DNA of 64,000 nt from Parasphaerochaeta coccoides DSM 17374 (GTDB lineage: Bacteria > Spirochaetota > Spirochaetia > Sphaerochaetales > Sphaerochaetaceae): positions 1,798,001-1,862,000 of the forward strand of contig NC_015436.1 in NCBI RefSeq assembly GCF_000208385.1, given 5' to 3'. A model generated the notes under the pieces. It was not told the origin of the DNA, searched no databases, and saw only the letters and a list, made by a program, of their open reading frames with translations. The position numbers and the translations under genes are program-made. Below are positions 1-64,000 of the stretch, one piece after another. Each line of letters starts with the position of its first letter. Positions within the stretch are counted from its first letter, which is position 1.

Positions 1-256
1 TGGCCCGGAACATGGCGGCATAGGAAGGGTTCACCTGTCCGAGCAACGGCAGGATATGGTCATCAACCAAGACTTGAAGGAACAGGGCAGAAAGCGCACT
101 GGTTCCGGCAGTGATAAGGATGCACACGGTCACGACCGTCAGACGCACCTTGTATTGCCCCATGTAGGAAAGAAGACGCTTGATAGTCCCCGGCTTGAAA
201 CGACCTGGGGTCATCCCCGTCCCACGTGCTTTTGGTTTCACGGCTGTCTTACTCAT
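1..256 (-). CDS. ABC exporter subunit, N-terminal part (runs off the window edge)
   Basis: Only the first 85 or so codons are visible. They read as a basic cytoplasmic start (MSKTAVKPKARGTG) followed by a hydrophobic first membrane helix and the loop VLVDDHILP, which is typical of type I ABC exporters with fused membrane and ATPase domains. The ATG at 256 overlaps the stop of the preceding exporter gene by 8 bp, so the two are very probably co-translated and form a heterodimer. The preceding subunit has a degenerate ATP site, so this one is expected to carry the catalytically competent Walker B glutamate. That cannot be seen here. Confidence 0.85.
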   Translation of the reverse strand, partial: MSKTAVKPKARGTGMTPGRFKPGTIKRLLSYMGQYKVRLTVVTVCILITAGTSALSALFLQVLVDDHILPLLGQVNPSYAAMFRA

Positions 257-2000
257 GGAGGATGCTCCCCTTTGTCTGCGAATGATAGACTTCACAATAG
301 ATTGAACTGGATTCAAGCAACTGTTCATGCGTCCCGACTGCTGATATCCGGCCATCATCCAGTACAATGATCATATCGGCATCCTGGACAGAGGCGACCC
401 GCTGGGCAATGATAATCTTGGTCGTACCGGGGATATGGGTACGCATGGCTTCCCGTATCTTTGAGTCCGTCGCCATATCCACCGCGCTGGTGGAATCATC
501 CAGTATCAGAACCTTCGGATTCTTCAGCAGGGCGCGGGCTATGCACAGCCGCTGCCGTTGTCCACCTGACACATTGCTCCCGCCCTGCTCAATGTAGGTA
601 TCGTAGCCGTCAGGAAACCCGCTTATGAACTCATCAGCCTGGGCAAGCTGAGCGGCATGACGCATTTCATCGTCAGTGGCGTTCTCATTGCCCCACCTGA
701 GATTCTCCTTGATGGTTCCTGAGAACAGCACATTCTTCTGGAGTACCATGGCCACCTGGTTGCGCAGGACATCTACCTCATAGTCCCTCACATCCACGCC
801 GCCTACCCGCACGGAACCGGAGATGACATCATAGAGACGGGGAATGAGCTGGACGAAGCTGGACTTTGAAGAACCTGTCCCGCCGATAATGCCTACCACC
901 TGGCCAGCCGCTATCGCGACCGAGACATCATCCAGCACGGGCTTGTCCGCCGTACGGGAGTATGAGAATGTCACATGGTCGAACACAACAGAACCATCAG
1001 GAACCTCACAAACCGGATTTTCAGGATTCGTCAGATCGCTGTTTTCAGAAAGGAGAGCTGCTATTCGTTCAATTGAGGCACGGGAAATAGTAATCATCAC
1101 AACTACCATGGAAAGCATCATGAGGCTCATCAGTATCTGCATGGCATAGGTAATCATGCTGGCCAACTCTCCGGTGGACAGTCCAATGGCCGCATTGTTC
1201 CCGCTGGCTATGATTTCTTTGGCGCCGAACCATGAAAGGAGCAACATGCTGGTGTAGAGACATATCTGCATCAGCGGCGCGACAAATGAAAGCCGTTTCC
1301 CCGCACGGGTGAAACCTTGGAAGATTAACTGGGAGATGCCGGTGAACTTCTTTTCCTCGAACTTCTCGCGGTTGTATGACTTGACCACCCTCATGCCGTG
1401 AAGATTCTCCTCCACCGCGCTGTTCAAGAGGTCATAGTAGCCGAAGACCTTGGCAAAAATCGGATGAACACTGCTCATGATGAACCACAAGCCTATTCCC
1501 AGAACCGGGATGGCTCCCAGGAAAATCATGGACATACTGCTATCGATCCGGAATGAGAAAATCATGGCAAAGATAATCATGAAAGGGGAACGCACAGCCA
1601 GACGAATGACCATCTGATAGGCCATCTGGACATTGGTCACATCGGTTGTCAGCCGGGTGATGATGCTCGATGTCGAGAACTTGTCGATATTTGAGAAAGA
1701 GAAAGTCTGGACGTTGTAGAACATATCCTTGCGCAGGTTCCTGGCAAAGCCGGAGGCCGCCACAGCCGCATTGGTTCCCGCCCGCACGCCGAAGAACAGT
1801 GCAAAAAGGGAAAAGACGACCAGCACGATTCCTACCCGCAGCACTTCGTTCATGTTGCTCTTTGCTATGCCGTTGTCAATCAGCAAGGCCATGAGTGTCG
1901 GGATGAGTATTTCCAAGATTGATTCGATGATGACGTACAGAGGCGCCATGAGACCTGGTTTCTTGTATTCACGAATGCTGGCAAACAGTTTTCTGACCAT
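249..2000 (-). CDS. ABC exporter subunit, fused membrane and ATPase domains, degenerate ATP site
   Basis: A full-length type I ABC exporter half (583 residues from the chosen start) with about six N-terminal membrane helices and a C-terminal nucleotide-binding domain. The Walker A loop is GGTGSSKSS and the signature is VSGGQRQR. The Walker B is LILDD, with aspartate in place of the catalytic glutamate, and the switch motif is AQR rather than AHR. This D/Q combination is known from the degenerate half of heterodimeric exporters such as TM287/288, so the protein probably pairs with the next gene. The start at 2000 has GAGGAG four bases upstream; an in-frame ATG at 2012 with a weaker site is also possible. 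It lies directly after a MarR-type regulator, which suggests drug- or metabolite-induced efflux. The substrate is unknown. Confidence 0.93.
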   Translation of the reverse strand: MVRKLFASIREYKKPGLMAPLYVIIESILEILIPTLMALLIDNGIAKSNMNEVLRVGIVLVVFSLFALFFGVRAGTNAAVAASGFARNLRKDMFYNVQTFSFSNIDKFSTSSIITRLTTDVTNVQMAYQMVIRLAVRSPFMIIFAMIFSFRIDSSMSMIFLGAIPVLGIGLWFIMSSVHPIFAKVFGYYDLLNSAVEENLHGMRVVKSYNREKFEEKKFTGISQLIFQGFTRAGKRLSFVAPLMQICLYTSMLLLSWFGAKEIIASGNNAAIGLSTGELASMITYAMQILMSLMMLSMVVVMITISRASIERIAALLSENSDLTNPENPVCEVPDGSVVFDHVTFSYSRTADKPVLDDVSVAIAAGQVVGIIGGTGSSKSSFVQLIPRLYDVISGSVRVGGVDVRDYEVDVLRNQVAMVLQKNVLFSGTIKENLRWGNENATDDEMRHAAQLAQADEFISGFPDGYDTYIEQGGSNVSGGQRQRLCIARALLKNPKVLILDDSTSAVDMATDSKIREAMRTHIPGTTKIIIAQRVASVQDADMIIVLDDGRISAVGTHEQLLESSSIYCEVYHSQTKGSILHE

Positions 2001-2018
2001 GTTTCTCCTCATATTTCC

Positions 2019-2474
2019 TCATATCTGCATCTGTTCATGGGCACGGGTGATGTTCTCCATCATCCTGTCAAGATACCCGACAAGCTCATATGTCTCCCGT
2101 CCGGAGAAGCCTTCAAGCAAAGCCCGCTCAAGGCTGTCAATGTCCATGTACATCATTTCACGTATGGCGCGGGACTTGTCCGTAAGTTCTATCTTTTTCA
2201 GGCGGGCATCCGAATCAACGCTCCTGCGGATGATGAAACCGTCGGCTTCAAGGGAGCTGAGGATACGGGATGTCGTGGATCTGGCAATCATGAAATGTTC
2301 TTCAATGGTCTTCTGGTAAATATCAATGCCATCGTTGTCCGCCAGATATCCGATAATCCATCCGTTGTTTCCGGTGAGACGTTCTACCTCACGTCTGCCG
2401 GCAAACGAATGCGTGTATCGCCTGACCATGCAGTTCAAACCACGTAGGCAACGGATGACTTTGCGCTGGTTCAT
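2019..2474 (-). CDS. MarR-family transcriptional regulator
   Basis: A 151-residue protein with the winged-helix pattern of MarR regulators: a helix-turn-helix region around IYQKTIEEHFMIARSTTSRILSSLE, followed by the wing DGFIIRRSVDSDARLKKIELT and C-terminal dimerisation helices. The ATG at 2474 was preferred over the in-frame ATG at 2480 because the GGAGG at 2485-2481 directly abuts the latter and is correctly spaced from the former. It is the first gene of an apparent operon with two ABC exporter subunits; its stop lies 18 bp before the start of the next gene. Repression of that exporter and of itself is likely. The ligand is unknown. Confidence 0.88.
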   Translation of the reverse strand: MNQRKVIRCLRGLNCMVRRYTHSFAGRREVERLTGNNGWIIGYLADNDGIDIYQKTIEEHFMIARSTTSRILSSLEADGFIIRRSVDSDARLKKIELTDKSRAIREMMYMDIDSLERALLEGFSGRETYELVGYLDRMMENITRAHEQMQI

Positions 2475-2500
2475 CTCCATCCTCCAGAAATTAGTTCCAT

Positions 2501-2508
2501 TGTTAACA
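2501..2508. promoter_or_regulatory. Possible operator of the MarR-type regulator
   Basis: TGTTAACA is a perfect 8-bp palindrome 27-34 bp upstream of the regulator start, inside the slightly longer ACTGTTAACAAT. Its place fits autoregulation, but it is short and could be chance. The rest of the stretch from 2509 to 2685 shows no gene or other clear signal to me. Confidence 0.25.
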
Positions 2509-2774
2509 GTTCGATGCGGAACAATATAGGAATATGCCATCCAAGGCCAACAAGGTCAAGCAAATCGATGTCGGTTTTCTGTGTGTTTTCCATGGTGATT
2601 TTTTCAACTCTTCATGGCACGGAGGAGATGGTAAGGACATATGCATAGGTAAGGGTATGTTGCAAAAGTCTGGAGCGTCCCCAGCCTCATAATCTTCACA
2701 TTTCTTGCTTTCTTGCGTTGCACACGTTTGAAACGGAATACAGGCGACAATATCCGCATCTTTAGATTCGAGTA

Positions 2775-2820
2775 ACCCGAAAGTATTATATCTTTTCACG
2801 TCAAAATCATACTTTCGGGT
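2775..2820 (+). promoter_or_regulatory. Paired-motif regulatory site of lipoprotein gene 1
   Basis: ACCCGAAAGTAT (2775-2786) and its exact inverse ATACTTTCGGGT (2809-2820) form perfect 12-bp arms around a 22-bp spacer, with arm centres 34 bp apart (about three helical turns). The same arrangement precedes each fimbrillin-like lipoprotein in the window. The site lies 130 bp before the GTG start. It could be a two-site operator for a dimeric regulator or an RNA hairpin in the leader. The whole 2821-2950 stretch downstream is non-coding leader. Confidence 0.7.
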
Positions 2821-2950
2821 AATCGTCACTATTACCGATATCCCCTACATTAACTCATCAATTCATCATGCTTTGCCAGATTAACCCCTTCCTTCATTAT
2901 ATTTTGATGAATGATTTTTGGTTTTCCATGGAAAGATAAGGGTAAAAAAA

Positions 2951-5296
2951 GTGAGAAAGAATGGTATTGTGCTTGCAAGTCTCCTCATGGTGCTTTTCGT
3001 CTTTGCTTCATGCAACGGCAACCTATGTGTCTCACACGCCAACGACGTGCGCTTCACCACGGAGATAATAGGACGCAAGGCCACCGCTGACTCCGGCTGG
3101 AGTATCGGGGATGAAGTCGGCATCTACATGGTTAAGGCCGGTGGGGACGTGGCTACTGTCGCCGCGACCGACCGTGACAATGTGCAGTACGTGGCAGATA
3201 CGGCGGGCATCAACTTCTCCGGCTTCTCCCCTGTTAACGCCTCCAACCCCTTGAAATGGGATGACATCTCCACCCCTGCCATCACATACTTTGATTTCAT
3301 CGCCTACTATCCTTACGAGTCTCCCATCGCTGATACCACAGCTCTACCCATAAACGTCTATCCGGGTTCCGGGGAACAGGATACCGGAAAGGCTGACTTC
3401 CTGTGGGGGAAGAAGGCCGGTGTCCAGAACAATACATCGACGGTCTGCCTGACGCTCAGTCATGCCCTCTCCCGCCTTGTCGTCAATGTCATTCCAAGTA
3501 CCACCGTTGATAAGGATGCCATCAACGGTGGTACGCTTGTCGCCACGGTCACGGGCTTGAACACTCAGGCAACAATCAATCTGGATACCGGAGATGTGAC
3601 CCCTGTAATCCCCAGCGACATTGATATCGTCATGAAGGACATCTCCGGCACGCTCACGGATGCGGAAAGAACCGCAGGGAACCGCCGTTTTGAGGCTGTA
3701 CTGATACCTGTGGACAACACGTTTGCCCTGGATAACGTGAGCCTGGAGTTTACCCTGACTGATGGTAGTGGTACTCATACATACACGTGGGCAGCAACTT
3801 CCGTAGCGACCTCTGACCAAGGCAAGATTCACTTTGACGCGGGAAAGCAGCATGTCTACAACATGACGCTCAATACGAAGACGGATGAAGTCGCCATCGC
3901 GGAGATTCGCATAGGGATAGTGGACTGGGACACCGGAAGCGGGGTGAACGGGGCAGCGGAAAAGGCATACAGCCTCACCTTTGGGGACAACGGAGCCACG
4001 AGAGGCAGTGCTCCGGGACGGATGCATGCTCATGGGGGAAGCCAGGTCACACTGCCGGGTTCCGGAACATTGGAGAGGGACAGCCATGATTTCTACGGAT
4101 GGAATACTCTGCCTGATGGCAACGGAAGCCATTATGCCGCCAGTGAGTCCTTCACCATGCCCGCCGATGACGTGACGTTATATGCACAGTGGAAGGTGAT
4201 GGTGAAGGTCAAGTCAGTCTCCGCTGGAGGTTTTCACACGTTAATTCTGAAGATGGACGGGACGCTCTGGGCAACAGGAAACAACGAATATGGTCAACTG
4301 GGTGTCGGCACTTCAGGTACCGTGAACAGCAAAAGCACGCCAGTGCAGGTCATGACTGATGTCGCGGCTGTCTCCGCCGGATGGTCCCATACGATGATCC
4401 TGAAGAATGATGGCACGCTCTGGGCGACTGGACGCAACAAAGTGGGTCAACTGGGTGTCGGTGATAATACCAACAGAAGCACGCCCGTGCAGGTTTCGTC
4501 CATGGGTTCTGATGTCGCGGCTGTCTCCACCGGAGAGTCCTATACGATGATTGTGAAAAAGGACGGCACACTCTGGGCGACTGGACAAAATACTGCCGGT
4601 CAACTGGGTGACGGCACTACGGATGACAGAAACAAGCCTGTGCAAGTCAAGGGTTTGAATGGGGTCGGGTTCATGACTGATGTCGAGGATGTCTTCGCCG
4701 GAGGGTTCCATACGATGATTCTGAAGAAGAACGGGACGCTCTGGGCGACTGGATTCAACTATTTTGGTCAACTGTGCGACGGCACTACGACCATCAGAAC
4801 TACTCCCGTGCAGGTCCAGGATTCTAGTGGGGTCGGGTTCATGACTGATGTCGCGACTGTCTCCGCCGGATGGGCCCATACGATGATCCTTAAGAAGGAC
4901 GGCACGCTCTGGGCGATTGGAAAGAACGAGCAGGGCCAACTGGGTGTCAGCGATAAGATAAACAGAAGCACGCCCGCGCAGGTCAGCTCCAATGTTGCGT
5001 CAGTCTCCGCCGGAGAGTCCTATACGATGATTCTGAAGAAGGACGGCACGCTCTGGGCGACTGGATCAAACGATTCGGGTCGACTTGGTGTCGGTGATAA
5101 TAACGACAGAAGCTCGCCCATGCAGGTTTCGTCCATGGGGTCTGATGTCGCGGCTGTCTCCGCCGGGTTCCATACGATGATTCTGAAGAAGAACGGCACG
5201 CTCTGGGCGACTGGATACAACTTTTTGGGTCAACTGGGTCTGGGTGACAGCGGTTCCGGAACCGATAGAAGCACGCCCGAACAGGTAGTTTTCTGA
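2951..5296 (+). CDS. Lipoprotein: fimbrillin-like domain, InlB B-repeat and seven RCC1 repeats (copy 1)
   Basis: A 781-residue protein starting at GTG 2951, preceded by AAGGG. The signal peptide ends in the lipobox FASC with cysteine at residue 21, so the protein is probably anchored in a membrane by lipid. Residues 27-335 resemble Bacteroidetes fimbrillin-like (Mfa-like) domains, with landmarks such as DEVGIYMV, FIAYYPY, HALSRLVV and FDAGKQHVYNMTL. Residues 340-414 form a Listeria/Bacteroides-type B-repeat ending DDVTLYAQW. Residues 418-781 hold seven RCC1-like units with the core ILKKDGTLWATG...GQLG, enough for one seven-bladed propeller. A TTG at 2918 opens the frame but would bury the signal peptide. 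A role in surface binding is inferred from the architecture; there is no catalytic motif. Confidence 0.88.
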   Translation: MRKNGIVLASLLMVLFVFASCNGNLCVSHANDVRFTTEIIGRKATADSGWSIGDEVGIYMVKAGGDVATVAATDRDNVQYVADTAGINFSGFSPVNASNPLKWDDISTPAITYFDFIAYYPYESPIADTTALPINVYPGSGEQDTGKADFLWGKKAGVQNNTSTVCLTLSHALSRLVVNVIPSTTVDKDAINGGTLVATVTGLNTQATINLDTGDVTPVIPSDIDIVMKDISGTLTDAERTAGNRRFEAVLIPVDNTFALDNVSLEFTLTDGSGTHTYTWAATSVATSDQGKIHFDAGKQHVYNMTLNTKTDEVAIAEIRIGIVDWDTGSGVNGAAEKAYSLTFGDNGATRGSAPGRMHAHGGSQVTLPGSGTLERDSHDFYGWNTLPDGNGSHYAASESFTMPADDVTLYAQWKVMVKVKSVSAGGFHTLILKMDGTLWATGNNEYGQLGVGTSGTVNSKSTPVQVMTDVAAVSAGWSHTMILKNDGTLWATGRNKVGQLGVGDNTNRSTPVQVSSMGSDVAAVSTGESYTMIVKKDGTLWATGQNTAGQLGDGTTDDRNKPVQVKGLNGVGFMTDVEDVFAGGFHTMILKKNGTLWATGFNYFGQLCDGTTTIRTTPVQVQDSSGVGFMTDVATVSAGWAHTMILKKDGTLWAIGKNEQGQLGVSDKINRSTPAQVSSNVASVSAGESYTMILKKDGTLWATGSNDSGRLGVGDNNDRSSPMQVSSMGSDVAAVSAGFHTMILKKNGTLWATGYNFLGQLGLGDSGSGTDRSTPEQVVF

Positions 5297-5438
5297 CCGG
5301 AACATGATGAGATACCGGCGCACACGTCAACCAACAGGTCGTTCCCATTCTCATAATCTTCACATTTCTTGCTTTCTTGCGTTGCACACGTTTGAAATGG
5401 AATACAGGCGACACTATCCGCATCTTTGGATTCGAGTA

Positions 5439-5484
5439 ACCCGAAAGTATTATATCTTTTCACGTCAAAATCATACTTTCGGGT
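5439..5484 (+). promoter_or_regulatory. Paired-motif regulatory site of lipoprotein gene 2
   Basis: ACCCGAAAGTAT (5439-5450) and ATACTTTCGGGT (5473-5484), identical to the site of copy 1, with arm centres 34 bp apart and 130 bp from the GTG start. It lies in the 318-bp gap between copies 1 and 2 (5297-5614). That gap holds the conserved tail of copy 1 and the leader of copy 2, and no other gene. Confidence 0.7.
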
Positions 5485-5614
5485 AATCGTCACTATTACC
5501 GATATCCCCTACATTAACTCATCAATTCATCATGCTTTGCCAGATTAACCCCTCCCTTCATTATATTTTGATGAATGATTTTTGGTTTTCCATGGAAAGA
5601 TAAGGGTAAAAAAA

Positions 5615-7957
5615 GTGAGAAAGAACGGTATTGTGCTTGCAAGTCTCCTCATGGTGCTTTTCGTCTTTGCTTCATGCAACGGCAACCTATGTGTTTCACA
5701 CGCCAACGACGTGCGCTTCACCACGGAGATAGGACGCAAGGCCGCCGCTGACTCCGGCTGGAGTATCGGGGACGCGGTCGGCATCTACATGGTGGAGGCC
5801 GGTGGGGACGTGGATACTGTCGCCGCGACCGACCGTGACAATGTGAAGTATGTGGCAGATACGGCGAGCATCAACTTCTCCGCCTTCTCCCCTGTTGACG
5901 CCTCCAACCCCTTGAAGTGGGATGACATCTCCACCCCTGCTATCACAGAGTTTGATTTCATCGCCTACTATCCTTACGTGTCTCCCATCTCTGATACCAC
6001 TGCTCTATCCATAAACGTCTATCCGGGTTCCGGGGAACAGGACACCGGAAAGGCTGACTTCCTATGGGGGAAGAAGGCTGGTGTCCAGAACAACACCTCG
6101 ACAGTCAGCCTGACGCTCAGTCATGCCCTCTCTCGCCTTGTTGTCAACGTTGGGCCAAGTACCACCGTTGATAAGGATGCCATCAACGGTGGTACGCTTG
6201 TCGCCACTGTCACGGGCATGAACACGCAGGCAACAATCGACCTTAACAGCGGAGATGTGACCCCTGTAATCCCCAGCGACATTGATATCGTCATGAAGGA
6301 CATTTCCGACACCCTTACGGCTGCGGAAAGAACCGCAGGGAACCGCCGTTTTGAGGCTGTACTGATACCTGTGGACAACACTTTTGCCCTGGATAACGTG
6401 AGCCTGGAGTTTGTCCTGACCGGTGGTGCTGGCGATGGTACATACACATGGGCAGCAACTTCCGTAGCGACCTCTGACCAAGGCAAGATTCACTTTGACG
6501 CAGGCAAGCAGCATATCTACAACATGACGCTCAATACGGATACTCATGAAGTCGCCGTCGCGGAGATTCTCATAGGGATAGTGGACTGGAACACCAGAGG
6601 CGAGGTGAACGGGGCAGCGGAAAAGGCATATAGCCTCACCTTTGAGGACAACGGAGCCACGAGAGGCAATGCTCCGGGACGGATGTATGCTCATGGGGGA
6701 AGCCTGGTCACACTGCCAGGTTCCGGAACATTGGAGAGGGACAGCCATGAGTTCTCCGGATGGAATACTCTGCCTGATGGCAACGGAAGCCACTATGCCG
6801 CCAGTGAGTCCCTCACCATGCCCGCTGATGACGTGACGTTGTATGCACAGTGGATGGTGAAGGTCAAGTCAGTCTCCGCTGGAGATGATCACACAATGAT
6901 TCTGAAGACTGATGGTACTCTCTGGGCGACTGGATCCAACTATTACGGTCAACTGGGGGTCGATGATATTACCACCATAAGCACGCCCGTGCAGGTCAAG
7001 GATTCTAGTGGGGTCGGGTTCATGACTGATGTCGCGGCTGTCTCCGCCGGAAGTCATCACACGATGATTCTGAAGAAGGATGGCACGCTCTGGGCGACTG
7101 GAGAGAACAAAGCTGGTCAACTGGGGGTCGGTGATAATACCGACAGAAGCACGCCCGTGCAGGTTTCGTCCATGGGTTCTGATGTCGCGGCTGTCTCCGC
7201 CGGAGGCAGGCACACGATGATCCTGAAGAAGGATGGCACGCTCTGGGCGACTGAAAATAAGACTCCCGTGCAGGTCAAGGGGTTTGGTGGGGTCGGGTTC
7301 ATGACTGATGTCGCGGCCGTCTCCGCCGGATACGATCACACAATGATTCTGAAGAAGGATGGCACGCTCTGGGGGATAGGACAAAATTATAATGGCCAAC
7401 TGGGTGATGGCACTTCGGGTTTAGGGAACAGCACAAGCACGCCTGTGCAGGTCAAGGATGATACCGATGGTTCCGGGTTCATGACTGATGTCGCGACTGT
7501 CTCTACCGGATTCTTCCATACAATGATTTTGAAGAAGGACGGCACGCTTTGGGTGACTGGATCCAACAGCCATGGTCAACTGGGTGACGGCACTACGGAT
7601 AGCAGAGTCATACCTGTGCAGGTCAAGGATGATACCGATATTTCCGGGTTCATGACTGACGTCGCAGCTGTCTCTGCCGGACTGTATTACACGATGATCC
7701 TGAAGAAGGACGGTACGCTCTGGGCGACTGGACGAAACAATTTGGGTCAACTGGGTCTCGGCAATAAGACCGACAGTGAGATTCCCGTGAAGGTCGCATC
7801 CATGGGAACTGATGTCGAGGCTGTCTTCGCCGGATGCAAGCACACGTTGATCCAGAAGAAGGACGGATCGCTCTGGGCGACTGGATTTAATACTAACGGC
7901 CAACTGGGTGTCAGTGATAATACCAACAGAAGCACGCCCGAACAGGTAGTTTTCTGA
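5615..7957 (+). CDS. Lipoprotein: fimbrillin-like domain, InlB B-repeat and seven RCC1 repeats (copy 2)
   Basis: A 780-residue close paralogue of copy 1 with the same GTG start, AAGGG ribosome site, signal peptide and lipobox cysteine. The fimbrillin-like domain is nearly identical to copy 1, with scattered substitutions (for example VSLEFVLTGGAGDG against TLTDGSGTH). One B-repeat and seven RCC1 units follow. The third unit is damaged: after GTLWAT the sequence jumps to ENKTPVQV, so the GQLG half of that unit is missing through an in-frame deletion of about 20 residues. The propeller region varies between copies far more than the anchor domain, chiefly in the loops between TPVQV and the next SAG.HTM strand. 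This suggests that diversity is concentrated in the exposed head. Confidence 0.88.
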   Translation: MRKNGIVLASLLMVLFVFASCNGNLCVSHANDVRFTTEIGRKAAADSGWSIGDAVGIYMVEAGGDVDTVAATDRDNVKYVADTASINFSAFSPVDASNPLKWDDISTPAITEFDFIAYYPYVSPISDTTALSINVYPGSGEQDTGKADFLWGKKAGVQNNTSTVSLTLSHALSRLVVNVGPSTTVDKDAINGGTLVATVTGMNTQATIDLNSGDVTPVIPSDIDIVMKDISDTLTAAERTAGNRRFEAVLIPVDNTFALDNVSLEFVLTGGAGDGTYTWAATSVATSDQGKIHFDAGKQHIYNMTLNTDTHEVAVAEILIGIVDWNTRGEVNGAAEKAYSLTFEDNGATRGNAPGRMYAHGGSLVTLPGSGTLERDSHEFSGWNTLPDGNGSHYAASESLTMPADDVTLYAQWMVKVKSVSAGDDHTMILKTDGTLWATGSNYYGQLGVDDITTISTPVQVKDSSGVGFMTDVAAVSAGSHHTMILKKDGTLWATGENKAGQLGVGDNTDRSTPVQVSSMGSDVAAVSAGGRHTMILKKDGTLWATENKTPVQVKGFGGVGFMTDVAAVSAGYDHTMILKKDGTLWGIGQNYNGQLGDGTSGLGNSTSTPVQVKDDTDGSGFMTDVATVSTGFFHTMILKKDGTLWVTGSNSHGQLGDGTTDSRVIPVQVKDDTDISGFMTDVAAVSAGLYYTMILKKDGTLWATGRNNLGQLGLGNKTDSEIPVKVASMGTDVEAVFAGCKHTLIQKKDGSLWATGFNTNGQLGVSDNTNRSTPEQVVF

Positions 7958-8091
7958 CCGGAACATGAGGAGATACCGGCATACACGCCAACCAACAGGT
8001 CGTCTCCATTCTCATAATCTTCACATTTCTTGCGTTACACGTGTTTGAAACGGAACACAGGCGACACTATCCGCATCTTTGGATTCGCGTA

Positions 8092-8137
8092 ACCCGAAAG
8101 TACTATATGCTTTTTCGTCAAAATCATACTTTCGGGT
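8092..8137 (+). promoter_or_regulatory. Paired-motif regulatory site of lipoprotein gene 3
   Basis: ACCCGAAAGTAC (8092-8103) and ATACTTTCGGGT (8126-8137), with one mismatch between the arms and arm centres again 34 bp apart. The surrounding leader has diverged from copies 1 and 2, yet both arms and their spacing are kept, which argues for function. It lies in the 311-bp gap 7958-8268, which otherwise holds only the tail of copy 2 and leader sequence. Confidence 0.7.
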
Positions 8138-8268
8138 AATCGCCAATCATCACCAATATCCCCTACATTAACTCATCAATTCATCATACTTTTCCAGAGT
8201 AACCCATCATTTCATTATGTTTTGATGAATGATTTTTGGTTTTTCAGGGAAAGATAAGGGGAAAAAAA

Positions 8269-10893
8269 GTGAGAAAAAACAGCATTGTATTTGTAAGCAT
8301 CTTCCTGATGCTTTTCGTTTTTGTTGCATGTTCCGGCGAAGTAGAGGTTCCGCACGCCAGCGCCGTGCGCTTCACCACGGAGATCGGACGCAAGGTCATG
8401 GCTGACTCCGCATGGCAAGCCGGTGATGAAGTCGGCATCTACATGGTAGAACATGGTGCCTTGGCTGCCAGTGACACCACTGGTACCCGTGCCAATAAAG
8501 CGTACAGGGCCGATGCTTCCAGTCCGATTTCTGGCTTCTCCCCTGTCGATGATGCCAACACCTTGACGTGGGATGACTTCGCCGCTGGTGCGGACAGCAC
8601 GTTCGACTTCATCTCCTACTATCCTTATGTGTCATCCATCTCTGACACCACGGCTCTGCCCATAGATGTCTATCCGGATTTTGGGGAACAGGATACGGGA
8701 AAGGCTGACTTCCTGTGGGGACACAGCAAGGACGTGGAGACATACGGTGACGGTATCCAGAACAATACGTCAATGGTACAGCTGAAGCTTGACCACATGC
8801 TCTCCCACGTGGTTGTCAACATTGCCCCAAGCGACAGCATCGATAAGGCTATCATTACTGAAGATGGCGCTACGCTCGCGGCTACGGTCAAAGGTGTCAC
8901 CACGCACGCTGCGATCAATCTGAATACCGGAACAGTGACTCCTCGTGGTGATGACACGGCGTCCATTCACATGAAGGATATTTCCGACACCCTCAGCCAA
9001 GCTGACCAGAATGCGGGAAAGCGCAGGTTCGAGGCCGTGCTGATACCTATGGCTCACACGCGGGAGCTGCTGGATGCTTTGGAGCTGGAGTTTGTCCTCA
9101 CTGATGCCAGGGGTAGTAGCACTACATACACATGGACACCGACGTCCGTAGCTGAGAACAAGGAAACCCTGATTCACTTTGACGCGGGCAAGCAGCATGT
9201 CTACAACATGATGCTCAATACCACGACATCCCATGTCGCCGTTGCCGCGATTGACATGGGAATCGTGGCGTGGGATGAATGCGCCCGTGAAAACTGGGAA
9301 ACGGTCACTTCATACCGTGTCTCCTTTGATGCCAACGGAGCCGAGAGCGGAGACGAACCGGAACAGGTAGTCACCTATGAAGGATGCAAAATCACACTGC
9401 CGGGCAGCGGAACACTGGAAAAGAGCGGCTATTTCTTTGCCGGATGGAATACTGAGATTGATGGCAGCGGAGATTCATATGCCGCCGGAGACTCCTTCGT
9501 GATTCCTGGGCAGGATGTGACACTCTATGCAATCTGGGTGGAGAAGAACCAATACAGCATCTCCTTTGATGCCAGCGGAGCCACGGGAGGCAGTGCTCCG
9601 GGACGGATGTATGCTCATGAGGGAAGCCAGCTCACACTACCGGGCAATGGAACACTGGAAAAGAGCGGTTATTTCTTTGCCGGATGGAATACTGAGATTG
9701 ATGGCAGCGGAGATTCATATGCCGTTGGTGAGTCCTTCACCATGCCCTCCAATGACGTGACGTTGTATGCACAGTGGCTGGTGAAGGTCAAGTCAGTCTC
9801 CTTCAAAAGTTTTCATACGATGCTTCTGAAGATAGACGGCACGCTCTGGGCGACTGGACAGAACACTCATAGTCAACTGGGTGTCGGTGGTAATACCAAC
9901 ATAAACACGCCCGTGAAGGTCATGACTGATGTCGCGGCTGTCTCTGCTGGATACTACCATACGATGATTGTGAAGGAGAACGGCACGCTCTGGGCGACTG
10001 GAAACAACCAGTATGGTCAACTGGGTCTGGCTAGCATTCTCGGAACCGACAAAAACACGCCCGTGAAGGTCACGTCCATGGGTGCTGCTGTCAAGGCTGT
10101 CTCCGCCGGAAGTTATCACACGATGATTTTGAAAAAGGACGGCACGCTCTGGGCGACGGGGCGGAACAACTATGGTCAACTGGGAGACGGCACTACGGAT
10201 AGCAAAGGCATGCCTGTGCAGGTCAAGGCCAGTACCACCCCCAACGACTTCATGACTGATGTCGAGGCTGTCTCTACCGGAGTCTATCATACGATGATTC
10301 TGAAGAAAGACGGCACGCTCTGGGCGACTGGATACAACGAATATGGTCAACTGGGTGACGGCACTTCGAATGACAGAAGCACGCCTGTGCAGGTTTTGTC
10401 CATGGGTGCTGATGTCGCGGCTGTCTCCGCCGGAGAGAACCATACGATGATCCTGAAAAAGGACGGTACGCTCTGGGCGACAGGACAGAACACCTATGGT
10501 CAACTGGGGGACAGCGATTCGGGAACCAACAAAAACACGCCCGTGCAGGTCAAGGATGATACCGATATTTCCGGGTTCATGACTGACGTCGCGGCGGTCT
10601 CCGCCGGATACGGTCATACGATGATCCTGAAGATGGATGGCACGCTCTGGGCGATTGGACGAAACGAATATGGTCAATTGGGGGTCGGTAATCATAACGA
10701 CACAAGTACTCCCGTGCAGGTTTCGTCCATGGGTTCAGATGTCGCGGCTGTCTTCGCCGGAGAAGCCTATACGATGATTTTGAAAAAAGACGGCTCGCTC
10801 TGGGCGACTGGATTTAATACTGACGGTCAACTGGGTCTGGGTGACAGCGGTCCGGAAACCCACAGAAGCTCGCCCGAACAGGTAGTTTTCTGA
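8269..10893 (+). CDS. Lipoprotein: fimbrillin-like domain, two InlB B-repeats and seven RCC1 repeats (copy 3)
   Basis: An 874-residue paralogue of the two preceding genes, starting at GTG 8269 after AAGGGG. The signal peptide ends in FVAC. The fimbrillin-like domain is recognisably homologous but much more diverged and slightly longer. Two adjacent B-repeats are present, sharing the string EKSGYFFAGWNTEIDGSG, which points to a recent internal duplication. Seven intact RCC1-like units follow and the C-terminus SPEQVVF matches copies 1 and 2. It is the last gene of the array and the only one followed by a long GC-rich hairpin. Confidence 0.88.
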   Translation: MRKNSIVFVSIFLMLFVFVACSGEVEVPHASAVRFTTEIGRKVMADSAWQAGDEVGIYMVEHGALAASDTTGTRANKAYRADASSPISGFSPVDDANTLTWDDFAAGADSTFDFISYYPYVSSISDTTALPIDVYPDFGEQDTGKADFLWGHSKDVETYGDGIQNNTSMVQLKLDHMLSHVVVNIAPSDSIDKAIITEDGATLAATVKGVTTHAAINLNTGTVTPRGDDTASIHMKDISDTLSQADQNAGKRRFEAVLIPMAHTRELLDALELEFVLTDARGSSTTYTWTPTSVAENKETLIHFDAGKQHVYNMMLNTTTSHVAVAAIDMGIVAWDECARENWETVTSYRVSFDANGAESGDEPEQVVTYEGCKITLPGSGTLEKSGYFFAGWNTEIDGSGDSYAAGDSFVIPGQDVTLYAIWVEKNQYSISFDASGATGGSAPGRMYAHEGSQLTLPGNGTLEKSGYFFAGWNTEIDGSGDSYAVGESFTMPSNDVTLYAQWLVKVKSVSFKSFHTMLLKIDGTLWATGQNTHSQLGVGGNTNINTPVKVMTDVAAVSAGYYHTMIVKENGTLWATGNNQYGQLGLASILGTDKNTPVKVTSMGAAVKAVSAGSYHTMILKKDGTLWATGRNNYGQLGDGTTDSKGMPVQVKASTTPNDFMTDVEAVSTGVYHTMILKKDGTLWATGYNEYGQLGDGTSNDRSTPVQVLSMGADVAAVSAGENHTMILKKDGTLWATGQNTYGQLGDSDSGTNKNTPVQVKDDTDISGFMTDVAAVSAGYGHTMILKMDGTLWAIGRNEYGQLGVGNHNDTSTPVQVSSMGSDVAAVFAGEAYTMILKKDGSLWATGFNTDGQLGLGDSGPETHRSSPEQVVF

Positions 10894-10910
10894 CCGGAAC
10901 ATGAGGAAAT

Positions 10911-10957
10911 ACCGGCGCACACGTCAACCGATTAATAAATCGTCCCGTTGCGCCGGT
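10911..10957 (+). terminator. Structured 3' end of the lipoprotein array
   Basis: ACCGGCGCA (10911-10919) pairs perfectly with TGCGCCGGT (10949-10957), and the loop contains a second small stem, CGATT-AATA-AATCG. There is no T-run after it, so it may be a transcript-stabilising structure or a factor-dependent stop instead of a classical terminator. Copies 1 and 2 keep only the left arm after their stop codons, consistent with duplication having cut through this element. The remaining 10958-11073 shows nothing clear. Confidence 0.5.
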
Positions 10958-11073
10958 TCATCCTCATGGCAATGTTCCTCGTACGCGGCTGTTTGCTGTT
11001 TCTTATATATGATTAAAAGACATTGCCTGAACTTTTTTCATATATGCCTTATAGCTTCACCCGCAGGCTGTCA

Positions 11074-11436
11074 TCAATCATGCCGGGAACTTCCAAGATA
11101 CTGTATGAGAACCCGTATTTCTTCCAGCGGCAGGGGCTGGTCATAGGGTATACGGATACCCCCTTTCGAGGTAGCAAAGGAAGGATATCTCTGCGTGAAC
11201 CAGGCAGTGGCTTCCGCACCGGAATACAACCCTATGTGGCCTGAAAATGCACCGACATGAAGAAAGTTCCCGTTCATAACGAACGTGATCATTCCCCAGC
11301 TCACCTTCTGGATGACATCCGGAATAAGTTCAGTCACCTGATTCCTGATGTCTGTTATCCATTTTTGCGCTATCGTTTGAGCTGTCGATGCGATATAGGC
11401 GTCTACAGCTCCCAGGTCATTTTCATGAGTCTTCAT
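11074..11436 (-). CDS. DUF1801 (YdhG-like) family protein
   Basis: A 120-residue protein with the pattern of the DUF1801/YdhG-like fold: the N-terminal VDAYIASTAQTIAQKWITDI, the central IPDVIQKVSWGMITFVMNG and the later HVGAFSGHIGLYSG. The start at 11436 has a strong AGGAGGG upstream and overlaps the end of the brnQ-like gene by 14 bp, so the two are probably co-translated. Members of this family are small cytoplasmic proteins of unknown biochemical function, some linked with iron or stress. No function can be read from the context here. Confidence 0.8.
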   Translation of the reverse strand: MKTHENDLGAVDAYIASTAQTIAQKWITDIRNQVTELIPDVIQKVSWGMITFVMNGNFLHVGAFSGHIGLYSGAEATAWFTQRYPSFATSKGGIRIPYDQPLPLEEIRVLIQYLGSSRHD

Positions 11437-12817
11437 TGGTTCCCTCCTGTCCCGCATTTCGTGCGAAATGCCGCTTTCCCGCTATCAGTATCCATAGCCA
11501 TCCAGCTCCGGTTCCAACACACAGGGGAACGAACCACCCCAGCCCCAGCTCAAACCACGGGAACGTCTTGCCGCAGAAATCAATGTATGCGCCGAATGAA
11601 GACAGACGAGCCACACTCTCCGGCAAAGAACGGAGGAAATCCCCGATACTGACAGGGATCACAGCAATGATACCGCAGAAATATACATTCCGGCTATCCC
11701 TGAAAAACGGGGACAAAAGTCCCAGGATAATCAAGGAAATGGCCAGAGGATACAGAAGCATGAGTACCGGCACGGACAGGGAGATGATTCGGGTTAAGCC
11801 GACATTGGCAATGAGGCATGATATGCCGGTAAAGACATACACATAGGTGCGATAGCCCAAAGAACGCGGGAAAATCCTGACAAAGGTTCCGGCGCAGGCC
11901 GTGATGAGTCCCACTGCTGTCTTCAGGCATGCCAAGGTGATGATAAGCGCCAGAAGGACTCCTCCCGCGGAACCGAAATAATGACGGGCTATCAAAGCAA
12001 GGGAAAGCCCTCCGTTGGATGTCATGCCGATGCGTCCGACGCTTGAGGCTCCCATGAAAGTCAGGATGGCATAGATGAGACCCATCAGAACCATGCTGAC
12101 CCCGCCCGCCCTGACAGTTCCCCAGGCAAGTCCGCGCGGGCTGCTGACCCCGATATCCTTCAAAGTCTGTATTACAATGATTCCGAAGGCCAGGGACGCA
12201 ATGGCATCCATCGTATTGTAGCCAGCAATGAATCCTGAAAAGAATGGAGCCGTGCTGTAGTCCCCACTTCCCGGAAGTAATTCTCCCATGGGAAAGAACA
12301 GAGCCGCTCCCATCAAGACAGAAAGGAACACAAGGAAAAGAGGATTAAGTATCTTGCCCACCCAGGTCAGGATGTTGCTGTTACGGAGGGAAAAGAAAAG
12401 TACCCCGCAGAAAAACAGAAGACTGAAACCCGCAAGGACACCGCCCCTCCAACTTTCCCCTACAAAGGATGCAATGCCGACCTCAAAAGAAACCGAAGCA
12501 GTACGGGGAATGGCAAAGAAAGGGCCAATGGTCAGATACAGAAGAATCGTCATCATATAACCGAAGAACGGATGGACTCGGCTGGACAGATTGAAAAGAC
12601 CTGAGCTGCGTGACACACCAATGGCGACAACGCCCAGGAAAGGAACGCCAATGGCCGTAGTCAAGAAACCAAGCACTGCCGGAACTATGGATGTTCCCGC
12701 TTCCTGCCCCATGTAGACGGGAAAGATCAGGTTCCCCGCTCCAAAGAATAGACCAAAGAGCAGTGACCCGACGAGCATGTCCTGTGCGGGCGTCAATTTT
12801 TTATCCTTCAGTTCCAC
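11423..12817 (-). CDS. brnQ: Branched-chain amino acid carrier, BrnQ (LIVCS) family
   Basis: A 464-residue polytopic membrane protein with about twelve hydrophobic segments. The N-terminus MLVGSLLFGLFFGAGNLIFPVYMGQEAG and the stretch RTASVSFEVGI are hallmarks of the BrnQ cation symporters for leucine, isoleucine and valine. The start is GTG at 12817, with GGAG about ten bases upstream; no better ATG exists. It is followed with a 14-bp overlap by the DUF1801 gene. Uptake of branched-chain amino acids fits a host-associated fermenter and would also feed branched-chain fatty acid synthesis, although that link is only inference. Confidence 0.92.
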   Translation of the reverse strand: MELKDKKLTPAQDMLVGSLLFGLFFGAGNLIFPVYMGQEAGTSIVPAVLGFLTTAIGVPFLGVVAIGVSRSSGLFNLSSRVHPFFGYMMTILLYLTIGPFFAIPRTASVSFEVGIASFVGESWRGGVLAGFSLLFFCGVLFFSLRNSNILTWVGKILNPLFLVFLSVLMGAALFFPMGELLPGSGDYSTAPFFSGFIAGYNTMDAIASLAFGIIVIQTLKDIGVSSPRGLAWGTVRAGGVSMVLMGLIYAILTFMGASSVGRIGMTSNGGLSLALIARHYFGSAGGVLLALIITLACLKTAVGLITACAGTFVRIFPRSLGYRTYVYVFTGISCLIANVGLTRIISLSVPVLMLLYPLAISLIILGLLSPFFRDSRNVYFCGIIAVIPVSIGDFLRSLPESVARLSSFGAYIDFCGKTFPWFELGLGWFVPLCVGTGAGWLWILIAGKRHFARNAGQEGTNEDS

Positions 12818-12885
12818 CTGATGCTATCTCCACAGTCTTTCATTATTACCAAATTACAAAATCCGGAACTCTTTTCCATTCACCG

Positions 12886-13638
12886 TTACTTCCAATCAAG
12901 AGCAAGCGTCACAAAAAGAAGAGACAGTACCACAATGAAGAAAGGACGGACAATCTTGATGCCATTGCGAATGGCAAGCCCCGATCCCACATAGTTGCCT
13001 GCAATGGATGCCAAGGCACACGGTATGGCGACTGCATAGTCAACCTGTCCGTTGATAATGAAAATAGTAAGCGCGCCGATATTTGAGGCCAGATTCACAA
13101 TCTTGGTATTGCCGCACGCCTTTTCTATTTCCAATCCCACAAGGGCAGTAAATCCCAGAGTGAGGAACATACCGCTCCCAGGCCCGAAAAAGCCGTCATA
13201 GCATCCCACCGCAAGTCCAAGCACAAGGGACATCACAAGGGCGCGGGAAGCGGGAATGTCACGGGATGCCTTCCCCAGATTCTTGTTGACGAGAGTGAAT
13301 ACCGCCAGGACAGGAGTCAGGACAAGCATCAGAATGGAGACAATGCGAGGCTCGACAGTGAGAACTAACCTGGCTCCCACAAGAGAACCCAGACCGGAGC
13401 AGAGCGCGGCGGAAAGTGCCGTCCTCCATACAACGTCCTTTGCCCGTATATAGCGCAACGCCGCGACAGTCGTACCGGAACAGGAGGCAAACTTATTTGT
13501 GCCCAGGGCAAGATGGGGAGGAAGTCCAAATACGCTGTAAGCAGCCAGGCTAATCAACCCGCCTCCTCCAGCAATGGAATCAACCAGTCCGGCCATGAAT
13601 ATAAGGAATATGAGCAAAAAACCGCCAAGTGAAAGCAT
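12886..13638 (-). CDS. TSUP (TauE/SafE) family membrane permease
   Basis: A membrane protein of 250 residues with the two internal repeats of the TauE/SafE family: the glycine-rich AGLVDSIAGGGGLIS near the N-terminus and CYDGFFGPGSGMF in the second half. The family exports or imports sulfite, sulfoacetate and other small organosulfur anions. The start at 13638 is favoured by an AGGTGG nine bases upstream and by family length; in-frame ATGs at 13647 and 13695 are alternatives. It follows the GH2-like gene by about 120 bp on the same strand. The substrate cannot be told from the sequence. Confidence 0.85.
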   Translation of the reverse strand: MLSLGGFLLIFLIFMAGLVDSIAGGGGLISLAAYSVFGLPPHLALGTNKFASCSGTTVAALRYIRAKDVVWRTALSAALCSGLGSLVGARLVLTVEPRIVSILMLVLTPVLAVFTLVNKNLGKASRDIPASRALVMSLVLGLAVGCYDGFFGPGSGMFLTLGFTALVGLEIEKACGNTKIVNLASNIGALTIFIINGQVDYAVAIPCALASIAGNYVGSGLAIRNGIKIVRPFFIVVLSLLFVTLALDWK

Positions 13639-13760
13639 AAGGAACATCCACCTTTCCGGAAATAATCGCTTCCGACGAAATATCTGACGAAACATGACAG
13701 GACATCATGATGATTGTTCCCCACTATGCCCCAGAGCAAGGAAAAACTCAATATAAGAAA

Positions 13761-16700
13761 CTAGGCTTCTATTTCCTTGGTCGATGTCTTCCCCGTAGCT
13801 TTCCAGTAACAGACATCCTCAGAACCGACCTGTTCAGCAACAATCAGGTTGAAGACGGCAATCTCAACGATAGCCTCCGTCTCTGTTTCTTCATGATGCC
13901 ACCCATCTTCCCACTCTCTCCATTCCTTCATTCCCGCCTTCTGGAATCCTGAACGCACAGTCAGACGGATACCGGACAATGACCGGGGAGAATCAAACAT
14001 GAGCCTCTGTTCACGAAGCGTAGAACGCAGTTCGTATTCGCCTATCATTTCAGGCAAACCGTCCTCATGCAGCGCAGTGATGAGGATTTCCTTCATGTCC
14101 CCTTCATGCATGCGGTTCTTCTGCCCCTGTAGCATGATGACACCCAGCACGGTTTTCTTGCCATTCCATCTCATGTCCAGACTCAAAGGATACGTCGTAC
14201 CACGCAGGATGAAGGATGTATTGGGGTTCCCATCGACAAGACTCTCCGCATTTTCATACTCTCTGCCATGGAAACCCGTGAGACGAGCGTCAAGACTGAG
14301 CATGATACGATTAGGATGGAGACGGTGGGAAATGAAATCCGGCTCCACACTACAGACAGGGTTGAAACCTTTACTCCCCAGGTAGCGACGGATAGCGGAC
14401 ATGAACGTATATGCCGCCGGGCGTTCCTCAAAACGCCCTTCCAGGTCAGCCGTAACAACCATCAGTTTTCCCTTGGACATCCTGCATTCAAACATGAAAG
14501 CCAGATCAAGGCTCCTGTTATGATCATCGATCAGACGCATAATGGGATTGAGGGCTGGAAGCCCTTCCATGCAGAAGCTTCGGGCACGGTCAAAGATGTC
14601 TTCCCACTGCCATCCTCCCCATGATTCGCTGGGAAAGGACATGAACACAGGGTGAGACGTATCAACGACCATTCCCATGCCCCTTTGCCATGACGGACCC
14701 ATCTGGGCATTCCAGAATACCGGCTTGAACGATGCGGGCGGACAGTCATAATCCAGTTCGTCCAGACGTGGGGTAAAAAGTACGGAATGCCCTTTATCCA
14801 GCGCTTCCAGTGCCACAGTCCAATCCTTGGTATGGAGCACATCGGCATAAAGCGCATCCACTTCCGCATCATGGGCATCATGGGTATCCAGTCGTCCTGG
14901 GCGTTCCAGCCCTTCCGGTCGTGGATAGACATGGAGCGTCCAGCAATTTGACACATCTCCCATCCGTAGTGTAAAGGTGGTGTCCCACGGTTCCTTGACG
15001 CAGGCAAGGTCAAGTTCCACGACACCAGCGTGGATGTTCTTGCCAAAGGGCAGTGAAAGACGGGGAAGCACGCCGGAAGCAAGAAGACGCTTTCCCTGCG
15101 TCAGGCTCCATATAATTACGGCATCCTTCACGGGAGATTCCCCATAATGGCAGATTTCAACAGGTACCTCCACTTTCTGTCCAGTCCTGAATACATACCC
15201 CGGCAACCGTGCCAACAGGACGGTAGGAGAACAGAAACGCCTCCATTCATCATTGTCTACATAGCCTTTTTCATCCCAGAAAGCATCCAGGATTCCCACG
15301 GTCGCCATCCCCTGTCCAAGATAGTCATGGATGTCCAGAAGCTCGAAACCCTGGATATGCGGAGTACGGAAGTTGGCCTCCAGTTCTTCCTTGTACATCA
15401 TAGCCTGGAGCTTTCCTGAATTTCTTGAGAAAAGAGCATTGTACTTCAAAAGACCTTTCTGCCTGGCATGTTCCTGATAGACCTCATAGTTCCCCGGCCT
15501 CATATACCCGGTAAACTTGGAGATGATTGAAAAATCAGGGTATGAACACCATTGCCCAAGCTCATGCGCAATGACAGGTAAGGTCGCTCCTTCCAGGCTG
15601 CTGCCATAATCCTTCCCTTTCCATCCTTCACTATTGCGGATGTTACCACCGAGAATCGGACCGTACCCGGAACGATGAAAATAAATATAATCAGTGTCCT
15701 TCTCCGTGATATCCCGTGGCGGTACGTCATAGAACCATCCGGATTGGGCAGTATAAAGCCGTCGGCCACCATATCCGAGCTGGTGGTCATAATCCCTCGT
15801 CTCCTTCACCCATTCACAGAGAGGCACGTACCAAGAACCACCCGGTTCATTGGATGGAGAGAACAGGACAAAGGAGGGATGATGTCCAAACTCTTTAAGT
15901 ATCCTCCGGGTTTCCCCTCTGAGGATGTCCACCATGGGAATCCCTGGATTGAATATGTTCCACATTCCCGCTTCGACCTGGATGAAAACCCCTGCCTTGT
16001 CCGCCGCGGCGAAAGCGGCTTGGGGCGGGCAATATGAATGGCAGCGGATGAAGTTCAGTCCCCAGTGCGTGACTATATCCATGATTCGTGTCCAGAAAGC
16101 CGGTGAGACATCAGGCATTCCGGAAAGTGGATAGTCTCCGCCGAAATGAGTTCCCCTTAAGTATTCGCTCTTGCCGTTCACAAGGAACATTCCACCTTTC
16201 ACTTCCATCTGGCGCTGATGCGCAGCCGCATAGAGCGAGCGGGCAGTCTGACGTTCCTTTATTTCCTCATTGGTAAGGAGGACTATCTCTCCCCCCATCC
16301 CGTTCCATGTGGCGGCAAGGGCATCGGAAACGCCGTGTCCGTCAGGTCGGTAAGGAAGGGAGAAGGAATTGTCCATGAGGACACATATCTCATGAGTACC
16401 TGCTTCAAGATGCCCCAGCGGTATCTGATGTGGTGTACAGAGGGAAAAATCACTGCCCTTTTCCGTGCCATCGACAGAGACGGTACTTTTCCAATGGGCA
16501 AGTTCGATGCGCAGGACATAATCAGCGGGTACATCGAGCGTAAAACTTCTCCCGTACCATGCCTTGCCAATGAAATGCCGTGGAGGTTGAGAAAGAAAGG
16601 GGACGCGGACGCCTGACTCCTGGGCATACGCATATTCATCCCGGACATACCAACAGGCATCATGAAGTCCGCTGACCCAAGGCGTGTCACGGCTTATCTC

Positions 16701-16895
16701 ATCTCCGTATCCCTGGGCTTGCAGGGTTCCGGGAATATGGATGAAGCCTTGATGATTCTCCTTCTCACGCAAAGCAAGCGACCACTGCCCGGATAAATTA
16801 ATCACCGGAGGCGAAGCGTGCGCTTCTCCTCCTCTCTGATTCTTTTCATGAACGCCCATGCCCGTGTCGTCCGTTTCGGCGTCATTCCTGCTCAT
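13761..16895 (-). CDS. GH2-like glycoside hydrolase with C-terminal discoidin-like domain
   Basis: A 1044-residue protein with the glycoside hydrolase family 2 layout: an N-terminal sugar-binding jelly roll (GKAWYGRSFTLD at about residue 110), an immunoglobulin-like region and a TIM barrel entered at FLVNGKSEYLRGTHFGGDYP. The likely acid/base glutamate is E350 in SPSNEPG and the nucleophile E445 in IAHELGQW. The last 170 residues look like an F5/8-type (discoidin) domain with AESLVDGNPNTSF. There is no signal peptide, so it probably acts on imported oligosaccharides in the cytoplasm. It is the last enzyme of the rhamnogalacturonan-type locus. The exact specificity (galactosidase, glucuronidase or other) is not determinable by eye. 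Confidence 0.85.
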   Translation of the reverse strand: MSRNDAETDDTGMGVHEKNQRGGEAHASPPVINLSGQWSLALREKENHQGFIHIPGTLQAQGYGDEISRDTPWVSGLHDACWYVRDEYAYAQESGVRVPFLSQPPRHFIGKAWYGRSFTLDVPADYVLRIELAHWKSTVSVDGTEKGSDFSLCTPHQIPLGHLEAGTHEICVLMDNSFSLPYRPDGHGVSDALAATWNGMGGEIVLLTNEEIKERQTARSLYAAAHQRQMEVKGGMFLVNGKSEYLRGTHFGGDYPLSGMPDVSPAFWTRIMDIVTHWGLNFIRCHSYCPPQAAFAAADKAGVFIQVEAGMWNIFNPGIPMVDILRGETRRILKEFGHHPSFVLFSPSNEPGGSWYVPLCEWVKETRDYDHQLGYGGRRLYTAQSGWFYDVPPRDITEKDTDYIYFHRSGYGPILGGNIRNSEGWKGKDYGSSLEGATLPVIAHELGQWCSYPDFSIISKFTGYMRPGNYEVYQEHARQKGLLKYNALFSRNSGKLQAMMYKEELEANFRTPHIQGFELLDIHDYLGQGMATVGILDAFWDEKGYVDNDEWRRFCSPTVLLARLPGYVFRTGQKVEVPVEICHYGESPVKDAVIIWSLTQGKRLLASGVLPRLSLPFGKNIHAGVVELDLACVKEPWDTTFTLRMGDVSNCWTLHVYPRPEGLERPGRLDTHDAHDAEVDALYADVLHTKDWTVALEALDKGHSVLFTPRLDELDYDCPPASFKPVFWNAQMGPSWQRGMGMVVDTSHPVFMSFPSESWGGWQWEDIFDRARSFCMEGLPALNPIMRLIDDHNRSLDLAFMFECRMSKGKLMVVTADLEGRFEERPAAYTFMSAIRRYLGSKGFNPVCSVEPDFISHRLHPNRIMLSLDARLTGFHGREYENAESLVDGNPNTSFILRGTTYPLSLDMRWNGKKTVLGVIMLQGQKNRMHEGDMKEILITALHEDGLPEMIGEYELRSTLREQRLMFDSPRSLSGIRLTVRSGFQKAGMKEWREWEDGWHHEETETEAIVEIAVFNLIVAEQVGSEDVCYWKATGKTSTKEIEA

Positions 16896-16950
16896 GCTAT
16901 GTCCTGCCCTTCTGACGAATGCTGTACGTCAGCGTATATGCGCTCATGGA

Positions 16951-17616
16951 TTATATGCTCTCATGAACCGTGAGATTCCGGTATCGGGCTGTCAGCGGAG
17001 CCAACTGGCGGAAACCGATATGTCCGGCTCCCAATCTGTCGCCGTAAGAAACCCCGTCGTCACGGTATGTGAAGATGGGGAGGTCGTTGACGGAAAAACT
17101 TACAGAATCCGGCTCCTTCACTACGCACAGGCGGTAAAAATCATGGACATCAGCCGCACCGGGAATAGGATCGGCCCCCTGTGCCACCAGATGGAAGCCA
17201 TGGCTCTTGCGCAGGTTGCAGGTATGGAACATCCTTTCATCTGGCTCTTTCCTGCGGAAATAAGAAACATGGAAGGCATTGATGTCGCCGCTGTGATATT
17301 GAGGATACTCGCCTGTACGCGGCAACAGCGCAGGGCTGAAAAGATCTTCCCCGTTCCGACCTGTGGCGGAAAAGAACAGGATGCACAGACCCACATCAGT
17401 CACCGGCATGAACTCCCATTCTATCACGCATCTGTCCGGAATAAGAAGCGGACACCATAGCACGAAATTGGCCTTCTGCCCCTGTTCTCCCGGTAGTTCA
17501 TTCTCCATCTGCAAGAAACCGTCCGCGCACGTGATGCGTGCCTTGCCTTCCAGGATGAAATCCTTGATGTCGGCATCGTTATGCAGGGGATTATCATAAA
17601 GCATCTTTCCTTTCAT
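16951..17616 (-). CDS. DUF1961 family protein
   Basis: A 221-residue protein matching the DUF1961 family, which has a concanavalin-like beta-sandwich fold. Landmarks are CVIEWEFMPVTDVGLCILFFSATGRNGEDLF, YHSGDINAFHVSYFRRKEPDE, TCNLRKSHGFHLVAQG and the C-terminal GHIGFRQLAPLTARYRNLTV. Family members occur next to polysaccharide lyases and unsaturated-glucuronyl or rhamnosyl hydrolases. Here it lies between a YetA-like lyase-family gene (45 bp upstream) and a GH2-like hydrolase. No signal peptide is present, so it is probably cytoplasmic. The start at 17616 has GAGG five bases upstream. The biochemical activity is unknown. Confidence 0.85.
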   Translation of the reverse strand: MKGKMLYDNPLHNDADIKDFILEGKARITCADGFLQMENELPGEQGQKANFVLWCPLLIPDRCVIEWEFMPVTDVGLCILFFSATGRNGEDLFSPALLPRTGEYPQYHSGDINAFHVSYFRRKEPDERMFHTCNLRKSHGFHLVAQGADPIPGAADVHDFYRLCVVKEPDSVSFSVNDLPIFTYRDDGVSYGDRLGAGHIGFRQLAPLTARYRNLTVHESI

Positions 17617-17661
17617 GATAGCCTCATCCCTCCATTGACCATTGTATTCTTTAGCTACGCC

Positions 17662-20397
17662 CTACGCCTTACGGAAACCAGTACCGGGAAAAGTGGAGAG
17701 AAGTTCCTTGATACCTTCCAAGGTCTCCGGCAAATCGTCTTCTATGAAATCCAAGGTCATAATGACGTTGAGACACCATTGCGCCGCAAAGTTGGTTGAT
17801 ATCCAAGGAATTTCAATCAGATTCTCCTTGTTGCCAACATTCTGCGCCTGTGTCATGGAAAAGCCTTGGAAATTGTTGTCGGATATCAATGCCGACAGAA
17901 GGCCTCTCCATACCGCAAGGGCTGTATTCCGGTCACCCAGATACCATGCGCCGTATGCTCCCATGGCCGCCGCCATGAATGGCAAGGAAAATTCCCTTTC
18001 TCCGATGCTCCCTCCGGATTCCCTGAGCTGCTGCTCACGGGACAGGAAATAGAACCTGCCGTAGTCCGCCATCATCTTCTTCCATGGTTCATAGCCCAAC
18101 AGGTCTCCCATTTCCATCCAAACGGAGGGCGCTCCCATGCATATCTGGAGATGGGTACCGCCTGTCGAACATTCTCCGATATAGCGCAGACGCACTGTCT
18201 TCGGGTCAAACTCAAAATCAGGCCCGCTTATCAGCTTGAGGGGAGCCGCTTCTATATCCCGGATTCCCACCATGATTTTCTCACGGTACGCCGCATCGTT
18301 GAAGCGTTCCCACTGTGTCATCCAGTTCGAGCACAGGCTGGACCAGTCGGGGCCGGAACGGGCATGAGCCGGATATGTCATTTCCGCTTTATCATAGAAC
18401 TCTCCCAACGGGTCTTTTTCCAGGAAAGTGAGTTCATTGTCCTTGAGCTCGGCAAAAATATCCTCCATCCGACGGTCTCCGGTAAGGTAATAGAAATACC
18501 TGTGATGTCCGGCCATGGCAATCCTGGCCTCCTTGCAGGGACAACCCCAATGACGCACATTATGCCGGGAACCCAGCCCCTTGTACCTTCCGAAATGGTA
18601 GACATCTATTTCCGAGGCATGACGGCTCAATTTCTCGGCAAGGGTGAAAACATCCTCCCGACCGGAGCGCATGAACATCAGCCAAAGCCACAGTGTCGGG
18701 ACAAGTTCCGTATTGTCCCATGCATACCCGCCCATGTCGTAACGCCAAACATGGCGTTCCTTGTCATAGGTATGCATGAAGTCCCCATGATTAAAAAGCC
18801 CCGTCCAGTTCCTCTGCTCCACTTCGTTCCTGTAGAACTCGATTGCTTTGTCCAGTTGTTCTTCCAGATAACGCCGGGATTCAATACTGCGGGATGGTAA
18901 GGACCAATACCCGAATGCCCTGCACCGGTGATAAAATTCCGGGTCGCCGACATATATCGGAGGATTGTCCACCTGATGAGCAAGTTCCTGAAGACGTACT
19001 TCAGCCGTTACCGGCTCTGATCCCCAGCTTAAGGTACATTCGCTTGTCGCTGCTATTCCGTATGCGCTGGCTCCGAAAAAATCATATCCTTCGTAATATA
19101 CCTGGTTGTATCCGCGGTCGGTATAATGCCGGAAATCATAGGCTTCAGCAGCCGGAGAATAGAACCATACGTCAGTCCTGGTACGGGAACCAGCCAGACC
19201 GGACACGGTATAACCTGCCGGATGCCTTTTGGCAAAATCACGGAGGACAAAGGACAATGACCCATTCTCCCCTCCATGGGAAAGTCCCCCTCCGGCATAC
19301 TGGCCGTCAAGACAATCAAGCCAGCATACGTCAGGGATGCCCGTCTTCTTCCTCACCTTGAAATGTCCGGGGTTGTCCTGGCAGAAATCATAGGTATCCC
19401 AGAAAGGCATGTCAGGAAGGATGCGCTTTATATTGGCCAAGACTGCTCCTTCCGGGTAAAGAAGCTCGCCGCGACACTGGGCGGCATATACGGCATCAGG
19501 AATCCGTGGCCGCCATGACAGGAGTTGAGCCACGCTTTCATGAAATGAACCAGCATCACCGAGGAAACGAATATGCCTGTTGTACATTTCTCCTTGGATG
19601 CGGGCGTCAAAAGAGATGCCGACGCCCTTGAGGAAATCACGTTTTTCCTCCCCGTCATAAAGAAAAGTATGAGTGAAGGACAGTGAATCCGAACCAATCC
19701 CCATGCCCATGCGTATGACAAATGGAATCAATTCTTCCCCTGATATCGGGTTCTTATGGATGCCTTCATATCTGAAAAGAACGTGGAAAGGACCGTCTTC
19801 TTCCACTTCCATGCTGGAAATCTCACCAAGGAAATCAGTGACTGTACGGGTTTCGATGGTTTCTTCCACCGCCCGTCTTTCCAGTTTGAGTACAGGAAAG
19901 GCTCCATGCACCCTAAGTTCACCGTTGACACGAAAGTCCTTGAACAGGAACCGCCCATGGGAACATACGGTAAACGATACATCCCCTGCGGTGATGTCAA
20001 AGGAACCTTTTTCCGACCCGGCGTTCATGGAAACCATCGGAAATGAAGATGCTGATGATGAAGAAACACAAGGAAAATCAGGTATCACAGAAATTCCGGC
20101 GTGCGCCTTCATTCCTCTCCGGTTTTCTTTGCAACTTTTTGTATCGGGCGCAAGGACACTGCCAATTAGTTCCACTTCCGCTGTCATGCGTCCCGCGTCC
20201 GCTGTATGCGCAGTCCATTTTACACTTCCATCGGGATAATAGGCGGTAATCCTGCTCTGAACCGGCAGTTCCGTACCGTCTGAAGTCCTGAGATGGAAAT
20301 CTCTCGTGCCGGGAAACTCGCCCTGCTCCCAGATACAGCCGAAAGTCACATATCCTGATTGGGCACGCCCCGGTAGATTATGCAGTTTCATGGTCAT
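17662..20397 (-). CDS. YetA-like / exo-rhamnogalacturonan lyase (PcRGLX) family protein
   Basis: A 911-residue protein with the features of the YetA/PcRGLX family: an N-terminal beta-barrel-like region beginning with LPGRAQSGYVTFGCIWEQGE, a middle sandwich domain, and a C-terminal (alpha/alpha) toroid with YRNEVEQRNWTGLFNHGDFMHTYD and YAWDNTELVPTLWLWLMFMRSGRED. Fungal members are exolytic rhamnogalacturonan lyases of polysaccharide lyase family 26, and Bacillus subtilis yetA lies beside the lpl transport genes. The same neighbourhood exists here, which supports a pectin side-chain or backbone role. There is no export signal, so the substrate must be imported oligosaccharides. Start at 20397 after AGAGGA. 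Confidence 0.85.
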   Translation of the reverse strand: MTMKLHNLPGRAQSGYVTFGCIWEQGEFPGTRDFHLRTSDGTELPVQSRITAYYPDGSVKWTAHTADAGRMTAEVELIGSVLAPDTKSCKENRRGMKAHAGISVIPDFPCVSSSSASSFPMVSMNAGSEKGSFDITAGDVSFTVCSHGRFLFKDFRVNGELRVHGAFPVLKLERRAVEETIETRTVTDFLGEISSMEVEEDGPFHVLFRYEGIHKNPISGEELIPFVIRMGMGIGSDSLSFTHTFLYDGEEKRDFLKGVGISFDARIQGEMYNRHIRFLGDAGSFHESVAQLLSWRPRIPDAVYAAQCRGELLYPEGAVLANIKRILPDMPFWDTYDFCQDNPGHFKVRKKTGIPDVCWLDCLDGQYAGGGLSHGGENGSLSFVLRDFAKRHPAGYTVSGLAGSRTRTDVWFYSPAAEAYDFRHYTDRGYNQVYYEGYDFFGASAYGIAATSECTLSWGSEPVTAEVRLQELAHQVDNPPIYVGDPEFYHRCRAFGYWSLPSRSIESRRYLEEQLDKAIEFYRNEVEQRNWTGLFNHGDFMHTYDKERHVWRYDMGGYAWDNTELVPTLWLWLMFMRSGREDVFTLAEKLSRHASEIDVYHFGRYKGLGSRHNVRHWGCPCKEARIAMAGHHRYFYYLTGDRRMEDIFAELKDNELTFLEKDPLGEFYDKAEMTYPAHARSGPDWSSLCSNWMTQWERFNDAAYREKIMVGIRDIEAAPLKLISGPDFEFDPKTVRLRYIGECSTGGTHLQICMGAPSVWMEMGDLLGYEPWKKMMADYGRFYFLSREQQLRESGGSIGEREFSLPFMAAAMGAYGAWYLGDRNTALAVWRGLLSALISDNNFQGFSMTQAQNVGNKENLIEIPWISTNFAAQWCLNVIMTLDFIEDDLPETLEGIKELLSTFPGTGFRKA

Positions 20398-20549
20398 GTC
20401 TTCCTCTGCTTCAAAAGCACCAGCACCACCAACAGATGAAAAACCGACTGGAAGGATAGTCGCCTCATTTCCCAGCCTTCTTCCTTCTTCTTTGGTCTTC
20501 TTCTGTTGAACATCATATCATGCAGCCCATCATATCACTATCATGTGAA

Positions 20550-20576
20550 GAAGGCGTACTGAACCAGCACGCCTTC
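20550..20576 (-). terminator. Intercistronic hairpin after the solute-binding protein gene
   Basis: GAAGGCGT (20550-20557) pairs with ACGCCTTC (20569-20576) around an 11-base loop, 38 bp past the stop of the solute-binding protein gene. No T-run follows on the minus strand, so it is more likely an mRNA-stabilising or partial-termination element that gives the binding protein more transcript than the enzymes downstream. Confidence 0.5.
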
Positions 20577-20613
20577 CCCTGCACATGTTCCTGTGACAGC
20601 CTTTGACAGCCGT

Positions 20614-22167
20614 CTATTTCTTGGCTGCCTGATGCAATTGGTTAATCTCAGCAATCAACCGGGTTCCTCCACGGTCAGCCCATGCCTTGGCCGCTGCCGC
20701 AAAGCCAGCATCATCAATCAAACCGCAGACATACTGCGTGCGGGCATCATCAATGATCTGTTCAATGTCAGTACCGACTTCCGCGTTGACCGAAGAATTG
20801 GCAAGATACCCAAGCGCAGGATTGAACACCGCGACAGCCTTGTTGCGCGCGAACGCCGCGTCAGCCGCAAGGTCGCTGTCCGTCTTCACCAAGTGTGGCT
20901 TGGGAGATTCCAGGTACGGGAAATACGTGATTGACTGGTTCAGTCCGACCTGGGGAGTCTGGGCAACGGTAAGCTTGTTGTACATCACTATGTCACCGTC
21001 AGCATTCAATTCGTATGTGACACCTTCAAGACCATAGTCCGCAAGCACCAGCATCTCTGGATCATTAATCCTGTCAAGGTACGTCAGACAGTTGATTACA
21101 TCCTGCTCAGTCTTTGCTCCGTCTTTGGTAATCAGATAATACCCGTTATGCCCGGAGGTAGCCAAAGTGACACCCTCGATAGGCCCAAGCAAAGTCATGG
21201 TAGCAACCTGATCGGGATTGACGACCGAGCGGATATCGTTCTGCTTGTAGTAGTTCCATATCCTTTTTCCGGAATCCATCACGTCTATGAAAATACCAGC
21301 CTGTCCTTTCCTGAGAGCATCACCGAACGTACCGGAATCAACTGATGGCCAGTCAGGGCGTACAAGCCCGTCCGCGTACATCTTGCGCATCCATCTCAGA
21401 GCAGTCATGAATTCTGGTGTCTGGTGAACGGGAATGAGCTTTCCGTCTTTTTCGACCCATTCATTTCCGACTCCGAACCATGTCTGGATGATATCGAGCG
21501 GCCCGACATACTTCACCAGCTCAAGGCCGTATGTATCATTCTTTCCATTCCCGTCAGGATCGTTGTATGTAAACTTGTACATCATGTCATACACGTCCTC
21601 AATCGTTTCAGGAGCCTTCGTGATACCTACCTTTTCAGCCCAGTCAGTGCGGTAAGAGAAGCCGAGACGGCCAATCTGCCGACCACGGTAGACAGCTATG
21701 ATTTTCCCGTCAACAGTAAATGACTTGATGACATCACGGCTGTACTGGGAAAGATTGGGGAACCTTGCAGCATCAGCAAGATAAGGAGTCAAGTCCCAGA
21801 AAGCGCCTTTCTTCGCGGCATCCACGACGTTTGCGCTCATTTCTCCGGAACCGGTTATAATCATGGGCATGTTGTTCCTGTCCATCAGAACCAGTCCGAG
21901 CTTTTCCTTGTAGACATCGTTATTTTCCCATCTCCAGTCAACATGGATGCCCGTATGCTCCTCATACCTGCGGATGACTTCATCCGAATACTCGTTCTTA
22001 AGCTCCGTGCCGTAGAACGCTGTGACCATGAACGTGATGGTTGGTTTTCCGTCTCCACCCGTGACGGCAGAACCTTTTGCCTGGTCCTTCCCTCCCTGTG
22101 CAAAAACCAGGGCGGGAACCAACAAAAGCATAGCTAGCAACATACATGTCCTCTGTTTTTTCTCCAT
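20614..22167 (-). CDS. Extracellular solute-binding protein, LplA/YtcQ type
   Basis: A 517-residue family 1 solute-binding protein. The signal peptide runs to LVPALVFAQGG, with no lipobox cysteine, so it is probably a periplasmic protein released by signal peptidase I. The mature part contains YEEHTGIHVDWRWENND, LMDRNNMPMII and YDMMYKFTYNDPDGNGKNDTYGL, a calcium-loop-like string typical of the large LplA/YtcQ subfamily that serves rhamnogalacturonan or complex oligosaccharides. It is encoded after the two permeases and has a strong AAGGAGG ribosome site. The sugar bound is inferred from the downstream YetA-like gene, not from binding residues. Confidence 0.9.
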   Translation of the reverse strand: MEKKQRTCMLLAMLLLVPALVFAQGGKDQAKGSAVTGGDGKPTITFMVTAFYGTELKNEYSDEVIRRYEEHTGIHVDWRWENNDVYKEKLGLVLMDRNNMPMIITGSGEMSANVVDAAKKGAFWDLTPYLADAARFPNLSQYSRDVIKSFTVDGKIIAVYRGRQIGRLGFSYRTDWAEKVGITKAPETIEDVYDMMYKFTYNDPDGNGKNDTYGLELVKYVGPLDIIQTWFGVGNEWVEKDGKLIPVHQTPEFMTALRWMRKMYADGLVRPDWPSVDSGTFGDALRKGQAGIFIDVMDSGKRIWNYYKQNDIRSVVNPDQVATMTLLGPIEGVTLATSGHNGYYLITKDGAKTEQDVINCLTYLDRINDPEMLVLADYGLEGVTYELNADGDIVMYNKLTVAQTPQVGLNQSITYFPYLESPKPHLVKTDSDLAADAAFARNKAVAVFNPALGYLANSSVNAEVGTDIEQIIDDARTQYVCGLIDDAGFAAAAKAWADRGGTRLIAEINQLHQAAKK

Positions 22168-22229
22168 TTGTATCCTCCTTGATATGATGGCAGATCAAAC
22201 TGCGTTTTTCAAAAAGACATGGATTCATT

Positions 22230-23132
22230 TCATCCTTTTACGGAACCTATCATGACTCCTTGCGTGAAATATTTCTGGATGAACGGATAGAGCATGAGCA
22301 TGGGAATGGTGGCCACCACGGTCGTAGCCATCTTGACAGCCTTCTCCGGTGGCAATCCGAATGCGCCCCAGTCAAATCCGCTATCCATTGTCACCATGGA
22401 CGTAAGGAAGATGATGCGGCGCAAGGCAATCTGCACGACTTCCTTACTCATGTCGGAAATATACATCATGGCATTGAAATATGCGTTCCAATGCGATACC
22501 GCATAGAAAAGCGACACGGACGCGAGGGCTGGCTTGGACAAAGGCAGGAAAATACGCACGAAGATATTCAGGTCATTGGCACCATCAATACGTGCCGCTT
22601 CTTCCAGCTCCTGGGGAATCCCCTGGAAGTAATTCTTAATGATAATCATGTTGAACATGTTGATGCCGCCAGGCAGCCACAACGCCCAGAATGAATTTTT
22701 CAACTTCAACCCATTCGCGACCAACATGTACATCGGAACCATCCCGGCAGGAAACAGCAGGCAGATGAGAACCATCATCATCAGGAAGTTGCGTCCCTTG
22801 AAGTATGTCCGTGACAATGGATAGGCAAGTGTTGTGGACAGAAACATGTTGATGCATGTACCGACAAGCGCGACGATGAACGAATTCTTCAGCCCGCGTA
22901 AGACATCACCTGCATTCAGGATATACTCATAGGCATTGAGGGAAAACTGGCGTGGAATCAGGAAGAAGGATCTTTCAGTCAGTTCCCGTTCCGTCGCGAA
23001 TGAACCTGCTATGACGTAGATGAAAGGCAGGAGTGTCATGAGCGCGAACGCCGCGACGATAATATAGATGAATACCTGCTGGACTTGATCAAAGGGACTT
23101 CGCTTTATGGTACGTGACCTGGTACCCGGCAT
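22230..23132 (-). CDS. Sugar ABC importer permease, LplC/YtcP type
   Basis: A 300-residue MalG-like permease with six membrane helices. The cytoplasmic coupling loop EEAARIDGANDLNIFVRIFLPLSKPALA carries the EAA motif. The C-terminus QGVMIGSVKG is typical of LplC/YtcP members. The start at 23132 (MPGTRSRT) has GGGGAGG about nine bases upstream and clears the stop of the preceding permease gene by 16 bp; a longer frame begins at 23183 inside that gene. It pairs with the permease encoded at 23149-24129. Confidence 0.92.
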   Translation of the reverse strand: MPGTRSRTIKRSPFDQVQQVFIYIIVAAFALMTLLPFIYVIAGSFATERELTERSFFLIPRQFSLNAYEYILNAGDVLRGLKNSFIVALVGTCINMFLSTTLAYPLSRTYFKGRNFLMMMVLICLLFPAGMVPMYMLVANGLKLKNSFWALWLPGGINMFNMIIIKNYFQGIPQELEEAARIDGANDLNIFVRIFLPLSKPALASVSLFYAVSHWNAYFNAMMYISDMSKEVVQIALRRIIFLTSMVTMDSGFDWGAFGLPPEKAVKMATTVVATIPMLMLYPFIQKYFTQGVMIGSVKG

Positions 23133-23148
23133 GGTATCTTTCCTCCCC

Positions 23149-24129
23149 TCAATACAGCCCCGATTCACCGAAGCGTTTGGCAAACCGGTTGGAAGCTATG
23201 ACCATGAACATGCCGACAAAGGACTTGAAAAGCCCCGCAGCAGTTCCCAGGGAATAGTTCCCGTTCACGACGCTCCGCGTATAGATATACGTGTCAAAGA
23301 CATCTGAAACGCTCCTGTTCATGGAGTTCTGCATCAGGAAAATCTGCTCGTACCCTGTATTCATGACCTGGCCAAGCTTCAGGATGAACATAATGATGAT
23401 TGTTCCCCTGATACCGGGAAGCGTGATATGCCACAACTTCTGGAAACGGTTGGCTCCATCCACCACGGCGGCCTCATACAGTTGCACATCCACGCTGGCA
23501 AGCGCAGCCAGATAAATGATGGTTCCGTATCCTGTCTCCTTCCACATGCTCTGCCCAATGATCATAGGCACGAAAAGCTTGGGATTGCTCATGATATCCG
23601 GAGCGCGGCGACCCATGACTTCCTTGAGAAGGTGAAGGATGATGCCATCCGACGTGTTGAACATCTGGGCGGTGAGAGTGGCGACTATGACCCAGGAAAT
23701 GAAGTGAGGAATATAGACTATGGTTTGCGTGATGCGCTTGAAGGGATACGATCTGATTTCATTAAGCAGAAGGGCAAGGATGATGGGAGCAGGAAAATAA
23801 AAAATCAGACTGAAAATGGAAATAGTCAGGGTGTTCTTCAATATTCTCAGGAAATCGGGACCAGTGAACAGCGTCTTGAAGATGGAAAAACCTACAAATG
23901 GACTTTCAACGAAGGCTCCAATCATTGTCGTCCCGTTGTAAGGGCTGAAATTCTGGAACGCCATCACCAACGCGAACATGGGGACGAAACAGAAGACAAC
24001 CATCCAGAGAAAGCCGGGAATGACAAATATGTACAACCACTTATGGTCGTTGACGGGCTTTAGGAATCCCCTGAGAAAAACTCCCGTATTCTTGTCGGAG
24101 GCTTCAGCTCTTGACTTAAATTCAGACAT
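23149..24129 (-). CDS. Sugar ABC importer permease, LplB/YteP type
   Basis: A 326-residue permease of the LplB/YteP subfamily. It starts with a short cytoplasmic tail, then a helix in WLYIFVIPGFLWMVVFCFVPMF, and has the EAA-type loop YEAAVVDGANRFQKLWHITLPGI. The string IPHFISWVIVATLTAQMFN is characteristic of this subfamily. TAGGAG lies seven bases before the ATG. It is the first gene of the six-gene carbohydrate locus running down to 13761. No ATPase gene accompanies it, so a shared MsiK-like ATPase elsewhere is expected. Confidence 0.92.
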   Translation of the reverse strand: MSEFKSRAEASDKNTGVFLRGFLKPVNDHKWLYIFVIPGFLWMVVFCFVPMFALVMAFQNFSPYNGTTMIGAFVESPFVGFSIFKTLFTGPDFLRILKNTLTISIFSLIFYFPAPIILALLLNEIRSYPFKRITQTIVYIPHFISWVIVATLTAQMFNTSDGIILHLLKEVMGRRAPDIMSNPKLFVPMIIGQSMWKETGYGTIIYLAALASVDVQLYEAAVVDGANRFQKLWHITLPGIRGTIIIMFILKLGQVMNTGYEQIFLMQNSMNRSVSDVFDTYIYTRSVVNGNYSLGTAAGLFKSFVGMFMVIASNRFAKRFGESGLY

Positions 24130-24270
24130 GACAGACTCCTAACGGGAACATTGGAAACCTTGTCTGTCATAAAATTAGCATACAAATATCGGTATCACCT
24201 TAACAAATTGGTCATTTTTTAGCATATTTTTATCACATCATTTTCATGAAAAATGTGTCATGATACATAT

Positions 24271-24290
24271 TTGTCCTAATTTGTCCTAAA
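24271..24290. repeat. Tandem 10-bp repeat upstream of the lplB-like gene
   Basis: TTGTCCTAAT followed directly by TTGTCCTAAA overlaps the stop of the exporter gene at 24286 and lies about 140 bp upstream of the lplB-like start. Tandem 10-bp repeats can be binding sites for AraC-like activators, but no such regulator is encoded nearby. The 24130-24285 gap is AT-rich and probably holds the promoter of the carbohydrate locus. Confidence 0.35.
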
Positions 24291-26076
24291 TTTTCCCATG
24301 AGCCGCCAATTCCTTCATCTGGACTGTGTGGAGCCGCCAGTAATGCCCGCGCAGTGCCATCAGCTCATCGTGGGAACCCGTTTCCAGGATTTTCCCTCCA
24401 TGGACATACATGATGCGGGTACAGGAACGGACTGTTGAAAGCCTGTGCGCGACAATGAATGATGTCCTGCCTTCAAGAAGAATTGATATGCCCCGCTGAA
24501 GAAGCTCCTCGGTTCTGGAATCAATGCTGCTCGTAGCCTCATCAAGTACCAGTATCCGGGGATCAGCAAGCAAAGTGCGGGCGAAAGCAATGAGCTGCCG
24601 CTCTCCCTGGGAGAGTCCCCTCCCGCCCTCCTTGACCACAGTATGGTATCCGTCCGGAAGATTCCTGATGAATGCATCAGCCTGCAACATGGTGGCGACT
24701 CTTTCAACTTCCGCGTCAGAAGCATCAAGCCGTCCATAGCGAATGTTGTCCGCTATTGTTCCGGAGAACAGGAAACTATCTTGGAGCATGATTCCCATTT
24801 GGCTGCGCAGTGACTCCAAAGTGACATCCATCAGGTCATGACCATCTATGCAAATGCTCCCCTCCTGGACATTGTAGAACCTGCTGATAAGACTGAGGAT
24901 AGTTGTCTTCCCCGCTCCCGTAGGGCCTACGACCGCTATGCTTTCCCCTGGAGAGACAGAGAAGGAAACATCGGTCAGGATGGGTCTGGAGGCATCATAG
25001 GAAAATGAAACATGCGTGAAATCAACCTTGCCCTTTACCGGCGGCAGAGGTCGGGCATGAGGAGCGTCCTCAATCAGAACCGGCTCGTTGATCGTCTCGA
25101 ATATCCTCTCAAGATAGGCCACGGAGTTGATAAAATTATTGTAGATGTTCGCAAGGTTAATCAGAGGCTGCCAAAAACGGTTGGCGTAGGTAGCCATGGC
25201 AAGGAGTACGCCGAAGGTCGCCATGGGGCTAATCAGGTATACACCGGCAATATATACCAGGGTAAACACAATCTGGCTCATTGACTCGGTGAATACCCAT
25301 ACGCTGTTCGAGACTACAATCGCCTTCATCCACGCAATGCGCCGCATGCGGGAAAGACGCCGGAGAATCCCCACGTTCTTTTTCTGACGGTCGAAGATTT
25401 GAGTGACCCGTGAACCTTGGATGGATTCCTGCACATACGCATTGAGATTGGAATTCTTGTCGGACACCCTCTGCCATGCCCGCCGCTGCCGGGGCTTGAT
25501 ATAGAAGATGAAGGCGGCGACGAATACCAGACCTGCGACCGTAATGGACGCCAGGGGCATGCTGACACGGAACATGAAAATGGCAATGAACACAATATTG
25601 ATAAGCTCAATGATGAAATTCAGCACTCCGTTGGAGAGAATATCGCTGATGGAATTTACATAGCTGATTACCCGCACCAGGATTTTACCGTGCGGCCTGT
25701 TGTCATAATAAGAAAAAGGAAGCTTCTGGAGATGCGCAAAGACATCCTGGCGGATATCGTGGATGATTTGCTGTCCTGCCTGGGTCACAATGATAGTACG
25801 GATTGCGTTGAAGCCGACATTGACCACTATGGTGAGGGCAAAAAGAATGGTCATCCTGACCAAGGCTTCCATATTCCGGGAAGGAATGACCTCATCCATC
25901 ACCTTCTGGAGTATCAGGGGGCCTGTAAGCCCCACCACGCTGCCGACAGCACTAAGCAGCAGAGCCACGGACATGCGACCTTTTACACGACCGATATACG
26001 TCATGACACTGCTCAGATTCTTCCAACTGAAAGGGACATCGAGCCTCTCGTCGATATCATATTTGTTGCGTGCCAT
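24286..26076 (-). CDS. ABC exporter subunit with canonical ATP site
   Basis: A 596-residue type I exporter half: a cytoplasmic N-terminus, six membrane helices (QKVMDEVIPSRN begins the first outer loop) and an ATPase domain with Walker A GPTGAGKT, signature LSQGE, Walker B LVLDEATSS and switch AHR. All catalytic residues are present. The start at 26076 is chosen because it follows the stop of the previous exporter gene by one base and has GGAGA upstream; the longer frame to 26157 lies inside that gene. It is expected to form a heterodimer with the degenerate subunit at 26078-27817. The substrate is unknown. Confidence 0.93.
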   Translation of the reverse strand: MARNKYDIDERLDVPFSWKNLSSVMTYIGRVKGRMSVALLLSAVGSVVGLTGPLILQKVMDEVIPSRNMEALVRMTILFALTIVVNVGFNAIRTIIVTQAGQQIIHDIRQDVFAHLQKLPFSYYDNRPHGKILVRVISYVNSISDILSNGVLNFIIELINIVFIAIFMFRVSMPLASITVAGLVFVAAFIFYIKPRQRRAWQRVSDKNSNLNAYVQESIQGSRVTQIFDRQKKNVGILRRLSRMRRIAWMKAIVVSNSVWVFTESMSQIVFTLVYIAGVYLISPMATFGVLLAMATYANRFWQPLINLANIYNNFINSVAYLERIFETINEPVLIEDAPHARPLPPVKGKVDFTHVSFSYDASRPILTDVSFSVSPGESIAVVGPTGAGKTTILSLISRFYNVQEGSICIDGHDLMDVTLESLRSQMGIMLQDSFLFSGTIADNIRYGRLDASDAEVERVATMLQADAFIRNLPDGYHTVVKEGGRGLSQGERQLIAFARTLLADPRILVLDEATSSIDSRTEELLQRGISILLEGRTSFIVAHRLSTVRSCTRIMYVHGGKILETGSHDELMALRGHYWRLHTVQMKELAAHGKI

Positions 26077-26077
26077 C

Positions 26078-27817
26078 TCATATTTCTCCAACAGCCTGGG
26101 AAAGCTGCAAATCTCGTATCTTCTTGTAATATCCGCCGCATGCAAGGAGAGAGTCATGGGTTCCTGTCTCGACTATTCGTCCATGGTCAAGGACAATGAT
26201 TAAATCCGCTTCCTCTATGAAAGATACCCGCTGCGCAACAATGATTTTGGTACATGTCCAATCCAAGCCCTCCAGACTCCTGTGGATATATGATTCTGTT
26301 TCCAGGTCTACGGCGGAGGTGATATCATCCAGGATGAGGATGGAAGGCTTCTTTGCCAAGGCGCGAGCCAGGGATATTCTTTGTTTCTGTCCTCCGCTCA
26401 GCCCCATCCCCCTCTCCCCGATGATGGTTCCATAACCGTCCGCCATGGCACAGACAAAGTCGTTCGCGTCAGCTGCCTGGGCAATGGAACGGACTTTTTC
26501 ATTGTCCAGATTACCCGAACCATAACAAATGTTCCTGGTCACCGTATCCGAGAAAAGGAATACATCCTGCATGGCATACCCGATTCCCCTCCTCAGGGAA
26601 CTGAGCGTATAGTCCCGGACATCCCTGCCATCAATCATGACATTGCCGGAGGCAGGGTCAATGAGCCGTACCAGCATACTGACAAGGAGGGTCTTTCCCG
26701 CTCCGGTACTTCCCAGAATGCCGACAGTCTTCCCCGCTCCTATGGAGAATGTCACATCATCCAGGATAATCCTGTCATCCAGCTCCAGGGAAACGCCACG
26801 GAAAGAAACATCTCCGCGGATATCGCCGCAGGGAACGGTAACCGCGCCAATCCTTTCCTCGACTTCAAAGGGCGCGTCATATACTTCAATGATGCGGTCG
26901 CTACAGGTAACGAAACGCTGGAAATCATTTATCAGTACCCCCAGGTTTCTCAGCGGATTGGATATTGCCCAGACAAGCGACGTGAAGGCTATCATTGCGC
27001 CCGAAGTCATCCTGCCTTGAATCATGAAGGTTCCGCCTACAAGGATGGTGATGATCCACAGCATCTGCCCCAAGGCGTCAAGGATGGGCTGGAACTTGGC
27101 TCCTGTAAACGCGACATCGACGTTCATTTTCTGGAAGCGTCTGTTCGCGGCATTGAATTTGTCATTCTCAAAATTTTCCCGTGCAAAGGCTTTCACTACA
27201 CGGTTCCCTTCTATGTTTTCCTGAACTACCGTGCTAAGCTCGGTAAGCTTCTGACGGACAATGGCATGCATGGGACGGATACGCCGGATGAATCTGCTGG
27301 AAAGGAAGAATATGAAAGGCGCAACAGTCACCATGCATAAAGTCAGACGCCAGTTGACTGTCATAAGGAAAGAAAACGCGGCAATGAACGTGCTGAGGGC
27401 ATCAACGACATTGTAAGAAGTCCATGCCACGGAATGTCTGATAAGGTCAAGGTCGCTCGTCATGCGGGTCATGAGGTCGCCAGTACGCATTTTCATGAGG
27501 AAACGGTGGCTTTGGTTCTGGATGATGTCATACATGCGGGCACGCATGCCTTCCATGCATTCCTGGCTGTTGGTCTCAAGGAGCATGACCATCAGATATC
27601 TGAGTCCCAGCCGCACGCCCTGGACGACCAACATCATGCCGAGCAAAGGAAGAAGAAGCGTCGTATCTTGTGGAATGACCACCCTGTCAATGAGCTGCTG
27701 GGCAAGCATCGGGTTGACGATGAGCAGAGCAGAAGTCACAACTGACAGGAAAAGCGCAGCGACAAGATAAGGGCGTTTCTTACCCATATGCTTCCACAGC
27801 CATTTAAGATGGGTCAT
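26078..27817 (-). CDS. ABC exporter subunit with degenerate ATP site
   Basis: A 579-residue type I exporter half with Walker A GSTGAGKT and signature LSGGQKQR. Walker B reads LILDDITSA (aspartate replacing the catalytic glutamate) and the switch motif is AQR (glutamine replacing histidine). This is the same D/Q signature seen in the exporter at 249-2000, but the sequences are otherwise clearly different. It is the upstream partner of the canonical subunit, with the two genes separated by a single base. Heterodimeric multidrug or lipid export is the usual role of such pairs. The 27818-27974 gap holds its promoter region. Confidence 0.93.
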   Translation of the reverse strand: MTHLKWLWKHMGKKRPYLVAALFLSVVTSALLIVNPMLAQQLIDRVVIPQDTTLLLPLLGMMLVVQGVRLGLRYLMVMLLETNSQECMEGMRARMYDIIQNQSHRFLMKMRTGDLMTRMTSDLDLIRHSVAWTSYNVVDALSTFIAAFSFLMTVNWRLTLCMVTVAPFIFFLSSRFIRRIRPMHAIVRQKLTELSTVVQENIEGNRVVKAFARENFENDKFNAANRRFQKMNVDVAFTGAKFQPILDALGQMLWIITILVGGTFMIQGRMTSGAMIAFTSLVWAISNPLRNLGVLINDFQRFVTCSDRIIEVYDAPFEVEERIGAVTVPCGDIRGDVSFRGVSLELDDRIILDDVTFSIGAGKTVGILGSTGAGKTLLVSMLVRLIDPASGNVMIDGRDVRDYTLSSLRRGIGYAMQDVFLFSDTVTRNICYGSGNLDNEKVRSIAQAADANDFVCAMADGYGTIIGERGMGLSGGQKQRISLARALAKKPSILILDDITSAVDLETESYIHRSLEGLDWTCTKIIVAQRVSFIEEADLIIVLDHGRIVETGTHDSLLACGGYYKKIRDLQLSQAVGEI

Positions 27818-27974
27818 GAAGAATAGCTCCTTTTGTATACTTCCCTAGAATACGGATATTATAAAAAATGACAAGCAGCTCCGCTGATATTTTCCCACGG
27901 ATTTTCATTGCCGGAGTATTGGTTTTGCGTGGTGTTGTTTGCGCTCCCCATAATCTTATGTAAGCCTCATGAAG

Positions 27975-28613
27975 TTATTTCAGGAGCTTTCCTATCTCGG
28001 TGAAGTTCGAGGCATGCAGCACCCCTTTCCCCAGGTCATCATTGGGGAGACGGTAGGCTATGCACGCCATTCCCGCGCTTTGCGCGGCCTGAATGCCGGC
28101 ATGGGCATCCTCTACGACCACACAACGGGATGGTTCCGCATCCAGCAAGGACGCCGCGACAAGGAACACTTGCGGATGGGGTTTGCTATGGCTGATCATA
28201 GTCCCGTCAGCTACTGCATCAAACACATCCATTATCCCCAGACGTCCAAGAATCAGACGGGCATTGCGGCTGGACGACCCAATGGCAAGTTTCATCCCCC
28301 TGCCTTTCAGGTCGGAAAGGAGCGGCAGCACATCATCCTCAAGATCAGAAGGAACCATGCGTTCCAGATATTCCCTGTACCATTCGTTCTTCTTTTCCAT
28401 TGCCCCATGGATGTCTTTTTCATCCAGTGACGTATTGTTATGCCGCAGGATAATCTCCAGACTTTCCCGTCGGCTGACGCCGCGCAGGAGATTGTTGACC
28501 GACCTGTCGAATCGCAATCCCAGAGTATCGCACAGTCTTTTCCATGCGAGAAAATGAAATTCATCAGTATGGCAAATCACTCCGTCAAGGTCAAAAATAC
28601 ACGCAGTGTACAT
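27975..28613 (-). CDS. pgmB: Beta-phosphoglucomutase (HAD superfamily)
   Basis: A 212-residue HAD-fold enzyme with the nucleophile motif CIFDLDGVICHTDEFHFLAWK and the cap-domain motif LRGVSRRESLEIIL that is diagnostic for beta-phosphoglucomutase. Later motifs are the threonine/serine-type AIGSSSRNA and the acidic VVVEDAHAGIQAA. It converts beta-glucose 1-phosphate to glucose 6-phosphate. The gene follows the GH65 phosphorylase with a TGATG overlap (ATG at 28613; a GTG at 28616 is an alternative). The two form a complete path from disaccharide to glycolysis without ATP cost for that glucose. Confidence 0.93.
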   Translation of the reverse strand: MYTACIFDLDGVICHTDEFHFLAWKRLCDTLGLRFDRSVNNLLRGVSRRESLEIILRHNNTSLDEKDIHGAMEKKNEWYREYLERMVPSDLEDDVLPLLSDLKGRGMKLAIGSSSRNARLILGRLGIMDVFDAVADGTMISHSKPHPQVFLVAASLLDAEPSRCVVVEDAHAGIQAAQSAGMACIAYRLPNDDLGKGVLHASNFTEIGKLLK

Positions 28614-30988
28614 CACACGCTCTCCTTGAGTCTTTCGGGCGATGTGCGTTTGGATGATGTCCCCCCGGACAATGCACCTTCGGCCAATGTACGTTCGGAC
28701 GACGTGCGCAACGCAAACACCTTCTTTTCCTGAGTGACCCTGACAGGCTCTCCGTAAAGATAAAGCTGTTCTTCCTCACCTTCAAGCAGGTACAAGGTCA
28801 CTGTTTCATGGTTTACCCTGACCATTACCGCGCAATCATTCAGGCGCAAGCGAAAATGATACCCCTCCCACTGGCGGGGAATGGAGGGAGAGAGACAAAA
28901 CCCTTTCTCCGTGATGTAAAAACCCGCGAAACCGAACAGGATTGCCATGCAACTTCCCCCCATGTTGGCGGTATGGATGCCATCCTTCGTATTGCCATGA
29001 GTATTATTGATGTCAATTTCCACTGAATCGCCAAAATACTCATACGCCTCATCCACCAACCCCAGCCGAGAAGCGGCTATGCTGAAAATACAGGTGGACA
29101 AAGACGAATCATGGGTAGTCAGCTTCTCGTAATACCGGAAGGAATTGAGCCGTGTGGAATAGTCCGCGTCCTTTTCATACAGAACATGCGCCAATATCGT
29201 ATCAGCCTGCTTGCAGACTTGATAGCGGTACAGGACAAGCGGATGGTAATGCATCAGAAGGGGAAAGTCCTTTTGGGGAGTACCGCCCAGATCCCAGACC
29301 TTCTTTGAGAGAAAGCTGTCATCCTGGGGAGTGATGTCACGCTCGGCATCATAGGGCAGATACATGGCATCGGCCGCCCTGGAGAAGTCCAGAAGTTCTT
29401 GCGCCGTGATGCCCGTTGCCTTTTTTGCCTTCTGTGCCCGACCCATTGCATCAAAGTCACGGAACAGACGCACCGCCCACCGTAAGTCGTACTGAGCCGA
29501 AATATTGGTGTAGTAGTTGTTGTTGACAATGCAGGTATACTCGTCCGGGCCGGTGACACAATGCAGATGGAACTTCCCTCCGCAATACGTACCCAGGTCA
29601 GCCCAGAGGCGGGCAATCTCCAACAACATCTCAAGACCCATGTCTTCCATGAAATCCTTGTCACCCGTCACCTGCCAATACATCACCACAGCATACGCCA
29701 CCGCTCCGTCTATATGGTATTGCGCCGTTCCCGCCGGAAAGAAACCCGAACACTCCTCACCGGAAATAGTACGCCATGGATAGAGAGCGCCATGCTGATG
29801 TCCCAGATGCCGGGCATTTTCCCTGGCCTGCGGGAGAATGGCATAACGGTATGCCAGCAGCTGCCGGGATATTTCCGGGCGGGTCAGCGTGAACAAAGGC
29901 TGGACATACATCTCCGTATCCCAGAAGTAATGCCCTTCATAGCCCTCTCCTGACAAACCCTTGGCCGACAGATGGGAAAATTCGTCCTTGCCGACTGACT
30001 GGAGCAGTTGGTAGATGTTGAACGTCAGCGCGGCGGAAAGCCGGTTGTCACCATCAACACCAAAATCTAGATCCTTCCAGAAGTCGTCAAGATACGCCGA
30101 CTGTTCGGCATACAAGACCTTTTCCGTCCGTACCGCATCCTCCATGATAGCAATGCATTCCTGCTGGAGACTGTCGTACCGTTTGCTATTGTACCGTCTG
30201 CTGTCAGCAAAAACAGCATAGCGGGAAAAAATCACGGGAGTCCCGGCCGTGGCTTTCAGAGAGAACGTGCGGCTTACGAAGCCCGCTCCCGTGCTTACCG
30301 TGACATCAGCAGGATCCGCGCCGCATACATCATGGACGCCGGTGACTATGCCTATCCCGCTCTCCCGCGTATGCGTTGAAATGACAGACCGACAGAAACC
30401 TTCTCCGCTGTCCGCGCTCATGTCGTCAATGATGATATGCCGCCGGGAATGAGATGCTACGCGCGGGTCAGAGGAATCAGAAAAGTTAAGAACATCCGCA
30501 TGATGGGCGGCAACGAAATCCAGTTTACATTCCCCGTCTGTCTCTATGGTATATGTCAGCAGAAAAAGCGGGAGCCTCACGAAAGATGCCATGCGGATGA
30601 TAGTGACCCGCACTGTCCTGCCCCGCGTGCTTTTCCATACAAAGCTCCGGGTGACGGTTCCCTGCCGCATGTCCAGTGTCCTTTTTCCGGGAGCGGTACA
30701 AAGCTCGCCGTCCACATACAGCCTGAGATCCTGGACATCCGCCACGTTCACCAACGTCTGTTTTTTGGTGACAAGCCCATGCAAAGGTTCTGCCTGGGGC
30801 ATAGGCACAATGTCGTACACTCCGTTCACATAGGAACCACGAACCGTGGTAAAACCATGGGGATAGCCTTCTTCAAAAGCTCCCCTGACCCCTATGTACC
30901 CGTTGGCACTATGGAAAAGCGTCTCCTCAAGCGACAGGACATCATTATCAAGGCTCTGTTCTTGCCGAACATACATATATCGATTCAT
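28613..30988 (-). CDS. GH65 disaccharide phosphorylase
   Basis: A 791-residue glycoside hydrolase family 65 protein. The catalytic acid is the glutamate of TGPDEYTCIVNNNYYTN, and HYFWDTEMYVQP and the phosphate-site region HGNTKDGIHTANMGG are typical of the family. It phosphorolyses an alpha-glucoside to beta-glucose 1-phosphate and glucose. The loop GEECSGFFPAGTAQYHI looks more like trehalose- or kojibiose-type enzymes than maltose phosphorylase, but this is a recollection-based, low-confidence call. The start at 30988 overlaps the upstream permease stop by one base (TAATG). The C-terminal 25 residues are a serine/arginine/glutamate-rich tail (TSSERT, SSKRTSPERL) not usual for the family. Confidence 0.9.
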   Translation of the reverse strand: MNRYMYVRQEQSLDNDVLSLEETLFHSANGYIGVRGAFEEGYPHGFTTVRGSYVNGVYDIVPMPQAEPLHGLVTKKQTLVNVADVQDLRLYVDGELCTAPGKRTLDMRQGTVTRSFVWKSTRGRTVRVTIIRMASFVRLPLFLLTYTIETDGECKLDFVAAHHADVLNFSDSSDPRVASHSRRHIIIDDMSADSGEGFCRSVISTHTRESGIGIVTGVHDVCGADPADVTVSTGAGFVSRTFSLKATAGTPVIFSRYAVFADSRRYNSKRYDSLQQECIAIMEDAVRTEKVLYAEQSAYLDDFWKDLDFGVDGDNRLSAALTFNIYQLLQSVGKDEFSHLSAKGLSGEGYEGHYFWDTEMYVQPLFTLTRPEISRQLLAYRYAILPQARENARHLGHQHGALYPWRTISGEECSGFFPAGTAQYHIDGAVAYAVVMYWQVTGDKDFMEDMGLEMLLEIARLWADLGTYCGGKFHLHCVTGPDEYTCIVNNNYYTNISAQYDLRWAVRLFRDFDAMGRAQKAKKATGITAQELLDFSRAADAMYLPYDAERDITPQDDSFLSKKVWDLGGTPQKDFPLLMHYHPLVLYRYQVCKQADTILAHVLYEKDADYSTRLNSFRYYEKLTTHDSSLSTCIFSIAASRLGLVDEAYEYFGDSVEIDINNTHGNTKDGIHTANMGGSCMAILFGFAGFYITEKGFCLSPSIPRQWEGYHFRLRLNDCAVMVRVNHETVTLYLLEGEEEQLYLYGEPVRVTQEKKVFALRTSSERTLAEGALSGGTSSKRTSPERLKESV

Positions 30989-31842
30989 TATTTTACCGCT
31001 CCCGCCGCAACGCCCTTGATGATGTATTTCTGAGCGCAGAAATAGAAGATGATGACAGGGATGATAGCCATGGTCAGACCGGCCATAGCCTGGTTCCACT
31101 GGATGGTGAACACTCCGAAGAACGAGCTGGTGGACAGGGGAATGGTGCGCAAAGCCTTGTTGTTCAGGACAAGCGAGGGCAACAGGTAGTCATTCCATAT
31201 CCAGATGATGTCAAGGATGATGACCGTGACAATCGTCGGTTTGAGCATGGGAAAAACGATGCGCCAGAAGACCCCGCCCCGACTGCATCCGTCCAGAGTC
31301 GCGGCTTCCTCCAGGGACAGGGGAATACCCTTTACAAAACCATGGAACAGGAACACCGCCAGGGACATGCCAAAGCCGATATACATGAAGATGATGCCTC
31401 CGTAGGTATTGAGTACCGGCACGCCCAGCGTCTGGCGGGACCATTTCATCATCTGAACCAGCGGCATCATCAGAGTCTGGAAGGGAATGAGCATTGTCGC
31501 GACAAAGATGAAATAGACCAGCTTGCTCAGTTTGTCATTCTTCCGCGCAATCATCCATGCGCACATTGATGAGAAAATGACGATAAACACCACCGAAACA
31601 ATAGTGATGAACAAGGAATTGCCAAGTGCCCGCATGAAGTCCATCTTACGGGCGGCTTCAGCGTAATTACCCCACAGCATTCCCATAGGCAAAGCCACAG
31701 GACTCATGTAAAGCTCGGCACGGTTCTTCAACGAATTGATGAGCATGATGTACAGCGGGAACAGAAAAGCAAGCCCAAGCAGGAGCAGGAGAGTTGACAA
31801 GATTACCCGTCTCACTGTCTTGCGTGTGGTCATAGCGGTCAT
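30988..31842 (-). CDS. Sugar ABC importer permease, MalG type
   Basis: A 284-residue permease with six membrane segments and the EAA loop LEEAATLDGCSRGGVFWRIVFPMLKPTI. Its C-terminus GVAAGAVK is typical for the MalG-like subfamily. It overlaps the preceding MalF-like gene by four bases (ATGA) and the following GH65 gene by one, so the operon is translationally coupled. It imports an alpha-glucoside, judging from the adjacent phosphorylase. No ATPase gene is present in the operon. Confidence 0.92.
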   Translation of the reverse strand: MTAMTTRKTVRRVILSTLLLLLGLAFLFPLYIMLINSLKNRAELYMSPVALPMGMLWGNYAEAARKMDFMRALGNSLFITIVSVVFIVIFSSMCAWMIARKNDKLSKLVYFIFVATMLIPFQTLMMPLVQMMKWSRQTLGVPVLNTYGGIIFMYIGFGMSLAVFLFHGFVKGIPLSLEEAATLDGCSRGGVFWRIVFPMLKPTIVTVIILDIIWIWNDYLLPSLVLNNKALRTIPLSTSSFFGVFTIQWNQAMAGLTMAIIPVIIFYFCAQKYIIKGVAAGAVK

Positions 31843-32720
31843 AGCTGCACCTCCCGTCTCTTGGTGAGAGATACCTGGGTGATGGCCACCACGGCAATCA
31901 GAAGGAAGAAAAGTATGGCCTTTGCCTGACCATAGCCATAATTATTGTAGGAGAAGATTTCATTGAAGATATTCATGGCGAACATCTCGGTAGAGGTACC
32001 CGGTCCGCCTCCGGTAAGCGACAGGTTGATATCGTAAATCTTGAAACAGTTGGACAACGAATAGAATGTACAGATGGTCACAGAAGGCATGATCAGGGGA
32101 AGTTCTATGGTAAAGAATTTCCGCCAGGGGCCTGCCCCATCTATCGTCGCCGCTTCCATGACTTCTTCCGGGACGGACTGGATGCCTGTGATATAAATAA
32201 TCATCACGTACCCTGCCATCTGCCACGTAATGACCACGACAAGAGCCATCAGCGCCGCCGTAGGATGCAACAGCCAGTTGAAGAATACTCCTGTAAGACC
32301 CGACTGCGTACCAATGGCCTTGAACGCATCGGACAATATGAATTTCCAGATATATCCAAGAATCAGACCACCAATCAGGTTAGGCATGAAGAACATGGTG
32401 CGGGCAATGGTAGTCACTTTCAGGCGTGATGTCACCAACAGGGCAAGCACCAGCCCCAACACGTTAATCAGTATGACCGACAGAAACGTAAAAATGACCG
32501 TATGCTGCGCGGATTCTCCGAAACGGACATCAGTGAACAGGCGTGCGTAATTGTCCATTCCCACGAACTTCACCGGATTCATGGACAGTCCGTCCCATGA
32601 GACAAAGGAATATCCTATGCCTATGAGAAACGGAATAATCACGACGATGAAGAAAGAAATGAGCGCGGGAAAAACAAACAGGAAGAACCAAAACCGTTCT
32701 CTTTTCTTATGTGTTACCAT
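31839..32720 (-). CDS. Sugar ABC importer permease, MalF/UgpA type
   Basis: A 293-residue permease: an N-terminal basic tail, then the helix FWFFLFVFPALISFFIVVIIPFL, the family string PNLIGGLILGYIWKFI, and the coupling loop EEVMEAATIDGAGPWRKFFTIELPLI. It is downstream of the solute-binding protein gene by 60 bp and overlaps the MalG-like gene. AAGGAAA lies about seven bases before the ATG. Together with its neighbours it forms a family 1 carbohydrate uptake transporter. Confidence 0.92.
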   Translation of the reverse strand: MVTHKKRERFWFFLFVFPALISFFIVVIIPFLIGIGYSFVSWDGLSMNPVKFVGMDNYARLFTDVRFGESAQHTVIFTFLSVILINVLGLVLALLVTSRLKVTTIARTMFFMPNLIGGLILGYIWKFILSDAFKAIGTQSGLTGVFFNWLLHPTAALMALVVVITWQMAGYVMIIYITGIQSVPEEVMEAATIDGAGPWRKFFTIELPLIMPSVTICTFYSLSNCFKIYDINLSLTGGGPGTSTEMFAMNIFNEIFSYNNYGYGQAKAILFFLLIAVVAITQVSLTKRREVQL

Positions 32721-32780
32721 GGGATGTTTCCTTATGGAGTGACGGAAGCAGCATATCCGCTCCCGTCACCGTCAAGTGAA

Positions 32781-33995
32781 TTACAGGCGTGACTGATAGG
32801 CAGTATCAAGCAGATTGACGAACTCCAGGCCAGTCATGGAAGGAGTCGTGAAGAACCTCTGGGTAATCGGCGCAAAATCAGTATCTATGATATTCATAGG
32901 CCAATCGTTGAAGGTCCACGGCAGTGTCTTTCCCGCCCCGGCGGCCTGTGCGACATCGGCGGACAGCGGATCCAATGAAGCGGTCGAAATATTTGATGTC
33001 GCGGGAACGAACCCAAACTTGCTCACAATGTAATCCATCCCCTTTTCAGATGTATAGAGCCAGTCAAGGAAACGCATGGCGGCAGCTTGCTGTGAAGCGG
33101 AGACCTGGGAGTTAACGACCCAGTAATACGGAACGGAAACGGCAATCTTCTGGTTGCCCAAGAGAGGAAGGGCGCACAGGCTCATGGAGAATTTCGGCGC
33201 ATAGTCCGTGAACATGCCTGAAACCCAGTTGCCTTGGTGAATCATGGCCGTCTTGCCGGTGGCAAAGTCACCGCTGGAACGGTCGTAGTTGATTTCCATG
33301 GGGTTGAGGCTGTACTGGCGCACCAGCTCCATCAGTGTGGCGAATGCCTGAAATTCCTTCTGGTCAGCCAGACGGACACCGCCCTTCACATAGGATGCGC
33401 GGAACGCTTCGGGGTCGTCCATGATGGCAAATGGCGTATTGAGGATATGTCCGATAAGGAAGTAGGATTCCTGGCTCAGTCCCAGGGGATTGATTCCTTG
33501 CGCGGACAGGTTCTTGATTGCGGCAAAGAAAGCATCCTGTGTCGCCAGGTCAGATTCCTTCACCAGCGCATCATTGGTCACCAGACCGAAGCCTTCAACG
33601 CTGTACGGAACGCCTACTCTCTTTCCGTCAATTTCCAATGCCATGGAATCAGCAACATACTGCTGTACCTTTCCGGAACCGATGTCCGCAAGATATGCCT
33701 TGAACATATCAGCCTCGGAACCTTTGCTGACAGAGAACAGCGCAGGCACTTCATCACCGGCAAGTTTCAGGCGCAGCTGTGAACGGTAATCGTCACCTGT
33801 CGTCTCCCAGATTTCCACCTGGATGCCTGTTTCGGCGGTAAAATCCTTTGCCGCGTTCTCCAGTTCATCAGTGATTTCCACTTTTGACTGGAAAATGATG
33901 ATTTTCTGGGATTCAGCCTTCTGTTCGGTTCTTCCGCCCGCGAACAACGGGAGGACCATGAGCAGAACCAATAATAATGTCACTGTCTTTTTCAT
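32781..33995 (-). CDS. Sugar ABC importer solute-binding protein
   Basis: A 404-residue family 1 solute-binding protein. The start at 33995 (MKKTVTLLL) is fixed by AAGGAGAG seven bases upstream; a longer frame to 34058 has no support. The signal peptide ends around LPLFAGG without a lipobox cysteine. The mature part has AKDFTAETGIQVEIWETTGDDYRSQL near its start and GKTAMIHQGNWVSGMF in the second lobe, both standard for binders of oligosaccharides. It is the first structural gene of the GH65 operon and sits just downstream of a LacI-type operator. Confidence 0.9.
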   Translation of the reverse strand: MKKTVTLLLVLLMVLPLFAGGRTEQKAESQKIIIFQSKVEITDELENAAKDFTAETGIQVEIWETTGDDYRSQLRLKLAGDEVPALFSVSKGSEADMFKAYLADIGSGKVQQYVADSMALEIDGKRVGVPYSVEGFGLVTNDALVKESDLATQDAFFAAIKNLSAQGINPLGLSQESYFLIGHILNTPFAIMDDPEAFRASYVKGGVRLADQKEFQAFATLMELVRQYSLNPMEINYDRSSGDFATGKTAMIHQGNWVSGMFTDYAPKFSMSLCALPLLGNQKIAVSVPYYWVVNSQVSASQQAAAMRFLDWLYTSEKGMDYIVSKFGFVPATSNISTASLDPLSADVAQAAGAGKTLPWTFNDWPMNIIDTDFAPITQRFFTTPSMTGLEFVNLLDTAYQSRL

Positions 33996-34033
33996 CTTTT
34001 TCTCTCCTTTGTATGATGCGTCCATGATTTTTG

Positions 34034-34045
34034 TAAATCGTTTTA
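34034..34045 (-). promoter_or_regulatory. LacI-type operator upstream of the GH65 operon
   Basis: TAAATCGTTTTA (plus strand) has the LacI/GalR-family core TAAAxCGxTTTA and lies 39-50 bp upstream of the solute-binding protein start. A LacI-family regulator is encoded immediately upstream on the same strand, so repression without sugar is the natural reading. Confidence 0.6.
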
Positions 34046-34133
34046 TTAAAAACAGCACTGCATAAAGGTATATGTCAAGAAAAATTTTTTATTAATTTGA
34101 TTTATAATGATTTACTTCTTTATTTCATTAAAA

Positions 34134-34163
34134 TTTACATAAACATTAAATATTTTACATAAA
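34134..34163. promoter_or_regulatory. Direct repeats in the promoter region of the GH65 operon
   Basis: TTTACATAAA occurs at 34134-34143 and again at 34154-34163, exactly 20 bp (two helical turns) apart on the same face of the DNA, in a very AT-rich stretch between the lacI-type gene and the operon. This looks like an activator or auxiliary operator region. The repeats share TTTAC with the flanking LacI-type sites. Confidence 0.4.
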
Positions 34164-34301
34164 ATAAGTACTCATGCCATTCATTTTGCCACCAATCATT
34201 GGAACTCCGGCTTTGATTCCGTTCCTTTACGCTTGCCTGTCGGCACTATCGGTATTACCGGCATTCTCCTGTCAGTCCGTTGTCCACACGTACATTTCCC
34301 A

Positions 34302-35357
34302 TTACAGTCTTCCGGGAGCCACGGAACGTCTTTCAATGAGCTTGGCGGTTATCCGGAATATTTCCTTGTTGATGTCACCCTCTATGTTCCCCACCAGTGC
34401 CTGGGCAGCCAGATATCCCCTCTCATAGTCAGGGATATCAATTGTGGTGATGCCGTTGTATTCGGCTATGGCATTGTTGTCGAACCCCGTCACGGAGATA
34501 TCCCGTCCGACAGTCAGTCCGTTCGCGTTGAATGTCTGTATGGCGCCCATAGCCATGTTGTCATTGGCACAGACAAGGACTTCAGGACGGCTTTCCGTCA
34601 GAAGCAGAATCTGGGCGGCACGGATGCCGCTGCTCTCATGCCAGTTTCCGGCAATGTACCCATCTCTGCTAAACCCTATCCCGTTTGCTTCCAAAGCATC
34701 AAGGAACGCTTGGTACCTTTCCCGGTTATCAGCGGTGTTCTCAATCCCGCCAAGGAATGAAAACCGTGTAAAGCCTTTCTTGACAAGCGAATCAACCAAA
34801 GCGTACATAGGGTCATAGTTGTTGACCAAAATGCTCTTGATTGAAGGGTTCTGTAGTATCCTGTCCAGGACGACAATGGGATAGTCAGGAGAAGCCTTGC
34901 GTTCAAGAAGCTCGCTGGACAGCTTGCCGTCCAGGGCAATGCATCCGCTGGTCATGGTGGGATGCATGTATTTTTCGCAGACCCGTCCTGTGCAGATGAG
35001 CAGGTCGTAATCATGGGCATCAGCATAATCATGGATGCCATGGATGACTTCAAGATAAAAGGATCTGTCAAAATCACTGAAAGTAAAAAGGATAGTCTTT
35101 GACCGGCCTGTCTTCAGGTGCCTTCCGGCTATATTGGGATGGTAGTCATGTTCCTTGCAGATGGTCAGGATCTTCTCTTTGGTCGCCTGTCCCACATTGG
35201 GACGCCCGTTGAGAGCATTGGATACCGTCGCGGGAGAGACTCCCGCAAGCTGCGCTATTTCCTTTATGCCGACTACCGGAGCCTCGCTCCAGTTTCCGTT
35301 CCTGTCCGCACGACTGATTGCATCCGTACTTGCATCATGTGTTCCATTACTGTTCAT
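34302..35357 (-). CDS. LacI-family transcriptional regulator
   Basis: A 351-residue regulator. After an unusual 29-residue N-terminal extension, the helix-turn-helix and hinge read GIKEIAQLAGVSPATVSNALNGRPNVGQATKEKI. The remainder is a periplasmic-binding-protein-like effector domain with VVLDRIL, VCANDNMAMGAIQTFNANGLTVGRDISVTGFDN and the C-terminal LIERRSV, all typical. It probably senses the sugar handled by the adjacent GH65 operon. The start is uncertain because the ATG at 35357 lacks a clear ribosome site. A palindrome just upstream suggests autoregulation. Confidence 0.92.
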   Translation of the reverse strand: MNSNGTHDASTDAISRADRNGNWSEAPVVGIKEIAQLAGVSPATVSNALNGRPNVGQATKEKILTICKEHDYHPNIAGRHLKTGRSKTILFTFSDFDRSFYLEVIHGIHDYADAHDYDLLICTGRVCEKYMHPTMTSGCIALDGKLSSELLERKASPDYPIVVLDRILQNPSIKSILVNNYDPMYALVDSLVKKGFTRFSFLGGIENTADNRERYQAFLDALEANGIGFSRDGYIAGNWHESSGIRAAQILLLTESRPEVLVCANDNMAMGAIQTFNANGLTVGRDISVTGFDNNAIAEYNGITTIDIPDYERGYLAAQALVGNIEGDINKEIFRITAKLIERRSVAPGRL

Positions 35358-35378
35358 AAAGGCAAGTATGACGGATTA

Positions 35379-35391
35379 TGTAAATTTTACA
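35379..35391. promoter_or_regulatory. Palindrome upstream of the LacI-type gene
   Basis: TGTAAA-T-TTTACA is a perfect odd palindrome 22 bp upstream of the regulator start and shares the GTAAA half-site with the operator at 34034. It is a probable autoregulatory site. Confidence 0.5.
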
Positions 35392-35579
35392 AGAAAAATT
35401 TACTGGGTTTTACTTATCATGCGGCAATCCCCGCCCCATGATATTTCACGCTCCGACTCTATGGTGATGGGTTGGGAAAGGCAAGGAGAAATCAATGATT
35501 GATATTTCCTGAAAATGCTCAAACGCCATTCACTAACACAGCCAAAATGCCGTATCATCCCCTTCACGGACGGGGGAAA

Positions 35580-35852
35580 ATGAACAAGTCAATTATTTCA
35601 GTGGTAGGCAGGGATCAAGTGGGCATCATTGCCAAAGTATGCACCTATCTTTCAGAGAATGGTGTCAATATCCTTGATATCAGCCAGACTATTGTGGATG
35701 GATATTTCACCATGCTCATGGTCACTGACACTCAGAAATCGGAAAAAAGTTTCCTCCAGCTCTGTGATGACCTTGAAGCCTTGGGCAAGAGCATTGGCTG
35801 CGTCATCAAGTTACAGAAAGATGAGATTTTCACCAAGATGCAACGCATCTGA
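35580..35852 (+). CDS. ACT-domain protein (UPF0237 type)
   Basis: A 90-residue protein consisting of a single ACT domain: SIISVVGRDQVGIIAKVCTYLSENGVNILDISQTIVDGYFTMLMVTD. Single-ACT proteins of this group are found next to PFL-family (UPF0210) genes in many bacteria, as here with a 50-bp gap. The start at 35580 has GGGGGAA just upstream. A ligand-binding regulatory role is inferred from the domain; the ligand is unknown. Confidence 0.9.
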   Translation: MNKSIISVVGRDQVGIIAKVCTYLSENGVNILDISQTIVDGYFTMLMVTDTQKSEKSFLQLCDDLEALGKSIGCVIKLQKDEIFTKMQRI

Positions 35853-35902
35853 ACAGTTACGCACCAAAATCCAAATAACATTTCACGTAAACAGGAGACT
35901 CT

Positions 35903-37267
35903 ATGACTAACCTCGACGAAATATTTGAAACCAATGAGATGATTGAACAGGCAAACCTGGATGTGCGCACCATCACGCTGGGCATCAGCCTTCTTGACTG
36001 TATCACATCCGACGTGGCCGAGCTATGCCTCAACATTCACGACAAGATAACCATGGTCGCCAAGGATCTGCTCACGGTCGGACGCGATATTGAGCGGGAA
36101 TATGGCATTCCCATTGTGAACAAACGTATCTCCGTCACCCCCATCTCCCTCATTGGCGCTTCCGCCTGTAGGGAAATTGCTGATTATGTCATGATTGCGC
36201 GGATGTTGGATGACGCCGCCCGTAAGGTCGGCGTCAACTTCATTGGTGGTTTCTCCGCCCTGCCCGCAAAAGGCATGACAAAAAGTGAGGAATTGCTGAT
36301 TCGTTCCATTCCCCGTGCGTTGGCGGCTACTGAACATGTCTGCGCCTCCGTGAACCTTGGTTCCACCAGGACTGGCGTCAATATGGACGTGGTAAAGCTC
36401 ATGGGAAGCATAGTCAAGGAAACAGCGGAGCTGACCAGGGAGGATGATTCCATTGGCTGCGCCAAGCTGGTGGTGTTCTGCAATGCTCCGGATGACAATC
36501 CTTTCATGGCAGGAGCTTTCCATGGCGTGACTGAGACCGACAGCGTGGTGAATGTCGGGGTCAGCGGCCCTGGCGTGATAAACCAGGTCGTGCGGTCAGT
36601 GAAAGGAGAGGATTTCAGCACTCTCTGCGAGGCGATCAAGAAGACATCTTTCAAGATTACGCGCCTTGGACAGCTTGTTGCCCAAGAAGCCAGCAAGCGT
36701 CTGGGAGTCCCTTTTGGTATTGTTGATTTGTCCCTTGCCCCCACTCCGACTGTCGGCGACAGTATTGCGGACATCCTGGAAGGCATGGGGTTGGAGAAGG
36801 TCGGCGCACCGGGAACCACCATGGCGCTTGCCTTGCTCAACGACCACGTGAAGAAAGGCGGCATCATGGCATCATCTTCCGTCGGCGGGCTGAGCGGTGC
36901 TTTCATTCCCATAAGCGAGGATCAAGGGATGATTGAAGCGGTTCAGGCGGGAGCGTTGACCCTTGAGAAGCTTGAAGCCATGACCTGCGTCTGTTCGGTG
37001 GGATTGGACATGATTGCCATTCCCGGTTCTACGCCTGACTCAACAATCAGCGGCATCATTGCGGATGAAATGGCGATAGGCATGATCAACCAGAAGACCA
37101 CAGCCGTCCGCATAATTCCGGTCATTGGAAAGGATGTGGGTGATGTCGCCGAGTTTGGCGGGCTTTTGGGTACGGCACCAGTCATGAAGGTCAATGGCTT
37201 CTCATGCGGAGAATTCATAGCCCGTGGAGGACGTGTGCCGCCTCCTGTGCATAGTTTCAAGAACTAG
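35903..37267 (+). CDS. PFL-family protein (UPF0210 / DUF711)
   Basis: A 454-residue protein of the UPF0210/DUF711 family, with [10 protein letters not shown] near the start, [50 protein letters not shown] and the C-terminal [17 protein letters not shown]. Structures in the family resemble the radical-enzyme barrel of pyruvate formate-lyase, but the glycyl-radical motif is absent and the function is not established. AGGAG lies six bases before the ATG. It is co-transcribed with the ACT-domain gene, an arrangement widely conserved. Confidence 0.92.
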
Positions 37268-37310
37268 ACTGCTGGCTGCTCAAGGGAAGAGAGATGAGAC
37301 TTTTATTTCC

Positions 37311-37335
37311 AGTTGTACGATTTTTTCGTACAACT
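37311..37335 (+). terminator. Hairpin after the PFL-family gene
   Basis: AGTTGTACGA, a five-T loop and TCGTACAACT form a perfect 10-bp stem 43 bp past the stop. Outside it, GGGAAGAG (from about 37284) can pair with CTCTTCCC (37335-37343), leaving a bulge on the 5' side. No T-run follows directly on either strand, so it is an atypical terminator between convergent genes. The remaining 37345-37452 shows nothing clear. Confidence 0.5.
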
Positions 37336-37452
37336 CTCTTCCCTTTGCTTTCAGCTTCCGTTTTAGGCAGCTCCAATAATGACACAGGTGACCGGCTCCT
37401 GTCAGAACCTCAATGACATCAACAGGGGACTGTTGCACAACGAGACTGCCAA

Positions 37453-37848
37453 TCAGAACTTTTCGGTATACGCCGCACCTTTCGTGAATGAGTAGATAGT
37501 GGCTGTTGCGTCGGAAAGATACCAGACTTCTGAATTGCCGTCTCCCGCAGCGTACATGCTTTTCAGCATGGGATACGCGTCCAACATGCTTGCTTGAGCT
37601 TCAATACGCCCGTCACGTACAGCGACAGCCTCAATCCGCATCCATTCATCGCCCGTGTAAGCGCAGATTTCAATGCGGGGATTCACATGCATCTCCTGGG
37701 AAACTTTTTTTGACGCTCCCGTCTGGATATACAGCCGCCCCTCAAAGATATGGGCAGTACCAAAAGGTCGTACCCGCGGCTGGGCGCCGTCCGCAGTGGC
37801 AAGATAATATGTACCCGCTTTTTTCAGGAATTCACATGTCTTTTCCAT
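37453..37848 (-). CDS. Pyridoxamine 5'-phosphate oxidase-like flavoprotein
   Basis: A 131-residue protein of the PNPOx-like split-barrel family: CEFLKKAGTYYLATADGAQPRVRPFGTAHIFEGRLYIQTGASKKVSQEM is the usual FMN-binding half, followed by NPRIEICAYTGDEWMRIEAVAV. Small members of this kind bind FMN or F420-like cofactors and act as nitroreductases or as unknown oxidoreductases. GAGG lies seven bases before the ATG. It stands alone between convergent and divergent neighbours. Confidence 0.88.
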   Translation of the reverse strand: MEKTCEFLKKAGTYYLATADGAQPRVRPFGTAHIFEGRLYIQTGASKKVSQEMHVNPRIEICAYTGDEWMRIEAVAVRDGRIEAQASMLDAYPMLKSMYAAGDGNSEVWYLSDATATIYSFTKGAAYTEKF

Positions 37849-38098
37849 TGTGTACCTCGTACCTTCAGTGTATGTCTTTTCCTCGGTTCCGTGAATCTTT
37901 CCGTGGTGATTTGGAAAATAATCACGTACTTATTCCCTGAAATAACCCATGCCCACAGATTACTCTTACCCAAAACGACAGTGGCAAGGTTCTGACACAA
38001 GTGAGCATCCTTTTTTTCCCATGATTTCCAGGTTCTTACGAGCTATACGCCCAAAATAGTGTTTATAGTAAATGAAAACCATTTAAAATCGTAAAATA

Positions 38099-38143
38099 GT
38101 ACGAAAGTATTATACGTTTTTTTGCAAAATCATACCTTTGGGT
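38099..38143 (+). promoter_or_regulatory. Paired-motif regulatory site of lipoprotein gene 4
   Basis: GTACGAAAGTAT (38099-38110) and ATACCTTTGGGT (38132-38143) are a diverged version of the site found before lipoproteins 1-3, with arm centres 33 bp apart. The element lies 101 bp before the lipoprotein start. The gap 37849-38244 (396 bp) otherwise contains the promoter region of the PNPOx-like gene and AT-rich leader sequence, with no other gene. Confidence 0.65.
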
Positions 38144-38244
38144 AATAGCGGATTATTATCAACAGGTGTATATTAATTCAAATCGTTGACCACGTATGGT
38201 CGATGGATTACATCATCTTCTCAAAGATAAAGAGGAAAACAACT

Positions 38245-39264
38245 ATGAGAGAGAAAAAATTAGGTATTACGGTTCTTGCGATCGTCCTTGTGGCGCTTTT
38301 CGCATTTGTTGCATGTGATGGTAACAAGGTAAATGTGGCCAACAACGGTGAAGTACGCTTTGCCACAGGCATTCGCAAGGCTACGGCTAATTCCGAATGG
38401 GAAGCCGCTGATTCAGTCGGTATCTTCATGGCTGATGCCGATGATACTCTGTCCTATACCGACGCCGCAACCTCAACCCCTGATCCGGAACGTTACAACA
38501 AACAATACAGGGCTGACACAGCGGCTCAGACGTCCGGTTTCACTGCTATTGATGCCGCCAACACCTTGAAGTGGGATGACATTACTACCACCCCCAAGTT
38601 CGACTTCATCGCCTATTATCCGTATGTGGCGACTATCACTACCCCCGCAGCCCTGCCTATAAGTGTCGCGGCACCTTCCGCGGAACAGGTTACTGGAACG
38701 GCTGACTTCCTGTGGGGACGCACGGACGATATAGAGAACAACCAGTCAGTGGTAGCCTTGCTGCTTAATCACAAGCTTTCCCGCCTGGTCGTCATTGCTA
38801 AGCCTGGCGTTGAACTGGGAGTCAATGATCTTGATTCCGCGCTGACCGTACATGTCACCGGCCTGAACACGACAGCCACGCTCGACCTGAATGACGGAAC
38901 CTTGACACCTATCGTTAGTGTCGCGGATATCCAAATGAAGGACATCACCACTCAAGCTGATCTGGACGCGCACCAGCGCCGGTATGAAGTTGTGGTAATA
39001 CCTACGGCTCAAGTGACCGCTTTTGCAAATGTGGGATTGAGATTTACCGACGTTACGGCTTCTAATACTACATACCTATGGAAAGCATCTGAAAGCGTAG
39101 CTGAGGTTGATGAGACCAAGATTCACTTTGACGAAGGCAAGCAGCATGTCTACAACATAACGCTGAACAAGGCCAATGATGAAGTCGCCGTTGCCGAAAT
39201 CAATATTGAGATTGGCGATTGGGAAGATGGAGATGGTGGAAACTGGGGCGCTGTCCTCAACTAA
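38245..39264 (+). CDS. Fimbrillin-like lipoprotein without C-terminal head (copy 4)
   Basis: A 339-residue lipoprotein starting at ATG 38245 with AGAGGA upstream. The signal peptide ends in FVAC. The whole mature protein is the fimbrillin-like anchor domain seen in copies 1-3, with the same landmarks in the same order: DSVGIFMAD, FDFIAYYPY, TADFLWG, HKLSRLVV, RRYEVVVIP and FDEGKQHVYNITL. It stops at the point where the others continue into B-repeats, so it is a natural single-domain version. It is followed by a strong terminator and stands alone. It might be a structural subunit to which headed paralogues are added; that is inference. Confidence 0.87.
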   Translation: MREKKLGITVLAIVLVALFAFVACDGNKVNVANNGEVRFATGIRKATANSEWEAADSVGIFMADADDTLSYTDAATSTPDPERYNKQYRADTAAQTSGFTAIDAANTLKWDDITTTPKFDFIAYYPYVATITTPAALPISVAAPSAEQVTGTADFLWGRTDDIENNQSVVALLLNHKLSRLVVIAKPGVELGVNDLDSALTVHVTGLNTTATLDLNDGTLTPIVSVADIQMKDITTQADLDAHQRRYEVVVIPTAQVTAFANVGLRFTDVTASNTTYLWKASESVAEVDETKIHFDEGKQHVYNITLNKANDEVAVAEINIEIGDWEDGDGGNWGAVLN

Positions 39265-39291
39265 CATCACGTAGACTGTATAGCACAAATG

Positions 39292-39330
39292 ATTACCCGT
39301 TGTTCCGTCTGGAGCAACGGGTAATTTTTT
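39292..39330 (+). terminator. Rho-independent terminator of lipoprotein gene 4
   Basis: ATTACCCGTTG (39292-39302) and CAACGGGTAAT (39315-39325) form a perfect 11-bp stem with a 12-base loop, followed directly by a run of T. It lies 28 bp past the stop codon. Confidence 0.92.
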
Positions 39331-39350
39331 ATTATGGCTGTGTGATGTTA

Positions 39351-40757
39351 TTACACAGAATAGCTCGCTGTATCAGGCTTCACGTCCACGAGCTGCTGAC
39401 GTTCTTTGATATCCAGAAGCTCCCTCTTTACTCCCCTATGGACGAAAACAAGTGACTTGATGACCAGGGGAATGGCTGCCGCTATCCATGCAAGGGGACT
39501 TGCCAGACAGACGGCCTCATAGCGCATTGAAGGAAACAGCCAGATAATGATAAGCGCACGACCAACCAGCTCCGCGGCTCCGCCCAAGGTCGGGACTGTA
39601 TTTTCTCCCATCCCCTGAAGACAGGTTCTCAGAATGAACAAGACGGTCAACGCCGGAAAGAAATAAGAAACAAATTTCAGGTAATGCACCGCATGATAGA
39701 GCAACTCCGCGCCAGGATTGCCAATGAACACATACACCAGATATTCCCCCAGGAAATAGCTGACGCCGGACGCGAACAACGTACACCAGAGACCGATGAC
39801 CAAAGAAGCATCCAGACCGCTGCGTATCCTGCGGAACTGTTTTGCTCCCAGGTTCTGGGCACAGAACGTACTTGCGGCTGTTGCCAGGGCAATCATCGGC
39901 TGGATGACAAAACCTTCTATCTTGCTGGCGGCGGAGTACCCGGCTATTGCTTCCGTACCAAGCTGGTTGAGAGAACTTTGCACCATGATGACACCCAGGG
40001 CAGTGATAGAGTACTGGAAGGCCATGGGCAGTCCCATGCCAAGATGAGACGCTATATCCTTCATGGTAACGCGCAGGTCGCTCATGGACAGCTTCAAGTC
40101 AGGATAATGCTTGCGCAGATGGAAGACGCACAGAACCCATGTGATGATCTGTGCTACCACATTTGTCCATGCTGTCACCGATACATCCATGCGAAAAATG
40201 CCAATGAACACTATATCCATCACGACATTCGCCACAGAAGCACAAATCATGATGAACAGCGGCGTCCGGCTGTCGCTCATTGAACGGAGCAGACCGACAT
40301 ACAATGTGCTGAAGATAGAGGCTATGATACCAATGTAGAGGACGGAAATATAGCGGAATGATGCTTCAAAGATATCCGCGGGAACATTCATAGCCCTGAG
40401 CAGATGCCTGCCAGTGGCCAGGCAGATGACAGTCAGGACAAGGGAAATGCCAGCTGACAGCAACAGGCTGGTGGCAAGGGAACGCTTCATTGCCTTGACA
40501 TCCTGACTACCGAAGAACTGGGCAAGCTTGAGGGAGAACCCCACCGCTACACCCTCGGCGAAACCAATGACAAGAAAAGCAATGGGGCCCGTAGTACCGA
40601 CCGCGGCAAGCATCTCGGCACCGAGAAACTGACCTATGATGACAGTGTCCATCAGGTTGTAGACCTGCTGGATGACATTACCCGCCAAAATGGGAACCAT
40701 GAACACAAAAATCGTCCGCAATGGCTTTGCGGAGAGCATCTTACCGTGGAGTTGCAT
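39351..40757 (-). CDS. MATE-family efflux transporter
   Basis: A 468-residue membrane protein with about twelve helices. The N-terminal half has the MATE landmarks FMVPILAGNVIQQVYNLMDTVIIGQFLG and AAVGTTGPIAFLVIGFAEGVAVGFSLKLAQFFGSQD, and the second half repeats the pattern with GLGMPMAFQYSITALGVIMVQ-type spacing. It exports cationic drugs or metabolites in exchange for sodium or protons. The start at 40757 has AAGG seven bases upstream; the frame extends to 40790 without support. It follows pflA by about 140 bp. Confidence 0.92.
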   Translation of the reverse strand: MQLHGKMLSAKPLRTIFVFMVPILAGNVIQQVYNLMDTVIIGQFLGAEMLAAVGTTGPIAFLVIGFAEGVAVGFSLKLAQFFGSQDVKAMKRSLATSLLLSAGISLVLTVICLATGRHLLRAMNVPADIFEASFRYISVLYIGIIASIFSTLYVGLLRSMSDSRTPLFIMICASVANVVMDIVFIGIFRMDVSVTAWTNVVAQIITWVLCVFHLRKHYPDLKLSMSDLRVTMKDIASHLGMGLPMAFQYSITALGVIMVQSSLNQLGTEAIAGYSAASKIEGFVIQPMIALATAASTFCAQNLGAKQFRRIRSGLDASLVIGLWCTLFASGVSYFLGEYLVYVFIGNPGAELLYHAVHYLKFVSYFFPALTVLFILRTCLQGMGENTVPTLGGAAELVGRALIIIWLFPSMRYEAVCLASPLAWIAAAIPLVIKSLVFVHRGVKRELLDIKERQQLVDVKPDTASYSV

Positions 40758-40896
40758 CAGAATACCTTGCCCGTGATATTGTCCGGGCACGCATGGTCAA
40801 ACTTTTTCACATTCCCCTTCCGACCAGCACAGCACAGGGGAGAGACAGACACCGGAAAGCACTATAGGAAGTCACACAAGGAATGTCAATAAAGTA

Positions 40897-41673
40897 TTAC
40901 AGAGAAGCAATCTTCTTGTCAGTCTCACGGTTGCCATGGGTATGAAGAAGCCTGTTTGCGTTCTCTATCCGTTCCTTGGCAGGAGGATTGATGCCTGTGA
41001 GAGGATACGTCACGCCAAGAGTCTCCCATTTGAAGCAACCCATGGCATGATAGGGCAGCACCTCGACTTTCTCAACGTTGGAGAGGGTTTCAATGAAACT
41101 GTCCAGCCGGATGAGGAACTCGTCGTAGTCAGTGCGCTGGGGAACAAGGACATGCCTGATCCAGACAGGTTTGCCAATGTCGGAAAGATGCCGTGCCATC
41201 TGGAGAACCGCGGAATTTGAATGTCCGGTCAGAACCTTATGGGCATCATCATCAATATGCTTGATATCCAGAAGAATCAGGTCTACATACTTCATCAGCT
41301 CGGTGAACTTGTGGAAGAAAGGCTGTGCATACGTGAACGGCTGGCCACAGGTATCCAGGACAATGTTGATTCCCCTCTCCTTCGCCTTGCGGGTGAAATC
41401 AAGAAGGAAATCAATCTGGAGGAGCGGCTCCCCGCCGCTGATTGTAATGCCCCCGTCCTTACCCCAGTAAGGCCGGAACCGTTCCGCCTGGGCAAGCAGC
41501 TGCTCGCTGGAGAAAACCGTGCCGCCCGTCATCTTCCATGTATCAGGATTATGGCAGAACTGGCAACGCATCTTGCATCCCTGCATGAATACAATGAAAC
41601 GGACCCCTGGGCCATCCACCGAGCCGAAACTCTCCGTAGAATGTATGTGTCCGTATATCTTTTCCCTATTCAT
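40897..41673 (-). CDS. pflA: Pyruvate formate-lyase activating enzyme
   Basis: A 258-residue radical SAM enzyme with the iron-sulfur motif CKMRCQFC in FIVFMQGCKMRCQFCHNPDTW. GGITISGGEPLLQ and the terminal LGVTYPLTGINPP are typical of PflA. It installs the glycyl radical on pyruvate formate-lyase using S-adenosylmethionine and reduced flavodoxin or ferredoxin. It lies 70 bp after pflB on the same strand, with AAGGAG at a good distance from the ATG. Confidence 0.96.
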   Translation of the reverse strand: MNREKIYGHIHSTESFGSVDGPGVRFIVFMQGCKMRCQFCHNPDTWKMTGGTVFSSEQLLAQAERFRPYWGKDGGITISGGEPLLQIDFLLDFTRKAKERGINIVLDTCGQPFTYAQPFFHKFTELMKYVDLILLDIKHIDDDAHKVLTGHSNSAVLQMARHLSDIGKPVWIRHVLVPQRTDYDEFLIRLDSFIETLSNVEKVEVLPYHAMGCFKWETLGVTYPLTGINPPAKERIENANRLLHTHGNRETDKKIASL

Positions 41674-41743
41674 GACATGGCTCCTTGGAAGTTCCCCATG
41701 GGGCTTCAGGGATGCTTTGGCATCCCTGAAAGCGCATGGTCTG

Positions 41744-43981
41744 TTACATGCAGCAGTGGGAAGTCCTCATCAGAACGTCTCTCTGCTGTTCCTCGGTCAA
41801 ATCAACAAAACGCACGGCGTAACCGGAAACACGGATGGTCAGGTTCGGGTACTTCTTCGGGTTCTTCATAGCATCCCGCAGCAAGTCATTGTCAAAGACA
41901 TTCACATTCAGATGATAAGCACCTTCCGTGAAGTATCCGTCCATGACATTCCGCAGGTTGGCAATGCGTGACGCCTCATCCTTCCCCAAGCCGATCGGAT
42001 TGATGGTCTGGGTATTGGAGATACCATCCTGGGCAAAGTCATAGTTGAGCTTGGCCGTCGAGTTCAGGCTGGCAAGCAGTCCGTTCTTCTCCGCCCCATA
42101 ACTTGGGTTGGCGCCAGGAGCCAGAGGCTCACCCGCTGGCCTTCCGTCAGGCAACGCACCAGTGTTCTTGCCGTATACGACATTGCTGGTGATTGTCAGG
42201 AGGCTCGTGGTAGGCGTGGAATCCCGGTACGTGTGGTGGCGGCGAATCTGCGTCATGAAGTACTCAAGGATTTCCCCGACCAGCTCGTCAGCACGGTCAT
42301 CATCATTGCCATAGCGGGGGAAGTCTCCGGTAATCTGGAAATCAACCGTCTTGCCCTTCTCATCACGGATGGGCTTGACCTTGGCATACTTGATGGCGGA
42401 CAAGCTGTCGGCGGCGTGGGAGATACCTGCTATGCCGGTGGCAAAGGTACGCTTGAGGTTGGAATCCATCAAAGACAGCTCAGCCGCCTCATAGCAGTAC
42501 TTGTCGTGCATGTAGTGGATTACATTGAGCGTGTTGACATACAGCTCGGCAAGCCAGTCCATGATTCTCCTGAACTTGGGCAGAAACTCATCATAAGAGA
42601 TATATTCGGAAGTTATCTTCTCATACGGAGGAGCGACCTGCGCTCCGGTCACCTCGTCCACACCGCCGTTGATGGCGTAGAGAACCGCCTTGGCAAGGTT
42701 GGCACGGGCGCCGAAGAACTGCATGTCCTTACCGGTCACGGTCGCGGATACACAGCAGGCTATGGCGCAATCATCGGAACCCCAGTTCTTCCTGAGAAGA
42801 TCATCGTTCTCAAACTGGATTGAGGAACTTTGAATGGCAATCTTGCTGGCAAAAGTCCTGAAACCTTCCGGCAGTTTGGCGGAATACAGGACAGTGAGGT
42901 TCGGCTCAGGGGACGGCCCCATGTTGACCAGCGTGTGCAGCAGACGGAAGTCGCTCTTGGTGACAAGGGAACGCCCGTCAGAACCCATACCGGCAATGGA
43001 GAGAGTCGCCCAGATGGGATATCCGGAGAACAGGGAGTTGTACTCAGGGGTACGCGCGAACTTGACCATGCGCAGCTTCATGACCAAGTGGTCGATCAGC
43101 TCCTGCGCCTGGCTTTCAGTGATGACGCCGTTGTTCAGATCCCTCTGGATGTAGATATCCAGGAAGGCGGAGACACGGCCAATGCTCATGGCGGCGCCGT
43201 TCTGTTCCTTGATGGCGGCCAGATAGCCAAAATAGAGCCACTGGACAGCTTCCTGGGCATTGGCGGCGGGTTTGGAGATGTCATAACCGTAAGAAGCGGC
43301 CATTTCCTTCATCTGCCCCAGAGCCTTGTACTGCATGGAGATTTCCTCACGCAGACGGATTACATCTTCAGTCATGGTGCGGAAGCCAACGTTATCATGG
43401 TCAGCCTTCTTCTTTGCCATGAGATAGTCAATGCCATACAGGGCGACACGGCGGTAATCGCCAATGATGCGGCCACGGCCATAAGCGTCAGGCAGACCGG
43501 TGATAATCTTGTTCTTGCGAGCGGCGCGGGCTTCGGCGGTGTACACGTCAAAGACACCTTGGTTATGGGTCTTGCGCCAGTCGCTGAAAATACGGGTCAA
43601 TTCAGGATTGGGCTTATAGCCATTGCTCTCAAGCGCGTGATTGGCCATGGTGATGCCGCCGAAGGGCATGAACGCCTGCTTGAGAGGCACGTCAGTCTGC
43701 AAGCCGACAATCTTCTCCAGGTCTTTGTCCAGATAGCCCGGCTTGTGTGATGTAATGGTGGATACTATGTCAGTGTCCATGTCATATACGCCATTGCGGT
43801 CGAACTGGATTTCATTGAGCTTCTGGAGTTCTCCCCAGAGCTTATCGGTAGCTTCGGTCGGCCCGGCAAGGAAACTATCGTCACCTGTGTATTCGGTATA
43901 ATTCTGTTGGATGAAGTCACGCGTATTGACGCCTGTCTTCCATTTCGTACCTTTGAAACCTTTCCACTGGTTCATTTCCAT
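41744..43981 (-). CDS. pflB: Formate acetyltransferase (pyruvate formate-lyase)
   Basis: A 745-residue glycyl radical enzyme, the usual length for PflB. The adjacent catalytic cysteines are in [15 protein letters not shown] at about residue 410. The radical-bearing glycine is G720 in RVSGYAVRF. The C-terminus RTSHCCM is a variant of the usual ending. It splits pyruvate with CoA to acetyl-CoA and formate under anaerobic conditions. The start at 43981 has GGGGG about ten bases upstream; an ATG two codons later is possible. A palindrome about 100 bp upstream suggests redox or cAMP-type control. Confidence 0.97.
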
Positions 43982-44081
43982 AATGCGTTAGCCCCCTGGT
44001 AATTTTCAATCTCATGACAGAAAGGGAACATGGTTTTCCCTTTTCAGTACTGATAATGTAAACATAAAAAGAAAAATTATC

Positions 44082-44097
44082 TGTGACCTAAGTCACA
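44082..44097. promoter_or_regulatory. Rex- or CRP-like palindrome upstream of pflB
   Basis: TGTGA-CCTAAG-TCACA is a 16-bp palindrome about 100-115 bp upstream of pflB in an AT-rich region. It fits the Rex consensus TTGTGA-N6-TCACAA at 11 of 12 defined positions and equally fits the CRP core TGTGA-N6-TCACA. Rex, which senses NADH/NAD, commonly controls pfl genes in fermenting anaerobes. The gap 43982-44359 (378 bp) also includes the divergent asnA leader. Confidence 0.7.
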
Positions 44098-44254
44098 AAA
44101 ATAATTTTTTTTGGATATTTTTGTGTTAAAGTGGATATGTTTATCAGAAAACCATGAATTAATCTCCGCGTTTTCTTATGCGGAATCTCCCCCACCGGCA
44201 GGTTCATGGCGTCCTGGAACCCCCCTGTCCGAAATGCCGAAGCGTATCTCCAAG

Positions 44255-44270
44255 GCGCGGAAAACCGCGC
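44255..44270 (+). other. GC-rich hairpin in the asnA leader
   Basis: GCGCGG-AAAA-CCGCGC forms a six-pair stem with a tetraloop about 90 bp before the asnA start. No T-run follows and no T-box consensus is visible, so no regulatory role can be assigned. Confidence 0.3.
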
Positions 44271-44359
44271 GTGGGGGAAAAAGTTTGCATTATGCCACTG
44301 TTTCAGTGTATCTTTGGCTGCATCATCCATTACTGCATCCACCAAGGAGGCGCATCATC

Positions 44360-45394
44360 ATGTCACACCATTTCCCACGGAACTATCGTCCCCGTCTGGA
44401 TCAGAACCAGACGGAAAAAGCCATCAAGTTCATCAAAGACACATTTGAACGGGAACTCTCCGGCGAACTCCGCCTTTCCCGCGTGACCAGTCCCCTGTTT
44501 GTTCCCAAGGGATCAGGAATCAATGATGACCTCAACGGAGTGGAAAGACCGGTCAGTTTTGGAATCGGCAAGATGAATGATATGCAGATGGAGATTGTCC
44601 AGTCCCTGGCAAAGTGGAAACGCATGGCATTGGCGGAACACGCTTACCTTCCGGGCACCGGGTTGTACACTGATATGAACGCCATCAGGCCGGACGACGA
44701 CATTGACGCCATCCATTCAATCTATGTAGACCAATGGGACTGGGAAGCCGTGATGGAACCGGGAAGCCGGAACCTTGCTTTCCTCAAGCAAACCGTGACA
44801 AAGATATTCCAAAGTTTCAAGAGAACTGAATTTCTCATACGGGAGCAATTTCCTGTCTGCGCAAAGGTTCTTCCGGAAGAAATCACCTTCATCCATGCAG
44901 AAGAAGCCCAAGCGCTCTACCCCGGCCTGACGCCTCCTGAACGCGAGAAAGCCTTGGCGCAAAAATACGGCTGCATCTTCATCATTGGCATCGGCTGCGC
45001 CTTGCCTGACGGCATACCTCATGGCGGAAGGGCTCCTGACTATGATGACTGGTCATCTCCGACGGGCGGCGAATGTTACGGCCTCAACGGTGACATCATT
45101 GTCTGGGATGCCGTCAGGGAAGATTCCCTTGAGTTGAGTTCAATGGGCATCAGGGTGGATCAGGAGACCTTGCGCAGGCAATTGGTCATCAGAGGATGTC
45201 CGGAAAGGGAAAATCTGTACTGGCACAAGAGACTGCTTGCCGGAGAATTTCCCCAGACTGTCGGAGGCGGAATTGGACAAAGCCGCCTGTGCATGTTCTT
45301 CCTGAACAAAGCCCATATTGGAGAAGTACAGTCATCAGTCTGGCCGCAGGAAGTTCATGATGAAGCCCGGAACCATGGCGTGTTTCTTTTGTAA
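44360..45394 (+). CDS. asnA: Aspartate-ammonia ligase
   Basis: A 344-residue protein of the AsnA type, which makes asparagine from aspartate, ammonia and ATP and resembles class II aminoacyl-tRNA synthetases. Landmarks are FVPKGSGINDDLNGVERPVSF, IHSIYVDQWDWE and the C-terminal GGGIGQSRLCMFFLNKAHIGEVQSSVW. The start at 44360 has AAGGAGG nine bases upstream; the frame extends further upstream to 44111 without support. The gene is divergent from pflB and is followed closely by a flavoprotein gene. Confidence 0.95.
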   Translation: MSHHFPRNYRPRLDQNQTEKAIKFIKDTFERELSGELRLSRVTSPLFVPKGSGINDDLNGVERPVSFGIGKMNDMQMEIVQSLAKWKRMALAEHAYLPGTGLYTDMNAIRPDDDIDAIHSIYVDQWDWEAVMEPGSRNLAFLKQTVTKIFQSFKRTEFLIREQFPVCAKVLPEEITFIHAEEAQALYPGLTPPEREKALAQKYGCIFIIGIGCALPDGIPHGGRAPDYDDWSSPTGGECYGLNGDIIVWDAVREDSLELSSMGIRVDQETLRRQLVIRGCPERENLYWHKRLLAGEFPQTVGGGIGQSRLCMFFLNKAHIGEVQSSVWPQEVHDEARNHGVFLL

Positions 45395-45423
45395 AGCGGC
45401 TAAAGTGGTTAAAGCAGTACGGC

Positions 45424-46665
45424 ATGTATGATGTCATCATAGCGGGGGCAGGAGCCGCGGGACTTTTTCTGGCCGCATCCCTTCCCTCATCACTCTCGGT
45501 TCTCGTCATGGACAAGAACCCCGTCCCTGGGCGAAAAATCATGATTACCGGGGGAGGGATGTGCAATCTTTCCAACACCGACGCGCCGGAAGATTTTCTC
45601 AAGCATTTTGGAAGCAGACAGCAGGCTAACTTCCTCAAGCCAGCCCTTCGCTCCTTTCCTCCCCACGCCGCGTGGGACTGGTTCCGTTCCCATGGCCTGG
45701 AACTTTTCTTCCGTGATGACGGGAAGGTATATCCGGCGTCGTTCAAGGCGCAGTCAGTAGTGGATGTCCTGATGAAAACGGCTTTGGCACAGGGAGTGGA
45801 ATTTGCTTTCTCATGCACTGCCAGAAAAGTACTCCGCCATGACGGGTTTTTCACCGTGGTGACGGACACAGGAGAAAAACAGACGCGCACTATTGTCCTT
45901 GCCACTGGCGGCATGAGCTATCCCCGCACGGGTTCCGATGGTTCGGGTTATCTCCTTGCCAAAAGCCTGGGACACAGCATAGTCCCGCCATCGCCCGCTC
46001 TGACTTCCCTGATCGTGGAAAATTACGGCTTCACCGCCGCTGCCGGAACATCCGTCCAGGACGCCTCAATCAGAGTTTTTCATGCAGGTGAAAACAAAGC
46101 ATGGTTCAAGGCGCAAGGTGATGTTCTTTTCACACATGATGGCCTCTCCGGTCCCGCAATCCTCACTATGTCCCGTTGGTGCCATCATGGAGACATTGTA
46201 CGCATATCCCTCATAGGAAATCTTTCCAGGGAAGAAGCCTGTACAATGCTCATGGATACCTTCGGGCAGTCTCCTCACAGACAGGTCTCCACCGTCTTGA
46301 AAGAAGCCGGACTGACATCTACCCTCGTATCCCTCGTCATGACCATGAGTGGAGCCGCCCCCTCTCTCCGATGCGCGGACATGAACCGGGAAATGCGCTC
46401 CCGCCTTATCCAGGCAGTGACAGACGCTTCGTTCCCCATAGAAGGCCGCAAGGGGTTTTCCTCTGCCATGGTGACAAGCGGGGGCATACGGCTGGATGAT
46501 GTTGACCGTTCCAGCATGGAATCACGTCTGGTGCCAGGAGTTTTTTTTGTCGGTGAAATCCTTGATATTGATGGGGATACCGGCGGATACAACATGCAGG
46601 CCGCCTTCTCCATGGCACGGCTGTGCGCTTGTTCCCTGGTTGAGCGACATGTCACAGGCTCATGA
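45424..46665 (+). CDS. BaiN/HI0933-like FAD-dependent oxidoreductase
   Basis: A 413-residue flavoprotein with the N-terminal FAD-binding motif DVIIAGAGAAGLFLAASL. The family signature KIMITGGGMCNLSN follows at about residue 40, and ATGGMSYPRTGSDGSGYLLAKSLGH occurs near the middle. The C-terminus GEILDIDGDTGGYNMQAAFSMARL is also typical. Members include BaiN, acting in bile acid reduction, and many uncharacterised YhiN-like enzymes. The substrate is unknown. It follows asnA by 29 bp. Confidence 0.9.
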   Translation: MYDVIIAGAGAAGLFLAASLPSSLSVLVMDKNPVPGRKIMITGGGMCNLSNTDAPEDFLKHFGSRQQANFLKPALRSFPPHAAWDWFRSHGLELFFRDDGKVYPASFKAQSVVDVLMKTALAQGVEFAFSCTARKVLRHDGFFTVVTDTGEKQTRTIVLATGGMSYPRTGSDGSGYLLAKSLGHSIVPPSPALTSLIVENYGFTAAAGTSVQDASIRVFHAGENKAWFKAQGDVLFTHDGLSGPAILTMSRWCHHGDIVRISLIGNLSREEACTMLMDTFGQSPHRQVSTVLKEAGLTSTLVSLVMTMSGAAPSLRCADMNREMRSRLIQAVTDASFPIEGRKGFSSAMVTSGGIRLDDVDRSSMESRLVPGVFFVGEILDIDGDTGGYNMQAAFSMARLCACSLVERHVTGS

Positions 46666-46789
46666 CACGCATTCTTTTGGTGGACGCTTGGGGAAAATCC
46701 TTTCATATTATATGTGACAGCATGTGACGGCTAAGAAAACCAACGCTGTGCCATTAAAAAAGAAATAAAGTACATCAAGGAGTCTGATA

Positions 46790-47350
46790 ATGAGCAAGAT
46801 AAAAGTCGGGATTGTCATAGGTAGTCTCCGCAAGGATTCATTCAGCGGCAAGATTGCCAATGTGCTGGCAAAGTTTTTTCCCCAGGATTATGAAGTAAGC
46901 CGCATTGATATCTCCAATCTTCCAGTCTTTGACCAAGATTACGATGATACGGGCACGGTTCCGGCGTCATGGGAAAGATTGCGCAAGGATGTCGCCGCAC
47001 AAGATGCTTTTCTGTTCGTTACTCCGGAACACAACCGCTCCTTCCCCGCCGCCCTGAAAAACGTGCTGGACATAGCTTCCCGTCCGTGGGGCAAGAACCT
47101 CTGGGATGGCAAGCCGACAGCTATTGTCAGCGTCACTCCCGGACGCCTCGGAGCTTTCGGCGCCAATCATCATCTCCGCCAGGTTCTTGCTTTTCTTAAT
47201 ATGCAGACCTTGCAACAACCGGAGGCGTATGTCGGTGATGTCGCTGGTATGTTTGATGATAAGGGAGCTTTCATTGATGCTAAAACAGAAAAGCTCCTCC
47301 AAAGGTTCGTTCTCACTTTCACCGGACTCATCGGGAAAATCAGGACGTAA
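46790..47350 (+). CDS. NADPH-dependent FMN reductase family protein
   Basis: A 186-residue flavodoxin-fold protein: VGIVIGSLRKDSFSGKIANVLAKF is the phosphate-binding start, FVTPEHNRSFPAALKNVLDIASRP is the flavin-site motif, and SVTPGRLGAFGANHHLRQVLAFLN follows. Such proteins reduce quinones, azo dyes, chromate or free flavin. AAGGAG lies about eight bases before the ATG. It is followed by a terminator that also serves the convergent gene. Confidence 0.92.
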   Translation: MSKIKVGIVIGSLRKDSFSGKIANVLAKFFPQDYEVSRIDISNLPVFDQDYDDTGTVPASWERLRKDVAAQDAFLFVTPEHNRSFPAALKNVLDIASRPWGKNLWDGKPTAIVSVTPGRLGAFGANHHLRQVLAFLNMQTLQQPEAYVGDVAGMFDDKGAFIDAKTEKLLQRFVLTFTGLIGKIRT

Positions 47351-47378
47351 AATCCGTCACGCATGAGGATGATAGAAA

Positions 47379-47406
47379 AACGCCTGCCAATGGGATGACA
47401 GGCGTT
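47379..47406. terminator. Bidirectional terminator
   Basis: AACGCCTG (47379-47386) and CAGGCGTT (47399-47406) form a stem. A run of A before it gives a T-run on the minus strand, so it should stop the GLUG lipoprotein transcript, and it also lies 28 bp past the FMN reductase stop on the plus strand. Confidence 0.8.
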
Positions 47407-47468
47407 CCGTTCCTCTTTTGTTCAGGTTATAAGCTAAATGAATCCTTTTCTTTGCGCCCGCCTCTTTC

Positions 47469-50400
47469 TCACGGAGCAGGAGCATTAATCAACGTGGGAT
47501 AACCGTCAGCGGCATCAAACTTCCAGATTGCAAGATCCCATACCGCGCCCGTCCAGTTAGCGTCAGAGGACCAGAAGTCCGAATTTTGGAATGTCGTGTT
47601 TGGCTTTTTTGCCACTATAGTGCTATCCACAATAGAGACAACATAAGGAGAAATTGCCACTAAGACTGGAGGCCCTCCGGAAGAATCATCTGAGACATAC
47701 CGTTTGTATGTGGTGTTGGAGGGAGGGGGAGACCCCTTATAGCCAGCGAATAAACCAATCCATGCGTTTATGGCCTGTGTTGTCTTAATTTCCTGCGTGA
47801 TTATCGCCACGATGCTTTTTACGTTATTAAAGTTATTGGATACGAAACCGATGAACCCTCCAATCTGGGAATTTCCTACCACAGCGTTAACAACCACATA
47901 CACGTTACTGAGCAATGCCACATCTCCCAGTTGCCCGGCATACCCCCCGGCATTGTCGTAGCTGCCGCTGCTGACAGTTCCCACACGGGCGTAAGAGTCA
48001 TATACGCCTCCGCTGGAATGTCCCCCGACGAAACCTCCTGTCGAAGGCCCCCCGGCAATCTTTCCGTTCACATGGACGGAACTCTCCTTGATGTCCGCGC
48101 GACCCAAGTACCCGGCGAACCCGCCGACAACCCCTATGCTCCCACTCCCATTGTATGTGATGTCGCCCTGGATAATCGTCGCACTCCTGGCTATCAGCCT
48201 CCCTGTCGCACTATCCGAATTGCTCATGCCTCCTACGAAACCGCCAGTGAAGTCTCCCCCAGTAATGTTCCCGACTTCCACACGGCTGTCAGTGATTTCA
48301 ATATTGCTTCCGCTCATGTATGCGACAAAACCGCCGACCATTCCTGTTCCCTTGATCTCCCCACTGACATGGACGCTGCTTTTGTCAACCTGTCCGCCAT
48401 CCATGATTGTTCCTACAAACCCACCGACATAGGTTTTAGAAGCATCAGTGCCACTGGCGAGCGTGACCGTCCCTCCGCTCATGTCCACGGAACTGTTCCC
48501 GACGACCGCCCCGCTGTCCATGAATCCCACGAAGCCTCCGGCGTTCTTCCACCCTTCCACCGTGGAAGAAGCGTTCCTTCCCCTGGCACTGCCCCTGAGT
48601 GTGTTGCTACCACTTCCGTTGAGATATCCGGCAAAACCTCCTGCCGAACCAGTGCTTGTATCACCGCTGAGATATCCGGTGGCAATCACCCGACCGAAGA
48701 CCACCGATGCATCTTCGATGGTGCTGTCGTCAGCCTTGCCGACAAACCCTCCGGCATACCGCTTGCCTTCCACCGTTCCTACGATGGTATCGACACGATC
48801 AGACGGGAAAGAGATGTTCGTCTGTTCAGTGTGTCCTACGAACCCTCCGGCCAGTGAGGCACTCACGTAATCAACCACGGCATAGCTGTTCGTTATTTCC
48901 GAGAGGTCGGTTGCTCCTACAAGTCCTCCGGCAGAACTGTCCCCCCACGCGCTACCACTGCTCACGCTCCTGACGATGGCATGGCTGCCTGTTATCATGC
49001 TCTGATCCACTATTGTACCCGCCAAGCCCCCGGCGAACCTTATGCTACGAACGCTCTCGGCGATGACCTCGCTGTCCTCTATATACCCTACCTCATGGAA
49101 GCCGACAAGGCCGCCTGCATAGGCTCCCCCCTCGACCGTCGCATAGCTCGCGGATCGCATGATGGTGCCGTGAAAATTTAATCCGACCAGCCCTCCCGTG
49201 TAACCTGTAGCCGCAAGACTCTCCACATACCCGCTCACGAAGCAATCCTCTATCGTCCCCTCATTCACACCCACCAAGCCGCCAACTTCACTGAAACCTG
49301 TATCAGTTCCCTTGACCACCACGTTCGTCAGGCCAAGGTTATACACGCTTGCGCTAATGGCCATCGACGCAAAGAAACCTACATTTACTGATGAAGACGT
49401 AATCCGCAGCCCGTTGACCACATGCCCTTTCCCATCAAACTTCCCCATGAAATTTATAGCCGGCCATGTCAGGGAATTTGCAGCCAAGTACTCGCCCAGC
49501 TCTATGTCACGGGCTAGCTCGTAGTAACTGCCGGCCGTACTGCCGTGAGTCTCCAGCACTCCCTTCAACCCACGGGCGGTATATATCATGTAGGGGTCTG
49601 TCTGCGTACCTGTGCCGGTGTAGTCCGGGATGTTCTCCTGTTTGAACGAGCCGTTCCCCCCGTCCGTCCACGCCGCCACGCCCACCGGATTTACATCAAT
49701 GCCCCACCCCGTGAGCTTCACGCTGTAGGTGCTGTGGTACCCCGCCTCGAAAACCTTAGTGTCCGGGATGTTCCACGTATATGTCTTTCCCGTGCTGGTG
49801 AGCGTGAAGACCATTTTCCTATTTGGATAGGTGACTCCGTCATGCGGCACGATGATCGCCGCTCCTGCCGTCCCCGCCGCGTTCACCGGCACTTTTCCTC
49901 CTGCCGCATCCGTCTGCCTGTTGCTTATGCTCCCGTCTTCAAAATTAATCTCAGCCATGGTAGGCATGCTCTGGTAAACCACGCTCAACCCCGCAAGGTC
50001 GCTCGTTTCCAGCCCTTCTCCCGCACTAATCGCCAGCGTCAGCTTGGAAAGCTTGTGCTGGAAGGTGAGATCAACGTCTACGGGCACGTCCTTGCCCACC
50101 CCGTCCACACGCGCGAAGATCAAATCATCTTCATACGGATCCTCTTGTTCCCTCACGTCCACCTTGTAGATGTATGCGGACCCTCCGTTCAGGATTGGGG
50201 TATTTCGGTAGGGATAATAGGCAAACAAACCCACCTCGGTGCCGTCTGCCGGAAAGAAGGCGTCCCCCCAGAACTTCCCCGTCAAGGAATCATATGTGTA
50301 GGGGTAGTTCACCACGCCGTTGAGGATGTTGGCAGGGTTCACGTCGGTACCTGTGGAGACCATGTACAGCCCTATCTCATCTCCCTCTTCCCACTCCCAT

Positions 50401-50543
50401 GAGCTGTCAGAATCCCCCGCCGCACGAGCGGAGAAGGCTATGCCTTCCTTCTGAGCGACCGGCGGACGCAGATCCTGGATGCAGGAGGACAGCACTAATG
50501 CGAGGACAACAAGAGCCAGCATTGCTATAGGGGACTTCCTCAT
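47469..50543 (-). CDS. Lipoprotein: fimbrillin-like domain and GLUG repeats (copy 5)
   Basis: A 1024-residue lipoprotein from ATG 50543. The signal peptide MRKSPIAMLALVVLALVLSS precedes the lipobox cysteine at residue 21. Residues 30-300 match the fimbrillin-like anchor of copies 1-4 in layout: WEWEEGDEIGLYMVS, LFAYYPY, HKLSKLTL, AEINFEDGSI and YTWN. From about residue 330 to 960 there are about seventeen GLUG-type units with the core GGFVG or GGLVG (for example GGLVGVNEGTIEDC), expected to form a beta-helix. The end, FDAADGYPTLI, is common in such proteins. The frame continues upstream through an octanucleotide tract to ATGs at 50690 and 50765. A surface-binding role is inferred. Confidence 0.87.
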   Translation of the reverse strand: MRKSPIAMLALVVLALVLSSCIQDLRPPVAQKEGIAFSARAAGDSDSSWEWEEGDEIGLYMVSTGTDVNPANILNGVVNYPYTYDSLTGKFWGDAFFPADGTEVGLFAYYPYRNTPILNGGSAYIYKVDVREQEDPYEDDLIFARVDGVGKDVPVDVDLTFQHKLSKLTLAISAGEGLETSDLAGLSVVYQSMPTMAEINFEDGSISNRQTDAAGGKVPVNAAGTAGAAIIVPHDGVTYPNRKMVFTLTSTGKTYTWNIPDTKVFEAGYHSTYSVKLTGWGIDVNPVGVAAWTDGGNGSFKQENIPDYTGTGTQTDPYMIYTARGLKGVLETHGSTAGSYYELARDIELGEYLAANSLTWPAINFMGKFDGKGHVVNGLRITSSSVNVGFFASMAISASVYNLGLTNVVVKGTDTGFSEVGGLVGVNEGTIEDCFVSGYVESLAATGYTGGLVGLNFHGTIMRSASYATVEGGAYAGGLVGFHEVGYIEDSEVIAESVRSIRFAGGLAGTIVDQSMITGSHAIVRSVSSGSAWGDSSAGGLVGATDLSEITNSYAVVDYVSASLAGGFVGHTEQTNISFPSDRVDTIVGTVEGKRYAGGFVGKADDSTIEDASVVFGRVIATGYLSGDTSTGSAGGFAGYLNGSGSNTLRGSARGRNASSTVEGWKNAGGFVGFMDSGAVVGNSSVDMSGGTVTLASGTDASKTYVGGFVGTIMDGGQVDKSSVHVSGEIKGTGMVGGFVAYMSGSNIEITDSRVEVGNITGGDFTGGFVGGMSNSDSATGRLIARSATIIQGDITYNGSGSIGVVGGFAGYLGRADIKESSVHVNGKIAGGPSTGGFVGGHSSGGVYDSYARVGTVSSGSYDNAGGYAGQLGDVALLSNVYVVVNAVVGNSQIGGFIGFVSNNFNNVKSIVAIITQEIKTTQAINAWIGLFAGYKGSPPPSNTTYKRYVSDDSSGGPPVLVAISPYVVSIVDSTIVAKKPNTTFQNSDFWSSDANWTGAVWDLAIWKFDAADGYPTLINAPAP

Positions 50544-50690
50544 AAAGCGCAACCTACTCTCTGGGACTCTGGGACTCTGGGACTCTGGGACTCTGGGACT
50601 CTGGGACTCTGGGACTCTGGGACTCTGGGACTCTGGGACTCTGGGACTCTGGGACTCTGGGACTCTGGGACTCTCTGGGTCTCTGCACAT
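50544..50690 (-). other. Upstream reading frame running through the octanucleotide tract
   Basis: An ATG at 50690 has AGGA six bases upstream, a better ribosome site than that of the lipoprotein start itself (TAGG nine bases upstream). Its frame translates the repeat as SPRVPESQ units, and with the present 14 copies it is in frame with the lipoprotein. With one copy fewer it would stop at TAG (50556-50554), ten bases before the lipoprotein ATG. With one copy more it would stop at a TGA overlapping that ATG (ATGA). Whether it is translated is unknown. Confidence 0.55.
50563..50674. repeat. Octanucleotide tandem repeat, 14 copies
   Basis: GGGACTCT is repeated 14 times without interruption (112 bp), with partial degenerate copies at both ends. 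The unit length is not a multiple of three, so every copy gained or lost shifts the reading frame. It begins 20 bp upstream of the lipoprotein ATG. Long pure tracts like this are prone to replication slippage and are typical of phase-variable (contingency) loci. Confidence 0.97.
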
Positions 50691-50825
50691 GCTATATCCT
50701 GGGGGGGAACCGCTTCTCCCGCAAATCCTGTGGAATCCGCTTTGTTCCCGATCAGAGGTATTCATCAGATACTACGTATCTACAACAATCCAACTTGATT
50801 TTATCACTCCAGCCGGAATCTGCAT

Positions 50826-50923
50826 ATTACCAAAAAGTACTATTTTTAGGGAATAGGCATTACCCAAAGGTATTAATCTACGCATGAAACTGTATATTTA
50901 GCATTGTATTAACCTTTTGGATG
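50826..50923 (-). promoter_or_regulatory. Motif cluster upstream of lipoprotein gene 5
   Basis: Read on the minus strand, ATACCTTTGGGTAAT (50873-50859) and GTACTTTTTGGTAAT (50840-50826) are two same-direction copies of the half-site found before lipoproteins 1-4. Their centres are 33 bp apart. A third, weaker copy in the opposite direction (plus-strand TTAACCTTTTGGATG) lies at about 50909-50923. The gap 50544-51049 (506 bp) holds these, the octanucleotide tract, the upstream frame and the terminator at 50988. Nothing else is recognisable. Confidence 0.6.
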
Positions 50924-50987
50924 AACATTTTGCTGGACATCCCCTTTAGTAAGAAAGACTCAATGCAGACGTTGCATCATAAACAAC

Positions 50988-51017
50988 AAAAAAGGGGAAC
51001 ATGGTTACCATGCTCCC
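50988..51017 (-). terminator. Rho-independent terminator of the Ldh-family gene
   Basis: On the minus strand GGGGAGCATGGT pairs with ACCATGTTCCCC with one mismatch, followed by TTTTTTGTTG. It lies just past the stop of the dehydrogenase gene at 51050. Confidence 0.9.
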
Positions 51018-51049
51018 CCGGCTGTGCATCTGCTGTCTACGGTCAGATG

Positions 51050-52192
51050 TCAGTTCTTCTCAAAATCCCAATGATAATCCAGCTTGAAACGATCACGCAA
51101 AGTAATCATTGTCTTCTGGAGGCTGGGAGGAACCGGACAACCATGCTCCTTGCGGTACTGCCATGCCTCCCATTCCTTCTCCCCCGCGGTATAGATGCGG
51201 TCATTTCCCGGAGCCTTCCGTGAATCACGAAGTTCACGACAGATAGTCCCGGCAATCTTCTTGAAGACCTCCCTGCCCATGAAGAACGCAGGGTCGATGG
51301 CAATGAAAAAATGCCCCAGGGGATACGGGATATGATTGCCCTTATCATCAGTACCGTTGAGTTGCTTCATCCATGCCCCGTCCGCCAAGGCAGCAGACAA
51401 GATTTCAACGACAGTGGCATATCCATAGCCTTTATAGCCACCACCTTGCTCTCCGATGCCTCCCAGCGGAGTCAATGCGGCATGACCGGTGGTCAAATCC
51501 TTGAGAACTTGAGCCGTGTCCGTGCGGGTGGAACCATCTTCGCCAATAACCCATCCGGGAGGAAGCTCCTTGCCGGCACGTCCATATACTTCAATCTTGC
51601 CCCGCTGTGATACGCTTGTCGCGCAATCCAGGACAAAGGGAAATTCCTCGTCAGTAGGCAGTCCCCATGTGAGGGGGTTCGTCCCCAGCATGTTCTCCAC
51701 TCCGAAAGTAGGCGCAATGGAAGGACGGGCATTGGTCCCCGTCACACCAATCATGCCTTCCTCCGTCGCCATAGTGACAAAGTATCCGGCAATGCCATAG
51801 TGGTTGGAATTGCGTACCACGACCATACCCATTCCATATTCCTTGGCCTTGTCAATGGCCATCTGCATGGCCTTCACGCCCGCCACATGCCCCATGCCAT
51901 TATTGGCGTCCAGCACCGCGGCCGTCTTCTCATCCTTGATGACATCAATCGTAGTGACAGGATTCATGATACCTTCATCGATACGGTCAATATAGATGGG
52001 TTTCAATCTCCCGATTCCGTGGGAGTCAATGCCTCTCTTGTCTGATTCAATCAGGACGTTCCCAATGACCTTTGCATCCGCCTGTGGAATCCCGGAATGA
52101 ACCAGGGCATCTTCCATGAAGGCTTCCAGGGAAGCAAAATCTACCCATGCGCAATCTTTGTAAGCATCAGCGTAACTTTTTTTCGTATCCAT
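51050..52192 (-). CDS. Ldh-family (malate/L-lactate/ureidoglycolate-type) NAD(P)-dependent oxidoreductase
   Basis: A 380-residue member of the type 2 malate/L-lactate dehydrogenase family. It has DKRGIDSHGIGRLKPIYIDRI with the catalytic histidine region, VVVRNSNHYGIAGYFVTMA, and the cofactor region GTNARPSIAPTFGVENMLGTNPLTWGLPT. Members reduce or oxidise 2-oxoacid/2-hydroxyacid pairs such as 2,3-diketogulonate, ureidoglycolate, sulfolactate or malate. The substrate is not evident. It has its own promoter and terminator and lies downstream of the DeoR regulator, which may control it. Confidence 0.9.
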   Translation of the reverse strand: MDTKKSYADAYKDCAWVDFASLEAFMEDALVHSGIPQADAKVIGNVLIESDKRGIDSHGIGRLKPIYIDRIDEGIMNPVTTIDVIKDEKTAAVLDANNGMGHVAGVKAMQMAIDKAKEYGMGMVVVRNSNHYGIAGYFVTMATEEGMIGVTGTNARPSIAPTFGVENMLGTNPLTWGLPTDEEFPFVLDCATSVSQRGKIEVYGRAGKELPPGWVIGEDGSTRTDTAQVLKDLTTGHAALTPLGGIGEQGGGYKGYGYATVVEILSAALADGAWMKQLNGTDDKGNHIPYPLGHFFIAIDPAFFMGREVFKKIAGTICRELRDSRKAPGNDRIYTAGEKEWEAWQYRKEHGCPVPPSLQKTMITLRDRFKLDYHWDFEKN

Positions 52193-52230
52193 GCTTCTTT
52201 CCTTTTCTCATGATGTCAAATAATTTTTTT

Positions 52231-52250
52231 ACAAAACAAAAACAAACACC
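52231..52250 (-). promoter_or_regulatory. Possible DeoR-type operator
   Basis: The minus strand reads GGTGTTTGTTTTTGTTTTGT, a short series of TGTTT/TTGTTT units. DeoR-family repressors often bind such direct repeats. It covers the expected transcription start of the Ldh-family gene, where a repressor would act, and the adjacent gene encodes a DeoR-type regulator. Confidence 0.4.
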
Positions 52251-52260
52251 TTTCATGCAA

Positions 52261-52289
52261 ATATTATGAAGAAAAACCTGCCATGTCAA
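52261..52289 (-). promoter_or_regulatory. Sigma-70-type promoter of the Ldh-family gene
   Basis: On the minus strand TTGACA (52289-52284), a 17-bp spacer and TAATAT (52266-52261) form a near-consensus housekeeping promoter. The start of transcription would be near 52254, about 60 bp before the gene. Confidence 0.7.
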
Positions 52290-52384
52290 ACATATTCGAA
52301 CATAAATCTAGATAAATCCGCATGGAATCATAAAAACCATACAGATACTTACAAAATAAAAGAGCTGCCGTTTTGTTCCCGTTT

Positions 52385-53203
52385 TCAGCCGCCAGAAACA
52401 ACAATGACAGTCACGCCCTTCTGCTCAAACTCCGCCCGGTCGGACTCTGATATGCCACTGTCAGTGACAAGAATATCTATGTCCTCAATGGGCGCGACAA
52501 GGAAATTCGACACTTTCCCTATCTTGCTGCTGTCAGCGAGAAGAATGACTTTCCCTTGGGAGTTCCTGACCATCTGTCTGGTCAAGCCAGCTTCTGATTG
52601 GCTGGGAGACGTCACTCCGAACCGGACGCTCACCCCGTCCCCGCCAATGACAGCCTTGGACGCAAAGACTGAACTTACCATGTCAATCGCGCTTTCTCCT
52701 ACAAAGGAGAACGATTCACGCCGCAGTTCCCCTCCTGTGGAGATGACGGTAATCTTCTCGGACAGTGAGACTATGGGCGCAAGAGGATTGTTCGATATGA
52801 CCTTTACCAAATCAATGTCCAGCATCTTAAGAAATTCCATCGTCGTAGTGCCGGAATTGACGAAAAGAGTATCAGCCTTGCGTATCAGGCTTGTCGCGTA
52901 TGAGGCAATCTCACGCTTCTCCTTGCTGTGGACTTTCATCTTCTGTTCCCAGAACATGGAGTAATAGTGAGGCTCGTTGGTTTTCTTGTCCGCTGTGACC
53001 GCGCCGCCATGGGTTCTTTCCAGACTTCCCTGTTCTTCCAGCAGAGCAAGATCCCGACGGATTGTCATTTCCGCCACGCCAAGGACTTCACTCAGCTCGG
53101 TGACGCGCACCACGCCTTTTTCCCTCAATATCCCCATGATGACCTTCCGTCTTCCGGCAGGTACGAGGGGAGTCTGTTGCACGGTCTTCGAAGGTTTGCT
53201 CAT
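52385..53203 (-). CDS. DeoR/GlpR-family transcriptional regulator
   Basis: A 272-residue regulator with the DeoR helix-turn-helix VTELSEVLGVAEMTIRRDLALLEEQGSLERTHGGAV. The sugar-phosphate-binding C-terminal domain has FVNSGTTTMEFLKML, VISTGGELRRESFSFVGESA and LLADSSKIGKVSNFLVAPIEDIDILVTD. The gene lies 56 bp after glpK on the same strand, so glycerol 3-phosphate control (a GlpR role) is plausible. The effector cannot be read from the sequence. Weak ribosome site at the ATG. Confidence 0.9.
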   Translation of the reverse strand: MSKPSKTVQQTPLVPAGRRKVIMGILREKGVVRVTELSEVLGVAEMTIRRDLALLEEQGSLERTHGGAVTADKKTNEPHYYSMFWEQKMKVHSKEKREIASYATSLIRKADTLFVNSGTTTMEFLKMLDIDLVKVISNNPLAPIVSLSEKITVISTGGELRRESFSFVGESAIDMVSSVFASKAVIGGDGVSVRFGVTSPSQSEAGLTRQMVRNSQGKVILLADSSKIGKVSNFLVAPIEDIDILVTDSGISESDRAEFEQKGVTVIVVSGG

Positions 53204-53259
53204 GTGACTATTATGAAGCGAAGAACGCTGATGCGCAAGGGATGTTCCAGGGAAACGGA

Positions 53260-54759
53260 CTATTCACTCATCCAACCCAGGGAGCGATCCACCGCCTTGT
53301 ACCATTGCCGGAGCTTCCGCGAGCGTGTCTCCTCATCCATATGCGGCTCCCAGCGACAGCCCTCCTGCCATTGAGTCCTGACTTCCCCCAAGGTTTCCCA
53401 CACGCCTGCGGTCAGTCCAGCGGCATACGCGGCGCCCAAGGCAGTCGTTTCAACGACCTGGGGACGAATCACCGGGATACCGAGCAGGTCAGCCTGGAAT
53501 TTCATCAGCGGCTTACTGTTCGTCAGACCACCGTCCGCCTTGAGCGTCCCCAGCGTGATGCCGCTGTCCTTCTCCATTGCCTCGGCTATGTCCTTGACCT
53601 GGAACGCGGTGGACTCAAGCACTGCGCGGCAGATATGGGCGCGGGTAGCATACCCGGTAAGCCCGACTATGACGCCACGGGCATCATCTCTCCACCACGG
53701 AGCAAAGAGACCACTGAAAGCAGGAACCATGTAGACATCTCCGGAATCCTCGACGCTTTCCGCCAGATGGTCAAGCTCACGAACATCCTTCACCAGACAG
53801 AGACTGTCCCGCGTCCACTGCACCAGGGAACCGGCGACCGCGACCGAACCTTCAAGGGCATACAGGGCATCCCTTCCTTTCTCCTGATAGGCGACAGTAG
53901 TTATGAGGCCGCTGGAAGAAAGAACCGGAACAGTACCGGTATTGGTCAGCATGAAGCATCCCGTACCATAGGTGTTCTTTCCTTCACCCTTGCCAAAGCA
54001 CGCCTGCCCGAACAACGCCGCCTGCTGGTCGCCCAGAATGCCGCACACAGGAATGGACGCGGCAAAGGGCCCTGAAACCTCGGTGTATCCATATACCTCT
54101 CCTACCGAAGGCCGGATCTCAGGGAGAGCCTGCCGGGGAATAGCAAAAAGGCGCAGGAGATCATCATCCCATTCCCGGCGTCTCAAATCCATCAGCATGT
54201 AGCGGGAAGCATTGGTCACATCAGTCACGCAGGTTTTCCTGCCTGTCAGGTTGTACATCAGCCATGTATCAATGGTACCGAACACCGCCTCGCCTCTCTC
54301 TGCGGCGGGGCGGAGACCGGGAATGTTCTCAAGCAGCCACGCAATCTTGCTGGCGGAAAAATACGGACTGTAGAGCAATCCACTGCGCTCACGCAGCCAT
54401 TGCTCACTGTTTTCTTTCTTCAAGGCATCAATCAGAGTTGCGCCGCGGACATCCTGCCAGACAACGGCATGGTAATAAGGTTCCCCTGTCTTCCGGTTCC
54501 ACGCTATGATGGTTTCACGCTGGTTGGTTATGCCCGTCCCGGACAAATCACCGCCGGAAAGACCTGCTTTCCCCAAAGCCCCGCGGATACAGGCACAACT
54601 GTTCTCCCATATCTCTGCCGGGTCATGCTCTACCCATCCGGGTTCAGGAAAAATCTGCCGGTGCTCTTTCTGTTCCGACGCAACAATATTCCCTTTCTCA
54701 TCAAAAATGATGAAACGGGTGCTGGTCGTACCCTGATCCAATGAACCCACGAATTTCAT
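53260..54759 (-). CDS. glpK: Glycerol kinase
   Basis: A 499-residue FGGY-family kinase with the glycerol kinase signatures SLDQGTTSTRFIIFDEKGNIVA at the N-terminus and GCFMLTNTG in the middle. WWRDDARGVIVGLTGYATRAHICRAVLESTAFQ and ADGGLTNSKPLMKFQADLLGIPV follow. It makes glycerol 3-phosphate, which feeds both glycolysis and phospholipids; the fatty acid genes lie next door. The start at 54759 follows AGGAGG by eight bases. No glycerol facilitator or glycerol 3-phosphate dehydrogenase is in the window. The 54787-54953 gap shows no gene. Confidence 0.96.
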   Translation of the reverse strand: MKFVGSLDQGTTSTRFIIFDEKGNIVASEQKEHRQIFPEPGWVEHDPAEIWENSCACIRGALGKAGLSGGDLSGTGITNQRETIIAWNRKTGEPYYHAVVWQDVRGATLIDALKKENSEQWLRERSGLLYSPYFSASKIAWLLENIPGLRPAAERGEAVFGTIDTWLMYNLTGRKTCVTDVTNASRYMLMDLRRREWDDDLLRLFAIPRQALPEIRPSVGEVYGYTEVSGPFAASIPVCGILGDQQAALFGQACFGKGEGKNTYGTGCFMLTNTGTVPVLSSSGLITTVAYQEKGRDALYALEGSVAVAGSLVQWTRDSLCLVKDVRELDHLAESVEDSGDVYMVPAFSGLFAPWWRDDARGVIVGLTGYATRAHICRAVLESTAFQVKDIAEAMEKDSGITLGTLKADGGLTNSKPLMKFQADLLGIPVIRPQVVETTALGAAYAAGLTAGVWETLGEVRTQWQEGCRWEPHMDEETRSRKLRQWYKAVDRSLGWMSE

Positions 54760-54953
54760 GAGGCTTCCTCCTTTTTGCCTTCTCAAAAACTTCTTTCTTT
54801 ATGAACGCTCGCAATGGCGGATGTCCGCAGTGGATAATCTTCTATCGTGCGCACATGCCACTGTACTCTCATGTCGCGCCGGTGGCAAGCTCTGTTTTTA
54901 GGGAAAACCTGGAGGAAGCCCAGAAAACGATGGTCACAATATTTCAAAACATT

Positions 54954-56192
54954 TCACAGTATTTCACGCGGGTCGATGGGTAGATTGTAGTCTATGTCCT
55001 CATATCCGAAACCATGGAGTCTGTCATATTCCTGAACGCACGAGATGACATTGCCTCCCGCAATCTTCTCCCCATCTTTCTGGAGAAGCCAGGCTGCGTC
55101 AACGTCTTCCTGCACATCACGCCGCATCTCCCAATCGTCAAGACGTATCCTGCCCATTTCATCTGTAGCCACAGCGTCCACGCCATACAGTTTTTCAGTG
55201 AACAGCCGGTATGCCTGCTCCAGACACCCCTCATGGAGATTCTTCTCCTGCATGATCTGATAGAGCAGAGCCATGTACAATGGCACCACGGGGATGACGA
55301 AACTGGCGCGTGTGACCAACGCCTTGTTGACCGATACATATGCCTTGCCGTCCAGAGAAGCCAGCAAGCCGTCAATACGCGGCACGGTTTCCTCAAGATT
55401 GCGTTTTGCCATGCCAATGGAACCATGACGGTAAATAGGATATGTTTTTTCAGGGCCAATGTAGGAATAGGCAATCGTTTTCACTCCAGAAGCAAGCACT
55501 CCCTGCTCCTTCAGATACTCCATCCAGAGCATCCAGTCCTCACCTCCCATGACTTTCACGGTTTCAGCGACCTGCTCTCCTGTCGCCACAGGAACAGTGA
55601 CCGATATTATCTTTTCCAGTGGAATGTCCAGCGAAAGCGATTCATAAGGTTCCCCTACCGTCTTGAGTACTGACTGATAGGTGACTCCTGTTTGCGGATC
55701 CGTGCGTACCGGGGAAGCTATGCTGTAGACGACCATGTCCACCTGGCCTCCCTCACACGTCTCCTTTATCGCTTGTGCCACCTTTTCCTTGGTTTCCATG
55801 GCAAAGGCATCACCGTAGAGGGAAACAGAGCCACTACCTGTTTTACGGGCTTCCTGGTCAAAGACATGGGTGGCATACCAACCCGGAGTAGCAGTCTTGC
55901 TTTCCGTGGGCAGCCGCTCAAAGGAAACGCCTATGGTGTCCGCACCGCCACAGAAAGCTGCCACGACACGGGAGGCAAGCCCGTACCCGGTGGAGCCTCC
56001 AATTACCAAGACACGCTTGGGCAGGGAAAGACCCGTGACAGTCAGGTATCTTTTATCCGGGGAAGACCCATTGGCAAGGCTCCGTGCCTGTTCAATCAGG
56101 TCACGGACATAGCGCGCGCATCCGGCAGGATGAGCGGTCAGCGAGATATTGCGTATCACTTTTTTCTGGATGACGACTTTGTTTTCGTTCAT
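54954..56192 (-). CDS. fabV: Trans-2-enoyl-ACP/CoA reductase, FabV type
   Basis: A 412-residue NADH-dependent enoyl reductase of the FabV/TER type, about 400 residues as usual. The cofactor site GGSTGYGLASRVVAAFCGGADTIGVSFE and the catalytic tyrosine-lysine pair in YRHGSIGMAK (Y, eight residues, K) are present, as are WYATHVFDQEA and VVYSIASPVRTDP. It overlaps fabZ by four bases (ATGA) and is the last gene of the fab operon. No fabI or fabK is in the window, so it is presumably the enoyl reductase of fatty acid synthesis. FabV enzymes are typically resistant to triclosan. Confidence 0.95.
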   Translation of the reverse strand: MNENKVVIQKKVIRNISLTAHPAGCARYVRDLIEQARSLANGSSPDKRYLTVTGLSLPKRVLVIGGSTGYGLASRVVAAFCGGADTIGVSFERLPTESKTATPGWYATHVFDQEARKTGSGSVSLYGDAFAMETKEKVAQAIKETCEGGQVDMVVYSIASPVRTDPQTGVTYQSVLKTVGEPYESLSLDIPLEKIISVTVPVATGEQVAETVKVMGGEDWMLWMEYLKEQGVLASGVKTIAYSYIGPEKTYPIYRHGSIGMAKRNLEETVPRIDGLLASLDGKAYVSVNKALVTRASFVIPVVPLYMALLYQIMQEKNLHEGCLEQAYRLFTEKLYGVDAVATDEMGRIRLDDWEMRRDVQEDVDAAWLLQKDGEKIAGGNVISCVQEYDRLHGFGYEDIDYNLPIDPREIL

Positions 56193-56662
56193 ATTCTGTT
56201 TCCTTTTCTGTTTCCTTGCTGCGCGGTGATGCTTGCGCCATCACTGATAATGCACATCCACGTGGCTTCGACGGCCAGCTTTCCGCCCACCTCAAGGATA
56301 CCTCTCTGGCGGATAATCCTATTTGAAAGTTTTTCGTCATGGACGGTCATCACAACCGTGTCGCCCGGACGAACCTGATGGCGGAACTTCACCTTGTCCA
56401 CTGTCGCCAGAAAAAAAATCACTCCCGGCGGGTATATCCCCGCTTCAACCAAACCCGCACCGCCGCATTGTGCCATGGTTTCAACCAGGATGACTCCCGG
56501 CACCACCGGATATGAAGGAAAATGTCCCGCAAAGAAAAACTCATCTTCACCGAAAGTCTTGTGTCCTACGACCTTCCCCGGTGATACCTCGTCCAATCCA
56601 TCGACAAAGAGGAAAGGCGGACGATGCGGCAGCAATTCTTGTGGTGTCCTGTACTGGCTCAT
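56189..56662 (-). CDS. fabZ: 3-hydroxyacyl-ACP dehydratase
   Basis: A 157-residue hot-dog-fold dehydratase. The catalytic histidine is in AGHFPSYPVVPGVILVETMAQ and the N-terminus has LPHRPPFLFVDGLDEV, as in FabZ. It removes water from 3-hydroxyacyl-ACP to give the enoyl substrate of FabV, with which it overlaps. GAGGAG lies about seven bases before the ATG. Confidence 0.95.
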   Translation of the reverse strand: MSQYRTPQELLPHRPPFLFVDGLDEVSPGKVVGHKTFGEDEFFFAGHFPSYPVVPGVILVETMAQCGGAGLVEAGIYPPGVIFFLATVDKVKFRHQVRPGDTVVMTVHDEKLSNRIIRQRGILEVGGKLAVEATWMCIISDGASITAQQGNRKGNRI

Positions 56663-56696
56663 GATGTATCTCCTCGTCTATCTGTTTGTCTATCTG

Positions 56697-57956
56697 TTAT
56701 TCTTCATATCTGCGGAACACCAATGCTCCATTGTGACCCCCGAATCCAAGGGACTCACTCAATGCCCACGTCATCTTATCTTCCACGCCTGTATTTGGTA
56801 CATAGTCCAGGTCGCAGGCAGGGTCAGGCGTATTCAGGTTCAAGGTGCAGGGATAGAACTGTTCCTTCAGAGCCAGCAGACTGACTATGGCTTCCACGGC
56901 TCCGGCGGCGCCAACCATATGGGATGTCATTGATTTGGTGGATGATACCCTGAGCTTGTAGGCATGGTCGCCGAACAGTCTTTTGATTGCCTTTGTCTCT
57001 ATTACATCATTGACCGGGGTGGATGTGCCGTGGGCGTTGATATAGTCGATTTTCTCCACGGGGATGCCGCTTTCATCGATTGCCGCTTTCATGGCTCGCA
57101 TGGCTCCGTCACCATCAGGATTGGGAGATGTGAGATGGTAGGCGTCGCAGGTAGCGCCATAACCGGTAATCTCTCCCAGGATGCGTGCGCCGCGGGCACG
57201 GGCATGGGAAAGTTCTTCCAGTACAAGCATACCGGCTCCCTCTCCCAGGATAAACCCGTCACGGGTAGCGTCAAACGGACGGCAGGCGGTAAGCGGTGTA
57301 TCATTGTATGCAGTGGACAGGGCGTGCAGGCGGCAAAATCCGCTGACCGCCAGTTGCGTGATTGCCCCTTCCGAACCGCCTGTAAGCGACATGTCAACCT
57401 GACCGTGCCGGACTGCATGGAAGGCGGCGCCCACGGCATCAGTACCGGATGCGCAGGCGGTGGCTATGGTGAGGGCAGGCCCCTTGATGCCATAGCGCAT
57501 GGCTATGTTCCCCGCTCCTTCATTGGTAATCAGCTTGGGAATGGTCAGCGGAGAAACTGACCGAGGCCCTCGTTCGAAAAGTTTGCGGAGGTTATCTTCC
57601 ACCACTTCAAAGCCGCCAATACCGTTGCCCAAATGTACCGCGCTGCGGAAAGGATCCCAACCCCCTGCTCCGTCAGGTTCAAAGCCTGCCTGTTCCATAG
57701 CCTGGATTGCCGCGTACACGGCATATATGGTGAAATCAGCCATGGAACGCGCCGCCTTGGATTCTATCAGGTCGGAATAGTCAAAGTCCCTCACTTGTCC
57801 CGCTATCCTGGCCGGGTAGTCGGAAACGTCAAACCTGTCCAATGGGCCGATTCCGCATATGCCGGAATGGATATTATCCCAAAACGTATCAATCCTGTTG
57901 CCCAGAGGAGAGACTATTCCCATCCCCGTCACTACCACTCTACGTACTGCGCTCAT
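56697..57956 (-). CDS. fabF: 3-oxoacyl-ACP synthase II
   Basis: A 419-residue thiolase-fold condensing enzyme with the catalytic cysteine in IATACASGTDAVGAAFHA and the two histidines in INAHGTSTPVND and TKSMTSHMVGAAGAVE. The start RVVVTGMGIVSPLGN and the end GFGGHNGALVFRRYEE are standard for FabF. It elongates acyl-ACP with malonyl-ACP. Its own start is 12 bp after the fabG stop and follows AGGAG. Confidence 0.96.
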   Translation of the reverse strand: MSAVRRVVVTGMGIVSPLGNRIDTFWDNIHSGICGIGPLDRFDVSDYPARIAGQVRDFDYSDLIESKAARSMADFTIYAVYAAIQAMEQAGFEPDGAGGWDPFRSAVHLGNGIGGFEVVEDNLRKLFERGPRSVSPLTIPKLITNEGAGNIAMRYGIKGPALTIATACASGTDAVGAAFHAVRHGQVDMSLTGGSEGAITQLAVSGFCRLHALSTAYNDTPLTACRPFDATRDGFILGEGAGMLVLEELSHARARGARILGEITGYGATCDAYHLTSPNPDGDGAMRAMKAAIDESGIPVEKIDYINAHGTSTPVNDVIETKAIKRLFGDHAYKLRVSSTKSMTSHMVGAAGAVEAIVSLLALKEQFYPCTLNLNTPDPACDLDYVPNTGVEDKMTWALSESLGFGGHNGALVFRRYEE

Positions 57957-57967
57957 CTTCTCTACTC

Positions 57968-58753
57968 CTACATTGCCATGCCACCGTCCACAGTCAGGAC
58001 ATGGCCGGTGATATATGACGCTCTGTCAGAAACCAAAAACGCGACGGCTTGCGCGACATCCTCCACTTTTCCCAGACGACCAAGGGGTATCTTTTTCATC
58101 AGATCCTCCTTCACCGTATCAGGAAGAACCGCGGTCATTTCTGTGTCGATGAATCCGGGAGCCACGACATTGACCCGCACATTGCGGGAAGCAAGCTCTC
58201 TTGCCATGCTCTTGGAGAAACCAATGAGACCCGCTTTGGAAGCCGCGTAGTTCGCCTGGCCTCCATTTCCCGTCAGTCCGACGACTGAAGACATGTTGAT
58301 GATGACGCCTCCCGTCCTTGCCATGCTCCTGGCCAGCTTGCGGCACAGGACGAAAGCACTGGTCAAGTTCACCTGAAGGACATTGTCCCAGGCATCACGG
58401 TTCATCCGCATGATCAGGCCATCTCGTGTGATTCCCGCGTTGTTGACAAGGATATCGACACGACCGGCTTCAGCCAAAACCCTGTCCGCCGCTTTTTCAA
58501 GCGCGTCTGAGTCAGATATGTCGCAGCCGACCCATGTCACCCGGCCTCCTGAACATTCGGCGGCATCTTCAAGGGCATTATGCTCCCTGCTCTGGTTTCG
58601 TGACACATACCAGACATCGGCTCCTTCGGAAAGGAGTTTTGCGACAATGGCATGGCCTATGCCCCGCGACCCGCCGGTGACCAATGCTTTCCTGCCGGGC
58701 AACTCGCCGCGACACATGCACGTCTTGCCGGTCTTGCCAGTCTTTTCATCCAT
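57968..58753 (-). CDS. fabG: 3-oxoacyl-ACP reductase
   Basis: A 261-residue short-chain dehydrogenase. The NADPH site is ALVTGGSRGIGHAI, followed by LVNNAGITRDGLIMRM, and the catalytic serine and YAASKAGLIGFSKSMARELA are present. The C-terminal SYITGHVLTVDGGMAM is typical of FabG. A 15-residue N-terminal tail rich in lysine and cysteine (KTGKTGKTCMCRG) precedes the usual start. The start at 58753 overlaps fabD by 8 bp with GGGGAAGG upstream. Confidence 0.95.
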   Translation of the reverse strand: MDEKTGKTGKTCMCRGELPGRKALVTGGSRGIGHAIVAKLLSEGADVWYVSRNQSREHNALEDAAECSGGRVTWVGCDISDSDALEKAADRVLAEAGRVDILVNNAGITRDGLIMRMNRDAWDNVLQVNLTSAFVLCRKLARSMARTGGVIINMSSVVGLTGNGGQANYAASKAGLIGFSKSMARELASRNVRVNVVAPGFIDTEMTAVLPDTVKEDLMKKIPLGRLGKVEDVAQAVAFLVSDRASYITGHVLTVDGGMAM

Positions 58754-59738
58754 TTTCCTTCCCCTTGATTCCTTGTAAGCTGATGCCTTGAAGGTCATTT
58801 TCCGTACCGCCCGGATACACGGGACATGCCGCTTCGCGTCCCCATAATCCGGCAAGAACCGTGCCGGGCCCGGTTTCCAGGAGACAGGAGAATCCCAGTT
58901 CCCGTTGTCTTTGCCGCAGAGCGTCCATCACCCTTGTCCATACGACCGGAGAGCTTAGCTGAATGGCGCAGTTATGACGGGCATCCGCGCCGCTTTCCAC
59001 CCATTCCCCGCTGACCGATGAAGCAATGGGAAGAACCGGCTCTGAAAAGCTGATACCCTCCAGGAACGTGGCAAATGGTTCCACCGCCTTCTCCATCAAT
59101 GGCGTATGGAAAGGGCCGGAGACCTTGAGCGGCATGACGCGACGGGCTCCGCGGGCTATGAGTACACCCGCCAGGGCGTCCATCTTCCCTACGTCTCCGG
59201 CAAGCACCACCTGGGCAGGACTGTTGTCATTGGCACAGTAGATTCCCTGTACGTTTTCTTCTTCAAGGATTTCCTTCACCCTGGAAAACCCCAGACCTAT
59301 CACCACCGCCATCCCTGGACGCACCCCGTCGGCGCACAGCATCTCCACGGCTTGGGACATACATCGGCCTCTCTCCACCAAGATGGAAAAAAGCCTTTCG
59401 TCATCAAGAACACCAGCGCATACAAGAGCTGGCAATTCTCCAAGGCTGAAACCAGCGCAGCAGGCTGTCTCAATTCCCAGCTCTCCGGCACGAATCACTG
59501 CGGCACGAGACGCCAAGGCGACGGCAAGTTGAGTATTTTCAGTTTTCTTTAATTCTTCTTCTGTCCCGCTGGCCATCACTGTGAAAAGATTCTTGCTGGC
59601 GATGTCAGAAGCCATGCTGAAAAGCTTCCGTACCGCAGGTGAGGCGGTATAAAGATCAAGAGCCATGCCGGGGTTTTGCGCTCCCTGGCCAGGATGAAGC
59701 ATGGCGTACCGTACTTCTGGTTTTTCTTTCGTTTTCAT
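58746..59738 (-). CDS. fabD: Malonyl-CoA:ACP transacylase
   Basis: A 330-residue acyltransferase with LHPGQGAQNPGM, the catalytic serine in GFSLGELPAL and the histidine in VSGPFHTPLM. These three motifs define FabD. It loads malonyl groups onto the acyl carrier protein. It is the first gene of the leftward fab operon, and its promoter faces that of accB across a 139-bp AT-rich region. The ribosome site is weak. Confidence 0.95.
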   Translation of the reverse strand: MKTKEKPEVRYAMLHPGQGAQNPGMALDLYTASPAVRKLFSMASDIASKNLFTVMASGTEEELKKTENTQLAVALASRAAVIRAGELGIETACCAGFSLGELPALVCAGVLDDERLFSILVERGRCMSQAVEMLCADGVRPGMAVVIGLGFSRVKEILEEENVQGIYCANDNSPAQVVLAGDVGKMDALAGVLIARGARRVMPLKVSGPFHTPLMEKAVEPFATFLEGISFSEPVLPIASSVSGEWVESGADARHNCAIQLSSPVVWTRVMDALRQRQRELGFSCLLETGPGTVLAGLWGREAACPVYPGGTENDLQGISLQGIKGKENG

Positions 59739-59805
59739 AATTCAGTACTTCTTTCGTTGCATTGTACGAGATTCTTTCATTTTAATACTACAAATATTAT
59801 TTTTA

Positions 59806-59819
59806 TGTCAATATTGACA
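59806..59819. promoter_or_regulatory. Palindrome between the fab and acc operons
   Basis: TGTCAATATTGACA is a perfect 14-bp palindrome near the middle of the divergent promoter region of fabD and accB. It is a strong candidate operator for a repressor that controls both fatty acid operons together. No fatty acid regulator gene lies in the window. Confidence 0.65.
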
Positions 59820-59877
59820 CAAAATATAATTACCGTTATTATTTTTTATGTAAAAAAATTTATATCAGAGATGAAAA

Positions 59878-60378
59878 ATGAAAATTCCTACTATTGCTGA
59901 GCTTCTGGAAATCTTTGAACGCAACACCACGGGAGAGCTGGACTTCTCCTGCCCGGAATACTCCCTGGCGTTGAAAAAACCATCCACCGTCCTTCCCTCC
60001 CCCTTTCCCATTGGTGCCACATCACCCGCATCATCCGCTGGTTCAGTGGTTGCTCCGTCCTCTGGACAAGCGGCTAATCAAGCTGCTGGGCAAGCTGTTG
60101 GACAAACTGCTGACAAGGCTCCAGACGAAAATTCCAACCTGATGACCGTCACCGCTCCCTTGGTCGGGGTATTCTACCTGACCCCGGCTCCTGATGCGTC
60201 CCCTTATGTGGAACAGGGCAGCAAGGTGACCAAAGGGACAACCATCTGCGCCATTGAAGCCATGAAGCTGTACAATGAACTGACCGCTGATTATGACTGT
60301 GAAATCGTCTCCATCCGGGCGTCCCAGGGTACGCTGGTGGAGTTCGGGCAACCTTTGTTCGAGGTGCGGCGGACATGA
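59878..60378 (+). CDS. accB: Biotin carboxyl carrier protein of acetyl-CoA carboxylase
   Basis: A 166-residue protein with an N-terminal helical region, an alanine/glutamine/glycine-rich linker (about residues 50-85) and a C-terminal biotinyl domain. The biotinylated lysine is in IEAMKLYNE; leucine replaces the usual methionine after the lysine, a known variant. It carries carboxybiotin between AccC and the carboxyltransferase. The stop overlaps the accC start (ATGA). Confidence 0.95.
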   Translation: MKIPTIAELLEIFERNTTGELDFSCPEYSLALKKPSTVLPSPFPIGATSPASSAGSVVAPSSGQAANQAAGQAVGQTADKAPDENSNLMTVTAPLVGVFYLTPAPDASPYVEQGSKVTKGTTICAIEAMKLYNELTADYDCEIVSIRASQGTLVEFGQPLFEVRRT

Positions 60379-61733
60379 GCCGCGACCAGAAAAAGATACG
60401 GACACTCCTCATTGCAAACCGAGGGGAGATAGCGGTGCGCATCATACGCACCTGCCGGGACATGGGCATCCGGAGCGTTGTAGCCTACTCCCAGGCGGAC
60501 GCGGATTCCCTGGCAGTGGCCATGGCAGACCACGCGGTATGCATTGGCCCGGCGGATACCCAGAGCAGTTATCTGATGCAGGACAACATCATCATGGCCG
60601 CGTGCGTCTTCCGGTGTGATGCAATCCATCCCGGTGTCGGGTTTCTCTCAGAGAATGCCGGATTCGCACGCGCGGCAGAGGAAGCGGGACTCATCTTCAT
60701 AGGGCCTTGTCCCCGAACCATCTCCCTGCTGGGTGACAAACTCCAGGCACGCATGACCGCCAGGAATGCGGGATTGAAAATCCTCCCCGGCAGCGATGCT
60801 CCCGTAGCAGGAGAGGCGGAAGCCTGCAAACTGGCTGAGGAAATCGGCTACCCGGTGATGATCAAGGCGGCAAACGGAGGAGGCGGGCGCGGAATCCGCA
60901 TTGTCCGGTCTTCTGATGAACTGAAGAAAATCCTGCCTGTGGCAGCCAGGGAAGCTCGCGGAGCTTTCGGAGATGCCGCGCTGCTGATAGAGAAATACCT
61001 GGATCATCCGCGTCATGTTGAGGCTCAGCTTCTCGGAGACGGTCAGGGAGGAGCCATCTTCCTTGGCCTGCGTGACTGCTCCCTCCAGAAACAGCATCAG
61101 AAGCTGCTTGAGGAAAGCCCTGCCCCTGCCCTGCCTGAAGCTATCCATGACGGAATGCGGGATGCTTCCCTCCATCTGTTCCGTTCCCTGTCTTATCGCG
61201 GAGCCGGAACCGTGGAGTTCCTCTACCAAGACGGTGCCTTTTATTTCCTGGAAGTAAACGCCCGTCTCCAGGTCGAACATACGGTCAGTGAAATAATCTA
61301 CGGTACGGATTTGGTTCGTCAACAGATACTGCTGGCCTCCGGCTTTCCCTTCTCCCCTGAAATCATGCCATCCTCTTCCCGTGGGCATGCCCTGGAATGC
61401 CGCATATGTGCCAGGGGGCCAGGAAAGATACACATGCTCCGCCTGCCATCCGGTCCCGGCGTGCGGGTCGATGCCCATATCCATGAAGGCTATAACGTAC
61501 CCGCCTGCTATGACAGCCTGCTGGCAAAGATTATCACCTATGCTCCGGACAGGGAGACGTGCATTTCCATCATGCTCCGCGCCCTGGCGGAGCTGGAAGT
61601 CGGGGGCATAGAAACCAACAGGGATGAGCAGATGATGCTTGTTTCCTCCACAGAGTTCCGTGCCGCGCGGCTTGATACAACTCTCTATGGAAAGCTGACC
61701 GCCGAAACAGGGAAAGGAAAAAACCATGAATGA
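60375..61733 (+). CDS. accC: Biotin carboxylase subunit of acetyl-CoA carboxylase
   Basis: A 452-residue ATP-grasp enzyme with ANRGEIAVRIIRTCRDMG at the N-terminus, the glycine-rich loop KAANGGGGRGIR and the active-site strand FLEVNARLQVEHTVSE. LRDCSLQKQHQKLLEESPAP has two departures from the commonest RR form but keeps the key residues. It carboxylates biotin on AccB. It overlaps both neighbours, accB by four bases and accD by eight. Confidence 0.96.
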   Translation: MSRDQKKIRTLLIANRGEIAVRIIRTCRDMGIRSVVAYSQADADSLAVAMADHAVCIGPADTQSSYLMQDNIIMAACVFRCDAIHPGVGFLSENAGFARAAEEAGLIFIGPCPRTISLLGDKLQARMTARNAGLKILPGSDAPVAGEAEACKLAEEIGYPVMIKAANGGGGRGIRIVRSSDELKKILPVAAREARGAFGDAALLIEKYLDHPRHVEAQLLGDGQGGAIFLGLRDCSLQKQHQKLLEESPAPALPEAIHDGMRDASLHLFRSLSYRGAGTVEFLYQDGAFYFLEVNARLQVEHTVSEIIYGTDLVRQQILLASGFPFSPEIMPSSSRGHALECRICARGPGKIHMLRLPSGPGVRVDAHIHEGYNVPACYDSLLAKIITYAPDRETCISIMLRALAELEVGGIETNRDEQMMLVSSTEFRAARLDTTLYGKLTAETGKGKNHE

Positions 61734-62562
61734 CGGAAACCGACAATGCGCTGTGTGCCACAGGGAGTCTCCGGTACAGCAGTGGAGGGAAAACTGGAAC
61801 GTCTGTCCCTGCTGCGACCACCATGAGACTCTGTCCACCCTGGAGAGAATTTCCTTGATTGCGGATACGGGTACATTCCTGTGGCATGAAGACACGCTCG
61901 GAAAGAGGAACCCCATAGGCATGGCGGGCTATGAAGAAAAACTCGACCAGAACGCGCTTAAAGCCCACCAGGAAGAAGCAGTGGTCACTGGTTCCTGCCT
62001 GATTGGAGGCAGACCGGCCATCATAGGCATCATGTCTTTCCTTTTCATGGGCGGCAGCATGGGCACCGTGGTGGGAGAACGCATCACACGGCTCCTGCTT
62101 GATGGCGCACAAACCCGAACTCCGGTGATACTTTTTACCGCTTCAGGTGGAGCGCGGATGCAGGAAGGCATCTTTTCTCTGATGCAGATGTCCCGTACCA
62201 GCGCGGCGGCTGCCCTTCTGGAAGAAGCAAAAGTTCCTTTGATCATTGTCCTCACCCATCCCACCACCGGCGGTGTGACCGCGTCCTTTGCCATGCTGGG
62301 GGATATCACCCTGGCGGAACCTGAAGCCTTGATAGGCTTTGCGGGACCCAGGGTAATTGAAGGCACGATAGGACAGAAGTTGCCGGAAGGCTTTCAGACG
62401 GCAGAATTTCAGATGGAACATGGCTTCATTGATTCCATTGTACCCCGTTCCCGATTGAAGGACACTCTTGCATGGCTTTTGAAGGTACATACGACAAAGC
62501 CACACGCGACAAAGGAACACGCAACAAAGCCCCATGTGACAGAGGAGGCGAACCATGACTGA
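61726..62562 (+). CDS. accD: Acetyl-CoA carboxylase carboxyltransferase beta subunit
   Basis: A 278-residue carboxyltransferase subunit. The zinc site is CAVC and CPCC near the N-terminus, and the crotonase-type core has FTASGGARMQEGIFSLMQM, THPTTGGVTASFAMLGD and GFAGPRVIEGTIGQKLPEGFQ. The last 25 residues are a histidine/threonine-rich near-repeat (TKPHATKEHATKPHVTEE) that is not part of the usual domain. It works with AccA, whose gene it overlaps by eight bases. Confidence 0.95.
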   Translation: MNDGNRQCAVCHRESPVQQWRENWNVCPCCDHHETLSTLERISLIADTGTFLWHEDTLGKRNPIGMAGYEEKLDQNALKAHQEEAVVTGSCLIGGRPAIIGIMSFLFMGGSMGTVVGERITRLLLDGAQTRTPVILFTASGGARMQEGIFSLMQMSRTSAAAALLEEAKVPLIIVLTHPTTGGVTASFAMLGDITLAEPEALIGFAGPRVIEGTIGQKLPEGFQTAEFQMEHGFIDSIVPRSRLKDTLAWLLKVHTTKPHATKEHATKPHVTEEANHD

Positions 62563-63517
62563 AAACAAAGGTTCCATAGCACACGACGCAACCGATGTTC
62601 CGGTTGATGATACGGCCAATGTGCCTGTGGAGAAAATCCATCCCGGCGTAATCCATTCAGGCATTGACGAAGCCACCATGAACGCGCGTTCCGCGTGGGA
62701 ATGCGTCACACTCTCCCGTCGTCCGGGACGACCGGGAGCCGCAACCTACATTGACCTGATATGTGATGGATTCATGGAACTGCACGGTGACAGGCTCTAC
62801 GGAGATGATCCGGCAATGCTCGGCGGTATCGGTACTGTAGACGGCATACCTATGACTTTCATAGGTAATCGCAAAGGCACGAACCTGAAAGAAAACATTG
62901 CCGCCAACTATGGCATGAGCAACCCGGAGGGATACAGAAAAGCATTGCGGCTTGCGCGTCAGGCTGAGAAGTTCCAGCGTCCGGTAATCTGCTTCATAGA
63001 CACTCCGGGCGCCTATCCCGGCCTTGGCGCGGAGGAAAGAGGCATTGGTGAAGCGATTGCCGCCAACCTCAAGGTTTTCTCAACGCTGAAAACCATTGTC
63101 CTCTGCTTCATCCTGGGAGAAGGAGGCAGCGGAGGAGCCTTGGGCATTGGTGTCGGAGACAAGCTCTACATGCTGGAGAACTCGGTGTATTCAGTGATTA
63201 CGCCGGAAGGCTTCGCCTCCATTTTGCTTCGTGATGCATCCAGAGCCAAGGAAGCGGCTGTGACGATGAAGATGACGTCCAAAGACCTGAAACGCTTCAA
63301 TCTGATTAACGATATCATCCCTGAAGCCCCTGAAGGAGCGCATGCCAATCCTGGACTTTCAGCACAGGCGATAAAGAAGATAATCCTGCGTGATGTCGCC
63401 ACCCTGTCCGCGCACCCCGTCAGCTCCATTGTCAGATACCGCATGAGAAAAATCACCGGCATGGGCGCTACTGTGTGTCCCGTGATAATCCTCGACCATC
63501 CTGAAATCCATGACTAG
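62555..63517 (+). CDS. accA: Acetyl-CoA carboxylase carboxyltransferase alpha subunit
   Basis: A 320-residue subunit with HGDRLYGDDPAMLGGIG, IGNRKGTNLKENIAANYGMSNPEGYRKALRLA, FIDTPGAYPGLGAEERGIGEAIA and GEGGSGGALGIGVGD, the classical AccA motifs. Compared with usual AccA the N-terminal helical region is short and is preceded by a valine/aspartate-rich tail of about 30 residues. It completes the acetyl-CoA carboxylase operon accBCDA. Confidence 0.96.
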   Translation: MTENKGSIAHDATDVPVDDTANVPVEKIHPGVIHSGIDEATMNARSAWECVTLSRRPGRPGAATYIDLICDGFMELHGDRLYGDDPAMLGGIGTVDGIPMTFIGNRKGTNLKENIAANYGMSNPEGYRKALRLARQAEKFQRPVICFIDTPGAYPGLGAEERGIGEAIAANLKVFSTLKTIVLCFILGEGGSGGALGIGVGDKLYMLENSVYSVITPEGFASILLRDASRAKEAAVTMKMTSKDLKRFNLINDIIPEAPEGAHANPGLSAQAIKKIILRDVATLSAHPVSSIVRYRMRKITGMGATVCPVIILDHPEIHD

Positions 63518-63534
63518 CCTGATAAGGAAGCACC

Positions 63535-64000
63535 ATGCTTGAAAAATTCCTGGACAAGACACGTTTCAGTTCCACCGGAGATTTCGCGGGGAACTTTCAT
63601 ATACATGTGCCGGACAACTTCAACTTCGCTTATGATGTCGTCGATGAGTGGGCAAGAACAAACCCCAATAAAAATGCCCTCTACTGGACGAATGACAGGG
63701 GAAAAGAACGTATATTTACCTTTCAGGACATCAAGGACTACAGTGACCGAACCGCCGCCTACCTCCAAAGCCTGGGCGTTGGCAAGGGTGACATGGTGAT
63801 GCTGATGCTCAAACGCCGTTATGAGTTCTGGTTCGCCATCCTCGCCCTGCACAAGATTGGCGCGGTCGCCATCCCCGCCACGCATCTGCTGTCAGTCCAC
63901 GACATAGTATACCGCGCCAATGCCGCCAGCATAAAGGCAATCATCTGCACGGAAGATGATGAGCTTCGCCGCACGATTGACATTGCCTTGCAGGAGTCTC
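63535..64000 (+). CDS. AMP-binding acyl-CoA synthetase, N-terminal part (cut by window end)
   Basis: The first 155 codons of an adenylate-forming enzyme: NFNFAYDVVDEWARTNPNKNALYW, FTFQDIKDYSDRTAAYLQSLGVGKGDMVMLMLKRRYEFWFAILALHKIGAVAIPATHLLSVHDIVYR. The spacing is that of medium-chain acyl-CoA or acetyl-CoA synthetases. AAGGAAG lies a few bases before the ATG, 17 bp after accA, so it is probably in the acc operon. It could activate scavenged fatty acids. The catalytic motifs are outside the window. Confidence 0.88.
   Translation, partial: MLEKFLDKTRFSSTGDFAGNFHIHVPDNFNFAYDVVDEWARTNPNKNALYWTNDRGKERIFTFQDIKDYSDRTAAYLQSLGVGKGDMVMLMLKRRYEFWFAILALHKIGAVAIPATHLLSVHDIVYRANAASIKAIICTEDDELRRTIDIALQES

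Follow-up and report, generated by a model that had tools for sequence, protein, structure and literature searches.

Start-codon repeat arrays in a fimbrillin-like lipoprotein family of Parasphaerochaeta coccoides: a probable case of translational phase variation

The genome analysed here, a single contig of 2,227,296 bp from a member of the Sphaerochaetaceae, encodes 49 fimbrillin-like lipoproteins with a PF13149 domain, and 26 of these genes carry a repeat array at the start codon (24 GA arrays and two octamer arrays, all in this one family). We consider it probable that the arrays are contingency loci, through which the 49-gene family undergoes classical translational phase variation driven by simple-sequence repeats. 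A sequence-only reading of one array had proposed a repeat-driven switch that sets three expression states by translational coupling, and had called a switch of this kind unusual. With 26 such arrays in one family the tract is not an isolated curiosity. The repeat-driven part of the proposal is supported by these arrays, by their random frames, by the intact open reading frames and by the variable array lengths between paralogues with near-identical flanks. Coupling in three states is not established, since the GA loci favour the upstream ATG and the repeat-free paralogues start there.

Results

The octamer array in the window

The window, the whole stretch of 64,000 nucleotides that was analysed, has a GC content of 51.9%; that of the Parasphaerochaeta coccoides DSM 17374 genome is 50.6% (PMC3726837). 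All features of the locus described here lie on the minus strand. Fourteen copies of TCCCAGAG, all perfect, occupy 50670-50559 within a period-8 run at 50674-50559 (116 nt, 14.5 copies, 100% match). They are flanked by an upstream leader ATG (50688..50690) and by the inner ATG of a lipoprotein gene (50541..50543), from which the MRKSPIAMLALVVLALVLSSC signal peptide is read. The repeat has no stop in any frame, and all three frames encode the same cyclic peptide, SQSPRVPE, because 8 and 3 have no common factor. When the frames were recomputed for 10-18 copies, the outcome cycled with a period of three. Fourteen units, the number in this assembly, fuse the leader frame to the lipoprotein ORF. 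With 13 units the leader ends at a TAG (50554..50556), 10 nt upstream of the inner ATG and overlapping its ribosome site, and with 15 units it ends at a TGA (50540..50542) that overlaps the inner ATG as ATGA. The copy number, the stop-free frames and the three outcomes thus agree exactly with what had been read from the letters. The ribosome site that had been assigned to the leader ATG is also present, an AGGA at 50697..50700 (50700-50697 in reading direction) with a 6-nt spacer, though at -4.1 kcal/mol it is weaker than the site of the inner ATG, where the Shine-Dalgarno-like GTAGGTTG (AGTAGGT, 50552..50558) reaches -10.0 kcal/mol. A further ATG at 50765 offers a second in-frame start into the fused ORF and has no visible ribosome site.

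The lipoprotein CDS (47469..50543) counts 1024 codons when read from the inner ATG, or 1073 from the ATG at 50690. Its product matches the fimbrillin-like domain Mfa_like_1 (PF13149) at 49683..50408 with 159.4-162.9 bits (E 2e-46), where the curated cut-off is 27 bits, and a GLUG motif (PF07581) has its best stretch at 49230..49286. The protein has a lipobox signal peptide, judged by sequence pattern, and the lipobox cysteine (codon 50481..50483) is Cys21 of an alignment in which this residue is invariant in 49 of 49 members. In lipoproteins the lipobox cysteine becomes the first residue of the mature protein, and this is predicted here whichever start is used. An intrinsic-terminator-like hairpin (50993..51019) ends the preceding Ldh_2 gene, which suggests a separate transcription unit for the lipoprotein gene, probably with a promoter of its own. 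The interval between array and lipoprotein gene holds no sigma-70-like promoter match. Searches of NCBIfam and of solved structures gave no match, and a search of genome contigs, from which the own genome may be excluded, returned no close protein relatives.

Repeat arrays across the family

A search of the 2.2 Mb genome for three octamer copies with at most two mismatches found two places only, each upstream of a PF13149-family gene; the octamer array is therefore not a product of chance. The second place has 21 copies and precedes a paralogue 64% identical to the window gene. Another 24 PF13149 genes begin with (GA)10-48 arrays, which start at the G of an ATG and almost always follow a strong Shine-Dalgarno sequence. 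The 16-mer GAGAGAGAGAGAGAGA, which is (GA)8, has 250 and 89 matches on the two strands of the genome, and the 24 arrays sum to exactly 250 and 89, so each long GA array of the genome lies in this one family. Consistently, a search for ATG(AG)9 returned exactly 24 sites, which are the 24 arrays. Over the 49 members, PF13149 occurs in 49, RCC1-like repeats in 37, List_Bact repeats in 21 and GLUG in 5. Neither PF13149 nor such GA arrays were found in any of 119 sampled relatives, and the octamer array was found in none of 100 relative genomes.

The window contains four further PF13149 lipoprotein genes (2987-5296, 5651-7957, 8308-10893 and 38203-39264). Three of them form a tandem group; they have RCC1-like repeat arrays, and purine-rich runs precede their probable GTG starts. 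The gene at 38203-39264 is much shorter than the other three. Poly-G tracts of at least 10 nt number three in the genome, with no clear switch arrangement. A G8 homopolymer lies upstream of another PF13149 match (L079, genome position ~1653934-1653941), between a short upstream ORF (ATG GAA AAA TAA) and a GTG start, where it could change the spacing of the ribosome site.

Frame states and array length

The arrays are pure, lie in the 5' coding region and have a unit length that is not a multiple of three, as in contingency loci. At all 26 loci one copy-number class gives the full ORF, whereas in the remaining classes a stop follows shortly behind the array; one and only one of n-1, n and n+1 yields the fusion, which places every locus at most one slip away from it. 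In the assembly 7 of the 26 loci are fused, 9 need the loss of one unit and 10 the gain of one, and the division into 7 fused and 19 not fused fits a random third (P(X<=7) = 0.32). Leader frames that are out of frame stop between 20 nt before and 14 nt after the inner ATG at all loci. Although the leader is out of frame in 19 cases, the downstream ORFs are open over 691-1199 codons at 26 of 26 loci, and the genes have thus not decayed. Since genes that are never expressed should decay, the out-of-frame genes are presumably expressed at times, via slippage or via the inner start. Paralogue pairs whose flanks (210 nt) are at least 95% identical differ by a mean of 12 GA units, and only 1 of 23 such pairs has equal whole-unit numbers, array lengths being taken from one assembly in which some may carry errors. 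Array length thus appears to evolve far faster than the flanks, as judged from paralogues within one genome.

Start codon usage

Several relatives without long arrays indicate where translation begins. Five members with only (GA)4 have an in-frame start at the same upstream ATG (MREN/MREK...), and two further members that lack a long array read in frame as MNERE... and MNEKK.... Since these members are in frame from the upstream ATG, the GA arrays seem to be expanded versions of codons 2-3 in a real gene. Shine-Dalgarno energies, computed with the canonical anti-Shine-Dalgarno sequence, average -9.0 kcal/mol for the leader and -4.8 kcal/mol for the inner ATG, and the leader has the stronger one at 23 of 26 loci. 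Half of the GA genes (12) have an inner start that reads MVFLTIL or MVILTIL, an n-region without a basic residue; the inner starts of the other 12 give a good basic n-region of the MNKSSRP type, and these could be usable. Thus, with a far better upstream ATG at nearly all GA loci and repeat-free paralogues that start there, to equate the fused state with expression is the simpler reading.

At the two octamer loci and at one GA locus the order is reversed and the inner ATG is the one with the stronger ribosome site, so that fusion may be unnecessary there. In the octamer subfamily the inner-ATG energies are -10.0 kcal/mol for the window gene, -6.8 for the 21-copy gene and -16.9 (AGGAGGT) for a paralogue with one unit, and the leader ATG site is kept in the latter two. 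The one-unit gene, which is the closest octamer paralogue (tblastn 86%), reads in frame as MCRVPERRLRFMRKSP. In the paralogue at 2170111 an apparent remnant of a decayed repeat is seen, CTGG replaces the inner ATG and the upstream start is in frame. Judged by these sites, the inner start is likely used to some extent in the octamer subfamily.

A shared upstream motif

Upstream of the window gene lies a 14-bp motif, TACCTTTGGGTAAT (50859..50872), a candidate regulon site, with a degenerate second copy, TACTTTTTGGTAAT (50826..50839), 33 bp 3' of the first. The genome has 42 copies of the pattern TACYTTYGGGTAAT and one of its reversed form; 41 of the 42 are followed, 225-451 nt downstream and in the strand of the motif, by a PF13149 domain. 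The sole copy outside the family (L119, ~2556-2569) lies ~75 nt before a predicted membrane protein of 167 aa (ORF 2646-3149), possibly a further regulon member. Members of the octamer subfamily are preceded by motif copies at 33-34 bp spacing, with four copies 33 bp apart at the 2170111 paralogue. The pattern resembles a promoter or regulator element common to repeat-bearing and repeat-free members, and its distribution suggests that the PF13149 genes form a shared regulon.

Discussion

Phase variation by repeats in the 5' end of surface protein genes provides the most probable framework for these arrays. Translation would begin at the ATG just upstream of the array, and the array would lengthen the n-region of the signal peptide by a neutral, disposable extension, made of SQSPRVPE repeats in the octamer genes and of Arg-Glu repeats in the GA genes. 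Slippage in the cell would alter the unit number. In the right class modulo three the leader would continue through the lipoprotein ORF, so that the gene would be on, while the other two classes would stop near the inner ATG and leave the gene off or expressed at a low level. Each array would slip on its own, so that the genes would be switched independently. Cleavage at the lipobox cysteine would remove the extension along with the signal peptide; the mature protein would then be constant, and its presence or amount alone would change. In the octamer genes some expression out of frame is probable, from the inner ATG, and the switch there may be one between high and low rather than between on and off. 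Within this explanation the fused class is read as on, and the window gene is probably on at present. The products are presumably exposed at the surface, where a variable repertoire may benefit the bacterium.

The coupling proposal places the start of the lipoprotein at the inner ATG and lets the position of the leader stop set three levels by reinitiation or coupling. The exact stop positions in the window (fusion, a TAG 10 nt before the start, a TGA overlapping it) invite this view, as do the 13-unit TAG within the inner ribosome site, the strong Shine-Dalgarno sequence and proper signal peptide that go with the inner ATG of the octamer genes, and the clustering of out-of-frame stops from -20 to +14 nt around the inner ATG at all 26 loci. 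However, at the GA loci the ribosome site of the inner ATG is mostly weak, and half of the genes have no basic residue in the signal peptide read from there; repeat-free relatives (the MREN types and the 2170111 paralogue) lack a usable inner ATG and are in frame from the upstream start; the ATGA overlap recurs at just one GA locus; and the inner site is predicted to be almost equally accessible in the RNA with 13, 14 and 15 units. We regard three-state coupling as unlikely for the family, and as a possibility chiefly for the octamer genes, whose strong inner ribosome site would permit graded output by coupling, or else little or no effect. A search of the literature with partial coverage showed no precedent, by title or abstract, for a repeat switch of the coupling type. 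A switch in which copy number alters RNA structure was also considered and was rejected, because the predicted accessibility of both ribosome sites barely shifts with n.

If the inner ATG were always used, the arrays could be tolerated junk in a short upstream ORF. The strong inner ribosome site of the octamer subfamily and the intact genes at out-of-frame loci are in line with such inert repeats. Neutral repeats would, however, not be expected to place all long GA arrays of a 2.2 Mb genome at the start codons of one family, the array-free members need the upstream ATG, and 12 genes have inner starts without a basic n-region, which makes this account very unlikely. It is extremely improbable that the repeat encodes a functional, repetitive N-terminal peptide of the exported protein: all frames are open and give the same cyclic peptide, but the repeat lies upstream of the lipobox cysteine and would be lost with the signal peptide, and it is out of frame at 19 of 26 loci. 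Phase variation by frame switching at the upstream ATG therefore remains our preferred account. An extended form of it, in which a non-pathogenic gut spirochaete holds a 26-locus, repeat-switched lipoprotein repertoire as one regulon and the octamer subfamily adds a graded third state, with leader stops on the inner ribosome site or start feeding reinitiation, appears quite unlikely.

Among known systems, the opa genes of Neisseria carry (CTCTT)n in the signal-peptide coding region. They seem functionally closest by analogy, as a surface family of many genes in which each member has its own array in the signal-peptide segment, frames shift independently and the array is absent from the mature product. 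In contrast to opa, the unit here is 8 or 2 rather than 5 nt, the array directly follows the start codon in the n-region, and the 26 arrays serve fimbrillin-like lipoproteins of a spirochaete instead of beta-barrels. One report mentions a gonococcal strain with 11 phase-variable opa genes (PMC11868660). In Haemophilus influenzae, tetranucleotide loci have the repeat just after the start codon, and octanucleotide arrays lie upstream of hmw1A/hmw2A, outside the coding frame (PMC2651432). The tetranucleotide loci share frame switching and the placement of the array, directly 3' of the start codon in genes related to the surface, but they are scattered over unrelated genes. With the Mfa_like_1 (PF13149) lipoproteins of Bacteroidota, the present family shares domain and lipobox; it differs in that most members are fused to RCC1-like, List_Bact or GLUG repeats, in its spirochaete host and in its start-codon repeats.

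Similar starts occur elsewhere. When ~85,000 species genomes were scanned for ATG(AG)9 preceded by a ribosome site, 11 stretches matched, and carriers of ATG(AG)n are gut-bacterial MAGs that include Mailhella, Synergistaceae and Oscillospiraceae. Several arrays apiece are present in a Mailhella MAG (L127, L129) and in a Synergistaceae MAG (L123, L130); those on L127 and L130, of which some are in frame and others out of frame, belong to FkbM methyltransferase and glycosyltransferase genes, and in other carriers acyltransferase and TonB receptor genes are concerned. The start of ATG plus AG array is identical and several genes are surface-related, but the gene families are others, and the arrangement is thus apparently convergent. 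By their sequences, the Mailhella and Synergistaceae MAGs apparently have independent multi-locus phase variation, and it seems that the ATG(AG)n start arises repeatedly in bacteria on surface-related genes. In the literature searched, which was covered in part, we found no paper on the lipoprotein repertoire described here.

Parasphaerochaeta coccoides was isolated from the termite hindgut, and the host is probably not a pathogen. Why multi-locus phase-variable genomes seem confined to pathogens is an open question (PMC11868660). If the host is the termite-gut isolate, its 26 arrays, built from two unrelated repeat units in one expanded lipoprotein family whose members mostly have a common upstream motif, would be a clear counter-example to the pathogen-only pattern. 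The repertoire would then offer a test case for whether such switching helps to evade immunity or to live in a crowded gut.
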